The notes under the pieces are model-generated. The model was not told the DNA's origin and did not search any database. It saw only the letters and a list, made by a program, of their open reading frames with translations. Positions 1 through 64,000 of a stretch of DNA of 64,000 nucleotides are shown here, one piece after another. The stretch comes from Candidatus Saccharicenans sp. GTDB lineage: Bacteria; Acidobacteriota; Aminicenantia; Aminicenantales; Saccharicenantaceae. Within the stretch, counting starts at the first letter, position 1. The number at the start of each line of letters is the position of its first letter. Position numbers and translations under genes: made by a program. Where the stretch lies: contig JASEIU010000006.1 of assembly GCA_030017715.1 (NCBI GenBank), positions 45,495 through 109,494 of the forward strand, read 5' to 3'.

Positions 1-2392
1 AGTTAAAAGGCGCCACCACCGTGTGCACCGCCAGCCGGTCGCGGGGCGGGGTTTCGATCAGGCTGATATCCCGCAGGCCGCTCAGGGCCAGGTTGAGCGT
101 CCTCGGGATGGGGGTGGCGGTCAGAGTCAGAACATCGATCCTGGCCTTGAGCTGCTTGACCCTTTCTTTATGGCTGACCCCGAACCTTTGCTCTTCGTCG
201 ATTATCAACAGCCCCAGGTCATGAAAATCGATGTCAGGAGAAAGCAGCCGGTGGGTGCCGATGATGATGTCCACGAACCCCTTTTTCAGGTCCTCTATTA
301 TTCTCTGTTGTTCCTTCCGTGATTGCAGCCTGGTCAGGGCCTCCACCCGCACCGGGAAGAGTAGCATCCGTTGCCGGAAGGTGTTCAGATGTTGGACGGC
401 CAGAACGGTGGTCGGGCAGAGCACGGCCACCTGCTTTCCATCCATTACCGCCTTGAAAGCAGCTCTCATGGCCACTTCGGTTTTCCCGTAGCCGACATCG
501 CCGCACAGCAGGCGGTCCATTGGCCGCGGCGATTCCATGTCACGCTTGACTTCCTCAATGGCCCGGAGCTGATCCTCGGTTTCCTCGTAGCTAAACATCT
601 TTTCAAATTCCCCTTCCCACTGGCCTCCGGAACTGAAGGCAATGCCCTCAACCGTTTTTCTCCGGGCGTAGAGCTCCAGCAACTCCTGAGCGATTTCTTC
701 CACCGCTTTCTTAACCCGGGCCCTGGTCCTGGCCCAGGTCTGGGTACCGAGCTTATCCAGCTGGGGCGCAACCCCGGGCGAGCTGGAGAACTTCTGAACC
801 AGATTCAAATCCTCCACCGGCACCAGCAGCCGGTCGTCGTCGCGGTAGATGATTTCTATAAAGTCATGGCCCCGGCCGTCAATATCGAGTTTTTGCAGGC
901 CGTTGAAGCGCCCGACGCCGTATTCGGTATGAACCACATAATCCCCCTGATTCAAATCCTGAAACTGGGAGAAAAACAGCTTCCGGGGAACCCGGCTGAT
1001 GATGACCTTTTCCTCGGTGAAGATGTCCCGCTCGGCGAAAAAGAAAATTTTCTGTCGGGGGAAGCAGAAACCGCGTCGCAGCTGTCCCTCAATGAGGATG
1101 ACCTCTTCTCCCCGGGGATTCTCCCGGGGGTCGGCCAGGATTCTGACCGGAATATCCTCCTCCCGCAGCACCGAGGCCAACCGATCCCGCCTGCCCGGAT
1201 TAGAAAGGAAAAGATAACAGAGGTCGCGTTCTTCCTGGCGTTTCTTCAGGTACTGAAGGAAGAACGGAACCCGGTTGTCAAAGCGAGGCACCGGCTGGAA
1301 GGAAAAATGCAGCCGGTCCTCGTCTTCTACTTCGCTCAGTTCAGTCAGTTTAAGCGACCGAGACCGGATTGAGCCCAGAATTTCAGGCGGAAAGATTTCT
1401 TCCGGCGGCAGATAGAAAGCCGATTGACCGGCTGACTCCTCATATGCCCTCCGCCATTCAGCCAGCCGTTCCTCCCAGTCTTTTTCTGCCAGCTCGGGTT
1501 CCTCAAATATGAACAGCGGATTTTCCAGGAGCGCCGTAAGCGGAGCAAAATGCTCCTTGACCAGCAGGGCCGAGTAGGTAAACGACGGGAAGACCTCTCC
1601 CCCTCTTAGCAGCTCGATCTTCCTCTCCAGGTCCCGGCTGCCGGGAGAGCGTTTTCTGGCCAGACGGCAAAATTTTTCTATGAACTCAGGCCCTCCCGGG
1701 AATTCTCGAAGTGAAGGAATGACCGTCGAATCTATACGGTTTAACGATCTCTGAGTCGAAGCATCAAATTCGCGGATCGAGGCCACCTGGTTGCCGGCCA
1801 ACTCCAGGCGAACCGGGTAATCTGTCCAGACCGAATAGACATCCACAATGCCGCCCCGGTAGGCATACTCGCCGGCCGAAGCTACCAGGTCCTCATGGAC
1901 ATAACCGAACTCCTTCAGCCTTTCCAGCAGCCAGTCCCGGTCGAGCTCAGCTCCCGCGGTCAGTCTGATGAATGATTTTTCCAGGTCTCGGGCTGCCGGC
2001 ACCGGCTTCAATAACCCGCCCGGGTTGGCCAGGATGAGGGGCCGGTGACCGAGGCTAAGGGAGTAGAAAGTCTTCATCCTGGAAGAGACAGCCTCCAGCG
2101 GGGCGGCCACTTCCAGATAGGGCTCAGGGCTCAGGGCCGGCAAAATCTGAACTTCTCTTTTTACTGACAGCAGCCGGAGGAAATTCTCGGTTTCCAGTCT
2201 GGCTTCGTTCAGCGAACGGTTTCCCGGCACGATGACCACGATCGGTCGGTCAATCTCTTTGGCCAGCAGAGCGTAAAAATAGGGACGGGCTTCAGCTATC
2301 AAGCCCGGTAAAAAAAGACAGTCCTCCCCCTTTTTTAATCTGGCTACCAGGGCCTTAAACTCCGGCAGCCCGGCCAGAAATTCCAGACTCAC
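1..2392 (-). CDS. mfd: Transcription-repair coupling factor Mfd (partial, 3' end outside window)
   Basis: Open reading frame of 797 codons running off the left edge. Mfd is a DNA translocase that removes RNA polymerase stalled at lesions and recruits the UvrABC system. Visible parts are a UvrB-like N-terminal region, an RNA polymerase-interaction domain (GDYVVHTEYGVGRF, about residues 480-495), helicase motif I GDVGYGKT near residue 630, motif II DEEQRFGV and motif III TATPIPRTL. The last part of the translocase and the C-terminal domain lie outside. The start is taken as GTG at 2392 because an in-frame TAA sits at 2404-2402 and the protein N-terminus fits. No Shine-Dalgarno is visible; TAAAAT stands 6 nt before the GTG, suggesting a leaderless message. 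It is read away from the DUF5916 gene behind it. Confidence 0.95.
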   Translation of the reverse strand, partial: MSLEFLAGLPEFKALVARLKKGEDCLFLPGLIAEARPYFYALLAKEIDRPIVVIVPGNRSLNEARLETENFLRLLSVKREVQILPALSPEPYLEVAAPLEAVSSRMKTFYSLSLGHRPLILANPGGLLKPVPAARDLEKSFIRLTAGAELDRDWLLERLKEFGYVHEDLVASAGEYAYRGGIVDVYSVWTDYPVRLELAGNQVASIREFDASTQRSLNRIDSTVIPSLREFPGGPEFIEKFCRLARKRSPGSRDLERKIELLRGGEVFPSFTYSALLVKEHFAPLTALLENPLFIFEEPELAEKDWEERLAEWRRAYEESAGQSAFYLPPEEIFPPEILGSIRSRSLKLTELSEVEDEDRLHFSFQPVPRFDNRVPFFLQYLKKRQEERDLCYLFLSNPGRRDRLASVLREEDIPVRILADPRENPRGEEVILIEGQLRRGFCFPRQKIFFFAERDIFTEEKVIISRVPRKLFFSQFQDLNQGDYVVHTEYGVGRFNGLQKLDIDGRGHDFIEIIYRDDDRLLVPVEDLNLVQKFSSSPGVAPQLDKLGTQTWARTRARVKKAVEEIAQELLELYARRKTVEGIAFSSGGQWEGEFEKMFSYEETEDQLRAIEEVKRDMESPRPMDRLLCGDVGYGKTEVAMRAAFKAVMDGKQVAVLCPTTVLAVQHLNTFRQRMLLFPVRVEALTRLQSRKEQQRIIEDLKKGFVDIIIGTHRLLSPDIDFHDLGLLIIDEEQRFGVSHKERVKQLKARIDVLTLTATPIPRTLNLALSGLRDISLIETPPRDRLAVHTVVAPFN

Positions 2393-2394
2393 GA

Positions 2395-2426
2395 TGTTAT
2401 TTTAGACGAGAGAGGGGCCAAGGTCT
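2395..2426 (-). promoter_or_regulatory. Putative promoter of mfd with -10 six nt from the start codon
   Basis: On the minus strand TAGACC (4 of 6 to TTGACA), a 17-nt spacer and TAAAAT (5 of 6 to TATAAT) end 6 nt before the GTG of mfd. Transcription would start at or next to the start codon. It is one of several such arrangements in the window. Confidence 0.4.
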
Positions 2427-2490
2427 ATCCTCGGCCCCGATTTATGTGGATGGGCAAGCCATTATCGCGCCGAAAGCAGGGCCTGTCAGT

Positions 2491-2775
2491 CTATATTCTC
2501 CACCAGTAGGAAAACTTCATAAAGACTCCGTAATTGGTGCGCCCGTAATGCCCGAACTCATCGCGCAGATAATTGGAATCGACCCCTAAGTAAAAGAGGG
2601 TTCCCGGCCGCAGGACCCAGCTCAGCAACAGACTGCCGAAAATTCTCCTGTAGTAGTCGTTGTAATCAACGATGGTTCTGATGGCCAGAGTCTTGGAGAC
2701 CTGGAAAGTTGTCTTCTGCCTGACTACCAGGTAATCCCAGAGTTTCTGGCCACCCCTTTCCCTCCAGAACGTTTG
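2491..2775 (-). pseudogene. In-frame continuation of the DUF5916 gene beyond a TGA codon
   Basis: After the TGA at 2778-2776 the same reading frame stays open for 94 more codons to a TAG at 2493-2491. The extension (begins QTFWRERGGQ, ends FMKFSYWWRI) looks like the missing last strands of the upstream barrel: alternating polar/aromatic strands, a KTTFQVSKTLAIRTIVDYN segment typical of this family, and a run of aromatic residues at the extreme C-terminus as expected for an outer-membrane beta barrel. This piece has no start codon or ribosome-binding site of its own. It is read as part of one gene split by a nonsense codon or base-call error, or read through. Confidence 0.75.
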
Positions 2776-4665
2776 TCAGTTGACATCCAGGCCGAGCTGT
2801 AGCCTTTTTTCCGGCTTGAGTGTCAGAAACAACCCGTAGACGTTGCTGTAGCCGAGAAAGGGCTCTTCCGGGTCGTAGTTGATGCTGTCGCCGGTCTGAA
2901 AATAAAAGTTCAGCGGCAGCCAGCTCAAAAAAGTGGTCTGACCTTCCAGGTAAAAAGTGGTCTTGTTGAAATCTATATCGGCATAACTCTCCATGGAGCG
3001 GGTCAGGAAAACGAATATCCGGTTGAATTCGGTCAATCGGAATTGAAGCCTGGCCCTGAACCATTTGTCCTGGACCAGGTCGCCCTTATAGGAATCTCTC
3101 TGGGCCACCTGAAGGTTCAGGTCGACCTGGTTAAGATATTTCCGGTCGGTGAACAGGTTGAAAAAAGTGAACAGCCCGGTCAGGCGGTAGTCCACCCGGT
3201 TGACGAATCCCGAGGAGGCTTCGAAATCGGGATGCATGGCCTGAAAATAGCCGCCGGCTCCCCAGTGAAGCTTTTTCCTGAGCCTGGTGTAATAATAAAA
3301 TTCGCTGTAAAGGGCCGGAGCCAGGGCTGTGTTTCGTTCCTCGTTTTTGGTGTCGGAGGCCAGCGCCTGGAAGGAGAAGAAAAACCGGTCTTTGAAGCGC
3401 CATATGCCGTCGATTCCGGCCACCCGGTTCCAGGCCCCGCCGGTAATTTCTTTATCGGCCAGGGTGAAGCCCAGGTAGGACTGGTCGAAGACATCGGCCT
3501 TCACCCGGAAGATATTGAACAGGGCATTGCGGTCCACCGTCTCCTCTCCGCCCCCGTTGTGAACCTCCCACAGACTTTCGGTTGGTTTCTGGTCGTAGGC
3601 GGTGAGCAAGCCGTAGGAGAACCGCCCGGTCTTGCCGGTGATCCTGGCTCCAAATAGAGGGTCGATAATCCGCCGGGTATAAACCATTTCGATGGCCGGA
3701 TAGCGGAAAATTTCCATGCCTTCCAGGAAAAACGGTCTTTTTTCTTGATAGTAGAGCGCATAGCGAAGATTCAGGTCAATCTGGGGGACATCGGCTTCAA
3801 TCTGACTGAAGTCGGGGTTGGCCGTCAGGTCCAGGGTCAGGTTGGAATTGGCACCGTACTTAAGATTCAGGCCCGGCTGGACATCAATTTTCTGTCCTTC
3901 AGTCTTGGCCGAGGTGACCACCGGCATAATCTCCAGGTTTTTCCCTTTTTCTAAGTTGCCGGTCAGAGTGAAGGGTCGGCCCTGGCTGAGTAATCCCGGA
4001 ATCGACCTTGAATAGCGCGGCCAGATGATTATCTCGCCGGTTCGGGGCAGATTGCGCCCCAGAACAATATTCCATGTTTTGGGATCCTGGTCGGGAAAGC
4101 GGATACTCTTAAAGGGAATAGCTGCCTCCACCACATAACCCTGGTCATCCATCTTTCCGTCCGATACGAAGAACGTGTCCCAGGAGTCATCCATGTTATC
4201 GTTGCCGCCTTCCTCCATTCTCATGAAATCCGCCTGAACTCCGATGGGATTCAGGACGAAAGTGAAAGCCCGACGTTTTTCTCCGAAGGTGTCGAGGAAA
4301 ACGATAACCCAGTCATCCTCCATGCATCGGTCCCGACCGGTGACCGAACAGCGGATTTTTTTCGGCTGGGAATCAAAACAGCGAAAAGCCAGATACAGGT
4401 TTTTCTGGTCATAACCAAGGTAGGCCACGGTTTTTTCGCTCGGCTGGCCGTTTTCCTTTGGGGACAGCTGGACGAAATCGTCTATTCTGAGCGCTTCGCG
4501 TTCGTAAATTTCATCCAGCGTTCCGTCGATTCTGGGAGGTTGAGACAGGCGAGGAATGGCCAGTTTCTCTTCCCGGACCCGGCTTTCAGTCTGGGCCAGG
4601 ACGGAAGCGACCACCAGGAGGGGAATCATAGCCAGCATTACCAGGCGCTTGATGTTTTCAGTCAT
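2776..4665 (-). CDS. DUF5916-type outer-membrane protein with carbohydrate-binding-like N-domain, ended by a premature TGA
   Basis: 629 codons up to the TGA. The N-terminus has a signal peptide (MTENIKRLVMLAMIPLLVVA...LAQ). Residues of about 25-220 resemble the CBM9-like domain of this family (PRIDGTLDE, then VFLDTFGEKRRAFTFVLNP). The rest is rich in amphipathic strands and carries the family segments DFSQIEADVPQIDLNLRY and EKRPFFLEGMEIF, as in surface barrels annotated DUF5916. The molecular role of the family is unknown. The start at 4665 is preferred over the in-frame TTG at 4680 because GAGGAATT lies just before the ATG. The frame continues past the stop to 2491, so the intact protein would be about 724 residues. 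It is a single gene with no operon partner. Confidence 0.85.
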   Translation of the reverse strand: MTENIKRLVMLAMIPLLVVASVLAQTESRVREEKLAIPRLSQPPRIDGTLDEIYEREALRIDDFVQLSPKENGQPSEKTVAYLGYDQKNLYLAFRCFDSQPKKIRCSVTGRDRCMEDDWVIVFLDTFGEKRRAFTFVLNPIGVQADFMRMEEGGNDNMDDSWDTFFVSDGKMDDQGYVVEAAIPFKSIRFPDQDPKTWNIVLGRNLPRTGEIIIWPRYSRSIPGLLSQGRPFTLTGNLEKGKNLEIMPVVTSAKTEGQKIDVQPGLNLKYGANSNLTLDLTANPDFSQIEADVPQIDLNLRYALYYQEKRPFFLEGMEIFRYPAIEMVYTRRIIDPLFGARITGKTGRFSYGLLTAYDQKPTESLWEVHNGGGEETVDRNALFNIFRVKADVFDQSYLGFTLADKEITGGAWNRVAGIDGIWRFKDRFFFSFQALASDTKNEERNTALAPALYSEFYYYTRLRKKLHWGAGGYFQAMHPDFEASSGFVNRVDYRLTGLFTFFNLFTDRKYLNQVDLNLQVAQRDSYKGDLVQDKWFRARLQFRLTEFNRIFVFLTRSMESYADIDFNKTTFYLEGQTTFLSWLPLNFYFQTGDSINYDPEEPFLGYSNVYGLFLTLKPEKRLQLGLDVN

Positions 4666-4879
4666 AATTCCTCGTCTCAAAATTAAAAATTAACAGGATG
4701 TAAATAAAAACGTTTTTCAGGGTTAAAAGGTTCACTCCGGCGGCCATTTCCTCTTTTGCCGCCGCCGACGAAGCCAGGCCGGCCAGTTTTTCTCCTGACC
4801 CGACCTTTGTTGGCCGGCGTTCAGAGAAAGAAAATCCTTCCGAATCGGGATTTGAGTCGGAAACTTTTTGGTTGAGTTT

Positions 4880-5956
4880 CTAATCCTTGACCCGGCCGAC
4901 TTCAAACAGAGGTTCGCCCCGGTTGCAGGGCGGGGTGCCGATTATGTACAGCAACATCCCGGCAAAGGGAGCCTTCACCTCTTCCAGAAGATTCCCGTGG
5001 TAATCGGTTATGAGGCCGACCACTTCCCCGGCCCTCACATAATCGCCCATTCCGGAACGGGGGTAAAAAAGGCCGTCGTGGCTGGAGTAGATAACTTCAT
5101 ACTTATCAATCCAGACGGCGTCAGGTCGAAGGTCGGCCTCTCCCGGAAGCATCCGGAAATATTTCATGAGGTTCAGGAGACCGGCCACATTGGCGGCCAC
5201 CGCTTCTTCGTCCACCCGACCCAGGAAACCGGACTCGGTGGTGATGGCCGGTTTTTTCCTGACGATGGCTGTGTTGCCCAGATACTTAGATTCCCCGGGG
5301 TCCTGGCTTCTGGTATTGTCGATTATGATGTGCTTCAGGCCGAAGGCCAGTGACATCTCCCGGGTGACGGCATCCAGTTTTTTATCTCCGGAGAGCATCC
5401 AGTAGGTATAAGGAATTAAAGCTTCGTTTCCGTCCCCGCAGTGCATATCGACCAGGGCCTCGACCTTATCTATTATTTCGGCTGTTATTACCGCCGCTAT
5501 CCGCTGGCTCTGAGTTCCGTTAAGGTCGCCCGGGAAAACCCGGTTGAGGTTTTTCCAGTCATACGGATTGTAATAAATGGTACGTTTTTGAAAGGCCGGC
5601 AAATTGGCGATGTGCACCAGCACCAGAGTTCCGCTCAGCTCTTCCGGCCTGACAATTTCCTTGACTCTGTAAAGCGCCAGGATCGGCGGATATTCATAAG
5701 GATGAACTCCGGCCACGGCCGCCAGCACCCGGCCAGGCTTTCGGCCGTTGATGATAGTCACCGGAATTCTGGTGGCCGGGTCAACTCCGGCCGGAACCTC
5801 AAGAAAGCCGGTTACGACTTCCCCGGGCCTGGCCGCGAGCTGACCGATAGAAAAAACCCTGCCCGCGGCGGCCTGACTCCGACCTGAAAATGACAGAATC
5901 AGGCTCAGGGCAACCGCCAGAAAAATAATGGGCCCGGAAATCTTTTTTCCGCTCAC
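4880..5956 (-). CDS. Exported succinylglutamate desuccinylase/aspartoacylase-family metallohydrolase
   Basis: 358 residues. An N-terminal signal peptide (hydrophobic residues about 8-25, then SGRSQAAA) precedes an M14-like zinc hydrolase domain of the AstE/AspA family. The zinc ligands are visible as the H-x-x-E pair in GVHPYEY and the later histidine in DMHCGDGNE. The C-terminal part (APFAGMLLYIIGTPPCNRGE) matches the small beta-rich domain that ends these proteins. Family members deacylate N-acyl amino acids or trim small peptides. The substrate here is unknown, and export makes cytoplasmic arginine catabolism unlikely. The start is GTG, with GGAGGACAG directly before it. The gene stands alone, with about 200 nt of empty sequence on each side. 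Confidence 0.85.
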   Translation of the reverse strand: MSGKKISGPIIFLAVALSLILSFSGRSQAAAGRVFSIGQLAARPGEVVTGFLEVPAGVDPATRIPVTIINGRKPGRVLAAVAGVHPYEYPPILALYRVKEIVRPEELSGTLVLVHIANLPAFQKRTIYYNPYDWKNLNRVFPGDLNGTQSQRIAAVITAEIIDKVEALVDMHCGDGNEALIPYTYWMLSGDKKLDAVTREMSLAFGLKHIIIDNTRSQDPGESKYLGNTAIVRKKPAITTESGFLGRVDEEAVAANVAGLLNLMKYFRMLPGEADLRPDAVWIDKYEVIYSSHDGLFYPRSGMGDYVRAGEVVGLITDYHGNLLEEVKAPFAGMLLYIIGTPPCNRGEPLFEVGRVKD

Positions 5957-6158
5957 CTGTCCTCCTTCCCTGCCGGAAAATTCGGGAGGCCCGATACCGC
6001 GGACACAACCGGGAATCGGGCCGGGTTATTATTCTATTAAAATCGGCCCGGCAGAATCCAGCTTTTACCCGACCGGAAGTGGGCACAGAAGCCAGCCCGA
6101 TATATGAACATTCATTCATATATCGGCGGCACAGCTCTCTCCCCGGAGTCCGGTCCGG

Positions 6159-6383
6159 TCATTCTTCTCCCGGTTCGGTGGCCGTCGATTTCTCAATCCT
6201 GACCTGCCGGCCGTTTTCCAGCCGGCACAGATAGATTTCTCTGGTCAGGCCGCTTCGGCCGCTCCTGATTCTTTTTTGCCAGATGATTTCAGCCACTTCA
6301 AGCCTGTGGCCACCGGCCCAGACCGCCCGGGGTTTCTCCTGGCCGCAGTATCCCGCATACCATTCTACCCGGTCAAAGTCCAT
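6159..6383 (-). CDS. Small hypothetical protein (74 aa)
   Basis: Not recognised with certainty. It has a soluble composition, with a short beta-rich pattern (DRVEWYAGYCGQEKPRA, GGHRLEVAEIIWQKRI, TREIYLCRLENGRQVRIEK) and no membrane segment, resembling the small DUF6504-type proteins only in general style. The ATG at 6383 has GCGAGG about 10 nt upstream; a TTG three codons earlier is an alternative. Biased, non-shadow amino-acid use and the absence of any better frame support a real gene. Function unknown. Confidence 0.6.
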   Translation of the reverse strand: MDFDRVEWYAGYCGQEKPRAVWAGGHRLEVAEIIWQKRIRSGRSGLTREIYLCRLENGRQVRIEKSTATEPGEE

Positions 6384-6808
6384 CGCTTCCAACCTCGCCT
6401 GCTTCTATTATAATCCCTGGTTATCTAAAAGACATCTCCGTCATTCAGCTCGATTTACCGGTTCTCTTCCATTCCAGACGGAATCTATCCTAAGGAAGGT
6501 CGGCCGGTCAGCTTTCCCGGGCCTTTTCCGCTGACTTATTGAGTCCGATTCGCCCCGAAACTTTGTTATCCGGGCGGAATCCCTTGTCCTGTCACCTCGT
6601 TTTACCCCGGGGACTCATTCCCAAATTGGACAGCGGCAATTCCGGCTCCGGTCCTCGCCTTGATACTTTGCGTCAGTCGAAGCAGCCTTTACCCGCCCCG
6701 GCCAACATATTAAACTGAAAGCCAACTATTCTTTAATCCTTCTTTCTTCTTTTTATCTTCCTTCTTTTAAGGCATCTCTGTTTCCGCGATTGCAGACTAT
6801 AAATTGAA

Positions 6809-6954
6809 GGAGGGTGGCACGGCCTGTCTCCGAACCGCCCGCAGCGGAAGGGGTTCCCCACGGGGGGATGGGTGGAGCGACGATGGGAGGGGGAGCGCCG
6901 TGACAGGCCCCTCCTATTACAAGAGCCGAAACAGAAACAGCAAGAGATGGATTT
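6809..6954 (+). repeat. Structured intergenic repeat, copy 1 (identical to copy 2)
   Basis: 146 bp identical to 7100-7245 and strongly similar to 38321-38460. Nested inverted segments are visible: GGAGG (6809-6813) with CCTCC (6910-6914), CACGGC (6818-6823) with GCCGTG (6897-6902), and CTCC..ACC with GGTGGAG inside. Small hairpins include CCGC/GCGG and GGGG/CCCC. There is no plausible protein. Strand is given only for the orientation shared by all copies. Confidence 0.9.
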
Positions 6955-7099
6955 CAGGAGGCTGGCGCGACCTGACAGCCCCCCTTACAATTTTATCCGG
7001 CAATGAATCGGCAAGGATGCTATATCCGGAGCGAGGCCTGGCCAGGCAGGACGTTCTTTCTAATCCGGGCCAATAAAGAACCGGCGATGAAAGGTTTTC
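6955..7099 (+). repeat. Degenerate repeat unit and spacer between copies 1 and 2
   Basis: 6955-6990 reads like the 5' arm of copy 3 (GAGGCTGGCGCG) joined almost directly to a 3' arm (TGACAGCCCCCCTTACAA), as if the centre of a copy had been lost. 7051-7080 matches 38273-38302 in 27 of 30 positions, so the repeat unit extends about 50 bp upstream of the hairpin in copies 2 and 3. Confidence 0.6.
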
Positions 7100-7245
7100 G
7101 GAGGGTGGCACGGCCTGTCTCCGAACCGCCCGCAGCGGAAGGGGTTCCCCACGGGGGGATGGGTGGAGCGACGATGGGAGGGGGAGCGCCGTGACAGGCC
7201 CCTCCTATTACAAGAGCCGAAACAGAAACAGCAAGAGATGGATTT
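7100..7245 (+). repeat. Structured intergenic repeat, copy 2
   Basis: Base-for-base identical to 6809-6954 over 146 bp. It ends 134 nt before the start codon of the amidotransferase-like gene at 7380. Perfect identity between neighbours implies recent duplication or gene conversion. Confidence 0.9.
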
Positions 7246-7379
7246 GCTGAGGGGGGACGCCGCTACGGGACCCTTTTTCCTATCCGGGCCAAGGCCTGAA
7301 CAAAGATGCCTTCTTCTCCTCAGCGGGTTTGAATGTTCCGCCGCGAAACAATATAATGGCCATCAGGACGGAGGTGACC

Positions 7380-8543
7380 ATGAGACCGAACAGGCTGCTG
7401 CCGGCCATCCTGATATTTCTGGTTTTGTTTTTCGGCCTGACTACCCCGCCGCTCAAGGCGCAATCGGGCGAGGTCCGATTGACGGTTTTTTACCCCTCGA
7501 TTGGCACCATACGGAATATTCAGGCCCTGAGAGAGAACAGCTTCCTCGACCTTCCCGGTCTTAAAGTGACCGGCCTCTACCACCTTCAGGAAGCCACCAA
7601 TTACGAAGAGGCCCGGAGATACGTCAGGGACAACGGCCTCGACTGGTTCACCTTCCAGGCCTTCTCGGCCGATTTAGGTCCGGACAATATCTTCAAAACC
7701 AACGGCCTTACGGCCGGGCTGACCGAAATTTTCAGGCAGTCCGACGGGATCATATTTTTCGGAGGTCCGGACATACCTCCGGCCGTCTGGGGCGAGCGAA
7801 CCAGCCTCCTGACCGAGATCACCGACCCCTACCGGCATTATTTCGAACTATCAGCCATCTTTCACCTGCTGGGCGGCTACCAGGACCCCGATTTCAGGCC
7901 CCTGCTGGAAGAAAATCCGGAACTTCCGGTCCTGGGCATCTGCCTGGGAGCTCAGAGCCTGAATGTCGGAACCGGGGGCACGCTCATTCAGGATATCTGG
8001 TCCGAAGTCTACGGCCAAAATTATGTTGAAGACATCATCGCCCTGGGCCCCGACCGCTGGCATAATAATCCCTTTATTAAGCTCCGCCCGGACCTCAAGC
8101 TCAGCGGCTACAGTTTCCACTGGATAAAGCTGTTGCCGGACGGGTTTTTTGTCAGAACTCTGGGTTTTTCCGACCGCGACCGCCCCCGGATTCTCAGCTC
8201 TCACCACCAGGCCTTTAAGAAACCTGGACGGGGCTTCAAAGTCATAGCAGTCTCGCCCGACGGAAAAATCCCCGAGGCTATTCACCATACCAAATACCCC
8301 AACGTCCTCGGACTGCAATTCCATCCGGAACACTATCGCCTCTGGGACCGGAACCTTCAGATCCGATTCAAGCCGGATGATAAACCGACCAGCTACCACG
8401 AAATTCTGAGCTCCAGCCCTCCGAGCCTCGAATTTCATCGCCGCATCTGGCAATGGTTGAACGAAGCCATGAAGAAAAACAGGCTCAGCCGGCCCCGACT
8501 GAAACCTGATAACCCGCAGGTCCTTTCCTCGCTCTGCCGATGA
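7380..8543 (+). CDS. Exported class I glutamine amidotransferase-like hydrolase (peptidase C26 type)
   Basis: 387 residues from the ATG at 7380, which has GGAGG six nt upstream; two earlier in-frame ATGs lack a site. A signal peptide (MRPNRLLPAILIFLVLFFGL..LKAQS) directs export. The catalytic triad of class I amidotransferases/gamma-glutamyl hydrolases is visible: nucleophile Cys in GICLGAQ, and His and Glu in LQFHPEHY; GGPDIPP is the usual loop. Relatives (PuuD, gamma-glutamyl hydrolase) cleave gamma-glutamyl bonds in the cytoplasm, so a secreted member probably acts on extracellular or periplasmic gamma-glutamyl compounds or peptides. An insertion (about residues 170-215) between fold elements is longer than in PuuD. 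Substrate unknown. Confidence 0.8.
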   Translation: MRPNRLLPAILIFLVLFFGLTTPPLKAQSGEVRLTVFYPSIGTIRNIQALRENSFLDLPGLKVTGLYHLQEATNYEEARRYVRDNGLDWFTFQAFSADLGPDNIFKTNGLTAGLTEIFRQSDGIIFFGGPDIPPAVWGERTSLLTEITDPYRHYFELSAIFHLLGGYQDPDFRPLLEENPELPVLGICLGAQSLNVGTGGTLIQDIWSEVYGQNYVEDIIALGPDRWHNNPFIKLRPDLKLSGYSFHWIKLLPDGFFVRTLGFSDRDRPRILSSHHQAFKKPGRGFKVIAVSPDGKIPEAIHHTKYPNVLGLQFHPEHYRLWDRNLQIRFKPDDKPTSYHEILSSSPPSLEFHRRIWQWLNEAMKKNRLSRPRLKPDNPQVLSSLCR

Positions 8544-8559
8544 TCATTAAAAGCCTCTA

Positions 8560-8731
8560 ATTTCTCAAAGCAAACTCTAACCGTAATCGCTTGTTAAGCC
8601 GGCCCTTCATGATAGTCGAACCTCCTTTGCTCTCCCGGTTCTACCGCACCCCGTTCCCCCTTTGTCTACTTTTAGCATGGTTATTTTCTTCATTATGTCT
8701 ACTTTTCAAGCATAAACTGTCCACTTTTCAA
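8560..8731 (-). mobile_element. Probable insertion-sequence end remnant with truncated start of a transposase-like ORF
   Basis: Three direct copies of a TGTCYACTTTT word occur at 8663, 8696 and 8718, spaced 33 and 22 nt, as in the multiply repeated ends of IS21-like elements. Facing away from these ends on the minus strand, AAAGGAGG and an ATG (near 8610) open a 17-codon frame (MKGRLNKRLRLEFALRN, then TAG), which could be the stub of a transposase gene. No other end or transposase body is present. This is a decayed remnant by inference. Confidence 0.45.
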
Positions 8732-8815
8732 CTTTAAATAACACCCGCAATTTTTTTCTTGAGAATTTCGAGCTCAACTGGTATTCTGAATTCTATTTCC
8801 GACAGGAGGTTTTAA

Positions 8816-10063
8816 ATGCGTCTCTATCTTTCCAGCCTATTCCTGATTTTATCTTTTGCCATACTGATCATGATGGTCTCCTGCTCCAAACCATCAAGCC
8901 AGGTTCAGGGAACGCTGTTCAAAGACGACCTGGAATTCCTGAAAAAGCACACCTCGGTCATAACTCTGACCGGAGAGGACGGCCGGGCCATGGTGGCCGT
9001 GAATCCGGATATCCAGGGTCGGGTGATGACCAGCACCGCGGCCGGGCTGGAAGGACTCAGTTTCGGCTGGATTAATCGCCAGCTGATCGAGTCCGGAGAG
9101 AATAACCTCCACATGAATCCCTTCGGCGGCGAGGACCGGTTCTGGCTGGGCCCTGAGGGAGGCCAGTTCTCGCTGTTTTTCAAAAAAGATTCTCCCTTTG
9201 ACCTGGAACACTGGTATACCCCCGCGCCGATAAACGAAGGCGCCTTCGACCTGGTAGCCCATGACAGCCGGCAGGTAATCCTGAAGAAGGACATGCAACT
9301 GGTCAACTATTCGGAATTTGAATTCAAAATTAAAGTCGACCGGGTAATCAGGCTGCTGACACGACCTGACCTGGAAGCTCTGGGGATTCCTCTGACCGAA
9401 AAAATCAACTGGGTGGCTTTCCAGTCCGACAACCTGATCACCAATGCCGGCGACCTGCCCTGGAAAAAAGAGACCGGCCTGGTTTCCATCTGGATTCTGG
9501 GCATGTTCAATCCGTCGCCGGTCACCACCATCGTCATTCCCTACAAGTCCGGGCCGGAAGAAGAACTGGGGCCGGTGGTCAACGATGCCTACTTCGGTCA
9601 GGTTCCGGCCGACCGCCTGAAAATTGCCGACGGTGTCATCTATTTCAAGGGCGACGGACAGTACCGCAGCAAAATCGGCCTCTCGCCCCTGCGGGTTCTT
9701 CCCTTCTGCGGCAGCTATGATGCCGCCGGCCGCGTCCTGACCATAGTCCATCTGACCCTGCCCGAAAACCCGGCTGAACACAGCTACGTCAACTCGATGT
9801 GGGAAATTCAGAAGGACCCCTATGCCGGAGATGTGGTCAACAGTTATAATGACGGACCGGCCGCTCCGGGGGCCAAGCCCTTCGGGCCTTTTTACGAACT
9901 GGAAACCTCATCGCCCGGAGCAGCGCTAAATCCGGGAGACTCCCTCCGGCACATTCACACCACCATCCACATTCAGGGCGAGGAGAAAGACCTGGACCCG
10001 ATCGCCAGAAGGATTTTCGGCGTCGGCCTGGCCGAAATCAAAAAGGCCTTCGGTCAGAAATAA
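8816..10063 (+). CDS. Uncharacterised lipoprotein, DUF6786-like
   Basis: 415 residues with a lipoprotein signal: hydrophobic residues 4-20, then MMVSC with Cys23 as the lipidation site. The mature part is an all-beta, aromatic-rich domain with MNPFGGEDRFWLGPEGGQFS (about residues 97-116), a hallmark stretch of proteins annotated DUF6786, possibly with an aldose-epimerase-like fold. No catalytic set can be assigned. AGGAGG lies 7 nt before the ATG. It stands alone, downstream of an insertion-sequence remnant and upstream of 377 nt without genes. It is likely anchored in the outer or inner membrane facing the periplasm. Function unknown. Confidence 0.75.
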   Translation: MRLYLSSLFLILSFAILIMMVSCSKPSSQVQGTLFKDDLEFLKKHTSVITLTGEDGRAMVAVNPDIQGRVMTSTAAGLEGLSFGWINRQLIESGENNLHMNPFGGEDRFWLGPEGGQFSLFFKKDSPFDLEHWYTPAPINEGAFDLVAHDSRQVILKKDMQLVNYSEFEFKIKVDRVIRLLTRPDLEALGIPLTEKINWVAFQSDNLITNAGDLPWKKETGLVSIWILGMFNPSPVTTIVIPYKSGPEEELGPVVNDAYFGQVPADRLKIADGVIYFKGDGQYRSKIGLSPLRVLPFCGSYDAAGRVLTIVHLTLPENPAEHSYVNSMWEIQKDPYAGDVVNSYNDGPAAPGAKPFGPFYELETSSPGAALNPGDSLRHIHTTIHIQGEEKDLDPIARRIFGVGLAEIKKAFGQK

Positions 10064-10440
10064 TAACCTCAAGTGTCGGCCCCGCCGCAGGTTTCGGGAA
10101 GCCGGCTGCGACCGGCCGATAAAATTTAAAAACAGGAAAGATAGCCGGGTTAACCCGAGCGGCCGAGGGGAGGTTTAAGCCGGACCGCCTGCGCCAGCCG
10201 GAACAGAAAACCGACGGAAGCGGCTGCCGGTTGACGGCTGTCGGCCGTCTCAATTAGAATAAAGCAGCCGCCCGGCAATGAAGCGGACCTGACAGATGAA
10301 GATAGATGCCACCGGCTCGAACCTGAGTTTTTTTCTCCTCATCTTTTTTGTGAATCATTTCAGCGGCTTGTGATCCTTTGGGTTTCGGCCCTCAAGCCCT
10401 CCCGTCATTAACCTCAGTTCTGGAAGAAAGGAGCAAGCCG
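10064..10440. other. 377-nt gene-free region
   Basis: No coding frame or repeat was recognised. A short GC hairpin (GCCGG, 6-nt loop, CCGGC near 10100) follows the lipoprotein gene and could assist termination, though its U-tract is weak. A promoter-like pair lies at 10231-10260. Confidence 0.5.
10231..10260 (+). promoter_or_regulatory. Putative sigma-70 promoter for the lysine dehydrogenase gene
   Basis: TTGACG (10231-10236), 18-nt spacer, TAGAAT (10255-10260). It would give a leader of about 170 nt before the ATG at 10441. Confidence 0.4.
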
Positions 10441-11574
10441 ATGAAAATCGTAGTTCTTGGAACCGGCCTGGTCGGTCGGGCCATGGCCCTGGACCTGGCC
10501 TCGGACAAAGATTTCGAAGTCACGGCCGTAGACCGGGATGAAGCCCGGCTGAAAGACCTGGCCGACCGCGGGCTTAAAACATTACCGGCCGACCTTAGCC
10601 GACAACAAGTCTTGAAAGAAATAGTCGACCGACAGGACCTGGCGCTCAACGCCCTGCCCGGCTGGCTGGGCTTTCAGGCTTTAAGAACCTGTCTGGAATC
10701 CGGAAAAAACGTGGTCGACATCGCCTTCTTTCCAGAAGACCCTTTTGAGCTGGATTCGCTGGCCAGGGAAAAAGGCGTGGCAGCCGTGGTCGATGCCGGG
10801 GTGGCCCCGGGACTCAGCAACCTGCTGGCCGCTCACGGCTTGAGCCGACTGGATAAAGGACAAGCGCTCAGCATCTATGTCGGCGGCCTGCCGCTCATCA
10901 GGGAATGGCCCTTTGAATACAAGGCGGTTTTTTCACCGCTCGACGTCATCGAAGAATACCTGAGACCGGCCAGGGTAAAAGAAGGCGGCCGGGTCGTGGT
11001 CAGGCCGGCCCTGTCCGACCCGGAATTTCTGGAGTTTGAGCAGCTGGGCACGCTCGAAGCCTTCAACACCGATGGGCTGCGAACCCTGTTGAAAACTCTC
11101 GATCTTCCGGATATGAAAGAAAAGACCCTGCGCTATCCCGGCCACCGGGAAAAGATGATGGTCCTGCGGGAGGCCGGTTTCTTCAATTCTACGCCGGTTA
11201 AAATCGGAGAGCAGATCCTCCGGCCGGTTGATTTTACGGCCAGGATTCTGTTCTCCAAACTGGAGATGAAGCCTGGAGACGAAGACCTGACGGTCATGAG
11301 AGTGGCTGTGAGCGGAGAAAAAGACGGCCGACCGGTCCGCCTGACCTTTGAATTGTTTGACCGCTTCGACCGCGCCAGCGGAATTCACAGCATGGCCAGG
11401 ACGACCGGCTACACGGCCACCATGCTGGCCCGGGCTCTGGCCCGGGGCCTGGTCGCCAAAAAAGGCATAATCGCCCCCGAAAGGCTGGGATCGGAGCCAG
11501 GGGTTTTTTCTTTTATCACTGAAGGACTGAAAGCCAGGGGAATCACCATCCGGGAAAAAACGGAAAATATCTGA
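10441..11574 (+). CDS. Saccharopine dehydrogenase-family protein, probable L-lysine 6-dehydrogenase
   Basis: 377 residues from the ATG at 10441, preceded by AAAGGAG. The N-terminal Rossmann motif is GTGLVGRAMA, followed by acidic D in VDRDEARL for the ribose. ALNALPGWLGFQAL, VVDAGVAPGLSNLLAAHG and YVGGLP match the archaeal-type lysine dehydrogenases (homodimeric, NAD-dependent, deaminating lysine at the epsilon position), and the length is close to theirs. The C-terminal part has the expected MARTTGYTATMLARAL. Saccharopine-forming activity cannot be excluded from sequence. It is soluble and cytoplasmic, and monocistronic here. The neighbours (exported amidohydrolases) suggest amino-acid salvage, which is inference. 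Confidence 0.8.
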   Translation: MKIVVLGTGLVGRAMALDLASDKDFEVTAVDRDEARLKDLADRGLKTLPADLSRQQVLKEIVDRQDLALNALPGWLGFQALRTCLESGKNVVDIAFFPEDPFELDSLAREKGVAAVVDAGVAPGLSNLLAAHGLSRLDKGQALSIYVGGLPLIREWPFEYKAVFSPLDVIEEYLRPARVKEGGRVVVRPALSDPEFLEFEQLGTLEAFNTDGLRTLLKTLDLPDMKEKTLRYPGHREKMMVLREAGFFNSTPVKIGEQILRPVDFTARILFSKLEMKPGDEDLTVMRVAVSGEKDGRPVRLTFELFDRFDRASGIHSMARTTGYTATMLARALARGLVAKKGIIAPERLGSEPGVFSFITEGLKARGITIREKTENI

Positions 11575-11675
11575 ACGGCAGGAGAGCGACGGACGGTCCG
11601 CCGGCAGAGGCCGAAAAGCTTCCTGCGGTCATCCTCGCCGGCCGCCCCGAAGTCTGTTGCCGAAAATCTCCGGGC

Positions 11676-12947
11676 TTATTTCTTAAGCTTCCTGGTGTCG
11701 ACCCAGTTTTCCAGAAATTTGCTCCCCCCGGCCGCTGGTTTTTCCTGCTCGGTCAGAAGCGACTCGATGATGGCTTTCAGGTGAGCGTAGGGCAGGGTGC
11801 CGATAATCATCCGGTTGTTGATGATGATGGTCGGGGTAGAGCGGATGCCGAAAGGAAACCGGTCTGAAGTCTTTTCATATTCTTTTCCGGTTTCGATTAT
11901 CTGCCTGACCAGCTCCCTGGTTTTTTCGTCGTTCAGAGCCGCTTCCAGTCCATACTTTTTGGCCAGCTGCAGCCGCCACTCGGGATTCTTGGCCTTTTCA
12001 AAATTCCTGAAAATTTCATCATGAATCTGCGGAAACTTGGCCGGGTCATAGGCGGCAATGTATGACAGGTCGCAGGAGCCCGGGTGCTTATCCTTGTCCA
12101 CGACGTCGTTGCATTTAGCTTCCAGCGGGAAGAACTGAAAGGCGATGTTGATCTGGCCGGCGTATTCTTTTTTTATCCTTTCCAGCTGTTTGAACAGGAA
12201 CAGGCAATCGGAACAGAGAAAATCTCCGTATTCGATGATGCGGATCGGAGCCTCCTCAAACTTTTCGGTGGCCCTGGCCGTCCAGTAAGGCGAAATCAAA
12301 CTGGGATTCTTGACTGTTTCCAGGCTGTAAAATTCCTTGACGATTTTCGTGGCTACACCTCCGAGTTGAGCGTCTTTCTTGGCCTGATAAAAAAGATGGA
12401 AGCCGTAGGCGCCCATCAGGGTTATGACCCCGATGACCAGCAGCGGCCGGATCGACCCGATAACCAGGTCCCGGAAAAATCCATAAAAACCGGGAAAGTC
12501 GTTCCTCAGCCCGTATTTCCAGAAAAGGAAGAAATTAAAAAGTGAAAAAACATAGAAGCCGGAACAGAGCAGGCATAGACTTTTCAAAAAGAAAACCGAA
12601 TAGCTGAAAAGAGAAATCACGCCCAGGGCATTGAGCAGGGCCAGCAGCTTGTTGACTCTTTCCAGCCTGACCGAGGGCAGCACCGCCCCGACCATCACCA
12701 GTATCCCCAGCACCAATCCCCAGTAGCCGAGCGGAACTCCCTGGAAATGAGCTATTGAAGAGTAAGCTGAGCTATCGCAGTTGAAAAAGGCGTTGAGATC
12801 GCAGAAGGCTCCGGTAAAGATGGTTTCTGGAAAATTGGCCTGGAAAAAATGGTCAATGGTCAGGTAGGAAAAAACGGCCATGCCCAGTCCGGCCAGAAAA
12901 CTCCAGAATCTCAGCCAGTAGCTCCTCAGGGTCAAACTTCTGTCCAT
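11676..12947 (-). CDS. VKOR-DsbA fusion: quinone-linked disulfide-forming membrane protein
   Basis: 423 residues. Residues 10-185 form a vitamin K epoxide reductase-like four- or five-helix membrane domain with the loop cysteines C49 and C57 (FNCDSS) and the active-site pair CLLC (125-128). Residues of about 195-415 form a periplasmic DsbA/thioredoxin-like domain with active site CSDC (245-248), two further cysteines near KCND and GSCD, and the cis-proline motif RSTPTIIINN. The first domain re-oxidises the second and passes electrons to quinone, so the protein alone can introduce disulfides in exported proteins. GAGGTGTGAA precedes the ATG. It is transcribed alone and points toward the lysine dehydrogenase gene. 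Confidence 0.92.
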   Translation of the reverse strand: MDRSLTLRSYWLRFWSFLAGLGMAVFSYLTIDHFFQANFPETIFTGAFCDLNAFFNCDSSAYSSIAHFQGVPLGYWGLVLGILVMVGAVLPSVRLERVNKLLALLNALGVISLFSYSVFFLKSLCLLCSGFYVFSLFNFFLFWKYGLRNDFPGFYGFFRDLVIGSIRPLLVIGVITLMGAYGFHLFYQAKKDAQLGGVATKIVKEFYSLETVKNPSLISPYWTARATEKFEEAPIRIIEYGDFLCSDCLFLFKQLERIKKEYAGQINIAFQFFPLEAKCNDVVDKDKHPGSCDLSYIAAYDPAKFPQIHDEIFRNFEKAKNPEWRLQLAKKYGLEAALNDEKTRELVRQIIETGKEYEKTSDRFPFGIRSTPTIIINNRMIIGTLPYAHLKAIIESLLTEQEKPAAGGSKFLENWVDTRKLKK

Positions 12948-13079
12948 TTCACACCTCGCTCCCGGCGCCGGATGTCGGCCGCCCGTTTACCGGGCCGGCG
13001 GCGGCAATTCCTATTATTCCTATATTTTTAATAATGCTTAACTCCGGCATTTTAGCCCGGCCCAGCCCGGCTGTCAATT

Positions 13080-13815
13080 TCAGTCCCGGCCTCCGCCCCG
13101 GCCGGCAAATATCTCCTCCGCTTCCGGGGTGTACCTTCCCTCCGGGCCGTAAAGAATAAGAGGCGGAATCGTCCGGCAAACCTCGGCCGAAAAAGCGCAC
13201 TCGGCCAGAAAGAAATTGGCCGGCTCGTTTTCCCGGGGATGGACCGACCGGCTGGTCTTAAGCTTCAAGCCCTGCTTTTCCAGTTCTTGCTCAAACTCGG
13301 CCCGCCGGCTGTCCGGAAAAATGAAAAAGGCGCTGCCCGTTTCCTTCAGCCAGTACCTGGTAAAGGACAGCAGCTCTTCCAGGCTGCAGAGCAACTCATG
13401 CTTGGCGATATTTTTTTCTTCCGAGGGACTCAGAAAACCGCTGTGGCGGCGGATGTAAGGCGGATTGGAAAAAATGATGTCAAATTTGCGGTAGGGCTGG
13501 TACTGGCGGAAGTCCTTCTGCAGGATGGTGACCCGTCCTTCCAGGTTGTTGAGCAGCACATTGCGTCGGGCCAGCGCCACCAGAGCCGGCTGGACTTCCA
13601 GGGCCAGGATGTGCTTGAACGGTTTGAGGCTGAGAAGCAGAGATATGATGCCGCAGCCGGTGCCCACTTCCAGCAGCTCGTCTCCCTCCCTGGTGGAGAT
13701 GAAATCGGCCAGCAGCGGGGCATCCAGAGAGAAGCGGAATCCGTTCTTGCGCTGCAGAACCAGAATGCGCCCCCGGTAAAAAGTGTCCAGACTTTCATCC
13801 GGTCTGATTCCAGGG

Positions 13816-13832
<17 letters not shown>
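13080..13832 (-). CDS. trmN6: tRNA1(Val) (adenine37-N6)-methyltransferase-like protein
   Basis: 250 residues with a Rossmann SAM-binding core: VGTGCGIISLLL (motif I), an acidic residue after strand 2 in ALEVQP, and the NPPY amino-methyltransferase motif in FSNPPYIRRH. The N-terminal FRFSLDAPLLADFI and the C-terminal HPRENEPANFFLAEC are typical of the YfiC/TrmN6 group, which methylates A37 of valine tRNA. Assignment within class-A N6 methyltransferases is likely but not certain. The start overlaps the end of atpC by 17 nt, so it is probably the last gene of the ATP synthase operon and translationally coupled. Confidence 0.8.
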
Positions 13833-16405
<2,573 letters not shown>

Positions 16406-16422
<17 letters not shown>

Positions 16423-17938
16423 CCTGCGTTTCCTCCTTGAAAATCTGGTTGAATTCTTTGATGGCCTGGCTGATGCTGCCGTCCAGATCCATGTCTATCT
16501 GCTTTCTGGAGGCGATGGCCTGAAGCAAAGAAGGGTATTTATTTTCAAAAAATTTATAAAGCTCCTGTTCGTACCGCCCGATGGCTTCCACCGGAAACTC
16601 GTCCAGAAAACCCCGATTTCCGGCATAGATGACCAGAACCTGCTTCTCCACCGGCAACGGGTGGTAAGGCTCCTGCTTCAGGACTTCGGTCAGCCTCAGA
16701 CCTCTTTCCAGCTGGGCCTGGCTGGCCTTATCCAGTTCGGTTCCAAACTGGGCAAAAGTCAGCAGCTCCCGATACTGGGCCAGGTCCAGCCTGAGTTTTC
16801 CGGCCACCTGCTTCATAGCCTTGATCTGGGCGCTGCCGCCGACCCGCGACACCGAGATGCCGACATTGATGGCCGGGCGGATGCCGGCGTTGAACAGGGA
16901 AGGTTCCAGGTAAATCTGACCGTCGGTTATGGAAATAACGTTGGTGGGAATGTAACCCGAAACATCTCCGGCCTGGGTTTCGATGATCGGCAGGGCGGTC
17001 AGAGACCCGCCGCCCAGTTCTTCGTTCAACTTGGCCGCCCGTTCCAGCAGCCTGGAATGCAGGTAAAAAACGTCGCCCGGATAAGCTTCCCTTCCCGGGG
17101 GTCTTCTGAGCAGCAGCGATATCTCTCTGTAGGCGGCCGCATGCTTGGACAGGTCGTCGTAAATCACCAGCGCATGTTCACCGTTATCCCGGAAATATTC
17201 GCCCATGGCGCAGCCGCTGTAAGGCGCCAGGAATTGAAGGGCCGAGGGGTCGGAAGCCGAGGCCGCCACCACGATGGTGTATTCCATGGCCCCGTAATCT
17301 TCCAGCGTTTTGATAATCTGGGCCACGGTTGAATTCTTCTGCCCGACAGCCACGTAGACGCAGACCACTCCGGTATTTTTCTGGTTGAGAATGGTGTCGA
17401 TGACGATGGTGGTCTTTCCGGTCTGGCGGTCTCCGATAATCAATTCTCTCTGCCCGCGGCCGATGGGAATCATGGCATCGATGGCTTTGATTCCGGTCTG
17501 TAAAGGCTCGCGCACCGGAAGCCTGTCCACCACTCCCGGAGCCAGCCTTTCCACAAACATGTACTGGTCAGTCTTCACCGGCCCCTTATCGTCCAGCGGC
17601 TGGCCCAGCGGGTCCACCACCCGGCCGACCAGAGCCCGGCCGGCAGGAACCCTCAGGATTTCCCTGGTTCTTTTGACAATGTCACCCTCTTTAACCCGGT
17701 CGGTCTCGCCCAGCAGCATCACCCCGACCGAGTCTTCCTCCAGGTTCAGGGCCACACCGTAGATATCTCGGGGAAAAATCAGAAGCTCGTTGTACATGAC
17801 ATTTTCCAGGCCGTAAACCCGGGCAATTCCGTCACCGACCGAGATGACCGTGCCGGTTTCCCGCACGTCCACCTGGCCGCCAAAATCTCTGATCTGCTGT
17901 TCGATTATCCTGGTAATTTCGTCGGCTTTGATCTGCAT
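16406..17938 (-). CDS. atpA: F1 ATP synthase alpha subunit
   Basis: 510 residues, normal length. The non-catalytic nucleotide site has the P-loop [28 protein letters not shown] and [18 protein letters not shown] (with the arginine-finger region) are typical of alpha. It alternates with beta in the hexameric head. AGAGGTAA precedes the ATG. It is the fourth gene of the operon, directly after atpH. Confidence 0.98.
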
Positions 17939-17942
17939 CTTA

Positions 17943-18485
17943 TTACCTCTGGCTTACTATTTCTTTCAACTTCATCAGCCCGCCCCTGACCGAAACATCA
18001 TAATAAACATTACCTTTCTTCAAGACCAGCCCCCCGATGAGATCAGGGTTAAGACGGAAGTTAAGTCGGACCGGCCGTTTCCATTTTTCTTCCAGCGTTC
18101 TCCGCAACTCGGACTTTTCTTCTTCCGTCAGGTCCACCGCTGAATCTATTTCAAACACCTCAATCCCCTTTTCCTCGGCCCAGACTCCGGGCAGCTCGTC
18201 CAGTATTTCGGGCAGCAGGCCCATTTTTTCTTTCTCAATAAGCAGCCTGACCAGGCTGGCCGCCCTGGGGTCAAAAATCTGCCCTTTTAGAATCTCCTCA
18301 ACCATCTGCTTTTTTTGACGAACCGGGATGAAAGCCGAAGTCAGGGCATAGTTCAGGGTCGGGTTGGTCTTGATTAAATCAGCCAGCAGCCCGAGCTGTT
18401 CCAGACAGACCTCAAACTCCGCTTCCCGGTCTACAGCCCGGGCCAGTCCCCTGGCGTATCTCCTAATTATTAACCGACGACTCAT
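17943..18485 (-). CDS. atpH: F1 ATP synthase delta subunit
   Basis: 180 residues, all-helical N-terminal domain ([29 protein letters not shown]) and a C-terminal part with [25 protein letters not shown], shortened here to its key stretch PDLIGGLVL, typical of OSCP/delta. It joins the head to the b/b' stalk. The start overlaps atpF by 23 nt and has GAGGT upstream. Confidence 0.95.
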
Positions 18486-19056
18486 TGGTTGACCTCAACC
18501 GTTCGATTGCCCTGCGGATCAGCTTTCGGTGAAGCTCAGGGGTCAGGCGTTCCTTTATTCTTTTTTCGGCCAGGGAAACACTGAGGTCAATGGCATAGGC
18601 TTTAAGGTCCCGGATGCTCAGCCGGACCATGGCCTCGATTTCTTCCCGGGCCAGCTTTCTCAATCTTTCGGCTTCTTTTTCGGCTTCCCCGCGGATAGCT
18701 TCTCTTTCTCCTTCCGCCTCCTTCCGGACCTGGTCAATTAGAGCCCGGATTTCCCCGGCCAGGTCGTCCAACCTGGTCCTGGCCTCCTCCAGCTTCCGCC
18801 GGGCTTCTTCCCTCAGGACCTCGGACTGGTGCAGCCGGGAGGCCACCTGTTCCACCCTTCCCTTCAGATATTCATCAAGCGGTTTGCGCAGCAGATAGGC
18901 CAGGCCCCCGAACAGAACCACAAAGTTCAAAACCTGTCCGAGAAACGCGGCCAGGTCAAAATGACCATGAGCTTCTTCAGCCAGTCCGGGAGAACTCAAG
19001 GTCAGGACCAGAAAGACCAGGATTATCTCCCGAATTTTATTCCGGAGGGCGATCAA
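18463..19056 (-). CDS. atpF: ATP synthase Fo subunit b with an extra N-terminal signal-like segment
   Basis: 197 residues. There are two hydrophobic stretches: residues 10-24 followed by LAEEAHGH (signal peptide-like) and residues 37-58, the stalk anchor (LNFVVLFGGLAYLL). A long charged coiled coil (residues 65-165) and a delta-binding C-terminus follow. The stalk works as a dimer with b'. The start is TTG overlapping the b' stop (TTGA), with GGAGAAGG upstream. A cleavable leader on b is known in some lineages, but cleavage here is inference. Confidence 0.93.
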   Translation of the reverse strand: MIALRNKIREIILVFLVLTLSSPGLAEEAHGHFDLAAFLGQVLNFVVLFGGLAYLLRKPLDEYLKGRVEQVASRLHQSEVLREEARRKLEEARTRLDDLAGEIRALIDQVRKEAEGEREAIRGEAEKEAERLRKLAREEIEAMVRLSIRDLKAYAIDLSVSLAEKRIKERLTPELHRKLIRRAIERLRSTNESSVNN

Positions 19057-19469
19057 TGAAGTACCTTCTCCTCGAGCTGCCTGGCCAGGCCTTCCACCTG
19101 CCGGCCGAGCTCGTCTTTGAGTTTCTCCGTCTGCTGACCGAGTTCATCCCGGGCCGTGGCCACCTGCTGCTTGACCTCAGCCTGAATATCAGCTACCAGT
19201 CGGGCTTTCTCATTCAGGGCTTCAGATATGATTTTCTCTCTCAGCAACTGGGCTTCCTGCCTGGCCTCTCTCAGGCCGGATTCGATCTGCTGAAGCCGGC
19301 TTTCATATTCCCGCCTCGCCTCGCGCTGAGCCTTTTCATTTTCCTCCAGAATTTTCCTGCGCTTCTCTCTGATGTCGAGGAAAGGCCGGAAAAACACCCG
19401 GCTCAAGACGATAACCAGAACCCAGACCAGGGCAAAAACCGCTATGAATGTCAGGTCGACCTGCAGCAC
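19053..19469 (-). CDS. atpF: ATP synthase Fo subunit b' (second b-type subunit)
   Basis: 138 residues: one membrane helix (residues 7-24, TFIAVFALVWVLVIVLS), then a continuous coiled coil of REAR/QQ heptads. It is shorter than b and without a leader, as for b' in photosynthetic and several environmental bacteria. The start is GTG with GAAAGG 9 nt upstream. It is the first gene of the ATP synthase run; 76 nt separate it from folC. Subunits a and c are not in the window. Confidence 0.92.
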   Translation of the reverse strand: MLQVDLTFIAVFALVWVLVIVLSRVFFRPFLDIREKRRKILEENEKAQREARREYESRLQQIESGLREARQEAQLLREKIISEALNEKARLVADIQAEVKQQVATARDELGQQTEKLKDELGRQVEGLARQLEEKVLH

Positions 19470-19545
19470 GGCTTAAACCTTTCAGGTTATAAGAATAAAA
19501 AAATAACATTAAAGGGGTCAAAAAGCAACCTGACCGAGGGCCCGA

Positions 19546-20850
19546 CTACTCTCCTCTGGCCTGCGGGAGGAGGAATAGCCTGGCCTCGCCCACCAGAAAC
19601 AGGGAGCCGGCGACCAGGACCGGAATCTGACCGCCCGACAGGGCCAGGGCCAGCCTGATAGCCGAAGGCACGTCATCCTCCAGGAAGTACCGGCCCCGAA
19701 ATTCCGGCAGACGGGCCGCTATTTCGGTCGGGCTGGCGGCCCTTTCGAGCCCGGGGCGGGTCAGAATAATCCGGGCGGCCAGCGGAAACAGCCGGCGGGC
19801 TATTTTTTCTATTTCTTTGTCTTTCATAACGCCAAAAACCAGGATGGCCGGCCGGCCGAAGCTTTTTTCCCAGAACTCGCTGACCACCCTGGCTCCGACC
19901 TCATTATGGCAACCGTCAAGAACGACCGGCGGATGAGAACCGAAAACTTCCAGCCGGCCCGGCCAGGAAGTGCTTTCCACTCCCCGGATGATTTTTTCCC
20001 GGCTGAGCTTCCAGCCGGCTTCTTTCATTACCTCTGAAACGGCAATGCTGATGGCGGCATTTTCGCCCTGGTGCCGGCCGAGAAGAGAGGGGCTGAATTT
20101 ATACCGGCCGTTTTCGGTCAGATAACAAAAAACCTCTCCCGGCTCTTTTTCTTCTCCGGTCAATTTTCGATTTCCGCCGAAAACCAGAATCAGAGGCGCT
20201 TTTTCTTCCCGGCATCTTTTCCTGATCACCCGAAGGGCTTCCCGGTTTCTGACTCCGCAGACACAGGGCACTTTTCCCTTTATTATTCCGGCTTTTTCGA
20301 AAGCGATCTGACTCAGACTGGTGCCCAGGTATTGCTGATGGTCATAGGAAACGGTGGTGATGACCGAAACCTGCGGCCTGACCACGTTGGTGGCGTCAAA
20401 CCGGCCACCCAGGCCGACTTCCAGGACCGCCAGGTCCACCTTCTTTCGCCTGAAGTAAATAAAGGCGGCCACGGTCAGGATTTCAAAGTAGGTCAGAGCT
20501 CCGGCCAGACGGCCGCTGGCCTTAAGTCTTTTCTCTTTCTTTTCAATTTCCTTCAGCAGTTCCTTCAGTTCTTTTTCTTTTATCAGAGAGCCGTCGACCC
20601 GGATTCTTTCCCGGACATCAACCAGGTGGGGAGAGGTGTACAGGCCGGTCCGGAAGCCATGCAGCCGGAAAATTCTGTCCAGCATGGCGCAGACTGAGCC
20701 CTTACCGTTGGTGCCGGCCACGTGAATGACAGGGAAGCTCAGATGGGGATGTTCAAACTCTTCCAGCGCCGCCTGGATATTCTCCAGTCCCAACCTGATG
20801 CCAAAAAGCTGGGCCTGCTGGAGATACGGATAGGAGGCCAGAGAAGCCAT
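19546..20850 (-). CDS. folC: Bifunctional folylpolyglutamate synthase/dihydrofolate synthase
   Basis: 434 residues, a Mur ligase-type enzyme that adds glutamate to dihydropteroate and folates. The P-loop is HVAGTNGKGS; LAVLEVGLGGRFDATNVV and TTVSYDHQQYLG are family signatures; the C-terminal VLDGCHNEVGARVV carries the conserved His/Asn (usually DGAHN, here DGCHN). It starts 9 nt after the accD stop without a clear ribosome-binding site, suggesting coupling to accD, the usual folC neighbour. Confidence 0.96.
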   Translation of the reverse strand: MASLASYPYLQQAQLFGIRLGLENIQAALEEFEHPHLSFPVIHVAGTNGKGSVCAMLDRIFRLHGFRTGLYTSPHLVDVRERIRVDGSLIKEKELKELLKEIEKKEKRLKASGRLAGALTYFEILTVAAFIYFRRKKVDLAVLEVGLGGRFDATNVVRPQVSVITTVSYDHQQYLGTSLSQIAFEKAGIIKGKVPCVCGVRNREALRVIRKRCREEKAPLILVFGGNRKLTGEEKEPGEVFCYLTENGRYKFSPSLLGRHQGENAAISIAVSEVMKEAGWKLSREKIIRGVESTSWPGRLEVFGSHPPVVLDGCHNEVGARVVSEFWEKSFGRPAILVFGVMKDKEIEKIARRLFPLAARIILTRPGLERAASPTEIAARLPEFRGRYFLEDDVPSAIRLALALSGGQIPVLVAGSLFLVGEARLFLLPQARGE

Positions 20851-20859
20851 AGAATTTTA

Positions 20860-21654
<795 letters not shown>

Positions 21655-21710
21655 TACCAAGCCTCCTCGATGCTCGGGATAAAATTAAATCCAACCTTCC
21701 TTCAGACGTC

Positions 21711-22154
21711 CTATTTGTCCTTGGGCTCGATGAGCGACAACACCGAATCGGGGTCAGGCAGAACGTCTTCGATTTCCTCTTCGGCGCTCAGCAGGCGGCT
21801 GACTACTTCCAGAAGAACGTCGGGATTGAAAGGTTTTTCCAGGTATTCAGCCGCTCCCAGGTTAGCCATGGCCTCATGCTTGTACTGGGGGCCCTTGTAC
21901 AGGCCGGTCAGGATAATAACCGGGACCGTTCCCTGGGATTCCTGGACAATCTTCCTGGTCAGGTCGAAGCCGTGCAATTTCGGAAGAATGGCTTCCAGGA
22001 TGACCAGGTCAGGCTTTTCTTCCTTGAACAGGTCATAAGCCTGAGCCCCATCGGTAGCCTGGATAACCTGAACCTTAATGTTTTTGAGAATCCGGGCCAG
22101 GTTTTCCAGAGAAGAGGGCTCGTAATCAACTATCAAAATTTTCTTTTCAGTCAT
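21711..22154 (-). CDS. Stand-alone receiver-domain protein with a degenerate phosphorylation site
   Basis: 147 residues from ATG 22154, a single CheY-like domain plus a short acidic tail. Conserved Thr83 (ILTG) and Lys107 (LEKPF) are present. The acidic pair is D10-Y11 rather than Asp-Asp, and the phosphoacceptor position is Glu54 (VILEAILP) where Asp is normal. It therefore probably does not take phosphate in the usual way and may be locked in one state. No histidine kinase is adjacent. It is read divergently from the symporter; its -10 lies about 13 nt before the ATG and there is no clear ribosome-binding site. Confidence 0.9.
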   Translation of the reverse strand: MTEKKILIVDYEPSSLENLARILKNIKVQVIQATDGAQAYDLFKEEKPDLVILEAILPKLHGFDLTRKIVQESQGTVPVIILTGLYKGPQYKHEAMANLGAAEYLEKPFNPDVLLEVVSRLLSAEEEIEDVLPDPDSVLSLIEPKDK

Positions 22155-22167
22155 ATCAATCAACCCA

Positions 22168-22197
22168 ATTTTAATTTAAGGGGAAAGCCCTTGTCAA
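22168..22197 (-). promoter_or_regulatory. Putative promoter of the receiver-domain gene
   Basis: On the minus strand, perfect TTGACA (22197-22192), 18-nt spacer, TAAAAT (22173-22168). The predicted start of transcription is about 7 nt from the ATG at 22154. Confidence 0.55.
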
Positions 22198-22231
22198 CCT
22201 GGCCGGGACCCAGCCCTGGTCAATCCGACTC

Positions 22232-22261
22232 TTTACAGATAGACGGCTTTTGGCATATAAA
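22232..22261 (+). promoter_or_regulatory. Putative sigma-70 promoter of the dicarboxylate symporter gene
   Basis: TTTACA (22232-22237), 18-nt spacer, TATAAA (22256-22261). The leader would be about 38 nt and contains AAGGAGAAGG before the ATG at 22306. Confidence 0.55.
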
Positions 22262-22305
22262 CAGTCTGTTATGTTCTTTCGGTTCGACAAGGAGAAGGCG
22301 TCAGG

Positions 22306-23547
22306 ATGAAGAAAGTTCCCCTTCACACCAAAATCTTTATCGGGTTATTCCTCGGAGTGGTGGTCGGTTTGATTCTGGGTCCCGGAGCCCGGAGCATCGA
22401 GTTTATCGGCACTATTTTCATCCGTCTCATCACCATGGTGGTGGTCCCGCTGGTCTTTTTTTCGCTGGTCCTGGGAACGGCCAGCCTGGGCGACATAAAG
22501 AAGCTGGGCCGGGTGGGCCTCAAGACCTTTCTCTATTTCACCTTGACCACCGCCCTGGCTATAACCATCGGCCTCCTGGCCGCCAACCTGTTGCAACCCG
22601 GGGCCGGACTTAACGAGCAGGTAAAACAGGAACTATTAAAAAATTATCAGCAGGCTGCCCAGGGTAAAATCTCTCTGGTTCAGGAAAAGCCTTCTCTAAT
22701 CTCGGTACTGGTGAATATCGTCCCCACTAACCCGGTCAAAGCCATGGCCGAAGGGGAGATGCTCCAGGTCATCTTCCTGGCTTTGATCTTCGGTTTGTGT
22801 CTGAGCCTGATAAGGCCGGAAAAATCGAAGCCGATTCTTCAGTTTTTTGAAGGTATAAACGAAGCCGTCCTGCAGGTGGTCAACCTGGTGATGAAATTTG
22901 CTCCCTACGGAGTCCTGGCCCTGCTGGCTTCAATTACCGGACAGTTTGGCCTGGGCATACTGGCCACGCTCTTAAAGTATGCGCTGGTAACGATCCTCGG
23001 ACTGACCTTTCACGGCCTGGTTATTGATGGCCTCCTGGTCAGATTTCTGGGCAGGATGAAACCGGGACGATTCTTCCGGGGAACCTCCGACGCCATGCTG
23101 ATTGCCTTTTCCACCTCCAGCTCCAACGCCACCATACCGGTGGCTCTGGAGTGCCTGGATGAGCTCAAAGTGAAGAAAGAGTACTCGAGTTTTGTGGTGC
23201 CGCTGGGAGCCACCATAAATATGGACGGGACAGCCCTTTACCAGGGAGTGGCCGCTGTCTTCATAGCCCAGATCTACGGCATTTCGCTGAGCCTGGCCTC
23301 CCAGGCGACGATAGTACTGATGGCCATCCTGGCCTCCATCGGCACAGCCGGAGTGCCCGGAGCCGGCATGATCATGCTGGCCATGGTCTTAAAACAGATA
23401 GGCATCCCCCTTGAAGGAGTGGCCCTGATACTGGGGGTGGACAGATTGCTGGACATGTGCCGGACGACGATTAATATGATCGGCAATATGGCAGCTTCGG
23501 TCATAATTCATCGCTCGGAAGAGAAAAGGCCGGCCGGGCAGGACTGA
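22306..23547 (+). CDS. Dicarboxylate/amino acid:cation symporter (DAACS family)
   Basis: 413 residues of the glutamate-transporter homologue fold: eight membrane helices with two re-entrant loops. The serine-rich loop HP1 is STSSSNATIPVAL and the TM7 motif is GATINMDGTALYQ (NMDGT binds sodium/substrate); HP2 is GTAGVPGAGMIML. Family members import glutamate, aspartate or C4-dicarboxylates with sodium or protons. An arginine in TM8 that often marks amino-acid transporters corresponds to LLDMCRTTINMIGN, favouring acidic amino acids or dicarboxylates; which one cannot be decided. Inner membrane. Followed 49 nt later by rsmA. Confidence 0.95.
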   Translation: MKKVPLHTKIFIGLFLGVVVGLILGPGARSIEFIGTIFIRLITMVVVPLVFFSLVLGTASLGDIKKLGRVGLKTFLYFTLTTALAITIGLLAANLLQPGAGLNEQVKQELLKNYQQAAQGKISLVQEKPSLISVLVNIVPTNPVKAMAEGEMLQVIFLALIFGLCLSLIRPEKSKPILQFFEGINEAVLQVVNLVMKFAPYGVLALLASITGQFGLGILATLLKYALVTILGLTFHGLVIDGLLVRFLGRMKPGRFFRGTSDAMLIAFSTSSSNATIPVALECLDELKVKKEYSSFVVPLGATINMDGTALYQGVAAVFIAQIYGISLSLASQATIVLMAILASIGTAGVPGAGMIMLAMVLKQIGIPLEGVALILGVDRLLDMCRTTINMIGNMAASVIIHRSEEKRPAGQD

Positions 23548-23565
23548 ACTCAAAACCGGCCTTTT
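23524..23565 (+). terminator. Stem-loop at the end of the symporter gene
   Basis: AAAAGGCCGG (23524-23533) and its exact complement CCGGCCTTTT (23556-23565) enclose a 22-nt loop containing the symporter stop codon. It ends in TTTT and could act as a terminator or attenuator before rsmA. Confidence 0.4.
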
Positions 23566-23596
23566 GAGATTAATATTTCCGGAAGGGAATTTAACC

Positions 23597-24430
23597 TTGG
23601 GCAGAAAAACCAGGCGACAGCTTCTCGGCCAGCACTTTCTTCACGAGAAGCGCATCCTGCAAAAAATCGTTGAGGCTATTGAGCCCGGCCCGGATGACCT
23701 GGTGGTGGAAATCGGCCCGGGCCGGGGAGCCCTGACCTTCCCGCTGGCAGACCGGGCCGGTCGGGTCCTGGCCGTCGAAAAAGATTATGCCCTGGTGGAG
23801 AGTCTGGAGAAAAGAAAACCGGATAACCTTCAGATAATCGCCGGAGACATTCTGAGTCTCGACCTCAGAAATATGATTGGTCGGAACCGCCGCCCCGGAG
23901 AGAAGGTCAAACTGGCCGGCAATCTGCCTTACCATATCTCCAGCCAGATTCTTTTTGTCCTGCTGGAAGCGAAAGACCTGGTCGAAAGGGCAGTCTTCCT
24001 TTTTCAGAAAGAAGTGGCCCGGAGAATAACCGCCGCTCCGGGAAGCAAGAAATACGCCCCGCTGTCCATTCTTCTTCAGAATTATTTTGCTTGCCGGTTG
24101 CTGTTCACCATCGGCCCGGGAGCTTTCAATCCTCCGCCCCGGGTTGATTCGGCCTGCGTCCTGTTTAAGAAAAGAAGCCAACCCCTTTTTTTCACTCCGG
24201 AGCTCGAAAGAGACCTGGCCGCCTTTCTCAAAGACGCCTTCAGCCAGAGGAGAAAAACCCTGAGCCGCAACTTAGAGAGCGCCGGATACAGGAGAGAAGA
24301 AATCAGAGCGGTCTTCAAGAGCCTGGGGCTTGAGGAAAGAATAAGGGCCGAAGACCTGATACCGGAGGGGCTGGTCTCCCTTTTCCGGAGTCTGAGTCGA
24401 ACCGAACCGGAAAAATCGGCCGGACGATGA
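23597..24430 (+). CDS. rsmA: 16S rRNA (adenine1518/1519-N6)-dimethyltransferase
   Basis: 277 residues from TTG 23597, chosen because GGAAGGGA lies 9 nt upstream and family proteins begin just before QHFL; an earlier TTG at 23564 falls in a terminator-like stem. Visible: LLGQHFLHEKRI, SAM motif EIGPGRGALT, and motif IV NLPYHISSQIL, as in KsgA. It dimethylates two adenines in helix 45 late in 30S assembly. The C-terminal helical domain SQRRKTLSRNL is intact. Read with ftsK downstream (34-nt gap). Confidence 0.96.
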   Translation: MGRKTRRQLLGQHFLHEKRILQKIVEAIEPGPDDLVVEIGPGRGALTFPLADRAGRVLAVEKDYALVESLEKRKPDNLQIIAGDILSLDLRNMIGRNRRPGEKVKLAGNLPYHISSQILFVLLEAKDLVERAVFLFQKEVARRITAAPGSKKYAPLSILLQNYFACRLLFTIGPGAFNPPPRVDSACVLFKKRSQPLFFTPELERDLAAFLKDAFSQRRKTLSRNLESAGYRREEIRAVFKSLGLEERIRAEDLIPEGLVSLFRSLSRTEPEKSAGR

Positions 24431-24464
24431 AAACCTGACGCTCCCTGTGCTATAATCAGAAAAA

Positions 24465-26816
24465 ATGGCCAGAGCAAAGAAGGAAAAGAAAGCAGGGAAT
24501 AAAGAAAGCCGGAAAAACAAGGTCCTGGCTGAGGTAATTTCCATAATTCTCATCTTCCTGGCCGCCTTTTCTCTTCTCAGCATTTTTACCTACAACCCGG
24601 CCGACCCCACCTGGGCCAGCACTTCTCCTCCCGGGCACCGGGTTCAAAATTTTGGCGGAAGGCTCGGCGCCGGCCTGGCGGAAAGCCTGTTGCAATTCTT
24701 CGGTCTGCTGGCCCTGATTCTGCCTCTGGCCATGGGTTATCTGGGAATCAGGAGTCTTTTTCCCGGCCAGTCGTCCCGGCTGCTCAGACGCAGCCTGGGA
24801 GGTCTGCTTTATTTTCTGGTGCTGTCTCCGCTCTTGAATCTGCTGCTGGAGAGAGCTCCCTGGCAGGGAAAAGATTTTCCGGCCGGCGGTTTGCTGGGTG
24901 AACTGGTAAGCAATTTTTTTATCCGTTATCTTAATCATACCGGTTCGTTCATTCTCCTGCTGTGCCTTCTGGCCCTGCTGCTCATCTTCACCACCCGCTG
25001 GAGTCTGGCCGGAACCATAGACTTTATCACCAGGCTTTTCCGGAGCACCACCGACCGGGTGATAATCAGAATCAATCAATACCAGAGGGAACGGAGGCAG
25101 GAAAAACTTAAGAAGAAGCTGGCTGAAAAACAGGCCCGGCAACAGCTGGCCGCTTCTCGGACGGCAGCCGCAGAGAAGGAGAAAATACCGGAAGGACCGG
25201 TCCGGGAGCACCGCCCGGTTGAAGAGCCCAGACCCCAGAAGCAGGCAGAAAAATCCTCCGCCGCCAGGAAAAAAGAAGAGCCGGCCGGCGAAAAGATGCT
25301 TCTGCCCGACCTGAGGAAATCCGGAGATTATCGCTTCCCGCCCTTCAGCCTGCTCGACCCGGGCAAGCCCACCGAGAAAATTGACCGCGACGAACTGTTC
25401 GAAAAAAAGCGGAGGATTGAAGAGAAGCTGCTGGAATTCAAGGTTTCGGGCGAAGTCCGCGAATACCACCCGGGGCCGGTCATCACCACCTATGAATATT
25501 TCCCCGACGCCGGTATCAAAGTCAGCCAGGTGGCCAGCCTGAGCGAAGAGCTGTCGCTGGCCCTGGAGGCAGAAGCCGTTCGCATCCAGCGCATCCCGGG
25601 AAAATCCTCGCTGGGCATCGAAATTCCCAACAATAAGCGAGAAATCATCAAGCTCCGGGACATCATCCAGTCAGAAAAATTTCAGAATTCAGCTTCCAAG
25701 CTGACCTTTGCTCTGGGCAAGACCGTCCATGGCGACGTTTATATCACCGACCTGGCCATTATGCCCCACCTGCTGATAGCCGGAGCCACGGGCACCGGCA
25801 AAAGCGTGGCCCTCAATGCCTTAATTGCCAGCCTCCTTTACAAGGCCACTCCGGACGAAGTCAAGCTGATCTTGATCGACCCCAAGCGTCTGGAATTCAC
25901 CCTGTACGACGGCATTCCCCACCTGCTGTCTCCGGTGGTGAACGATTCCAAGAAGGCGGGCATCATCCTGATGGACGCCGTGAAGAAAATGGAAGAGAGG
26001 CTGAGGCAGCTCGGCCAGATGAAGGTACGGAACATAGAACAGTACAACCAGCAGGTCAGGACCTTGCTGGAGCAGAAAAAGGGCAAGCTGAGCGAGGAAG
26101 AACGCGAAAAGTTAAAGCCTCTCCCCTACATAGTCATCATCATCGACGAGCTGGCCGAGTTGATGATGACCAGCCCCCAGGATGTGGAATACTGCATCGG
26201 ACGCCTGGCCCAGCTGGCCCGGGCCGTTGGTATTCACCTGGTGATGGCCACCCAGCGGCCTTCGATCGACGTCATCACCGGCACCATCAAGAACAACTTC
26301 AACAGCCGGATTGCTTTTAAGGTGCCGTCCAAGATCGACTCCCGGGTTATCATCGATACCGTCGGCGCGGAAAAACTTCTGGGGCTGGGCGATATGTTGT
26401 TTATGCCGCCTAATTATCCGCGCATCATCAGGTTGCACTGCGCCTACGTTTCAATCCCCGAGGTGCAGCGCCTGGTCAAGTTTGTGAGAGACCAGGGCCA
26501 GCCGGAATTCGACGACCGCATCATGCAGATTCTGAAGAGGACCGGTGACCTGACCCTCGAAGGCGACCTGGGAGAAAAAGACGAGCTGTTTGACCGGGCG
26601 GTGGAGCTGGTGCTGGCCACCGGTCAGGCCTCGGCTTCCTATTTGCAGCGGAAATTGAAGCTGGGTTACGCCCGGGCCTCAAGAATTATCGACCAGATGG
26701 AACAGGAAGGAATAATCGGTCCCTCGGAAGGGGCCAAGCCGCGGGAGATACTGGTTGACCCGAAGTCATATTTTAAGGACAGACAGAAAATCAGAGTTCC
26801 GGAAGACAAGACCTGA
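24465..26816 (+). CDS. ftsK: DNA translocase FtsK/SpoIIIE
   Basis: 783 residues. The N-terminal part has four hydrophobic helices (residues 20-180), then a short charged linker (residues 190-290), much shorter than in E. coli. The motor domain (300-690) has Walker A GATGTGKS near residue 445 and the downstream LILIDPKRLEFTLYDG and IIIDELAELMM. A C-terminal winged-helix gamma domain (AVELVLATGQASASYLQRKL) recognises polar KOPS-type sequences. It pumps chromosome ends through the closing septum. TATAAT stands 8 nt before the ATG with no ribosome-binding site, suggesting a leaderless message. Confidence 0.97.
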   Translation: MARAKKEKKAGNKESRKNKVLAEVISIILIFLAAFSLLSIFTYNPADPTWASTSPPGHRVQNFGGRLGAGLAESLLQFFGLLALILPLAMGYLGIRSLFPGQSSRLLRRSLGGLLYFLVLSPLLNLLLERAPWQGKDFPAGGLLGELVSNFFIRYLNHTGSFILLLCLLALLLIFTTRWSLAGTIDFITRLFRSTTDRVIIRINQYQRERRQEKLKKKLAEKQARQQLAASRTAAAEKEKIPEGPVREHRPVEEPRPQKQAEKSSAARKKEEPAGEKMLLPDLRKSGDYRFPPFSLLDPGKPTEKIDRDELFEKKRRIEEKLLEFKVSGEVREYHPGPVITTYEYFPDAGIKVSQVASLSEELSLALEAEAVRIQRIPGKSSLGIEIPNNKREIIKLRDIIQSEKFQNSASKLTFALGKTVHGDVYITDLAIMPHLLIAGATGTGKSVALNALIASLLYKATPDEVKLILIDPKRLEFTLYDGIPHLLSPVVNDSKKAGIILMDAVKKMEERLRQLGQMKVRNIEQYNQQVRTLLEQKKGKLSEEEREKLKPLPYIVIIIDELAELMMTSPQDVEYCIGRLAQLARAVGIHLVMATQRPSIDVITGTIKNNFNSRIAFKVPSKIDSRVIIDTVGAEKLLGLGDMLFMPPNYPRIIRLHCAYVSIPEVQRLVKFVRDQGQPEFDDRIMQILKRTGDLTLEGDLGEKDELFDRAVELVLATGQASASYLQRKLKLGYARASRIIDQMEQEGIIGPSEGAKPREILVDPKSYFKDRQKIRVPEDKT

Positions 26817-26856
26817 AACTGGAAGGGGCGGAGCGGGCAGGCCGGTTAATTGACCT

Positions 26857-27786
26857 TTAATTGACCGCCGGCTGACGCAGGGACTTCAGAACTTTTTCCT
26901 TAACTTTCCTCCACCTGTCGGGCGGAATCTCAAGGGTGACTTCCACCAGACGCGGGTCAAACTGGGAGCCGCTGCAGAGCTTGACTTCTTCCAGGGCTTC
27001 CTCAAAACCCCGGCCCTTTCGGTAAGGCCGGTCGGAGGTGATGGCATCGATGGTATCGGCCAGAGAAAAGAGCCGGGCGCTCAGCGGAATTTCCTCACCC
27101 TGAAGGCCGAAAGGATAGCCCGTGCCGTCAAACCTCTCATGGTGGAAAAGAACGATCTCAGCCGCTCCCTGAAGAAAGCTGAACTCTTCGATCATAGCGA
27201 AGCCGATCAGCGGGTGATATTTTATTACTTCCATTTCCTCATCGGTCAGAGGTCCTCTTTTCTGCAGTATATCTTCCGGAATACCCACCTTGCCCAGGTC
27301 GTGCAGCAGGGCTCCGCGCTCGATATCCAGCAAAGCCCGGCGGCTGATGACCCCGGCACTCTGCGCCAGCAGCACGGTGTAAGCGGCCACGAAGCGCGAA
27401 TGGCCGAGGCTTTCCTCCCGGCTGTCGGTGGCTGCCAGAAAATAAATCAATTCGGAGTTAAAAAAACGGCTTTCGTTAAAGAGATTCTTCAGGCCCGGAA
27501 TGCGGACGAACTCTTCCTGGCGGATGGCATTTTCCAGCCGGTCCAGGATACGGCTGGCTTTAAGAAAAGCCTCTATCTTGGACAGGGCGTAGGGCGAGCT
27601 GTAGGGTGAATTGATCAGGGCCGAAGCCACCTGGCCCCAGCCCTGGATGTCCCAGTTGGTCTTGAGCCAGCTGAGGTCGAAGACCTTGACCCTGGAATTA
27701 TCCTGGACTTCGGCCAGATAACTTTCCTTATTCTTTTTTTCTGCGGTTTCGGCCACAGCCGTTTTCTTCAGGCGATTTTCTTTCAT
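26857..27786 (-). CDS. HD-GYP-type cyclic di-GMP phosphodiesterase
   Basis: 309 residues. The N-terminal half is a variable helical region without a receiver or PAS motif. The HD-GYP core spans residues of about 125-300: H in SLGHSRFVAA, HDLGKVGIP, KYHPLIGFAMI, FHHERFDGTGYP and LADTIDAITSDRPYR. These residues bind the metal centre that hydrolyses cyclic di-GMP. It is soluble and cytoplasmic. Its ATG overlaps the stop of the small gene upstream (TAATG), so the two are coupled. It converges on ftsK. Confidence 0.93.
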   Translation of the reverse strand: MKENRLKKTAVAETAEKKNKESYLAEVQDNSRVKVFDLSWLKTNWDIQGWGQVASALINSPYSSPYALSKIEAFLKASRILDRLENAIRQEEFVRIPGLKNLFNESRFFNSELIYFLAATDSREESLGHSRFVAAYTVLLAQSAGVISRRALLDIERGALLHDLGKVGIPEDILQKRGPLTDEEMEVIKYHPLIGFAMIEEFSFLQGAAEIVLFHHERFDGTGYPFGLQGEEIPLSARLFSLADTIDAITSDRPYRKGRGFEEALEEVKLCSGSQFDPRLVEVTLEIPPDRWRKVKEKVLKSLRQPAVN

Positions 27787-27974
27787 TACCTGATCCTCTC
27801 TGTCTGGCTCTGAAGGCCATTAGAACCGGCAGCAGACTCGTTCTTGGTCTTGATCAGAGGAGAGGTCTCTACCAGCACATACCCCCGGCTGCGGGCCAGG
27901 GCTTCCAGGTAGCGGCAGAATGATTCTTCAGTTCGGAAAAACTTCAATTTCTCACTCTTAGCTGATGGTGTCAT
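27786..27974 (-). CDS. Small protein translationally coupled to the HD-GYP gene
   Basis: 62 residues, not recognised. It is charged, without membrane segment or signal; the first 40 residues may form a helix pair (FRTEESFCRYLEALARSRG). A strong GGAGGG site 5 nt before the ATG and the TAATG overlap with the next gene support translation. It may be a partner or regulator of the phosphodiesterase, which is inference from context only. Confidence 0.65.
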   Translation of the reverse strand: MTPSAKSEKLKFFRTEESFCRYLEALARSRGYVLVETSPLIKTKNESAAGSNGLQSQTERIR

Positions 27975-28107
27975 ACGCCCTCCGCTTCCTCAAGGGGCGA
28001 AAAATTAGTCGCCCCGGCAAAGAAAAAATTGAAAAATGGGTATGAGATATGATATTTTCTTCAAGAGCTATTGAATTTTTTATTTAAAGGAAGCAGCCAG
28101 GCTCAGA

Positions 28108-28605
28108 ATGCGACCCAGGGTGGACGAAGATATCCAGGAGCTAATGGTCCGTTATCGGCCGATCATTGCCTTCCGTGTCCGGAAAGCCCTGGGCGCTCAG
28201 AACACCGATTGCGAGGACCTGGTTTCGGAAATACTGTCCCAGGTACTGGAGAAGCTTCAGTTGGGTGAATTCCGGGGCGAATCCTCACTCGGAACCTTTG
28301 TTTATACCATAACTTCCCGCCGGATAGTCGACTATATTAGAGAGAAGACCAAAGTCATGAAATACGCGCCCGAGCCGGCCCCTTTCCCCGACCCCCAGGA
28401 AACCCTGGAGGTAGCCGAAATGTCCGATAAGGTCAAGAAGGCCCTATCCAGGCTAAAGCCAAAGTACCGCGAAGTTCTTTATCTTTATTATTATCAAGAA
28501 CTTAGCAGAGAAGAGGTGGCGGAACGGCTGAAGGTATCCACCAGAAAGGTCAGCGAGCTGGTCAACTACGCCCTGAAACTGATCCGGAAAGAGCTAAAAC
28601 CATGA
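28108..28605 (+). CDS. ECF-type RNA polymerase sigma factor
   Basis: 165 residues. Region 2 spans about residues 10-80 (RYRPIIAFRVRKAL, DCEDLVSEILSQVL, GTFVYTITSRRIVDYIR) and region 4 residues 105-160 (LSRLKPKYREVLYLYYYQEL, then EEVAERLKVSTRKVSELVNY, a helix-turn-helix). Regions 1.1 and 3 are absent, as in ECF sigmas. It directs RNA polymerase to a stress or envelope regulon and is held by the anti-sigma encoded 66 nt downstream. AAAGGAAG lies somewhat far upstream of the ATG. Confidence 0.92.
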   Translation: MRPRVDEDIQELMVRYRPIIAFRVRKALGAQNTDCEDLVSEILSQVLEKLQLGEFRGESSLGTFVYTITSRRIVDYIREKTKVMKYAPEPAPFPDPQETLEVAEMSDKVKKALSRLKPKYREVLYLYYYQELSREEVAERLKVSTRKVSELVNYALKLIRKELKP

Positions 28606-28671
28606 AAATTTTTTCATTTTTTGCCTGATTTCGGCGACTAAAAGGGTGAAGAAAAGGGAAGGCGGATTAAC

Positions 28672-29319
28672 ATGAGCAAATGCAAGTTTGAAGACCTGAT
28701 TGATGGGTACCTGCTTAACAAACTTAGCGAAGGGGATAAAGAAGCATTTGAAGAGCATTATTTTAATTGTTCTTCCTGCTTCCAGAAACTCCAGGAAAGA
28801 GATGTTATCATCCGGACCATCAAGAACAATCCCGCGTTGCTGGAAGAAAAAGAAGAAGTTCGTTCCTCGGTTCTGTCCGGACTCAGAAGAGAAGTGGCTT
28901 CCTTTCTCACTGTCCGGCAGCTGGCCTTCGCCGGAGTCACCGCCCTGCTGGTTATAATAATCGTCTTCACCCTCCTGCCCCGCGGCCAGGCTCCGGCCCC
29001 CAACTTTTTCCTGACTGACGAGGAGACAGTCCGCGGCTCTTCCATCACCCTGATTTCTCCCGTCATCGACATGAACCAGATCCCGTCTTCGTTCGAGTGG
29101 AAAAAGCTGGGCGAAAACATCGAATACCAGATTTCAATTTTCAACGGCGGTCTGCTGTGGAAAGCGACCACCAGAGAGAACCGAATCACTCTGCCCGATG
29201 AGGTCAAAGCCAGCATGGTTCCCGGAGAAAAGTACTCCTGGCAGGTCAAAGCCTTCGGACCTGACGGAACATTGATCGCCGTTTCCAGCCGGGTGCAGTT
29301 CAAGATTTCCGCTAAGTAA
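28672..29319 (+). CDS. Membrane-anchored zinc-finger anti-sigma factor
   Basis: 215 residues. The N-terminal ZAS-type motif is C4 plus H29-x3-C33-x2-C36 (HYFNCSSC), which binds the sigma. One membrane helix spans residues of about 84-102. The exported C-terminal part (residues 125-213) is a single beta-sandwich-like domain resembling a fibronectin III repeat (SFEWKKLGENIEYQISIF, YSWQVKAFGPDG), likely the sensing part. GGAAGGCGG precedes the ATG. It pairs with the ECF sigma gene upstream and probably releases it on an envelope signal. Confidence 0.88.
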   Translation: MSKCKFEDLIDGYLLNKLSEGDKEAFEEHYFNCSSCFQKLQERDVIIRTIKNNPALLEEKEEVRSSVLSGLRREVASFLTVRQLAFAGVTALLVIIIVFTLLPRGQAPAPNFFLTDEETVRGSSITLISPVIDMNQIPSSFEWKKLGENIEYQISIFNGGLLWKATTRENRITLPDEVKASMVPGEKYSWQVKAFGPDGTLIAVSSRVQFKISAK

Positions 29320-29333
29320 GAACAAGCAAGCAA

Positions 29334-30020
29334 CTAATCTTCAATCAGGCCACTATCCAGATCTTCTATATACAGGCGTCCCTTACTTGCTTCTTCAAAA
29401 GCCAGACAGCACATCAGCCGGCCGCACAGCCCTGAAATCTTGGTGGGATTAATCACAATCTGCTGTTTCCTGGCTTTCTGGATGGTGATGGGCTCAAAGT
29501 TCTTGATGAAGGAAAAACAACACAGCGGGCGCCCGCAGACCCCCAGTCCTCCCACCAGCTTGGCTTCATCCCTGACCCCTATCTGGCGCATCTCAATCCG
29601 CATTCTCAATTCCTTGGCCAGGTCCTTTACCAGCTGGCGAAAATCGATCCGGCCGTCGGCCGTATAGTAAAAGATGCCCTTCTTCTCATTGAAAAAATAA
29701 CGGACGGCCACCAGCTTCATCGGCAGGTTGCGAGCTTTGATCCGGCTCAGGCAGAACTCAAAGGCTTTCTGCTCCCGGTCCCGCAGCCAGTTGAATTTTC
29801 TTATGTCTTCTTCGGTGGCTTTCCTGATGATTTTGACCGCTCTTCGAGCGGCTTTCGGACAATGAGCCAGTTCGCTGGTCAGGTCGATCACCATGGCCAG
29901 GTCGCCCCCGTACTCGGACTCCACCAGACAGTAATCCCCCACCTCCAGGGGCTCTTCGCCCCTCAGGGCCCGGATTATCTTGCCGGTGGACTCCGAGAGC
30001 AATAGCACAGCTTCAGTCAT
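29334..30020 (-). CDS. ricT: RicT/YaaT-type PSP1-domain protein
   Basis: 228 residues with the PSP1 C-terminal domain. Paired cysteine clusters GLGVCGRPLCC and GLCGRLMCC are the hallmark of RicT, which in Bacillus forms an iron-sulfur complex with RicA and RicF and steers RNA processing. Those partners are not seen here, so the role in this organism is open. The start overlaps holB by 8 nt; uvrA-holB-ricT form one run. Confidence 0.9.
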   Translation of the reverse strand: MTEAVLLLSESTGKIIRALRGEEPLEVGDYCLVESEYGGDLAMVIDLTSELAHCPKAARRAVKIIRKATEEDIRKFNWLRDREQKAFEFCLSRIKARNLPMKLVAVRYFFNEKKGIFYYTADGRIDFRQLVKDLAKELRMRIEMRQIGVRDEAKLVGGLGVCGRPLCCFSFIKNFEPITIQKARKQQIVINPTKISGLCGRLMCCLAFEEASKGRLYIEDLDSGLIED

Positions 30021-31008
30021 TTCTAATCTCTCTAAGGAAAATGGTTACTTCACCGCTCATTATAGCCAAATTCGGGTTTTTCTTTAAGCGCCCGAGGTAA
30101 TCCTCCATCTGCCTGACTCCCTGACCGGCCTTCTCCGCAGACACCAGACCGGTCAGTTGCTCCAGTTCCGGGCCCAGGTCGGGGTTGAGCAGCAGATCTC
30201 TCTGCCCGGCTTGAAACGCGAGCAGGTCCCGGAAAAAGACCGAGAAAAATTTCAGGGTTTCTCTGAATCCGGACATGGCATCCCTCCTGGCTCTTCCGGC
30301 CACCAGGCTCAAAAAATCTTCAACCTCGCCCGCTTGCAGAAGCTGCTTAAAGAGCAGCCAGGCCTGATTGCGTCCGGCCAGGAATTCCTCCCAGTCGGTC
30401 TCCAGCACTGCCTTCAGATTACCCTCGGAGGCCTGAGCCAACAGCCTGGCTCTATCAGCCGGCCAGCCGCTGTCGACCAGAGCCTTCTCCACCTCTTCCT
30501 GGCTGAGGGGGCTGAACCGCAGCACCTGGCAGCGGGAGCGGATGGTCGGCAGAATGAGCTGCAGGTCTTCGGTCAGCAGGATGAAATAAGCAAAAGCCCG
30601 GGGCTCTTCCAGCGTTTTGAGCAGGGAATTGGCCACGGTTTCGTTCATTCTGTCGGCTTCGTCAATTATAAAAACCAGCCGGCCCTGGGCCCAGGGTCTG
30701 AGAGTGGCCTGGTAATTTACTTCTTCTATCTGCTCCTTGACGATTTGTTCCCGGTTCTTTTCTCGAGCTATAACCCGGAGGTTAGGGTGCTGACCGCGCT
30801 CTATACGCAAACAGGAATCGCAGCGGTCGCAGGAATCGTCAGTCTGCTGCAGGCAGTTCAGGGCCTTGGCCACGGTCAGAGCCATCTGCAGCTTGCCGGT
30901 CCCGGCCGGGCCGAAGAAGAGCAGAGAATTGGGCAGCCTGCCCTTACTCAGGGAAAGTTTCAGAATCTGCTTTACCTGTTCGTTACCCCAGATTTCCCGG
31001 AAACTCAT
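30013..31008 (-). CDS. holB: DNA polymerase III delta' subunit
   Basis: 331 residues, AAA+ clamp-loader type. The P-loop is GPAGTGKL, with Leu where Ser/Thr is usual, a deviation common in delta' because it does not hydrolyse ATP. A zinc module CDRCDSC follows (two more ligands nearby). IIDEADRMNETVANSLLKTL and IRSRCQVLRF (SRC motif) complete the assignment. Part of the beta-clamp loader with HolA, encoded at 59701. AGAGGATAG precedes the ATG. Confidence 0.95.
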   Translation of the reverse strand: MSFREIWGNEQVKQILKLSLSKGRLPNSLLFFGPAGTGKLQMALTVAKALNCLQQTDDSCDRCDSCLRIERGQHPNLRVIAREKNREQIVKEQIEEVNYQATLRPWAQGRLVFIIDEADRMNETVANSLLKTLEEPRAFAYFILLTEDLQLILPTIRSRCQVLRFSPLSQEEVEKALVDSGWPADRARLLAQASEGNLKAVLETDWEEFLAGRNQAWLLFKQLLQAGEVEDFLSLVAGRARRDAMSGFRETLKFFSVFFRDLLAFQAGQRDLLLNPDLGPELEQLTGLVSAEKAGQGVRQMEDYLGRLKKNPNLAIMSGEVTIFLREIRND

Positions 31009-31014
31009 TCAGCG

Positions 31015-33540
31015 CTATCCTCTCAACCCGGCGTGGACTCCGGAATAGAGCACCTGCCTTAGATAATATCCGGTGTGAGACTTTTCCACCCCGGCCACTT
31101 CTTCCGGCCGACCGGCCGCCACCACTTCTCCGCCTGCCTGACCTCCCTCCGGTCCCAGGTCAATAATGTAATCGCAGTACTTGATAACTTCAAGATTGTG
31201 TTCAATGATGACCACGGTGTTGCCCATGTCCACCAGCCTTTCCAGAACCTTCAGCAGCTTGCTGACATCGTCAAAATGGAGCCCGGTGGTCGGCTCATCC
31301 AGAAGGTACAGTGTCCGTCCGGTATCACGGCGGCTGAGCTCCCGGGTCAACTTAATCCTCTGAGCCTCGCCGCCTGAAAGCTGAGGCGCCGGCTGGCCCA
31401 GTCGGAGATAGCCCAGCCCTACCTGCTGCAGCAGCTCCAGCTTGCGCCTGAGCGCCGGATAAGCCCGGAGCAGGCCGGCGGCTTCATCCACCGTCATGTC
31501 CAGAAAATCGGCGATATTCTTGTCCCGGTATGTCACAGCCAGCGTCTCCTTGTTGTATCTCCGGCCCTGACAGCGGTCGCAGGTGACATAGACGTCGGGC
31601 AGAAAATGCATTTCCACCTTTTTCACTCCCGCTCCCTGGCAGTCCTCGCAACGCCCGCCGTGGACGTTGAAACTGAACCGACCGGGGCGGTATCCCCTGC
31701 GGCGGGCTTCCGGAGTCATGGAGAAAAGCTGCCTCAAGTGGCCGAAAATCCCGGTATAGGTGGCCGGGTTGGAACGAGGTGTGCGCCCGATTGGTCTCTG
31801 GTCGACCGAGACCACCTTGTCTATGTTTTCCAGCCCTTCCAGAGCCCGATGCTTTCCCGGCTGAACCTTAGCCCGGTATAATTTTTTCAACAGGGCGCGA
31901 TAGAGAACATCATAAACCAGGCTGCTCTTGCCAGACCCGGACACTCCGGTTACAGCCGTCATTACGCCGAGGGGAAAACTGACGTCGATGTTTTTCAAAT
32001 TATGCTCGGCCGCTCCACGGACTGTAAGCCAGCCCGAGGGAGTCCGGCGCCTCTCCGGCACCGGAACCGATTTTTCCCCGCGCAGGTACCTGGCGGTCAG
32101 GGAGTCGCTCGATTTCAGGATGTTCTGGAGCGGACCGCAGGCCACCAGCCGGCCGCCGCTCTCTCCTGCCCCTGGCCCGAGGTCAATCAGATAGTCAGCC
32201 GAACGGATGGTCTGCTCATCATGTTCGACCACGACTATCGAATTCCCGGCGTCCCGGAGCTGACGCAACAGTCTGATCAGCTGGCCATTGTCGCGCTGAT
32301 GCAGGCCGATGGTCGGCTCGTCCAGGACATAAAGAATGCCCCTCAACCTGGACCCTACCTGGGCGGCCAGCCTTATTCTCTGGGCCTCGCCGCCCGACAG
32401 CGAGGAGCCGGAGCGGTTGAGGTCAAGGTAGGCCAGGCCGAGCTCCTTCATCACCAGCAGCCGGTCTTTAACTTCCTTCATTATTTTTTCGGCCACGGCC
32501 TGAACCTGGCCGTTAAAACTCAGCCTGTTCATTCTTTCCAGCAACTGTCCAACGTCGAGCGAAGCCAGTTCATGGATGTTGAAGCCGTCGATTCTGACCC
32601 AGAGGCTTTCTTTCTTAAGGCGCTGGCCGCGGCACTCGGGACAAAGGTCCGCCGTTAACTCCACTTCGCCCCATTCGTTGAGCGCCGTCAGGTATCCCAG
32701 GCCGTGGCACCGGCTGCAGGCCCCGTAAGGGCTGTTGAAAGAAAAATTTCTTGGCTCCAGGGGCTGAAAGCTGCGCCCGCAGGATGGACAGGCCAGCTTC
32801 CGGGAAAAATATGATTCCTGGCCGGTCGAGTCCAGCACCAGCACGCCACCGTCGGACATTTCCAGACTTTTTTCCACTGCTTCCTGGAAACGAAGAGCGT
32901 TCTTATCTTCCAGCTTCAGTTCATCCACCAGGATTTCAAGGTTGTGCTTGCGGTTCTTGTCAAGTTGAATCTTTTGCTCCAGGTCATGCAGTCGGCCGTC
33001 AACCCGGGCTCTCAGGAAACCCTTTCGCCTGAACTTCTCCAGAAGCTGCTGATACTCGCCCTTCCGCCCCCGGACCAGAGGCGCCAGAATCATGATTTTC
33101 CGTCCGAAAAACCTGGACTTTAGCAGACCCAGAATTTGCTCCCGGCTGCTGGCTTTTACTGGCACCCGGCAGTCCGGACAGTAGATTGTTCCCAGACGGG
33201 CATACAGGAGGCGCAGCAGGTCGTAAATCTCGGTGATGGTGCCCACGGTTGACCGGGGATTGAAGGAAATGGTTTTCTGGTCGACTGAAATTGCCGGCGA
33301 CAGGCCTTCTATGGATTCGACCTCGGGTTTTTCCAGCTGTTCGATGAACTGTCGGGCATAGGTCGAAAGACAGTCTATGTATCTTCGCTGTCCCTCGGCA
33401 AAGAGGGTATCAAAGGCCAGCGAAGATTTGCCCGAGCCGCTGGGCCCGGTAACAATGACCAGCCGGTTTCGCGGCAGATCGACATCAATTTTCTTAAGGT
33501 TATGCTGGGCTGCCTTCCGAACCCTGATTTCCTGAAGCAT
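31015..33540 (-). CDS. uvrA: Excinuclease ABC subunit A lacking the insertion domain
   Basis: 841 residues against about 940 in usual UvrA. Present: Walker [13 protein letters not shown], zinc module 1 (YCPDC), the UvrB-binding domain (about residues 125-240), zinc module 2 (CPSCGRSF...CSRCHGLG), signature [11 protein letters not shown], second Walker [12 protein letters not shown], the C-terminal zinc finger (CEDCQGAG...CDRCQG) and the second signature. Right after zinc module 2 only about 20 residues precede CPECRGQRL, where the roughly 100-residue insertion domain normally sits. It recognises bulky lesions with UvrB. TAAAAT is 6 nt before the ATG; no ribosome-binding site. Confidence 0.96.
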
Positions 33541-33634
33541 GGCTATATTTTAGCACGTTCGGGTTGATTTCCGAGACCGGGAAACAGGTTTTATAATCTC
33601 GTTCTTTATTTTATAATAGCAGCGATTAACTGCC

Positions 33635-35995
33635 ATGAACAAAGAAGACCGACTGCTTAAAAGCATAGATATTCTCCGCAATCTGGCCGCCCCCTACGGC
33701 TCGATTACCACCATCAAGTACCTGCCGCCGCGGCCCGGGAGTTTCAGCGATTATCCTTCCGGCGTTCACCCCCGCCTGGTGGAAGCCCTGAAGAAGAAAG
33801 GTTTTGGCGCACTCTATTCCCACCAGAGCCAGGCCTGGGAAAAAATCAAAGAGGGAAAGAATGTGGTGGTGGTCACGCCGACCGCCTCCGGCAAGACGCT
33901 CTGTTACAACCTGCCGGTGCTGGATTGTATCCTCCGCGACCCTTCCAGCCGGGCTATTTACCTTTTCCCGACCAAAGCCCTCAGCCAGGACCAGCGGGCC
34001 GAGCTGGATGAAACCATAGAGCTGCTGGGAGAAGAAATAAAAATTTTTACCTACGACGGGGACACGCCACAGGATGCCCGTCGGGCCATCCGCAGCCAGG
34101 GGCACATCATCATCACCAACCCCGACATGCTGCATTCCGGCATCCTGCCCCACCATACCAAGTGGATCAAGCTATTCGAAAACCTGAAATACATCATTAT
34201 CGACGAACTCCACAACTACCGCGGGGTGTTCGGCAGCCACGTGGCTAACGTCATCAGGCGCTTGAAGAGAATTGCCGCCTTCTACGGGGCCAGACCGCAA
34301 TTCATCTTATCGACGGCCACCATTGCCAACCCGCAGGACATGGCCCGGAAAATGATCGAAGAGCCGGTTGAGCTCATCGACCAGAACGGCGCTCCGTCAG
34401 GAGAAAAATATTTCGTTTTCTATACGCCCCCGGTGGTCAACCCTCACCTGGGCATCAGAAGGTCCTACATTAACGAAGCCCGCAGAATCGCGGCCGTGTT
34501 TCTCAACCAGCGACTCCAGACCATTGTTTTTGCCCAGAGCCGGCTGCTGACCGAAGTCCTGGTCACCTACCTGAAAAGCGACCTGGAAAAGGGCCTGAAG
34601 GACGAAGGCCTGATCCGGGGCTACCGCGGCGGTTACCTGCCGACCAGGCGCCGGGAAATCGAAAAAGGTCTGAGAGAAGGAAAAATACTGGGAGTGGTTT
34701 CCACCAACGCCCTGGAGCTGGGGATAGACATCGGGACTCTGGATGCGGCCGTCCTGGCCGGCTACCCGGGAACCATTGCCAGCACCTGGCAGAGAGCCGG
34801 GCGGGCCGGCCGGAAGACCGGCAGGTCAGCCGCGGTTCTGGTGGCTTCTTCCTCTCCCCTTGACCAGTTCATCATCAACCACCCGGACTACTTTTTCTCC
34901 AGCCCGCCGGAGCTGGCCCTGATTAATCCCGACAACCTATCCATCCTGGTCAATCATATTCAATGCGCCGCCTTCGAGCTGCCCTTCGAAGACGGAGAGA
35001 AATTCGGAGCGGTGGAAATTGATGAGATCTTGAAATTGCTGGAAGAAGAAGAGATGCTCCACCACACTCAGAACAAGTGGTTCTGGACTTCAGAAGCCTA
35101 CCCGGCTGACGCTATTTCCCTGCGCAGCATCAGTTCCGATAATTTCGTGGTGGTGGATACGACCGACCAGCCGCGGGTGATTGCCGAGGTCGATTTCTCT
35201 TCGGCCCTGACCACCCTGCACCCCAAGGCCATCTACATCTGCGAGGGTGAACAATATTTTGTGGAAGAATTCGATTACGAGCAGCGCAAGGCCTATGTCA
35301 AGAAGACAGATGTAGACTATTTCACCGACGCTATAGACTACACCAACGTCAAGATACTGGATATTTTTGACCGTCAGGACATTCCTCAGGGTTGGGTCTC
35401 TCACGGCGAAGTTCATGTGGCCACCCAGGTGGTGGGATTCAAGAAAATCAAGTTCCACACGATGGAAAATGTGGGCGCCGGCGAACTTCAGCTTCCCCAG
35501 AACGAGATGAGCACCACCAGTTTCTGGCTGACCATCCCGGCCGAGATCTACCAGACGCTGCCCTTTACTCCTGAGCAGCGGACTAACGGTCTGTTCGGGC
35601 TATCCTATCTCCTGCACCACGTGGCTCCGCTCTTCTTGATGTGCGACCTGCACGATTTGGGTGTGGCCATCGGCGACAATTTCTCCGGTCAGTCTCTCCC
35701 GCCCCGGGAGTTGCCGCGCCATCGTCTGCCCCAGGATGAAAAAAACCGGGTCTTTCTCAGCCCGGATTTTTCGCCCAACCTTTTCCTCTACGATAACTTT
35801 CCCGGCGGAATAGGTCTCAGCCCGGCCCTGTTCGAATTGAAGATCCGCTTGCTTCAGGCCTGCCTGGGGACGATTGAAGCCTGTCCCTGCGAGGAAGGCT
35901 GCCCGTCCTGCGTCGGCCCGGCCAGAGAAAGCGGGGAAAAAGCTAAACAGGTGGCCCGGGAAATCCTGCAGAGATTACTTCTTGCAGGCACATAA
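33635..35995 (+). CDS. MrfA/YprA-type DEAD/DEAH helicase with C-terminal cysteine cluster
   Basis: 786 residues. Helicase motifs: Q/N region SHQSQAW, motif I TPTASGKT, II IIDELHNY, III STATIANP, V STNALELGIDIG, VI QRAGRAGR. The C-terminal DUF1998-like domain ends with ACPCEEGCPSCVGP, the four-cysteine site known to bind metal in MrfA. In Bacillus, MrfA works with MrfB in repair of mitomycin-type damage. No mrfB-like exonuclease is adjacent. The 3' end overlaps trkA on the other strand by 21 nt. Two TATAAT words lie upstream (33592, 33612). Confidence 0.92.
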   Translation: MNKEDRLLKSIDILRNLAAPYGSITTIKYLPPRPGSFSDYPSGVHPRLVEALKKKGFGALYSHQSQAWEKIKEGKNVVVVTPTASGKTLCYNLPVLDCILRDPSSRAIYLFPTKALSQDQRAELDETIELLGEEIKIFTYDGDTPQDARRAIRSQGHIIITNPDMLHSGILPHHTKWIKLFENLKYIIIDELHNYRGVFGSHVANVIRRLKRIAAFYGARPQFILSTATIANPQDMARKMIEEPVELIDQNGAPSGEKYFVFYTPPVVNPHLGIRRSYINEARRIAAVFLNQRLQTIVFAQSRLLTEVLVTYLKSDLEKGLKDEGLIRGYRGGYLPTRRREIEKGLREGKILGVVSTNALELGIDIGTLDAAVLAGYPGTIASTWQRAGRAGRKTGRSAAVLVASSSPLDQFIINHPDYFFSSPPELALINPDNLSILVNHIQCAAFELPFEDGEKFGAVEIDEILKLLEEEEMLHHTQNKWFWTSEAYPADAISLRSISSDNFVVVDTTDQPRVIAEVDFSSALTTLHPKAIYICEGEQYFVEEFDYEQRKAYVKKTDVDYFTDAIDYTNVKILDIFDRQDIPQGWVSHGEVHVATQVVGFKKIKFHTMENVGAGELQLPQNEMSTTSFWLTIPAEIYQTLPFTPEQRTNGLFGLSYLLHHVAPLFLMCDLHDLGVAIGDNFSGQSLPPRELPRHRLPQDEKNRVFLSPDFSPNLFLYDNFPGGIGLSPALFELKIRLLQACLGTIEACPCEEGCPSCVGPARESGEKAKQVAREILQRLLLAGT

Positions 35996-36631
35996 TTCGG
36001 CGATGTTTTCTTCCTCTCCCATTACCACCAGGACATCGCTGTCCTTGATCACAAAATCGGCCCCGGGGATAAAAATCAGCTGATCAGGCACCAGCTGCCG
36101 AACAGCTATAACCTGAACCCGGTAGCGATTGGTCAGGTCCAGGTCCCTCAGCTTTTTGCCGATGAACGCCTCGGGCGGGACAATTTCCTGAATGCTGATG
36201 TTCTCGGCCAGGGGAAGGTATTCCAGGACATTCCTGGAGCTCAAACGCTGGGCCAGCCTTATGGCCATATCTCTTTCGGGATAGATGACCTCGGTTGCCC
36301 CGATGGACTCAAGAATTTTCCCGTGGTCCAGACTCAAGGCCTTAGCCAGGATGCGGTTGACGCCCAGTTCATGAAGGTAAAGCACCGTCAGAATCGAGGA
36401 TTCCATCTCCGGGCCCAGGCTGACCACCACCACGTCCATGTCCTGAATCCCCAGAGCCTTAAGGCTCTCTTTATCGGCCGAGTCCATCCAGACAGCCTGG
36501 CTGGAAAAATCCTTGGCCTCATCCACCTTGTCTTTATCTTTATCAATGACCAGAACCTCATGGCCTTTTTCGTACAGGGTTCTGGCCAGATAACTGCCGA
36601 AACTTCCAAGACCGATGACGGCAAATTTCAT
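35975..36631 (-). CDS. trkA: Potassium uptake regulatory subunit TrkA/KtrA
   Basis: 218 residues, one RCK unit: Rossmann NAD/ATP-binding part (GLGSFGSYLARTL, VIDKDKDKV) followed by a TrkA-C domain (EAFIGKKLRDLDLTNRYRVQ). It forms a cytoplasmic gating ring for the membrane subunit encoded 39 nt upstream. Single-unit length matches KtrA rather than the double TrkA of E. coli. Confidence 0.93.
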   Translation of the reverse strand: MKFAVIGLGSFGSYLARTLYEKGHEVLVIDKDKDKVDEAKDFSSQAVWMDSADKESLKALGIQDMDVVVVSLGPEMESSILTVLYLHELGVNRILAKALSLDHGKILESIGATEVIYPERDMAIRLAQRLSSRNVLEYLPLAENISIQEIVPPEAFIGKKLRDLDLTNRYRVQVIAVRQLVPDQLIFIPGADFVIKDSDVLVVMGEEENIAELCACKK

Positions 36632-36670
36632 TTTGATTCTCCTGGGTGACAGCCGCTATTCCCTGATATT

Positions 36671-38014
36671 TTAACCCACCATAATGCTTTCTTCAATAAA
36701 CTGGTAATGGCCGGCCGGCTTGACCCGGCTGAAGGCATAGAGCATGGTCAACGGCCCGATCCGGCCGAGATACATGGTGATAATCAGGACCAGCTTGCTG
36801 AGGGGGTGAAGATTCGGGGTGATGCCCAGGGACAGGCCGACCGTACCGAAGGCAGACACCACTTCAAACAGAGCTTCTTTTAAGACCAGCTGAGGTTGAA
36901 TTATGAGCAGGGCCATGGTTGAAGCGAAAATCAGCGACATAGCCAGCGAGATCAAGGTATAGGCCCTGGTAATGTCGTCGTTCTTAATGGCTCTGGAGAA
37001 AATTTGAGGCACCTCCTGCCCGTGGATTCGAGACCGCAGGAAGGCAAAGACCACGCCGAAGGTGGTGGTTTTGACGCCGCCGCCGGTCGACCCCGGCGAA
37101 GCCCCGATGAACATGATCAAGATTATCAGCAGCAGAGAAGCCACGGACAGGCTGTTGAGGTCGACCGTGTTGAATCCGGCTGTCCGGGCCGAAACCACCT
37201 GAAAAACCGAAGCCATGACCTTATCCTTGAGAGGCAGATTGGAAAAACCGCGGTCGAATTCCATCAGGAACAGCAGAACGGCTCCGGTCAGTATGATTCC
37301 CAGGGTAATGGCCACCACGAACTTGGTATGGAGCGAAAACTTGACTCTTTCCTTCTTCAGACTGTTTCGGAGGGCCAGTTTTATTTCCTGCAGGACAAAA
37401 AAGCCCAGCCCCCCGAACACTATCAGGAAAATCATGGTCAGGTTGACAAGGGCATCGCCCTGATAGTTCATCAGGCTGTCGGAAAAAAGCGAAAAGCCGG
37501 CGTTGCAGAAGGCCGAAACCGAGTGAAAGACCGAAAGGACCAGGGCCCGGGAAAAAGAGCCCTGTCCTGAGAATTTCAATAAAAGGGCCGCCGTCCCGAT
37601 TAGCTCAAAACTTAAGGTGAACAGGAAGACATCCCTGAGCAAAGCCCGAAAATCCGAAATAGCCGCCGGTCGGAAAGAACCTTCCACCACCAGTTTATCG
37701 GACAGACTGACCCGCCGGCCGGCCGTCATCAGGATGAAGCTGGAAAAAGTCATGATCCCCAGCCCGCCCAGCTGTATTAAGGTCAGCAACACCCCAAGCC
37801 CGAAAGGACTGAAGTAGTTCGGAGTGTCAACCACTATCAACCCGGTGACGCAGATAGCCGAGGCGGAAGTGAAAAGGGCATCAATCAGCGGAATCCGGCC
37901 CGACCGGGTGGACACGGGCAGGTAAAGGATCACAGTCCCGACGATGATGGCCAGCAGGAAACTCAGAGCCAGCAAACGGGGAGGATGCACCAGTTTCTTC
38001 TTAAAATTATTCAA
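36671..38014 (-). CDS. trkH: Potassium uptake membrane subunit TrkH/KtrB
   Basis: 447 residues with four pseudo-repeats of helix-pore loop-helix. Selectivity glycines are seen in SAICVTGLIVVD, SAFCNAGFSLF, SARTAGFNTVD and SAFGTVGLSLG. It conducts K+ with sodium or proton dependence in the inner membrane. The start is TTG at 38014 with AGAGGG just upstream. Same operon as trkA. Confidence 0.95.
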   Translation of the reverse strand: MNNFKKKLVHPPRLLALSFLLAIIVGTVILYLPVSTRSGRIPLIDALFTSASAICVTGLIVVDTPNYFSPFGLGVLLTLIQLGGLGIMTFSSFILMTAGRRVSLSDKLVVEGSFRPAAISDFRALLRDVFLFTLSFELIGTAALLLKFSGQGSFSRALVLSVFHSVSAFCNAGFSLFSDSLMNYQGDALVNLTMIFLIVFGGLGFFVLQEIKLALRNSLKKERVKFSLHTKFVVAITLGIILTGAVLLFLMEFDRGFSNLPLKDKVMASVFQVVSARTAGFNTVDLNSLSVASLLLIILIMFIGASPGSTGGGVKTTTFGVVFAFLRSRIHGQEVPQIFSRAIKNDDITRAYTLISLAMSLIFASTMALLIIQPQLVLKEALFEVVSAFGTVGLSLGITPNLHPLSKLVLIITMYLGRIGPLTMLYAFSRVKPAGHYQFIEESIMVG

Positions 38015-38036
38015 TTTGCCCTCTTATAAGTCCTTA

Positions 38037-38065
38037 ATTAAACCGCTTTTGGTCGCTTCCGTCAA
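38037..38065 (-). promoter_or_regulatory. Putative promoter of trkH-trkA
   Basis: On the minus strand TTGACG (38065-38060), 17-nt spacer, TTTAAT (38042-38037). It gives a leader of about 16 nt containing AGAGGG. Confidence 0.55.
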
Positions 38066-38272
38066 GTCTCCTCGCAGAGAGTGCACCTTCGCGTCCCCCG
38101 TCCGGGAGAGCGTCGAGTCCTTAACGGCCCTGGGCCCCCTGAAGCCGCCTTGCTTTCATAAGCTGCGGCGGTGAGGCCTGGAGGCTTAGGCCCCGCAAGA
38201 GGCCCCATATAAATTCAGCCATTGATGAAGTGGTGAGGATTCCATGTCCGAAACGCAGCACAGCCCGGCCGA

Positions 38273-38302
38273 ACGTTCTTTACAATCCGGGCCAGTAAAG
38301 AA
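38273..38302 (+). repeat. 5' extension of repeat copy 3
   Basis: 30 bp matching 7051-7080, upstream of copy 2, in 27 positions, including the word ATCCGGGCCA. The distance to the hairpin start is similar in both places (18-20 nt). Confidence 0.7.
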
Positions 38303-38320
38303 TTCCAGAGCCAGGATTTT

Positions 38321-38460
38321 CAGAGGCTGGCGCGGCGTGTCTCCGGACCGCCCGCAGCGGAAGGGGTTCCCCACGGGGGATGGGTGGAGCGGGGGTAAGT
38401 CAGGAGGCGCGCCGCGACAGGCCCCTCTTTACAACAAGAGCTGACAGAGAAACAGAGAGG
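38321..38460 (+). repeat. Structured intergenic repeat, copy 3 (diverged)
   Basis: The core of about 54 bp (from TCTCCG to GGTGGAGCG) is nearly identical to copies 1 and 2, and the flanks have diverged. Two pairs changed together: outer arm AGAGG/CCTCT (38322-38326 with 38424-38428) replaces GGAGG/CCTCC, and CGCGGC/GCCGCG (38331-38336 with 38411-38416) replaces CACGGC/GCCGTG. Confidence 0.85.
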
Positions 38461-38549
38461 CCGCGACGCCTGATGACTTTCGCACCGCGACACCCCTCTT
38501 GACGGCGGAAACATGGAGGACGGAAGAGGTGCGACCCGTCCCGGGCTGA

Positions 38550-38578
38550 TTGACAGACTTTCTCCCATATGTTAACTT
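38550..38578 (+). promoter_or_regulatory. Putative promoter of the tol-pal operon
   Basis: Perfect TTGACA (38550-38555), 17-nt spacer, TAACTT (38573-38578; keeps the three most conserved -10 bases). The -10 ends 9 nt before the tolQ ATG, which has no ribosome-binding site, implying a leaderless or nearly leaderless message. Confidence 0.5.
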
Positions 38579-38587
38579 GAAAAAGTC

Positions 38588-39256
38588 ATGAACGTTTTCA
38601 GTCTGATTTCGCAAGCCACCATAGTCGTCAAGCTTATCCTGTTGATTCTGGTCTTTTTTTCCGTTTTTTCCTGGGCCATCATTATCTATAAAAGGCGGAC
38701 CATAAAAGCGGCCGAAGTCTCCTCTCAGAATTTTCTGGAGGTTTTCCGCCGCAGCAAATCTCTTAATGAAGTTAACGAAGCGGCCCGCAAGTACAAGAAC
38801 AGCCCTTTGGCCAGCCTGTTTCAGGCCGGTTTTAAGGAACTGGTACACCTGACCAGGTCTAATCCGCAGGCCCAGGTTTCAATCAACGGCGAAAAGCTGG
38901 AAACCATCAACCGTTCGCTCCTCAGGGCCTCAAACTCTGAAATCAACCGGCTGGAAAGAATGATGAGTTTCCTGGCCACCTGCGGCAGCGTTACCCCGTT
39001 CATCGGTCTGCTGGGAACCGTCTGGGGAATCATGGATTCCTTCCATAAGATCGGGGTGGTCCGTTCGGCCAGCCTGGTCACGGTAGCCCCCGGCATCGCT
39101 GAAGCTTTGATTGCCACCGCCGTGGGCTTGTTCGCCGCCATCCCGGCGGTCATTGCCTACAATTATTTCCTGGGCCGCATCAAAGAAATGATTTCGGCCA
39201 TGGACGATTTCAGTCTTGAATTCTTAAACATCATAGAAAGGGTTTATGGCGGTTAA
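38588..39256 (+). CDS. tolQ: TolQ/ExbB-type proton channel subunit
   Basis: 222 residues, three membrane helices: residues 13-34, about 140-162 and 172-195. The conserved channel stretch GSVTPFIGLLGTVWGIMDSF and ATAVGLFAAIPAVIAYNYF is intact. With TolR it uses the proton motive force to drive TolA. Its neighbours tolR, tolA, tolB, pal and cpoB make the Tol rather than Ton assignment secure. Confidence 0.94.
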   Translation: MNVFSLISQATIVVKLILLILVFFSVFSWAIIIYKRRTIKAAEVSSQNFLEVFRRSKSLNEVNEAARKYKNSPLASLFQAGFKELVHLTRSNPQAQVSINGEKLETINRSLLRASNSEINRLERMMSFLATCGSVTPFIGLLGTVWGIMDSFHKIGVVRSASLVTVAPGIAEALIATAVGLFAAIPAVIAYNYFLGRIKEMISAMDDFSLEFLNIIERVYGG

Positions 39257-39707
39257 TTTGAACCCGGCTCCGGTCTCCGGCGGCCGGAGACGCCTGGGCA
39301 CATCCATGTCGGAAATCAACGTTACCCCTCTGGTCGACGTCATGCTGGTGCTGCTGATAATCTTCATGGTGACCGCGCCTATGATGCAATCCGGGATCGG
39401 CCTTAACCTGCCCCAGGCGGAAACCGAATCGGCTCCAGCCGAAGAGGGCCTGACGCTGACCATCACCGCTGACGGTTACATCCACCTCGGCGAATCGGTG
39501 ATCAACATCAACCTGCTGGAAAGACGGCTGCAGGAATACTTTTACAACAGGACCAAAAAAATAATCTACATCCGGGCTGACCGCAACCTGAATTATGGCC
39601 AGCTCGTCCAGGTTCTGGATATTGTCAAGAAATCAGGGATTGAAATAGTCGGTCTGGTTACCGAGCCGCTGGAAAAACCGCCAGCCAGGAAACGGACCGG
39701 CCGATGA
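39246..39707 (+). CDS. tolR: TolR/ExbD-type protein
   Basis: 153 residues. One membrane helix (residues 28-47) begins with the key aspartate in EINVTPLVDVMLVLLIIFMV (shorten: VTPLVDVML), the proton-carrying residue. A periplasmic domain follows (DRNLNYGQLVQVLDIVKKSG). It overlaps tolQ by 11 nt and tolA by 4 nt. Confidence 0.94.
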   Translation: MAVNLNPAPVSGGRRRLGTSMSEINVTPLVDVMLVLLIIFMVTAPMMQSGIGLNLPQAETESAPAEEGLTLTITADGYIHLGESVININLLERRLQEYFYNRTKKIIYIRADRNLNYGQLVQVLDIVKKSGIEIVGLVTEPLEKPPARKRTGR

Positions 39708-40540
39708 AACCTTCGCCTGTCAGGAGCAGTTCTTTTAAGAGAGCCGTTGTTCTGTCGGTCTTTTTCCACGTGGTCCTGTTCGCTCTGATCGCCTTTTCCA
39801 ATCAACTGGCCGGTCCTAAAAAAGCCGGGATGGTTCATTATGTTAACCTGAATTTCGTCGGCCTGCCCGGAGGAGGAGGCGGCGGGGGCGGCGGAAGCGG
39901 CCCCGGTCCCGCGGGCCAGAAACGCGAGCCGGCGGCTCCGGCGGCTCAAAAAGAAACCATGAAAGAGCTGACCGTTCCCCGGAACACTCAGGCCGCGGCT
40001 GAATCCTCGTTGCGCCATCCGGTCGAAAAAGCCAGGCCGGCCGTCAAGAAGCCCGCCCCGGCCAGAAAGACTGAAATTTCGGCACCTCAACCCGGAGCCG
40101 TGGACACAGCCGGCAAGGGAACTGAGGCCGGCCAGGCAGGTGGAACAGGAAGCGGCGGGGGCGGTAGCGGGGGCACAGGTCTCCGGATCGGCGTGGGGGA
40201 AGGACCGGGCGGTTTCGGCGGCGGCTACGGCGATCCGCTGGGAACTTCTTCCTTTCCCTTCACCTACTATCTCCAGATTATAATCGACCGGGTGTCTTCC
40301 AACTGGTTTACGGCCACCAACAATCTCGATTACAGCGGAGAATATCAATCGGTGGTCTATTTTAAGATTCTTCGCAACGGACAGGTCGCCGACCTGAAGA
40401 TAGAACAACCCTCGGAACTTCCGGCCCTGGACCTGACGGCCAGGCGGGCGGTGGAGCTGGCCGCTCCATTCCCCCCGCTGCCGAGGGGATTTGAGAACGA
40501 CTACCTGGTCGTCCATCTTATTTTCGAGCGGAGCAAATGA
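39704..40540 (+). CDS. tolA: TolA/TonB-like energy transducer
   Basis: 278 residues: a short cytoplasmic head, one membrane helix (residues 14-32), a glycine- and proline/alanine-rich linker (residues 52-180, including runs of Gly), and a C-terminal TonB/TolA fold (residues 185-278, [40 protein letters not shown]). The linker lacks the long helical domain of E. coli TolA. It reaches through the periplasm to Pal/TolB or the outer membrane. Low-complexity repeats may vary between strains. Confidence 0.88.
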
Positions 40541-41823
40541 AAAAATCAGTCCTCTTGATTCTCTTTTTCATCGTTCTGGCTGCCGGCGGGTCAATCCTGT
40601 TCCCGCAGCAGGAAATCGTTCTGACCATCAGGGAAGGGGTGCCGGCAATTTCTTTAGCCCTGCCGCCTTTTATCTCTGATTCCGCTTCGGACGAAGCCCG
40701 GGAGGCGGCCGAGACCATCCACCAGGTTCTGACGGATGACCTGCGTTACAGCCGGGTATTCTCGCTGGTGCCACGGGAGCATCTGAATTACATCCGCCCG
40801 CTGAATCCCAAGGAAATATTTTTTAAGGATTGGGAATCGATTCAGGCCAGAATCCTGGTGGCGGGCGAGGTCAGCCAGTCCCAGAACCGGATATTTTTTG
40901 AGGTTAAAATCTACGACGTCAAAAGCGAAAGAATGATTCTGGGGAAGCGTTACCAGGCTGAACCTTCGGTTTTCCGCCTGGTAGCTCACCGGGTGGCCGA
41001 CGAGCTGATGAAACTTTACGGAGAAAAGCCTTATTTCACCACCAAGATCGTCTTTGTCTCCAACCGCGACGGCAACGACGAGCTGTATATGATGGATTAT
41101 GACGGGGCCAACCAGACCAGACTTACCTTCAATAAGTGGCGTGATTACATGCCGGCCTGGTCGCCCGACCAGAGGGCCATTGTTTTCACCTCTTATAGGG
41201 CCGCAAATCCCGACCTCTATATCCTCTATCCTTACGAAGGCAAACTGACCCCGGTTTCCACTAAGGGCACCAATTTTTCCGGAGCTTTCTCCCCCGACGG
41301 GAAAAGGCTGGCTTTCTGCTCCACCCGGGACGGCAATTCCGAAATCTATGTGGCTAATGCCGACGGGAGCAATATCCGGAGAATCACCTTTAACAGCGCC
41401 ATCGACACCGCCCCCAGCTGGTCGCCGACCGGACGGGAAATCGCTTTCACCTCCGACCGAACCGGCACTCCCCAGATTTACATCATGGATGCCGAAGGCG
41501 GCAACGTCCGCAAGGTCAGTTTCGGCGGCAATTACCTTGATGCCCCGGCCTGGTCTCCGGACGGCGAAAGAATCGCCTTTGTCTCAAGAGTGGACAATTT
41601 TTTTGACATTTACATTCTCAACCTGAAAACCAACAAGATTACCAAGCTGACCGAAACCAGGGCCCGGAACGAATCCCCCAGCTGGTCGCCCGACGGACGG
41701 CATGTCATTTTCTCTTCCAACCTGTCGGGCAGCATTCAAATCTATTCCGTTGACTACGACGCCAGCAACCTGCGCTGCCTGACTTCCAGGGGAGAAAACA
41801 AGCTGGCCCACTGGACCAATTGA
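40537..41823 (+). CDS. tolB: Periplasmic protein TolB
   Basis: 428 residues: signal peptide ([18 protein letters not shown]), an N-terminal alpha/beta domain (residues 25-160) and a C-terminal six-bladed beta-propeller of WD40-like PD40 units. Blades are marked by repeated AWSPDQ, AFSPDGK, SWSPTGR, AWSPDGE and SWSPDGR motifs spaced about 43 residues apart. It shuttles between Pal and TolA during division. ATGA overlap with tolA. Confidence 0.96.
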
Positions 41824-41836
41824 GCCCCTGGTTCTG

Positions 41837-41865
41837 TTGACAGCTTGAAGGCTTCATTGTATAAA
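41837..41865 (+). promoter_or_regulatory. Internal promoter in front of pal
   Basis: Perfect TTGACA (41837-41842), 17-nt spacer, TATAAA (41860-41865). It gives a leader of about 46 nt with AAGGAGGAG before the pal ATG. pal-cpoB-ssb can therefore be transcribed apart from tolQRAB. Confidence 0.65.
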
Positions 41866-41917
41866 TTGAATGGCTCCAGGCTCTGGCCTTTGAGCTATAA
41901 TCCGACAAGGAGGAGTT

Positions 41918-42469
41918 ATGAAGAAATATCTGGTGCTTTTTTTGACGGTAATTCTGGTTTTATCCTTCGCCTCATCCTGTAAGAAGAAGGCCAAAGAGGT
42001 GCCGCCTCCGCCGCCCCCGCAGGCGCTGGAGCAACCGCGGGTGGAAAAGGTGGAAGAGCCGGTCCTTAAGGAGCCTATCCTGACCGAAGAAGAAATCTTC
42101 ATGAAGAAGACTCTGGAAGAAATCAACCAGGAGAAACCGCTGGCTATGATCCATTTTGATTATGACAAGTACAACATCCGGCCCGATGCCGCTTCGGTGC
42201 TGGAAGCCAACGCCGGCTGGCTGAAAAAATACCAGACCGCTAAAGTCTTAATTGAAGGCCATTGCGACGAAAGAGGAACCGAAGAGTACAACCTGGCTCT
42301 GGGCGAGAAAAGGGCCAAAAGCACCATGGATTATCTGGTTAGCCTCGGGATTTCGCCCGACAGGCTGAGAATCATATCTTACGGCAAGAGTCAGCCTCTG
42401 GACCCCGGTCACGACGAAACGGCCTGGGCCAAGAACAGGAGAGCTCAATTCCTTATCATCGAGAAATAA
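41918..42469 (+). CDS. pal: Peptidoglycan-associated lipoprotein Pal
   Basis: 183 residues. Lipoprotein signal with Cys21 (SFASSC), a proline-rich and acidic linker, then an OmpA-like domain (residues 75-183) with IHFDYDKYNIRPDA, EGHCDERGTEEYNLALGEKR and ISYGKSQP. This domain binds the diaminopimelate of peptidoglycan. It holds the outer membrane to the wall and is moved to the septum by the Tol system. A strong AGGAGGAG precedes the ATG. Confidence 0.96.
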   Translation: MKKYLVLFLTVILVLSFASSCKKKAKEVPPPPPPQALEQPRVEKVEEPVLKEPILTEEEIFMKKTLEEINQEKPLAMIHFDYDKYNIRPDAASVLEANAGWLKKYQTAKVLIEGHCDERGTEEYNLALGEKRAKSTMDYLVSLGISPDRLRIISYGKSQPLDPGHDETAWAKNRRAQFLIIEK

Positions 42470-42470
42470 A

Positions 42471-43325
42471 TTGTTAAAAAACCCGGGAATTAATCTTTCT
42501 CTCGTTTGCGGTCTGCTGCTGGGGTTAATTTTATTTTCCGCGGCCGCCGGTCAGACGAAAAAGACTTATGAGTTGATGTATGAAGATATTCAAGCCCTCA
42601 AGCTGCAGGTCCAGGAACTGACCGCCCTGCTCAAGAAGAACCAGGCCGACCTTCAGGAGCTTAAAGATCAGGTCAAACTGCTGGGAGACCTGATAAGGAA
42701 AACGCAGGCCGAGCAGGCTTCTCTGAAAGATGATTTTCGCAACATTCCAGTACAGTTCCAGCTTCTGAGCAGCAAGCTGGAGGAGGTTCAGTTCCAGACG
42801 GCCATCCTGAACGATATCCTCCAGGCCATCCAGAACCTGACCCCCCCGGCCAGAACAGACGAAAAAGCGGCCAGGAGCGGCAAACCTAAGACGGCCGGGG
42901 GAGAGCCGCAACCGGCCGAAACCAGGAAGCCGGCCGTGGTCAACATCCCGGCCCAGGAAATGTACAACAACGCTTACGGCGACTACCTGAAAGGTAACTA
43001 TTCGCTGGCCATCGACAGCTTCAAACTCTTTCTGCAACAATATCCCAATACTCCGCTGTCAGACAACGCCCTCTACTGGATCGGAGAGTGTTATTACAGC
43101 CAGGAACAGTACCAGGAAGCCGTTGACGCTTTTAACGAGTTGCTGATCAGCTATCCGGCCGGGGACAAAGTGCCGGCCGCTTACTTGAAGAAAGGCATGA
43201 GTCTGGTTCAGCTGGGCCGGAAGGACGAGGCTCTGGCCACCTTCAAACTGCTGACGGCCAAGTATCCGACGCAGGAGGAAGCGAGACTGGCCCAGCAAAG
43301 AATTAATGAACTGGTGAACAAATGA
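42471..43325 (+). CDS. cpoB: Cell division coordinator CpoB/YbgF
   Basis: 284 residues: signal peptide, a coiled coil (residues 33-115, heptads of LKLQVQELTALLKK type), a proline/lysine linker and three TPR-like repeats (residues 160-283, NAYGDYLKGNYSLAIDSF, NALYWIGECYYSQEQYQEAV). In E. coli CpoB links Tol movement to septal wall synthesis. The start is TTG one nt after the pal stop. Confidence 0.93.
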   Translation: MLKNPGINLSLVCGLLLGLILFSAAAGQTKKTYELMYEDIQALKLQVQELTALLKKNQADLQELKDQVKLLGDLIRKTQAEQASLKDDFRNIPVQFQLLSSKLEEVQFQTAILNDILQAIQNLTPPARTDEKAARSGKPKTAGGEPQPAETRKPAVVNIPAQEMYNNAYGDYLKGNYSLAIDSFKLFLQQYPNTPLSDNALYWIGECYYSQEQYQEAVDAFNELLISYPAGDKVPAAYLKKGMSLVQLGRKDEALATFKLLTAKYPTQEEARLAQQRINELVNK

Positions 43326-43795
43326 GAGACCGAAACAGTTTGAACAGAGTAATTCTGGTGGGCAACCTGGTAAAAAAACCGGAAATCCGGCACATCCCCT
43401 CGGGTCGGGCCGTGGCCAGATTCCAGGTGGCCACTAACGAACAGATTTATAACCGCGACACCAGACAATCCACCGACCGGACCGAATTTCACCGCATCGT
43501 GGCCTGGGGACAGCTAGCCGAGTTCTGCGACCGATTCCTGGAGGCCGGGCGGCAGGTCATGGTGGAAGGCAGGCTGCGCTGGCGCTCCTGGGAAGACCGT
43601 GACGGCAACCGCCGCAACAGCACCGAGGTGGAAGCAATCAACATCGTCCCCCTGGGGAAGAGAGTGCCTCCCCAGGCGGAAGCTCAGGTCGAGGCTGGCA
43701 GAGCTGAAGAATTTCCGGAAATTTCCGAGCCGGCTGCCGAGGAATTCCCCGATGAGCCCCCCTCGACCGAAGGGGACGACGAAATTCCGTTTTAA
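43322..43795 (+). CDS. ssb: Single-stranded DNA-binding protein
   Basis: 157 residues. The OB-fold covers residues 5-108 (LNRVILVGNLVKKPEIRH, TEFHRIVAWGQLAEFC), followed by an acidic tail ending DDEIPF, the contact site for repair and replication proteins. It overlaps cpoB (ATGA), an unusual place for ssb, as it ties SSB supply to an envelope operon. Confidence 0.95.
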   Translation: MRDRNSLNRVILVGNLVKKPEIRHIPSGRAVARFQVATNEQIYNRDTRQSTDRTEFHRIVAWGQLAEFCDRFLEAGRQVMVEGRLRWRSWEDRDGNRRNSTEVEAINIVPLGKRVPPQAEAQVEAGRAEEFPEISEPAAEEFPDEPPSTEGDDEIPF

Positions 43796-43821
43796 TCCTG
43801 AGGCCAGACCGGAGAGGTTCT

Positions 43822-44199
43822 GTGACTGAGATTCCAGAAGACGAAAAAGTACGCCGCCTGATTTACGAGGAACAGCGGCCCTGGGGAAAGTTCCGCAGTT
43901 ATCCCCACAACCTGGCCTCCAGCCTGAAAATCATCACCGTCAACCCTGGAGGTCTGCTGTCTCTTCAATATCACCGCCGGCGCAACGAGTACTGGGTGAT
44001 TCTGGATGCCGGTCTGGAAATAACCCTGGGAGAAAAGACCTGGCAGCCGCGGCCGGGCGAGGAAATATTCATTCCGGCCGGGACTCCCCACCGCCTGAAA
44101 GGACTCGGCCCCGCCCCGGCCCGGGTAATGGAGCTGTGGCTGGGCAATTCGGGCGAAGACGACATCGTCCGGCTGGAAGACATTTACGGCCGGGATTAA
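43822..44199 (+). CDS. Mannose-6-phosphate isomerase-like cupin protein
   Basis: 125 residues, a single cupin. The segments RPWGKFRSY, LSLQYHRRRNEYWVIL and FIPAGTPHRL correspond to the C-terminal isomerase part of type II phosphomannose isomerase/GDP-mannose pyrophosphorylase. The metal ligands H-x-RRxEY..H fit. Stand-alone versions occur, but activity is unproven. GTG start with GGAGAGG upstream. Convergent with ptsI (2-nt gap). Confidence 0.82.
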   Translation: MTEIPEDEKVRRLIYEEQRPWGKFRSYPHNLASSLKIITVNPGGLLSLQYHRRRNEYWVILDAGLEITLGEKTWQPRPGEEIFIPAGTPHRLKGLGPAPARVMELWLGNSGEDDIVRLEDIYGRD

Positions 44200-44201
44200 A
44201 A

Positions 44202-45968
44202 TCAGCTTATAATCTGGCTCATCAAAAAAGCTTCCGGGTGCCGGCGCAAAACCGCCTCAATCATGAATTCCTCTATTTCTCTGGCTGTCTTCAGCTTCTG
44301 AGCCTCGGCCACGGCTTCTTCGGCAGTTTTCAATTCCACCGCCCTCAGGGCTTTTTTAACCTTGGGAATAAAAATCGGGTTCATGCTGAAGGTACGCAAG
44401 CCCATGCCCAGCAGCATGATGGCCGACAGCGGGTCGGCCGCCATCTCGCCGCAGACGGTCACTTCCTTGCCCTCGCGGTTGACAGCCTTGATGACCCGGT
44501 CCAGCAACCTGAGGACAGCCGGGTGATGCGGCTTGAAAAGGTAGGAAACAGATTCGTTTCCCCTGTCGACCGCCAGGTAATACTGGATCAGGTCGTTGGT
44601 TCCAATGCTGACGTAATCAACTTCTTTGATGATGCTTTCGATCAGCACCGCCGCCGCCGGGACCTCGATCATCACCCCGACCGGAATGTTTTCGTCAAAG
44701 GGAATTTTCTTGCCTCTTAATTCAGCCTTCAGTTCCTCGACGATATGCTTTAGCTCGATGACCTCTTCCACTTCGGTGACCATGGGCACCATCAACCGAA
44801 CGTTCTTTCTGACACTGGCCTTCAGGATGGCCCTGAGCTGGGTGCGGAAAAGCTCCCGATTTTTCAGGGAAAAGCGAATGGCCCTCAAGCCCAGGGCCGG
44901 GTTGGGTTCTTTTTCGATGTTGAGCTGGGGCAGGCTTTTCTCTCCGCCGATATCGATGGTCCTGATGTAGACCGGACGGGGATGGGTGCTGCCGGCCATC
45001 TTCTGGTAGATGGCCAGGTGGTCTTCCTCCGAGGGCAGGCTGGGTCTCTGCAAATAGATAAACTCCGACCGGAACAGACCGATTCCTTCGGCTCCGTAAG
45101 AAAAGGCGGCCTCCACCTCTTCCGGCAGCTCAATGTTGGCCAGAGGCCTGAACCTGACCCCGTCCAGGGTTTCCGGCTTGAGTTTGGCAACCTTCTTGAG
45201 CTCTCGCTGATAGACTTCGTATCTCTCTTTCTTGCTCTGGAACTCCCTCCGCACGGCGGGGGTCGGATTGATGATGACCTCGCCGTCGGTCCCGTCAACG
45301 ATGATAAAATCTCCGCTCTTTACCTGCAGGCTGATATCATGCAGGCCGACCACGGCCGGGATGCCCAGCGACCTGGCCAGGATGGCGGTATGCGATGTCT
45401 GCCCGCCCATGTCCAGGGCAATCCCGATAATCTTTCGGCGGCTGATATTCAGAGCCACCTCAGAGGGCAGCAATTCGTGCGCCACCAGGACCGTGGGTTT
45501 GCCCGGGTCCTCTTTTTTATCTTTCTTCTTTTCCAGGTTCCGGTAGATTCTGGCCAGGACGTCTGACAGGTCGGTTTTTCTCTGCTGGAAATACTCGTCG
45601 CTCAGGGAATCAAACAGAGCCTGAAAGTGAGTGTTGACCCGGGAAATCGCCCATTCCGACCTGACCTTCTCTTCCCGGATGATTTTTTCCAGGTGGCCGA
45701 CGAGCATCTGGTCGTCAAGAATCATCAGGTGGGCATCAAAGATGAAGGCCTGCTCGTCGCCGATTCTCTCCCGCACATGCTCCTTCAGTTCGGTCAGTTC
45801 CTGTCTGGTCCGGTCCAGGGCCCGCCACAGCCTCTTGAGCTCTTCTTCCACCTGGCGCTCGGGTATGGATTCCCGCCTGGAGGTAAAAACCACCCGTTCC
45901 GACAGAGAGGCCTCGCCCATGGCAATACCGGGCGAAACCCCGAGACCTCGCAAGCGGATAATTTCCAT
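44202..45968 (-). CDS. ptsI: PTS Enzyme I (phosphoenolpyruvate-protein phosphotransferase)
   Basis: 588 residues from the ATG one nt after the ptsH stop. The N-terminal HPr-binding and phosphohistidine domain has GGQTSHTAILARSLGIPAVV (active His in GGQTSHTAI). The C-terminal PEP-binding barrel has GIGLFRSEF, MVPMVTEVEEV, VGVMIEVPAAA and the conserved Cys in VTVCGEMAADP. It moves phosphate from PEP to HPr. A start 13 codons upstream inside ptsH is possible. It is the last gene of the recJ...ptsI run. Confidence 0.97.
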   Translation of the reverse strand: MEIIRLRGLGVSPGIAMGEASLSERVVFTSRRESIPERQVEEELKRLWRALDRTRQELTELKEHVRERIGDEQAFIFDAHLMILDDQMLVGHLEKIIREEKVRSEWAISRVNTHFQALFDSLSDEYFQQRKTDLSDVLARIYRNLEKKKDKKEDPGKPTVLVAHELLPSEVALNISRRKIIGIALDMGGQTSHTAILARSLGIPAVVGLHDISLQVKSGDFIIVDGTDGEVIINPTPAVRREFQSKKERYEVYQRELKKVAKLKPETLDGVRFRPLANIELPEEVEAAFSYGAEGIGLFRSEFIYLQRPSLPSEEDHLAIYQKMAGSTHPRPVYIRTIDIGGEKSLPQLNIEKEPNPALGLRAIRFSLKNRELFRTQLRAILKASVRKNVRLMVPMVTEVEEVIELKHIVEELKAELRGKKIPFDENIPVGVMIEVPAAAVLIESIIKEVDYVSIGTNDLIQYYLAVDRGNESVSYLFKPHHPAVLRLLDRVIKAVNREGKEVTVCGEMAADPLSAIMLLGMGLRTFSMNPIFIPKVKKALRAVELKTAEEAVAEAQKLKTAREIEEFMIEAVLRRHPEAFLMSQIIS

Positions 45969-45969
45969 T

Positions 45970-46239
45970 CTATTCTTCTTCGCCAAACCTGTTGTTGATG
46001 AGCTCACACAGAGCCTTCATGGCCTGAGCCTCGTCGCGGCCGTTGACCACCAGCCTGATCGGTGTTCCCTGGGAGGCAGCCAGGGTCAGGATGCCCAGGA
46101 TGCTCTTGCCATCCACCTCATTGCTGTCTTTGATGATCTTTACCGAGGCGATGTAACGATTGGCCAGGTTGACGAACTTGACGGCCGCCCTGGCGTGCAG
46201 GCCCAGTTTATTTTTTATGACGATCTTCTTTTCAATCAT
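45970..46239 (-). CDS. ptsH: Phosphocarrier protein HPr
   Basis: 89 residues. His15 (LGLHARAA) takes phosphate from EI and Ser46 (GKSILGILTLAA) is the site for HPr kinase. Having both residues fits the hprK gene four genes upstream. It passes phosphate to the EIIA proteins. Short spacings on both sides. Confidence 0.97.
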   Translation of the reverse strand: MIEKKIVIKNKLGLHARAAVKFVNLANRYIASVKIIKDSNEVDGKSILGILTLAASQGTPIRLVVNGRDEAQAMKALCELINNRFGEEE

Positions 46240-46251
46240 AGCCGTTCGCTT

Positions 46252-46659
46252 CTATTTTGACCTGGAATCCAGAAGGGCGCTGGCCAGATGGATGTTCTTC
46301 TTACCCTGCTCGGCCACCTTCTTAGCCACATCTTTCAGGTTGTTGCTCCGTTGCAGGGAAACGAACTTGATCAGCATCGGAAGATTAACTCCAGTTATGA
46401 TTTCAATCCTGTTTTCAGCCAGAAAGCTGAAACTCAGGTTGGAAGGAGTGCCGCCAAACATGTCGGTAAAGATGATCACGCCGTTCTTCTGGTCGACCTT
46501 CTTCAGGCTCTGACTGATTTTCTTCTTGGATTCTTCCACATCATCATACCAGCCGATGGAGATGGGCTCAATGTTCGGAGCTTCTCCCAGAATGATGGTC
46601 AGGGCATTGAGCAGCTCTTCGGCCAGCCGCCCGTGGGACACTATCACTCCGCCGATCAT
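46252..46659 (-). CDS. Mannose-family PTS EIIA protein
   Basis: 135 residues from ATG 46659, where family proteins usually start; a TTG at 46677 with AGGAAATT nearby is an alternative. The active His lies in VIVSHGRLAEEL, and IIFTDMFGGTPSNLSFSFLA is the conserved loop. There is no EIIB, EIIC or EIID gene alongside, so it is likely a regulatory output of the phosphorelay rather than part of a sugar transporter. This last point is inference. Confidence 0.9.
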   Translation of the reverse strand: MIGGVIVSHGRLAEELLNALTIILGEAPNIEPISIGWYDDVEESKKKISQSLKKVDQKNGVIIFTDMFGGTPSNLSFSFLAENRIEIITGVNLPMLIKFVSLQRSNNLKDVAKKVAEQGKKNIHLASALLDSRSK

Positions 46660-46707
46660 GAACACCGCCCGGCTCAAAATTTCCTGTATATTTTAACTGA
46701 TTCGGCC

Positions 46708-47571
46708 CTACTTATAAATATCACGGTGAATTATTTTTACGGCCAATTTTCTGGCTTTCAGGTGCTCCTTCAGGGCTTCGGCAATGACCACCGAGCGGTG
46801 CCGGCCGCCGGTGCAGCCCACTGAAATGGTCAGGCTGCTCTTGCCTTCCTTTACGAATCCGGGCAGAAGGTAGTCAACGAAATCAAAGAGCTTTTTCAAA
46901 AAGGTTCTGGTTTCATCCGAGTTCAGGACAAAGCCCTGGACCTTTTTGCTGCGGCCGTCGAGCCGGCGCAGGCTGTCCAGGTAAAAGGGATTGGGCAGAA
47001 ACCTGGTATCGAAAACCAGGTCGGAATCCAGCGGCAATCCGTTTTTATAACCGAAGCTGATCAAATGGACCTGAAGGCGGCGCTGTTTCTTTCGCACCAC
47101 CCGCTCGAACACCTGCTCCTTGAGCTGGGAGATGGTCAGCCCGGTGGTGTCGATCACCTCGTCGGCCATCTCCCTGATCGGAGCCAATTTCCTTCTCTCC
47201 AGCCTGACTCCGGCCAGGGTTGATTTGCTCCGGGCCAGAGGATGCGGGCGGCGACTTTCGCTGAACCTCTTGACCAGGGCTTCATCGGTCGCTTCCAGAA
47301 AAATGAGCAAAGGCCTGACCTTCATCTGCCTGACAATACCCGGGAATTCGGTCAGAAACTTAGGTTCCCGGATATCGACCACCATCGCCATCCGGTCGAT
47401 TTCTACCTTTTTTCTGAGCCACAGGTCGACCAGTTCAGGTATCAATTTGGCCGGCAGGTTATCAATGCAATAATAACCCATATCTTCCAGAAACCGGCTG
47501 ACCACGGTCTTGCCGGAACCGGACAGACCGGTAACCACGATAAAGTCGGTGCCCTTACGATGATTGTTCAT
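46708..47571 (-). CDS. rapZ: RapZ/YvcJ-type nucleotide-binding protein
   Basis: 287 residues from ATG 47571 (AGGAAAA upstream), overlapping hprK by 17 nt. Walker A GLSGSGKT, then DNLPAKLIPEL, FLEATDEALVKRFSESRRPHPL and the C-terminal SVGCTGGRHRSVVIAE are diagnostic. In E. coli it delivers small RNAs to RNase E to control GlmS. The targets here are unknown. It sits between hprK and EIIA(Man) in the PTS run. Confidence 0.95.
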   Translation of the reverse strand: MNNHRKGTDFIVVTGLSGSGKTVVSRFLEDMGYYCIDNLPAKLIPELVDLWLRKKVEIDRMAMVVDIREPKFLTEFPGIVRQMKVRPLLIFLEATDEALVKRFSESRRPHPLARSKSTLAGVRLERRKLAPIREMADEVIDTTGLTISQLKEQVFERVVRKKQRRLQVHLISFGYKNGLPLDSDLVFDTRFLPNPFYLDSLRRLDGRSKKVQGFVLNSDETRTFLKKLFDFVDYLLPGFVKEGKSSLTISVGCTGGRHRSVVIAEALKEHLKARKLAVKIIHRDIYK

Positions 47572-48196
47572 TTTTCCTGGCCAGTTTCCTGTCCAGCCGC
47601 CGGACGATGTCCTGGGCGGCCTCATAACCTTTTTTCCTCAGGACAAAAACCCGGCAGGCCACCTCGATCAGGGTGGCAATGTTGCGGCCGGGGGCCACCG
47701 GAATATGCAACTGGGGGACTCTCATTCCGGCCAGCTGGAAGTCTTCCGGGAATTTCAGGCCCAGCCGGTCGATTTCCATCTTCTTGTTCCATCTTTTGAG
47801 CCTGATTACCAGGTCAACCGGAGTCTCCTCCAGAATAGCTCCCGCCCCGAAAATTTCCCTGATGTTTATGATCCCCAGCCCCCTGATTTCCATGAAATTT
47901 CTGGTCAGGCGGGGAGACCGACCGTGGAGCTGCCCCTTTTCGTCTCGAAAAATCTCCACCACATCGTCGGATACGAACTTGTGCCCGCGGGCGATAAGCT
48001 CCAGCGAACTCTCACTCTTACCCACCCCGCTGTCGCCGATGATCAGAGTGCCCACCCCGAAAATTTTCATCAAACCGGCTGAAATCACCACCTGTGGAGC
48101 GGCCGCCGGACCGGGATGAGCCACAGCCGACTCAGACCCGGTCAGCCTTTTCTTCTCCCGGCCAGCAGAAGTCTTTCCAGTCATACCGGCAGCCAT
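47555..48196 (-). CDS. hprK: HPr kinase/phosphorylase, catalytic domain only
   Basis: 213 residues against about 310-330 in Firmicutes. Walker A GDSGVGKSES is at residues 54-63, whereas it lies near residue 155 in long forms, so the N-terminal domain is missing. The conserved Asp region (FVSDDVVEI) and the family signature MEIRGLGIINI remain. It phosphorylates Ser46 of HPr with ATP and reverses this. Short forms are known in some proteobacteria, where they govern regulatory PTS. Coupled to ptsN (TGATG overlap). The first 35 residues are low-complexity. Confidence 0.93.
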   Translation of the reverse strand: MAAGMTGKTSAGREKKRLTGSESAVAHPGPAAAPQVVISAGLMKIFGVGTLIIGDSGVGKSESSLELIARGHKFVSDDVVEIFRDEKGQLHGRSPRLTRNFMEIRGLGIINIREIFGAGAILEETPVDLVIRLKRWNKKMEIDRLGLKFPEDFQLAGMRVPQLHIPVAPGRNIATLIEVACRVFVLRKKGYEAAQDIVRRLDRKLARKNEQSS

Positions 48197-48660
48197 CAGG
48201 CTTTTTCTTCCTGCTCTCTTATGATTTCCATAACTTCCCGGACATCTTCCGCGGCCAGCAGCCTGGACTTCAGCTCCGGAGACTTCTTAACCAGCTGAGC
48301 GATCAGGGCCAGGATCTGGAGATTCAGGCTGGGGTCGTCCGGAGAAGTAATCAGCAGGAAAAAGACCTGGACCGGCCGCCCGTCAGGAGCCTCAAAATTG
48401 ACCCCGCCCCTGGAGATGCCCACCGTCAGGATCGGGTTCTTGATTCCTTTCGCCTTGCAGTGAGGGATGGCAATACCCTCCCCCAGGGCAGTGCTGCCCA
48501 GGGCTTCCCGCTGCAATAATTTTTCTATTATTTCTTTTTCGTGATTGATAAGTTTCTGCTTTTTCAGATGAACGGCCAGTTCGGCCAGGGCTTCATCCTT
48601 TTTCTGAGCTTTCATTTCCAGCAGAACGTTCTTTTCTTTGATGATGTTCGACAACCTCAC
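48196..48660 (-). CDS. ptsN: PTS EIIA(Ntr) regulatory protein
   Basis: 154 residues. The phosphorylated His lies in ALGEGIAIPHCKAKG; GGVNFEAPDGRPVQVFFLL is typical of the nitrogen/fructose EIIA family. There is no permease part. In E. coli it adjusts potassium transport (TrkA, KdpD) and other targets; a TrkA/TrkH pair lies in this window, though contact is not shown. GTG start with GGAGTAAG upstream. Confidence 0.95.
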   Translation of the reverse strand: MRLSNIIKEKNVLLEMKAQKKDEALAELAVHLKKQKLINHEKEIIEKLLQREALGSTALGEGIAIPHCKAKGIKNPILTVGISRGGVNFEAPDGRPVQVFFLLITSPDDPSLNLQILALIAQLVKKSPELKSRLLAAEDVREVMEIIREQEEKA

Positions 48661-48710
48661 TGCCGCTTACTCCTTTATTCAGCTTTCTTTTCCGATTATT
48701 TCCTTTTCAG

Positions 48711-49235
48711 TTAACCTTCGGGGTCAACCAGGGCAATCTGGCCGTCTTTTTTCCGGAAAACGACCGCCCAGCTCTGGCCGCTTTCTTTTCTGAACAGGAA
48801 GACCTCTTTCTTCCCTTCTTCCAGCAGCTGCAGTGCTTCCTGGATGCTGATCGGTTTATCCGAAAAATAAGGAAGGCGCAGAAGGCGCTGAGCCGGCTCG
48901 ACCGCCTCCAGCCCGGCCAGCGATTCTTCCCGGCCGGCCGCTCGTCGCCTTTTCTGGATCATTTTTCTTCTTTCCTTGACGACCTTTTTCTCCAGGCTGT
49001 CAAAGGCCTGGTTCAGAGAATTAAAAACATCATTGGTTTCCTCGGAGATGACAAAATCTTCACCCCGTCGCTTGACCTGCAGGTCCACTTTTTTTCGGTT
49101 GCGCTGTTCGCTCAGGATAATATCTATCTGGATAACGTCTCGCAAAATTTTCTCCATTCTGGTCAGTCTCTGCTGGCAGTAATCCTTGATTTCTTCCGTC
49201 AGCTCGGTGCGCCGTCCGGTGAAATTGACGATCAT
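48711..49235 (-). CDS. hpf: Ribosome hibernation promoting factor, long form
   Basis: 174 residues: N-terminal YfiA/HPF fold (residues 1-95, FTGRRTELTEEIKDYCQQRL), a linker, and a C-terminal dimerisation domain (residues 115-172, RLPYFSDKPISIQEALQLLE). The long form pairs two 70S ribosomes into 100S. It overlaps rpoN (ATGA) and follows GGAGG, the classic rpoN-hpf-ptsN order. Confidence 0.96.
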   Translation of the reverse strand: MIVNFTGRRTELTEEIKDYCQQRLTRMEKILRDVIQIDIILSEQRNRKKVDLQVKRRGEDFVISEETNDVFNSLNQAFDSLEKKVVKERRKMIQKRRRAAGREESLAGLEAVEPAQRLLRLPYFSDKPISIQEALQLLEEGKKEVFLFRKESGQSWAVVFRKKDGQIALVDPEG

Positions 49236-50683
49236 GTTGCTTCCTCCATAATAAATTTCTTTTTCCTGATATGAGAAGGCGGGATGTCAAGCTGACCCCG
49301 GTATTTAGCCACGGTCCTCCGGGCGATCTGAATATTCTCTCTGGATAATATATCAACTATTTCATCGTCGCTCAAGGGGCTGTTGCGATCCTCATTCTCG
49401 ACGAGTTTTTTGATCCGCTCTTTAATGCGGAGCGAGGACACTTCCTCTCCATAGGTGCCGCTGAGCGATTTGTGGAAAAAGAATTTCAGGGGGTAAAGGC
49501 CCAGCGGAGTCATCATGTATTTATTGGCCACCACCCGTCCGATGGTCGACTCGTGCAGCCCGAGTTCCCGGGCTACCTCCAGCAGGGTCATAGGCTTGAT
49601 GTGATCCAGCCCCTGTTCCAGAAAATCCTTCTGCCGGTCGACTATGTACCTGGCCACCCGGTAAATCGTCCGGTTTCGCTGGTCCAGGCTGCGGATAAAC
49701 CACAGGGCCCTTTTCATCTTATCCTTGAGAAACCGGGTGGTTTCCCGGTCTTCCTTGAGACCGGCCTCGATGAGCCGCCGGTAATACTGATTGAGTCGCA
49801 GTCTGGGCAGCCCCTCCTCGTTCAGGTAAACTTTCCATTCTTCCTCTTCTTTGACCACGTAGATGTCCGGTATTACGTAGAGGTCGCGTTCTTCGCTGTA
49901 TTTAAGTCCGGGGGTCGGGTCCAGGTTCTTTATCAGGTCGAGGTGAAGTTTCAGCTCCGGCAGGCTGAGGTTAAGCTGCCGCGCCAGTTCCTGGTGATCG
50001 GATTTCTGCAGATAAGGAAGATAATCGCTGATAATCTTTCTGGCCACCTCATCCTGCAGGTTGAGCGAATCCATCTGGGCCAGCAGGGCTTCGTTCAGGA
50101 CCAGGCTGCCGCAGCCCGGCGGGTCGAACATCTTGATTTTATCCCGGACGGCTTCTACCTTTTCCAGTGGTTTTTGCAGCCTCTCGGCGATTTCTTCCGG
50201 GCTGATCGTCAGGTAACCGTCGTCGTTAAGGTTGCCGATGATGAATTCGGCAATTTCCAGCTCGTCCGCTTCAAAAAAAGTCATCCCGGCCTGCCAGCTC
50301 AGGTGGTCCCAGAGCGATGGCCTCCGTGAAACCAGGTTTTCAAATGGCGTCCTGTCCTGTTCGCCGGGTCCGGAATAGGGAATTTCCTCGTCAAAATAAT
50401 CCTGAAATCCGGCCGCAAAGATGATCTCGTCAAATTCATCCGGAGCCCGCTCGGCCGGCTCCAGATCCTCTTCGGTTTTAATTTCTTCCCCGGTCGAAAC
50501 AGCGGCTTCGGTTTCCGGCAGTGCTTCCTCCTCGGTTTCCAGAAGCGGGTTTTCTTCCAGCTCCTGGTTGATTACCTCTTCCAGTTCCAGGTTGGTCAGC
50601 TGGAGCAGACGGATAGCCTGCTGGAGAGCAGGAGCCATCACCAGCTTCTGCACCTGTTTCTGGTCAAGTTTCTGTTTCATCAT
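49232..50683 (-). CDS. rpoN: RNA polymerase sigma-54 factor
   Basis: 483 residues. The Gln-rich activator region (residues 1-50, QKLVMAPALQQAIRLLQL), an acidic region II, the core-binding region, the helix-turn-helix and the RpoN box ARRTVAKYR near residue 460 are all present. It needs bacterial enhancer-binding ATPases, none of which is in the window. It has no clear ribosome-binding site. Confidence 0.97.
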   Translation of the reverse strand: MMKQKLDQKQVQKLVMAPALQQAIRLLQLTNLELEEVINQELEENPLLETEEEALPETEAAVSTGEEIKTEEDLEPAERAPDEFDEIIFAAGFQDYFDEEIPYSGPGEQDRTPFENLVSRRPSLWDHLSWQAGMTFFEADELEIAEFIIGNLNDDGYLTISPEEIAERLQKPLEKVEAVRDKIKMFDPPGCGSLVLNEALLAQMDSLNLQDEVARKIISDYLPYLQKSDHQELARQLNLSLPELKLHLDLIKNLDPTPGLKYSEERDLYVIPDIYVVKEEEEWKVYLNEEGLPRLRLNQYYRRLIEAGLKEDRETTRFLKDKMKRALWFIRSLDQRNRTIYRVARYIVDRQKDFLEQGLDHIKPMTLLEVARELGLHESTIGRVVANKYMMTPLGLYPLKFFFHKSLSGTYGEEVSSLRIKERIKKLVENEDRNSPLSDDEIVDILSRENIQIARRTVAKYRGQLDIPPSHIRKKKFIMEEAT

Positions 50684-50694
50684 GGCCGCATAAA

Positions 50695-51423
50695 TTATAG
50701 ACGGAAATCGGGGCCGAGGTATATCTCGCGCACCTCTTTTTTCTCCAGAACCTCGGCCGGCCTTCCTTCAGAAATAATTTTACCACCATTCATTATGTAA
50801 ATTCTATCCAGCAGGCTCAGAGCCTCCCTGAGCCTGTGGTCGGTCAACAACAGGCCGATTCCCGCCTCTTTAAGTTGGCGGATAATAGCCTGAAGGTCGG
50901 CCACGGCCAGGGGATCAAGTTCGCTGAAGGGCTCGTCCAGCAATAAAAAGCCCGGCTGACGAGCCATGGCCCGGGCTATTTCCAGCTTGCGGCGCTCGCC
51001 TCCCGACAGGCGGTCGGCCCGGATTCCGGCCAGGGCGGTCAGGCCGAAATCCTCCAGCAGGCCGGCGATTGTTTCTTTAAGCTCACCCGCGGACCCGGCC
51101 CCTTGCCGCTGCTCAAGCACCAGCCTCAGGTTTTGCTCGACACTCAAGCCGCGGAAAACCGAGGGTTCCTGGGGCAGAAATCCCAGTCCTTTTCTGGCTC
51201 TCAGATAGGCGGGAAGAAAAGTCAGCTCCTCGTCATCCAGCCAGATTTGGCCGCTGTCGGCTGCCAGCAGACCGATAATTATGGAAAAAGCGGTGGTTTT
51301 GCCGGCCCCGTTGGGACCGAGAAGCCCGACGACTTCGGCCGACCTGATTTCAAGGCTGAGGCGATCTACGACCGATCGCTGACCATACCGCTTGTTCAGA
51401 TTGACGGCTTTCAGTAATCTCAT
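50695..51423 (-). CDS. lptB: LPS export ABC transporter ATP-binding protein
   Basis: 242 residues. Walker A GPNGAGKT, Q-loop FLPQEPSVFRGLSVEQNL, signature LSGGERRKLEIARAM, Walker B FLLLDEPFSELDP, His switch LTDHR. It powers LPS extraction from the inner membrane with LptF/LptG, which are not in the window. Coupled to the lptC/A gene (ATGA). Confidence 0.96.
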   Translation of the reverse strand: MRLLKAVNLNKRYGQRSVVDRLSLEIRSAEVVGLLGPNGAGKTTAFSIIIGLLAADSGQIWLDDEELTFLPAYLRARKGLGFLPQEPSVFRGLSVEQNLRLVLEQRQGAGSAGELKETIAGLLEDFGLTALAGIRADRLSGGERRKLEIARAMARQPGFLLLDEPFSELDPLAVADLQAIIRQLKEAGIGLLLTDHRLREALSLLDRIYIMNGGKIISEGRPAEVLEKKEVREIYLGPDFRL

Positions 51424-53231
51424 TTTCCCCTGACAAGGATGGTCAACGACCTCTCTCTCTTCTGGTTCTCAAGGCGGATTCTATCATTCGCCAGGTGCAA
51501 AGTCAATTTATCAGCCTCCAGCCTTTCGCCGCCGGCAGTCAGGAGCCGGGGAGACCCGCACAGGACAAGGTTTTCTTCCGTCAGGTCAAAGTCAAGCTGC
51601 CTCCCCGAAGCTCGATAGCCCTTCCAGGAGAAAGCAACCCGGTTCAGGCCCTGGCATCGTGATAACCGCCCGGCAGCCTGGCTTGAGAAAACCAGAATAA
51701 GCTCGTCGGCCTCAAGGTTTAACCGTCCGAGGATCATCTCAACTTTCCCGGCAAGAACCGCCTGATTTTCTTCCGGCCGGATATTGGCCCGTTCGGCTCT
51801 GAGCTCCAGAGTTTCCCTTCGGCCGTCGGCTCGTTCTGTTAACCAGCTGGCCTTCTTCAACTTTTCCATAAGAACCCGACCGCTTTCTCCTTCCAGGCTG
51901 ACCTTTTCGGCCTGGAAAAATTCTTCAGCCTGCCAGATCCTGACCGAACCGTTCAGGTCAAAAAAATCTGCCCTTCCCTCCAGCCCGGCGCCCGAAAGAT
52001 AGACCGGTTTTCCCCCTTCAAAAAAAAGCGGCGTCCGCTTAAAAAAGGCGGGATGAATTTCCAGGTTAAAGGTCGCAGCCGACCAGCTTCTGTCCTTAAG
52101 TCTGAATTCAAGCCGGTCGGACTCCAGAGAAAATTGACGCTGGTCGGCTTCAGCCTGGTCGCTCAACCGGAGCAGACCCGAACTCAGGTCATAATCCGCC
52201 TTCCGGCCGCCCAATCGGAATTCTTCTCCGGCTGAATCCTTGAGCCTCAGCCTAAAACGGGCAGCTCTCAGAAGGCGGGCAGTCCGGCTTCCGTCCGCCA
52301 GAAGCTCAAGTTCTTCTCCGTCGCCGCTGAACCGCCAGTCATCACCCGCGCCCTCCATCTTAAAGGCTCTCGCTGTCCGCAGGGTCGAACCCTTTCGGTC
52401 AACCTGGAAAAACATCCGGTCGGATAACAGGTCAATTTCATTAAATAGGGATTCTCCGGCCCGGAATTCATACCCGGCCCGGGCTCCGTCTTCCAGGTCG
52501 ATAGAATCCAGAGAAGAGCCTTTTTCTCGCAGCCGGAGGACGGCTCTGCCGGCGGCCAGAAACATCGGCCCGGCAGTCAGTTTGAAATTTTGGGCGGAAA
52601 TGATCAGGCCGTCGGGCTCGATAATTAGATGCCGGCCCGAGATTGAAAGCCTCTCTCCCGCCGATCTGATTTCTCCGCTGACATTCTCTCCCAATTCGAC
52701 CCTTCCGGATCGACTCCAGTAGACCAGGCGCCCGGCTCTTAGAACCAAATTGTCTTTCTCCAGCCTGACCGGACCGGCCCTGACCACCTTCTCCTTCAGG
52801 TCGTATTCAAACTCCCCGGCCTCAGCCCGCAAACCGGAAGAGAATAAGCTAACTTCGCCTTCCGCCCTGGCCAGTTTCTTCTCCGGGTCGAGCACCATCC
52901 TGTCAGCCCGAAGGCTCAATTCTCGGCCGGTTTCCCGGTCGGTGATTTCGACCCGGCCTTCCAGATACTGTCTTCCGGCCCGGTCAACGGAGAAATGCTC
53001 GGCTTTCAGGCTGAGCCGCATTTTTTCCCCGGCAAAATCCAGCGCCTGAAATTTTTCATGATAGGTCCCGGCGGCCGGGGGGCTGCTGTCAGCGGTTTCC
53101 GGCCCGCGGCTTCGGTTTCTCAAGTTATAGACTATAGAGCCAGTTATGACGATAACCGCCAGAAAGAGCAGCCCCAGGGCAGCCCCTCCCAGAGCAGAGG
53201 GCAGCCCCCTATGTTTATTTTTCGCTGGCAT
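51420..53231 (-). CDS. Large LptC/LptA-type LPS transport protein
   Basis: 603 residues. An N-terminal membrane anchor (residues 13-36) and an LptC-like start (KFQALDFAGEKMRLSLKAEHF) are followed by many OstA-like strand repeats: ADRMVLDPEKKLARAEGEV, LVLRAGRLVYWSRSGRVELG, LESDRLEFRLKDRSWSA and LEADELILVFSSQAAGRLSR. LptC (191 aa) and LptA (185 aa) are separate in E. coli; here one chain holds the fold of both plus extra repeats and could form a preassembled periplasmic bridge. The position between recJ and lptB matches lptC-lptA. Exact repeat count is not settled. Confidence 0.85.
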   Translation of the reverse strand: MPAKNKHRGLPSALGGAALGLLFLAVIVITGSIVYNLRNRSRGPETADSSPPAAGTYHEKFQALDFAGEKMRLSLKAEHFSVDRAGRQYLEGRVEITDRETGRELSLRADRMVLDPEKKLARAEGEVSLFSSGLRAEAGEFEYDLKEKVVRAGPVRLEKDNLVLRAGRLVYWSRSGRVELGENVSGEIRSAGERLSISGRHLIIEPDGLIISAQNFKLTAGPMFLAAGRAVLRLREKGSSLDSIDLEDGARAGYEFRAGESLFNEIDLLSDRMFFQVDRKGSTLRTARAFKMEGAGDDWRFSGDGEELELLADGSRTARLLRAARFRLRLKDSAGEEFRLGGRKADYDLSSGLLRLSDQAEADQRQFSLESDRLEFRLKDRSWSAATFNLEIHPAFFKRTPLFFEGGKPVYLSGAGLEGRADFFDLNGSVRIWQAEEFFQAEKVSLEGESGRVLMEKLKKASWLTERADGRRETLELRAERANIRPEENQAVLAGKVEMILGRLNLEADELILVFSSQAAGRLSRCQGLNRVAFSWKGYRASGRQLDFDLTEENLVLCGSPRLLTAGGERLEADKLTLHLANDRIRLENQKRERSLTILVRGK

Positions 53232-54934
53232 CAGGCCTGATGAGCTCTGAGGTCTTCCAGAGCCAGGATGATCTGCCTTTTCCCCCGGTAATCTGAAAAT
53301 TGCAGGGAGTAGGCCAGGTCAACACAGCTTCCGCGGCGGAGGTTCGGCCAGCACCTGGCCTTATCCCAGGCGATAACCTCAAATACCCGGCCGGATTGCC
53401 GGGCCCAGAACTTAAGGTGCCGGTTTTGAACCACGGATGGCTGACCAAGAATGTCAGCCTCTTCGGCTATGAATACCGGTCGCGGGTTGCCGACCCCGAA
53501 GGGCAGGAGCTTTGAATAAAATTCCAGGAAAGACGGACTGAGAGAAGAGAAATTCAGCCGGCAATCGATTCGCAATTTTCTTTCCAGCAGTTCATCAGTG
53601 ATCCTGGCCCGGGCCAGGCTGTTTATTCGCTCCTTAAATTCCGGCAAGCGGTCATAACTGAGGGTGCAGCCCACGGCCTGCTTATGGCCGCCGAAATTCT
53701 GGCACAGGTCAGAACACTCGTTAACCAGGTCGATCAAAGACAGCTCGGGAATGCTGCGGCCTGACCCGAAGGCCTGGCCGTTTTCATAGGCAAAGAGAAT
53801 TACCGGGCGGTAAAAAATTTCCTTCACCCGTGAAGCTACGATGCCGATAACACCGCGGTGCCATTTTTCGCTGCCCAGCACCAGCAGCCGGTATTTCTGA
53901 TGAAGCTGCCGGGTCTCTATTTTCTCCACCGTTTCTTTAAGAATTTTCTCCTCGATCCTCTGTCGGGCCGAATTGAGCTCGTTCAATTTCTTCACCAGAG
54001 AGTTGCATTCTTCCAGCGATTCGGAGAAAAAGAGCTGCAGGGCAATTTCGGTCATTCCCAGCCTTCCGGCGGCATTTATCCGCGGTCCCAGCCGGAAGCC
54101 GAGGTCCACTTCGTTCAGCTTGCGGTTGTTAAGTCCAGAGCCATCGAGCAGGCTTCTGAGCCCGGGAGTCCGGGCTTCCTTCAATCTTTTCAGGCCCTCC
54201 CGGACCAGGATGCGGTTTTCACCCTTAAGCTCGGAAACGTCGGCCACGGTGCCGATGCTGACCAGTTTTAAGAAATGGCTCAGGTCCTGGTTAATTCCGA
54301 GGCGCAAGAAAAGGGCCTGAATCAGTTTGAAGACCACGCCCACCCCGGCCAGATTCCGGTCGGGATAGCCCGAGCTTTCGAGCACCGGGTTCAGGATGGC
54401 TACGGCCCCGGGCAGCCTCTCGCCCGGATGATGATGGTCGGTTATTATTACTTCCAGCCCGCTGGCCCTGGCTTCGCGGACAAAATCCTCGGCCTTGATG
54501 CCGCAGTCGACGCTGATCAGCAGGTCAGCCTTCATCTGAAGAATATTCTCCAGATGGTGCAGCTTGAGGCCGTAGCCGTCTTTCATTCTCTCCGGGATGA
54601 AATATTCAACCTGCCCACCCAGCAGGCCGAGGGCTTTAACCATCATCACCACCGACAGGATACCGTCGACATCATAGTCGCCGAAAATTACTATCTTTTC
54701 CTTTTTGTCTATGGCCCGGAGGATTCTTTCTACCGCCTCCTTCATACCGTTCATCAGAAACGGGTCGTGCAGTTCGTTCAAACCTCCGTACAGGAAAAAG
54801 GCCGCCTCGGAAGCCGAGCGCAGACCACGGTTAACCAGGATGGTGGCGATTTCGTGAGGCAGGTTTAACTCCTGGGCCAGAATCCAGGCCTCGGGGTCGG
54901 GTGGCGCCACCTGCCATCTGTAACGAGCCTCCAT
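53231..54934 (-). CDS. recJ: Single-stranded-DNA-specific exonuclease RecJ
   Basis: 567 residues from ATG 54934. DHH phosphoesterase motifs: FGDYDVDG (residues 85-91), VDCGIKA, DHHHPGE (166-172), GTVADVSEL, and the DHHA1 region FGGHKQAVGCTL; a C-terminal OB-like part follows. It degrades ssDNA 5'-3' in repair. TTAAAT lies 8 nt before the ATG, no ribosome-binding site. It overlaps the lptC/A start (ATGA) and heads the eleven-gene run. Confidence 0.95.
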   Translation of the reverse strand: MEARYRWQVAPPDPEAWILAQELNLPHEIATILVNRGLRSASEAAFFLYGGLNELHDPFLMNGMKEAVERILRAIDKKEKIVIFGDYDVDGILSVVMMVKALGLLGGQVEYFIPERMKDGYGLKLHHLENILQMKADLLISVDCGIKAEDFVREARASGLEVIITDHHHPGERLPGAVAILNPVLESSGYPDRNLAGVGVVFKLIQALFLRLGINQDLSHFLKLVSIGTVADVSELKGENRILVREGLKRLKEARTPGLRSLLDGSGLNNRKLNEVDLGFRLGPRINAAGRLGMTEIALQLFFSESLEECNSLVKKLNELNSARQRIEEKILKETVEKIETRQLHQKYRLLVLGSEKWHRGVIGIVASRVKEIFYRPVILFAYENGQAFGSGRSIPELSLIDLVNECSDLCQNFGGHKQAVGCTLSYDRLPEFKERINSLARARITDELLERKLRIDCRLNFSSLSPSFLEFYSKLLPFGVGNPRPVFIAEEADILGQPSVVQNRHLKFWARQSGRVFEVIAWDKARCWPNLRRGSCVDLAYSLQFSDYRGKRQIILALEDLRAHQA

Positions 54935-54942
54935 GTTTTTCA

Positions 54943-54970
54943 ATTTAACACAAGACAACAGCTTCCACAA
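54943..54970 (-). promoter_or_regulatory. Putative promoter of the recJ...ptsI run
   Basis: On the minus strand TTGTGG, 16-nt spacer and TTAAAT, which ends 8 nt before the recJ ATG. A weak match, back to back with the strong ftsY promoter. Confidence 0.35.
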
Positions 54971-54993
54971 CCGACAGCGGCCGCGGCGGCCGT

Positions 54994-55022
54994 TTGACAC
55001 GGCCGGCAGTCAAAAATATAAT
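54994..55022 (+). promoter_or_regulatory. Perfect consensus sigma-70 promoter of ftsY
   Basis: TTGACA (54994-54999), exactly 17 nt, TATAAT (55017-55022). The GTG start of ftsY is only 9 nt further on, so transcription should begin about 2-3 nt before the start codon. Confidence 0.8.
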
Positions 55023-55031
55023 TCAAAAGCC

Positions 55032-55916
55032 GTGTTTGATAAATTAAAGCAGAAGCTCAGCCAGACCCGGGAATTCTTCAGCCGCATCGAACAGCTATTC
55101 CAGAGCAATAAGCCCCAGCCTGAACTCCTGGAAGAACTCTATGAGCTGCTGATTCTGGCCGATGTCGGGGTGGCCACCTCCGACCGCATAATATCCGGTC
55201 TCAGGGAGCGAGTCAGAAAAACCGGTTCGGCCGACCTTAAGGCTTTGCTCAAACAGGAATTGATTGCCATGCTTTCCAACCGGCCGGCAACCGCCAGCGA
55301 TGCCTGGCCGGCGGTCTGGATGCTGGTCGGAGTTAACGGCGGCGGCAAGACTACTTCAGCTGCCAAGCTGGCTTATCGCTATCAGGCCCTGGGCAAAAAG
55401 GTGATGCTGGCCGCGGCCGATACCTTTCGGGCGGCCGCCCAGGAGCAACTTCAGCTCTGGGGCCGGAGACTTAACCTGCCGGTGGTTCAGGGCCAGAGCG
55501 GAGCCGACCCGGCCTCTGTCGTTTATGATGCCATTCAATCCTTTAAGGCCCGGAATTTCGACCTGCTGCTGGTTGATACCGCCGGGCGTCTGCATACCTA
55601 CGGCAACCTGATGGCCGAACTGGAAAAAATCAAAAAGGTCATAAGTCGCGAACTGCCCGGAGCCCCCCAGGAAATTTTGCTGGTTCTGGACTCAACCATC
55701 GGCCAGAACGCTATCGTTCAGGCCCGGGAGTTCAACCGCTTTTCCGGAATAACCGGAATCTTTCTGACCAAGCTCGACGGGACCGCCCGGGGAGGTAGCG
55801 TGCTGGCCGTGGCCGAGGAGCTGCATCTCCCGGTAAAATTTATGGGCATCGGGGAAAGCGAGTCCGACCTGCTGGAGTTTTCCCCGGAATCATTCGTTGA
55901 GGCCTTGCTGTCGTGA
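55032..55916 (+). CDS. ftsY: Signal recognition particle receptor FtsY
   Basis: 294 residues from GTG 55032; the frame extends further upstream, but that part is the promoter. The NG domain covers the whole protein: N part (residues 1-85), G1 GVNGGGKTT, G2 DTFRAAAQEQL, G3 DTAGR, G4 TKLDG, closing GIGES. The long acidic A domain of E. coli FtsY is absent. It docks ribosome-SRP complexes at the membrane. Followed by ribD with a GTGA overlap. Confidence 0.96.
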   Translation: MFDKLKQKLSQTREFFSRIEQLFQSNKPQPELLEELYELLILADVGVATSDRIISGLRERVRKTGSADLKALLKQELIAMLSNRPATASDAWPAVWMLVGVNGGGKTTSAAKLAYRYQALGKKVMLAAADTFRAAAQEQLQLWGRRLNLPVVQGQSGADPASVVYDAIQSFKARNFDLLLVDTAGRLHTYGNLMAELEKIKKVISRELPGAPQEILLVLDSTIGQNAIVQAREFNRFSGITGIFLTKLDGTARGGSVLAVAEELHLPVKFMGIGESESDLLEFSPESFVEALLS

Positions 55917-57016
55917 GCCGCCTGACCGAAGACCTGGAATTTATGGAGATGGCCTATTCCCTGGCTGAAAAGGCCCGGGGCAGAACCAGCCCCAATCCCT
56001 GCGTCGGAGCGGTCGTGGTGAAAGCCGGACGGATAGTCGGCTGGGGTTATCACCAGGAAGCCGGACAACCGCACGCCGAAATCGTGGCCCTGGAAAGGGC
56101 CGGCCTGAGGTCCAGGGGAGCGACGCTTTACCTGACGCTCGAACCCTGCGTGCACTGGGGCCGCACCCCGCCCTGCGTCGACCGCCTGCTGACGGCCGGT
56201 TTGAGTCGGGTGGTGGTTTCTTCTTACGACCCTAACCCGCAGGTTAACAAAAAAGGCGTGGCCCGTCTGCACCGGGCTGGAATTAAAGTCGAAACCGGGT
56301 TGCTGGGCCACCTGAATTTGAAGCTTAATGAAGCCTACATAAAATACATCGCCAGCCGCATCCCTTTCGTCACGCTCAAAGCAGCTCTCAGCCTCGATGG
56401 CAAGATGGCCGCAGCTTCCGGCGATTCCAGGTGGATTTCAGGCCCCGAGTCCAGGTACTTTGCCCAGAACCTGAGGGCCGAACATGATGCCATTCTGGTG
56501 GGCATCAACACGATTCTGAAAGACGACCCGGAACTGACCCTCCGGCTGGAAGAAACCGCCGGGAAAAAATGGCACCGGGCGGTTTTAGACACTTATTTGC
56601 AGCTGCCGACCGAGGCCAGGCTGCTTAAAAAGTCAGCAGGCGGGCGAGTGATCATTTTTACCGGAAAAGAGAGTCCGGAGGGCAGGGCGGCCCGACTGAG
56701 GCAAAAAGGCGCAGAAATCATCCGGGTGCCGGCGGCCGGGGGGAAACTTGATTTAAGGGCGGTTCTCAAAGAACTCGGCCGCCGGGAAATAGCCTCGGTC
56801 CTGGTCGAAGGCGGAGCCGGGGTTCTGACTTCTTTTATCCAGCAGAGACTGGCTGACAAAGTTTATTTCTTCCTGGCGCCCAGGTTCATCGGCGGGGAAA
56901 AGTCGCCGACTCCTTTCGAGGGCCGGGGAATGGAAACGGTGGCCGGCTCCCTGGAATTAAAAAAGCTGCGGCATTTTAGCCTGAGAAACGATATAATCGT
57001 GGAAGGATACTTTTGA
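55913..57016 (+). CDS. ribD: Bifunctional riboflavin deaminase/reductase
   Basis: 367 residues. Deaminase domain with zinc site HAE (54-56) and C79/C88 (EPCVHWGRTPPC). Reductase domain (residues 150-367) with TLKAALSLDGKMAAASGDSR (start TLKAALSLDG) and LVEGGAGVL. It carries out the second and third steps from GTP to riboflavin. GTG start inside the ftsY stop. Confidence 0.96.
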   Translation: MSRLTEDLEFMEMAYSLAEKARGRTSPNPCVGAVVVKAGRIVGWGYHQEAGQPHAEIVALERAGLRSRGATLYLTLEPCVHWGRTPPCVDRLLTAGLSRVVVSSYDPNPQVNKKGVARLHRAGIKVETGLLGHLNLKLNEAYIKYIASRIPFVTLKAALSLDGKMAAASGDSRWISGPESRYFAQNLRAEHDAILVGINTILKDDPELTLRLEETAGKKWHRAVLDTYLQLPTEARLLKKSAGGRVIIFTGKESPEGRAARLRQKGAEIIRVPAAGGKLDLRAVLKELGRREIASVLVEGGAGVLTSFIQQRLADKVYFFLAPRFIGGEKSPTPFEGRGMETVAGSLELKKLRHFSLRNDIIVEGYF

Positions 57017-57603
57017 TGTTTACCGGACTGATTTCCCATCGGGGCCGCTGCCGCGAATACCGCAACAACCGGGCTGAACTGGTGATTGAAGTGCCGCCCG
57101 AGCTCGGCCACCGCCTGGAAAGGGGCCAGAGTCTGGCCGTGGATGGAGTCTGTCTGACTGTAGCCGCAATAGAACAGAATCGGCTGACTTTCAATCTGTC
57201 GAAGGAAACTCTGGAAGGGACCACTCTGGGCCGGTTGCGTCCCGGACAGGAATTGAACCTTGAACTGCCGGTTACCCCGGAAACCCTGCTGGGCGGCCAC
57301 CTGGTGACCGGTCACGTGGACGGGCTGGGGCAGGTTCTTGAAGTCAAACCTCGCCGTCCGGGGAAGCGACTCAAGGTCAGAATCAATAAAGAATTGAGAA
57401 AGTTCCTGGTTCCCAAGGGTTCGGTGGCCGTCAACGGGGTCAGCCTGACGGTGGCGGCGCTGGGAGCCGCTTATTTTGAGGTGGAACTTATCCCGGCCAC
57501 TCTCCAGGAAACCAACCTTGACCGGCTCCGGCCCGGAGACCGGGTCAACCTCGAATGTGACATTATCGGCAAATACGTGTATAATTTCACCTCTGGAAAA
57601 TAG
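57016..57603 (+). CDS. ribE: Riboflavin synthase alpha chain
   Basis: 195 residues, two similar lumazine-binding repeats: MFTGLISHRGRC...GVCLTVAAIE and GHLVTGHVDG...GVSLTVAALG. It dismutates two 6,7-dimethyl-8-ribityllumazine to riboflavin. ATG overlaps the ribD stop (TGATG). Confidence 0.96.
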   Translation: MFTGLISHRGRCREYRNNRAELVIEVPPELGHRLERGQSLAVDGVCLTVAAIEQNRLTFNLSKETLEGTTLGRLRPGQELNLELPVTPETLLGGHLVTGHVDGLGQVLEVKPRRPGKRLKVRINKELRKFLVPKGSVAVNGVSLTVAALGAAYFEVELIPATLQETNLDRLRPGDRVNLECDIIGKYVYNFTSGK

Positions 57604-57629
57604 ATACTGACCCTTAGATCTGCAGAAAA

Positions 57630-58847
57630 ATGGAAAATCAGCCCAGAACCATAAGTGTCGAAGAAGCCCTGGAGGCCATCCGCGCCGGGCGCCTGATCAT
57701 CATCGTGGACGATGAAGACCGCGAGAATGAGGGCGACCTGATGGTGGCCGCGGAAAGGGTTACCCCGGAAATAATCAATTTTATGGCCAGGTACGGCCGC
57801 GGTCTGATTTGCCTGTCGCTCACCAGCCAACGGGTAGAAGAACTTCGGCTACCGCCGATGGTTCGGGAAAACACGGCCAGATTCGGCACGGCCTTCACGG
57901 TCTCCATCGATGCCAGAGAAGGCATCTCCACGGGAATCTCGGCTTACGACCGGGCCCGGACCATCCTGACCGCCATCAACCCGGCGACCAGGCCAGAAGA
58001 CCTGGCCCGACCCGGGCACATTTTCCCCCTCGAAGCCAGAGAAGGAGGCGTGCTGGCCAGGGCCGGACAGACCGAAGCTTCAGTCGACCTGGCCAGACTG
58101 GCCGGGCTATATCCGGCCGGGGTAATCTGTGAAATCATGAAAGAAGACGGCTCGATGGCCCGGATGCCGGACCTGGAAAAGTTCAGCCGGGAGCACGGCA
58201 TTCCCATTCTGACCATCGCCGACCTGATTTCATATCGGATGCGCACCGAAACCCTGGTCCGGAAGATTTCCGAGGCCGACCTGCCGACGAGATATGGCCA
58301 TTTCAGGGTAACGGTTTTTGAGGACATCATTCACGGAGAACATCACGTGGCCCTGATCAAGGGGGAAATCTCGCCCGACCGCCCGACCCTGGTCCGGGCC
58401 CACTCCCAGTGTCTGACCGGAGATGCCTTTGCTTCGCTGCGCTGCGACTGTGGCCAGCAGCTTCACACGGCCATGCAGATGATAGAGCGCGAAGGCACCG
58501 GCGTCATCCTCTACATGCTCAACCACGAGGGCCGGGGCATCGGCCTGGCCAACAAGATTAAAGCCTACCGGCTGCAGGATGAAGGCTGCGATACAGTGGA
58601 GGCCAATTGCCGTCTGGGCTTCAAGCCCGACCAGCGGGATTACGGAATCGGAGCCCAGATTCTGGCCGCCCTGGGAATCAAGAAGATTCGCCTGATCACC
58701 AACAACCCCAGAAAATTCCGCGGACTGAGCGGCTACGGTCTGGAAATTGTCGAACGGGTGCCCATCCAGATCCCGCCGACCGAAGAAAACCTGGAATACC
58801 TCAAGGCCAAGAAAGAAAAGCTGGGCCACCTGCTGGACATCATCTGA
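57630..58847 (+). CDS. ribBA: Bifunctional DHBP synthase/GTP cyclohydrolase II
   Basis: 405 residues. RibB part (1-205): [13 protein letters not shown] metal site and [16 protein letters not shown]. RibA part (206-405): zinc cysteines in SLRCDCGQQ with the earlier Cys, and [10 protein letters not shown]. It makes both early precursors. There is no ribosome-binding site. ribH is missing from the cluster and no FMN riboswitch was seen. Confidence 0.96.
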
Positions 58848-58874
58848 AAATGGACCTGGCTCCGGGTTATCGGT

Positions 58875-59327
58875 TCAAAGCTGCTTCAACCGTGAATCCA
58901 GGATGAAGGTCACCGGCCCGTCGTTTATTAGATGGACTTCCATCATCGCCTGGAAAACTCCGGTCTGAACCTCCAGCCCCTGCTCCTTTAACTTCCTGAC
59001 GAAATAGTCAAAAAGTTCCGCCGCCCGTCCTGGAAGTTCGGCGTTGTCGAAGCTCGGCCGGCGTCCTTTTCTGATGGAACTGGCCAGCGTAAACTGCGAA
59101 ACCGCCAGAACACTCCCCCCGATCTCTTTTACCGACAGGTTCATTTTGCCGTCCTCGTCCGGAAAGATGCGAAGCTCGGACACCTTGGCCGCCAGCCACT
59201 CGGCTTCAACTTCGCGGTCTCCCTTTTCCACCCCCACCAGAAGGCACAGGCCGCGTCCGATACTCCCTTCTACCCGGTCTTCCACGGTTACCCTGGCTTC
59301 TTTGACTCTCTGCAGGACTATCTTCAT
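58875..59327 (-). CDS. dtd: D-aminoacyl-tRNA deacylase
   Basis: 150 residues, full length. The two active-site motifs are SQFTLA and [12 protein letters not shown] (Gly-cisPro loop DGPV). It clears D-amino acids and glycine from mischarged tRNA. AGGAGA precedes the ATG. Divergent from rpsT. Confidence 0.96.
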
Positions 59328-59373
59328 CCCGGTTCTCCTGAGTCTCTCCCGGCCCGATATCCGGTCCGGAGTG

Positions 59374-59402
59374 TTGACTTTAAGCGGGAGTTATTCTATC
59401 AT
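59374..59402 (+). promoter_or_regulatory. Promoter of rpsT
   Basis: TTGACT (59374-59379), 17-nt spacer, TATCAT (59397-59402). The same two hexamers and spacing occur before leuS. Leader of about 17 nt with AAAGGAGA. Confidence 0.65.
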
Positions 59403-59425
59403 ATGGCACTCAAAAGGAGATAGAG

Positions 59426-59704
59426 ATGGCTCTCAGACACAAATCGGCTATCAGACAGCACCGTCGCAGTCTCCGAAGACGGGCCGTAAATCAGAGAAAT
59501 AAATCCCTGATGAAGACCATGATCAAAAAGCTCAGGGAAAAAATACAGGCTAAAGACAAAGAAGCCGCCCTGGCTCTTCTGCCGGCGGTTTTCAAGTCCA
59601 TAGACCGGGCGGTGGCCAAGGGAACCATCAAAAAGAATACCGGTTCCCGCTACAAATCCCGCCTGACCAAACAGGCCCAGAGCCTGCCGGCCAAAGCTGT
59701 TTAA
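59426..59704 (+). CDS. rpsT: 30S ribosomal protein S20
   Basis: 92 residues, very basic three-helix protein (MALRHKSAIRQHRRSLRRR, IDRAVAKGTIKKNTGSRYKS). It binds 16S rRNA in the 30S body. The stop overlaps the holA stop by 4 nt on the opposite strand (TTAA). Confidence 0.97.
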   Translation: MALRHKSAIRQHRRSLRRRAVNQRNKSLMKTMIKKLREKIQAKDKEAALALLPAVFKSIDRAVAKGTIKKNTGSRYKSRLTKQAQSLPAKAV

Positions 59705-60837
59705 GCCCCGGACTTTTTTCTATCCCGCAACTGGAAGAACCTGACCAGGAAAGTCTCTATCATTATTCCGGCGTTCAGGTCGCTCGATTTCAGCTTGAGG
59801 TCAATCCGGCCGAGCTCCCGCACCAGGTCGTTCAAATCTTTCCGGCTGAAAGCCTTCAGGCAGGTGGAAAAAGCCTCCAGCTTGCGGTCAAACAGCGACC
59901 AGCCCTCGTTCAACTGGGGTTTCATCTTCTTGAAGACTTCTTTTATCGGCACCTTCTTTTCTTCCACCTCAGCCCTGGCCCGGGCCAGAGAAAGAACATA
60001 CCGGCTGAGACCGGTAAAATAATTAATGATATCCGCAGCTTCCGGCTGTTCGGCCAGAAACCTGGCGGTGATGCTCAAAGCTTCTTCCAGACTGCCGGAC
60101 TCCAGCGCTTCCTCGATGGCAAACCGGTCATAAGTCTTTTGAAAAACGCAGACTGCCTGCACATCTTCTTCGGTGATGACCGTTCGGCCGCCGGAGTACA
60201 GGCTCAGTTTCTCCAGCTCCTGGTTGAGCAGCAGCAGGTCGGTACCAGCCGCTTCCAGCAGGCGGTTGATGGCCCGGGGACTGGTCTTCCGGCCCCGCTT
60301 TCCGAGCTCCTCATGAATCCAGGCTGTCAGTTCCGGCTGGCGCGGGGTTTTCATTTCCAGCAGCCTCAGGTTGCCGCCCGTGCCGGTCTGAAGTTTGCTG
60401 AAAAAATCAAACAGCCGGTTTCCTTTCTTTAGCCGCCCGGGATAAATAATTATCAGAAAAACCCCGTCCGGGGGAGAGGCAAAATACCTTTGTATTTCTT
60501 TCTCAAACGGAGCCACCAGTTGCCGGCAGGCTTTTTCGGCCAGCTGGGGGTCGTCCTCTTCGGGCTCGGGGAAATAAACCACCAGAAGCTTCCTGGTGGT
60601 AAATAAGAACATATCCGGGCTCTGGGCTTCATCAAGAATCTGTGCCCAGTCGCTATCAAAAAGAAAATATGGTTTGAGCTGAAGCTGCTCTCCCCTCTCT
60701 CTGGCTTCTTCGATAACTTCCAGCAGCAGTTTTCTCAGGTAGGGGGCCTGTTCGCCGTAGATAAACGTCCCGGGCCCCAGGTTGTCGGGAGATATTTCTT
60801 TTTTCCACAGGCGGTGGAAAGGTTCGCGGGCTGACAT
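59701..60837 (-). CDS. holA: DNA polymerase III delta subunit
   Basis: 378 residues. N-terminal AAA+-like domain without a P-loop (TFIYGEQAPYLRKLLLEVI), then QPELTAWIHEELGKRGRKTS and the helical collar domain. Opens the beta clamp. Starts directly after lptE, the common lptE-holA pair; rpsT next to it is also typical. Confidence 0.92.
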   Translation of the reverse strand: MSAREPFHRLWKKEISPDNLGPGTFIYGEQAPYLRKLLLEVIEEARERGEQLQLKPYFLFDSDWAQILDEAQSPDMFLFTTRKLLVVYFPEPEEDDPQLAEKACRQLVAPFEKEIQRYFASPPDGVFLIIIYPGRLKKGNRLFDFFSKLQTGTGGNLRLLEMKTPRQPELTAWIHEELGKRGRKTSPRAINRLLEAAGTDLLLLNQELEKLSLYSGGRTVITEEDVQAVCVFQKTYDRFAIEEALESGSLEEALSITARFLAEQPEAADIINYFTGLSRYVLSLARARAEVEEKKVPIKEVFKKMKPQLNEGWSLFDRKLEAFSTCLKAFSRKDLNDLVRELGRIDLKLKSSDLNAGIMIETFLVRFFQLRDRKKSGA

Positions 60838-61359
60838 TTAAAATCCCTCTACCAGATTGACCACCAGCTGCCTGGCGTATTTTTCTGCGGCCCGGTCGAT
60901 GGCTCTGGTTTCCATCGTCTCGTAATCCAGACCCTCCGGCAGGTCATATTCTTCGGTGTAAACGAAATTGTCGTCCGAGAACAGAATCTTCTGATTGACC
61001 AGGTCGGAAAAAACTACACTGGTGACGATGGTTATCTTAAACCGGGTGGCTGTCCCCGTCGGCGAAAAAGCAATCGGCTGGACGCTGAAAGAGCGAACTT
61101 CGCCGCTCAGCAATCCGTCAGCCTGGCTGCGCTGGCCGACGATAACCACTCCGGTCCTGGCCACCAGCTCGTTAATGACACTTCTGGTGAGCTTCAGGTC
61201 CAGCTCAAACCGCCCGGAGGAGTTCTGAAAGACCGGGACCTGGATTTTCTTCATCTGCCGGGGCCAGAAGCCGCCCTTGCCTCTGAGTTGATACCCGCAG
61301 GCGACCAGGCAGGTCAGGGCCAGGCCACAGGCGATGTATTTCGGCCAGAATTTCATCAA
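60838..61359 (-). CDS. lptE: LPS-assembly lipoprotein LptE
   Basis: 173 residues. Lipoprotein signal with Cys21 (LVACGYQLRG), then the LptE fold (IQVPVFQNSSGRFELDLKL, LLSGEVRSFSVQPIAF). It plugs the LptD barrel in the outer membrane; lptD is not in the window. It lies between leuS and holA, as in many genomes. Confidence 0.92.
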   Translation of the reverse strand: MMKFWPKYIACGLALTCLVACGYQLRGKGGFWPRQMKKIQVPVFQNSSGRFELDLKLTRSVINELVARTGVVIVGQRSQADGLLSGEVRSFSVQPIAFSPTGTATRFKITIVTSVVFSDLVNQKILFSDDNFVYTEEYDLPEGLDYETMETRAIDRAAEKYARQLVVNLVEGF

Positions 61360-61365
61360 TTCAGT

Positions 61366-63846
61366 TCAGACCACCAGACTGACCAGCTTATTCTTTACGC
61401 AGACCACCTTTTTCGGCTGCTTTCCGGCCAGGATTTCCTGAATCCGGGGCAGGGCCAGGGCCTTTTCTTTCATGATTTCCTCTCCGGTGTCCAGTGGCAC
61501 CTGGAACTTTTCACGGAGCTTGCCGTTGACCTGGACGACGATGGTGATCATTTCTTCCCTGGCCAGTTCGGGGTCGTAAGCCGGCCAGGGGCTTTCGGCC
61601 GCCAGGGTCCGGTGACCGGTCTTTTCCCAGAGCTCTTCGGCCACGTGGGGAGCAAAGGGGGCCAGCATCAGGTTCAGACTCTCCAGCGCCTGTCGCAGAA
61701 GCTCCCGGCCTTTCCGGCTGGAGCGCAGCGCGTCCCTTTCTTTCTTCAGGAGGTTGACCAGCTCCATCAGGGCGCTTATGGCTGTGTTGAGGTGAAAACG
61801 CTGTTCTATATCCTCGCTCACCTTTTTTATCGTCTGGTGCAGTTTTTTGAGCAGCCGCTGGTAAGCTGGCTCATCATGCTTGTCGGACCCCTCAGGCTCC
61901 CGGCCGGAAAACAGGTCGCTGTTTTCTTCGAACATATTCCAGATGCGCAGAATGAACCGGTAGCAGCCCTCCAGGCCTTCCTCCGACCAGGCGAATTCTT
62001 TTTCGGGCGGGGAGGCAAAAAGGATAAACACCCGCAGAGCATCGGCCCCGTATCTTTTGATCATGTCGTCCGGGTCGACCACATTGCCCTTCGACTTGGA
62101 CATGGCCGAGCCGTCCTTGGTCACCATCCCCTGAGCCAGGTAATGCGGGAAGGGCTCGTCGACTTCGGTCAGGCCGAGGTCGCGCAGATACTTGGTAAAG
62201 AATCTGGAATAAATCAGGTGCAGGATGGCGTGTTCCACTCCTCCAATGTAAAGGTCCACCGGCATCCAGTACTTCGCTTTCTCCGGGACAAACGGAACTT
62301 TATCCTCATGCGGCGAGCAGTAACGGAAGAAATACCAGGAAGAGTCGACAAAAGTATCCATGGTATCGGTTTCCCGCCGGGCCGGGCCGCCGCACTTCGG
62401 ACAGACGGTCCGGACAAAATGCGGCACTTTTTCCAGCGGCGAGCCCTCCTCTCCGGTGAATCGGGCCTCGTATGGAATTTCCACCGGAAGTTGCTCGTAG
62501 GGGACGGGCTGAATCCCGCACCGGTCGCAATAAATTATCGGAATGGGGGTCCCCCAGTAACGCTGGCGAGAGATTCCCCAGTCCCTCAACCGGTAGGTAA
62601 CGCTGGCCTGGCCGAAACCTTTTTCCCCGGCGTAGGCAGCCATTTTTCCCATAGCTTCTTCCGAGGTCAGGCCATTAAAGGGACCTGAGTTAACCAGCAC
62701 CCCGTAACTTTCAAAGGCTTTCCCCTCCTCCGGCCTGACTTCCGGAGAAGCCGGAGCAATGACCGTCCGGATGGGCAGGTTATACTTCACGGCAAATTCA
62801 TAGTCGCGCTGGTCATGGGCCGGCACGGCCATGATGGCTCCCGTTCCGTAATCCATCAGGACATAGTTGGCCAGAAAAATCGGCACTTCTTCGCCGCTGA
62901 AAGGATTAAGAGCCCTGACTCCGGTATCATAACCGACTTTTTCCTCGTCTCGTTCTTCCCGCCTCAACCTCGACCCGGCGATGGTTCTGGCCATCCAGTC
63001 TTTTATGGCCTTGCTGTCCGGATGTCCGGCCACCAGCTCCGCCGCCAGCGGATGCTCGGGACTCAACACCAGGAAGGTGGCTCCGTAGATGGTGTCAATG
63101 CGGGTGGTGAAGACCTCTATGGATCTGTTAAGAGAGGGCACCGGGAAGTTGACCAGGGCTCCTGTGCTCCGGCCGATCCAGTTCTTCTGCATCTGGAGAA
63201 CATGCTCGGGCCAGCGGCTAAGCTGTTCATGGCCGCTGAGCAATTCGTCGGCATAGGCCGTAATTTTCAGGAACCACTGCTCCATCTTTTTCTGTGTGAC
63301 CTGGCTGTCGCAACGCCAGCAACTTCCGGCTATGACCTGTTCGTTGGCCAGAACCGTCCGGCACTGCGGGCACCAGTTGACCCAGCTCATCCGGCGGTAG
63401 GCCAGCCCCTGTTCGAACATCTTCAGGAAAATCCACTGATTCCACCTGTAATACTCTGGCAAGCAGGTATTAACCTCCCGGCTCCAGCAATAGCTGAAGC
63501 CCATTTTTTTAAGCTGGGAACGCATATAATCAACGTTGTCCAGGGTCCATTTCCTGGGATGGATACCGTGCTTGATGGCCGCATTCTCGGCCGGCATGCC
63601 CAGGGCGTCCCAGCCAATGGGATGAAGAACGTTGTAGCCTTTCATCTTCTTGAACCGGGCCAGGACATCTCCTATGGAATAATTCCGGACATGTCCCATG
63701 TGAATCCGGCCGGAGGGATAGGGATACATTTCCAGGAGGTAATATTTCGGGCGGTCAGAACTCTCGCTGACCTCGAACACCCGCCTTTCTTCCCAGATAT
63801 TCTGCCATTTCTTCTCGATCTGTTCAAAATTATAGGCTTCTTTCAT
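61366..63846 (-). CDS. leuS: Leucine--tRNA ligase
   Basis: 826 residues. Class I motifs: HMGH in [15 protein letters not shown] and MSKSK in [16 protein letters not shown]. The CP1 editing domain (about residues 220-410) carries [19 protein letters not shown] and the [16 protein letters not shown] hydrolytic pocket; a zinc ribbon CPQC...CWRC lies near residue 160. Charges tRNA-Leu and edits misacylation. GAGGA precedes the ATG by about 8 nt. Confidence 0.98.
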
Positions 63847-63879
63847 GGTTTCATCCTCGGTTCAGGGAGAAATTACCCG

Positions 63880-63891
63880 GATTAGCTAATC
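63880..63891. promoter_or_regulatory. 12-bp perfect palindrome in the leuS leader
   Basis: GATTAGCTAATC reads the same on both strands and lies about 15 nt after the predicted transcription start. It could be an operator; no other copy was noticed in the window. Confidence 0.3.
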
Positions 63892-63908
63892 GCACAAATC
63901 AAACAATT

Positions 63909-63937
63909 ATGATAATTTTCCGTACCCTAAAAGTCAA
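63909..63937 (-). promoter_or_regulatory. Promoter of leuS-lptE-holA
   Basis: On the minus strand TTGACT (63937-63932), 17-nt spacer, TATCAT (63914-63909). Identical hexamers and spacing to the rpsT promoter. Leader about 55 nt. No T-box features were seen. Confidence 0.6.
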
Positions 63938-64000
63938 CCGGCGGCTTCTTTCAGGCACAGACATGGTATCCAGGGTAAGGGTAGTATATGGACAAGGCGT

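Follow-up and report, generated by a model that had tools for sequence, protein, structure and literature searches.

The locus examined here raises a simple question: what is a hairpin-forming repeat, present in three copies in a 64,000-nt stretch of Candidatus Saccharicenans DNA (hereafter the window), and why do its stems appear to change in compensating pairs? The first-pass annotation answered that it is either a folded RNA or a mobile element recognised through its hairpin. Its readings of the letters were exact: the outermost stem pair, G/C at 6809/6914, is A/T at 38322/38428 in copy 3, an inner pair, A/T at 6819/6901, is G/C at 38332/38415, and copies 1 and 2, counted from 6809 and 7100, are identical over exactly 146 bases. 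The arms of an alternative pairing that it described, GGCCTGTC (6821) and GACAGGCC (6902), are both present in copy 1, and GGCCTGTC is absent from copy 3. The coordinates of the features are collected in Table 1.

Table 1. Features of the repeat copies in the window and, in the last two rows, of two truncated elements elsewhere in the same genome (genome:contig:positions).
Feature	Position	Strand	Basis or remark
Folded core, copy 1	6809..6914	+	covariance-model match, alignment
Copy 1, P1	6809-6815/6908-6914	+	mapped by hand from alignment columns
Copy 1, asymmetric loop	6816-6817/6903-6907	+	mapped by hand from alignment columns
Copy 1, P2	from 6818/6902 inwards	+	mapped by hand from alignment columns
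Copy 1, P3	about 6835-6845/6877-6886	+	mapped by hand from alignment columns
Copy 1, P4	about 6855-6859/6863-6867	+	mapped by hand from alignment columns
40 nt co-copied with core copy 1	6915..6954	+	6809-6954 = 7100-7245
Short hairpin-like unit GGAGGCTGGCGCGACCTGACAGCCCCCC; core ends without core inside	6957..6984	+	seen in the sequence
Folded core, copy 2	7100..7205	+	covariance-model match, identity to copy 1
40 nt co-copied with core copy 2	7206..7245	+	identity to 6915..6954
Outer inverted repeat, left arm; weak candidate element end	6769..6782	+	14 nt, 93%
Outer inverted repeat, right arm	7299..7312	-	pairs with 6769..6782
Promoter-like TTGAAT-17-TATAAT of downstream gene, beyond the element	7329..7357	+	1 found versus shuffle mean 0.3
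Folded core, copy 3	38322..38428	+	between divergent genes 36671-38014 (-) and 38588-39256 (+)
Intergenic region holding copy 3, 573 nt	38015..38587	.	comparison with relatives
L217: complete ends, 3' half of core missing	G000:C11:364050-364650		duplication TTATTTTT (8/8)
L218: complete ends, same core junction as L217	G000:C12:233730-234330		duplication ACCATTTT/ACTATTTT (7/8)

Core structure and covariation

The core spans about 80-110 nt and is built of P1 (7 pairs), an asymmetric GG/ACAGG loop, P2 (14 pairs), P3 (8) and P4 (5); the inner pairing of our model R1 was set by hand after a C/G change in P3 had been seen. The tip varies in sequence and length (cores of 79 and 90 nt occur), and at locus L073 a core tip near 2736-2759 holds a long hairpin-rich insert. 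Motifs near the core ends are kept, GGGTGRC being found in 96, [AG]CAGGACC in 84 and GCGAG[CG]AC in 86 of 112 sequences. By itself, copy 1 is no more stable than its shuffled versions (z 0.09 and -0.23 on the two strands); for six cores from other genomes the + strand gave z -3.7 to -7.1.

Compensation among the three window copies, from which the first-pass annotation had argued for the fold, is weak alone because two of them are identical, but with relatives added it lies far beyond chance. Among 105 distinct rows, 93.0% of cells were paired, 31 of the 34 pairs had changes on both sides, and 480 cells carried two-sided changes, where shuffles averaged 131 and slid partners gave 79 at most; 85 distinct rows gave 92.3% paired cells and 297 two-sided changes (shuffle mean 84, at most 65 when slid). 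The count of significant covarying pairs that had been proposed as a check, made with our own tree-aware null in which columns evolved separately, placed 13 of 34 pairs below E 0.05. With 104 rows and the structure taken as the prior set, the strongest 13 of 5671 column pairs were all in the structure; a first tree test on 85 rows had put 2 pairs above all null alignments. Taken singly, the two compensatory pairs named in the first-pass annotation fared differently in alignment A3, whose guiding model came from some of the very sequences aligned and which leans towards the structure: 6819/6901 (columns 12/193) is significant at E 0.03, and 6809/6914 (columns 2/207) is not significant alone. 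The alternative 8-bp pairing is intact in 4 of 28 cores from the window's own genome and 1 of 104 cores from all genomes; its inner 6 bp (CCTGTC/GACAGG) are intact in 14/28 and 9/104, respectively. The core fold is real, far beyond chance.

Strand preference

Wobble cells in P2 are predominantly G.T (64 versus 10 A.C, from 79 of 84 sequences, the 5 without anchors being dropped), with a smaller excess in P1 (23 versus 14), and changes from Watson-Crick pairs inferred on the tree led to G.T 90 times and to A.C 56 times (p 0.006). The + strand was the more stable one in 82 of 104 cores. Against a strand-biased reading, P1 closure is nearly equal on the two strands (+, 95/104; -, 93/104). Overall, a two-strand cruciform accounts for the bias less well than RNA or single-stranded DNA of the + strand, two forms that the bias does not tell apart.

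These patterns bear on a different account, in which palindrome correction, that is, template switching at quasi-palindromes, produces the compensatory changes incidentally and the fold has no function. Compensation alone cannot separate selection from correction, and in several copies the outer stems are self-complementary and peculiar to the copy. Correction should, however, erase the non-complementary GG/ACAGG loop and the mismatches of P3, both of which persist; it predicts no strand bias, whereas G.T exceeds A.C, and unpaired positions are strongly conserved between genera. We consider this account unlikely, and the family offers a test case for selection on a fold versus palindrome correction.

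Family size and distribution

A covariance model built from 28 own-genome cores, used for the search of the rest of the genome that the first-pass annotation had suggested, found 62 matches in the 2.89 Mb and 18 contigs of this assembly (G000), and a DNA search found 42 places; paired copies spaced by about 291-295 bp occur again at other places in this genome. Of 60 near genomes, counting this one, 23 had family matches, and within the genus matches were present in 7 of 18 other genomes, with none in the remaining 11. Across the phylum, with 9 candidates scored per genome, at least 20 of 396 genomes matched, spread over at least 16 of 210 genera. A 24-base pattern searched in a collection of 84,980 species hit 46 stretches, mostly in records titled Aminicenantes but including two MAGs titled Gammaproteobacteria, one of which (G060) had 73 model matches; 3 of 53 genomes of its order matched, as did, with the same 9 candidates per genome, at least 1 of 398 sampled genomes of its phylum, that one being G060 itself.

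A blastn search of plasmids and phages with one 141-base query gave no match, nor did one pattern in viral contigs, and tRNA and tmRNA searches gave no result. The Rfam 15 covariance models had no match in the window at the gathering threshold, and nine relative loci compared with Rfam at E up to 5 gave four chance matches, none on the core; the family was likewise not found in open-access literature on repetitive elements or noncoding RNA of Aminicenantes, on MITEs with compensatory structure, or by the core string. The family supplies a seed alignment with strong covariation that Rfam 15 leaves unmatched. We class it among MITE-like elements, set apart by an unusual conserved fold, and not with ERIC, REPIN or attC.

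Tandem hairpins in the same direction might recall the attC recombination sites of integrons, and five of the six frames of copy 1 are stop-free, which would suit a coding repeat. Integron attC sites carry R-box motifs, RYYYAAC / GTTRRRY, at their hairpin ends; none of 112 sequences had either motif near the core ends. The coding explanation, which the first-pass annotation had named as a possible refutation, found no support either: core lengths fall in all three residue classes modulo 3, and none of the 62 own-genome copies lies in a called gene. Both readings are very improbable.

Genomic setting and empty sites

Gene contexts, taken from a home-made codon-usage gene caller, place 20 of the 62 copies between divergent genes, 9 between convergent genes, 19 in the same direction as their neighbours and 8 in the opposite direction, with one side undetermined in 6. 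Copy orientation relative to neighbours is not fixed, with a slight same-direction excess in the own genome (19 versus 8, p 0.05); in other genomes the counts were 7 same and 11 opposite (p 0.48), and 1 of 45 copies overlapped a weakly called gene. No recurrent neighbour gene emerged among 442 predicted proteins, of which the top 12 clusters, those inspected, were mixed gene families.

These settings weigh on the idea that the repeat is a free-standing non-coding RNA gene or a cis-regulatory leader, independent of transposition. The core does fold like a structured RNA, and the own-genome excess of same-direction neighbours would suit a leader, but 62 dispersed copies, the reversed counts in other genomes and the mixed families of neighbours would not. 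At copies 1-2 the promoter-like site, with similar sequence recognisable by eye in relatives, lies beyond the element, so that the element is probably outside the 5' UTR of the downstream gene. The 5'-UTR reading lacks support, and the broader idea appears highly unlikely.

The region that holds copy 3, 573 nt long here, has no core in G004, where it measures 121 nt, or in G009 and G011, where it measures 171 nt. Among 31 relative loci at the two window sites, some of them cut by contig ends, the model search found a core in one only (G040), and same-genus loci at both sites had none. Insertions differ between species, and with both sites core-less in the same-genus relatives examined, the copies are mobile or mobile-derived. 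In G040, which belongs to a genus of another family, the core (L152, 1236-1338) lies upstream of the same gene as copies 1-2, which could reflect either chance or a shared site preference.

Element ends and target duplications

Twelve elements of 357-1034 bp in the own genome have terminal inverted repeats (subfamily ends GGTTCATCTCC), and 8 of the 12 are flanked by 8-bp target duplications matching at 7 or 8 of 8 bases, compared with 9 of 132 cross pairs; the edge is sharp, agreement falling to 0/12 at position 9. Elements of 186 bp with inverted ends in G036 had target duplications in 3 of 4 cases, against 1 of 12 cross pairs. The 152-167 bp elements of G060, which have inverted ends CGGATTATTCATGAACG, showed no target duplication in 17 element rows (both strands of some counted), and G042, from the window's order, showed none at fixed ends in 5 rows. 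An outer inverted repeat of at least 12 nt was found around 29 of 102 copies (cross control 5/305), and many copies are thus not visibly inside a complete element. In L225-L233 of G060, the flanks outside the inverted ends are partly inverted repeats, clearly so in L225 and L233, as if the elements had inserted into palindromes or carried a copy-specific outer stem. At two loci of the own genome (L004 and L007, G000:C11), the ends that otherwise surround the core enclose a second type of inner sequence, TCTCCCGTCGCCCGAAGCC..., which in L007 has a 15-bp direct repeat on its two sides.

The left arm of the outer repeat in the window resembles, by eye, the GCATCTCCGTTTC-type inverted ends of related genomes. 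The C/T-rich 8-mers that flank this repeat agree at 6 of 8 bases when the ends are fixed and at 7 of 8 when shifts are allowed, a suggestive hint of a target duplication. Paired copies in two arrays, that of the window (6809-6954/7100-7245) and L003/L004, are identical over about 147 nt, differ outside the identity and break on the right at one shared sequence, ATGGATTT, a pattern suggestive of local cassette copying. We take the window copies to be older, rearranged members of the family, without a secure target duplication.

Two elements, L217 and L218, retain complete ends around a truncated core. The simplest reading would be that a core-truncated element moved, although two independent deletions are possible; as the duplications at their two sites differ, movement seems not to require an intact core. 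Across 21 of 21 pairs (7 elements, the pairs being non-independent), the core had diverged less than the rest of the element, 7.9% versus 12.2%, which is what retention of the core on its own account would predict.

Movement could also be imagined through a nuclease that reads the core on one DNA strand, as in hairpin-recognised single-strand DNA elements of the REPIN/RAYT or IS200/IS605 (HUH) kind. Copies of this family are intergenic and palindromic with a strand-biased fold, Y1_Tnp genes occur in 24 of 26 genomes, and the G060 elements lack target duplications, all of which would agree. However, of the genomes tested, Y1_Tnp genes were present in 13 of the 14 that bear cores and no less in 11 of the 12 that had no core in the near-genome survey; 20 Y1_Tnp loci had no core match, and nhmmer with further loci found none. 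The 8-bp duplications in two genomes and the truncated-core derivative at two sites further argue against such a nuclease, which we hold to be improbable. A RAYT reading lacks support, with no element flanking the gene in the 20 loci searched. A reverse-transcribed element is likewise unsupported: RVT_1 was found in 2 of 26 draft genomes (G002, without cores, and G060, with cores) and not in G000.

The element-end pattern occurs at 32 places in the own genome, and four lone-end regions inspected by eye had no DDE transposase. Neither the end pattern nor the top 12 clusters of neighbour proteins revealed an autonomous partner or transposase.

Interpretation

Of the two answers first proposed, each stands in part: the fold is genuine and favours one strand, and empty sites, inverted ends and 8-bp duplications indicate copies that are mobile or mobile-derived. 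The qualifier "hairpin-recognised" is not supported, given that inverted ends and 8-bp duplications point to a transposase that reads the ends, and that the truncated core occurs at two sites. We favor the reading, with a probability of roughly 0.6, that the copies are non-autonomous MITE-like transposons whose conserved single-strand fold most likely acts as RNA. A transposase encoded elsewhere, a candidate DDE type in view of the 8-bp duplications, would act on the inverted ends and move the elements in trans, and an intact core appears dispensable for transposition. Retention of the core would reflect an action of its single-stranded form, most likely as RNA once a copy is transcribed, and this is the weakest step of the scheme. 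Bound by a protein or processed, the RNA hairpin might alter what becomes of transcripts that pass through the copy, an effect that could make insertions tolerated or useful. We chose an effect on transcripts over catalysis because published MITE-like repeats are reported to alter the transcripts that hold them (PMC3049150), and nothing in our data points to catalysis.

Several observations count against this preferred reading. The 167-bp elements of G060 leave about 33 nt upstream of the core, which is little room for a promoter; duplications are missing in G060 and, at fixed ends, in G042, the search for a transposase found none, the fold of copy 1 is matched by its shuffles, and G040 has a core upstream of the gene that follows copies 1-2. 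We also offer, more tentatively and with less than even confidence, a bolder proposal: the core may represent a class of structured RNA not described so far, in which two internal loops are conserved and the tip is exchangeable. Unrelated MITE families across Acidobacteriota, and in at least one lineage of Gammaproteobacteria, would transport this RNA as cargo, and it would persist by binding a host protein or by catalysis.

Comparison with known systems

MITEs are generally regarded as passive ends that hold no content. If the fold is indeed conserved across genera while the ends differ, small transposons would carry a selected nucleic-acid part. REPIN/RAYT systems are likewise extragenic hairpin elements with many copies; unlike them, this family has target duplications and yielded no link to Y1_Tnp. 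ERIC (RU-1) repeats are described as enterobacterial intergenic sequences of about 127 bp that are palindromic, dispersed, MITE-like and geneless (PMC2759123), and our elements are similarly short, intergenic, palindromic, dispersed, MITE-like and geneless. ERIC insertions duplicate TA in that description (PMC2759123), whereas 8-bp duplications occur here in two genomes; the sequences appear unrelated by eye, and covariation was tested here across genera and two titled phyla. The pneumococcal BOX and RUP elements are modular MITE-like repeats with extensive predicted folds and a proposed effect on co-transcribed genes (PMC3049150). They share with our family the combination of MITE-like character and a folded repeat, but are described there as belonging mainly to one species and its near relatives (PMC3049150), whereas here the inner fold is common to different genera and the outer ends differ.
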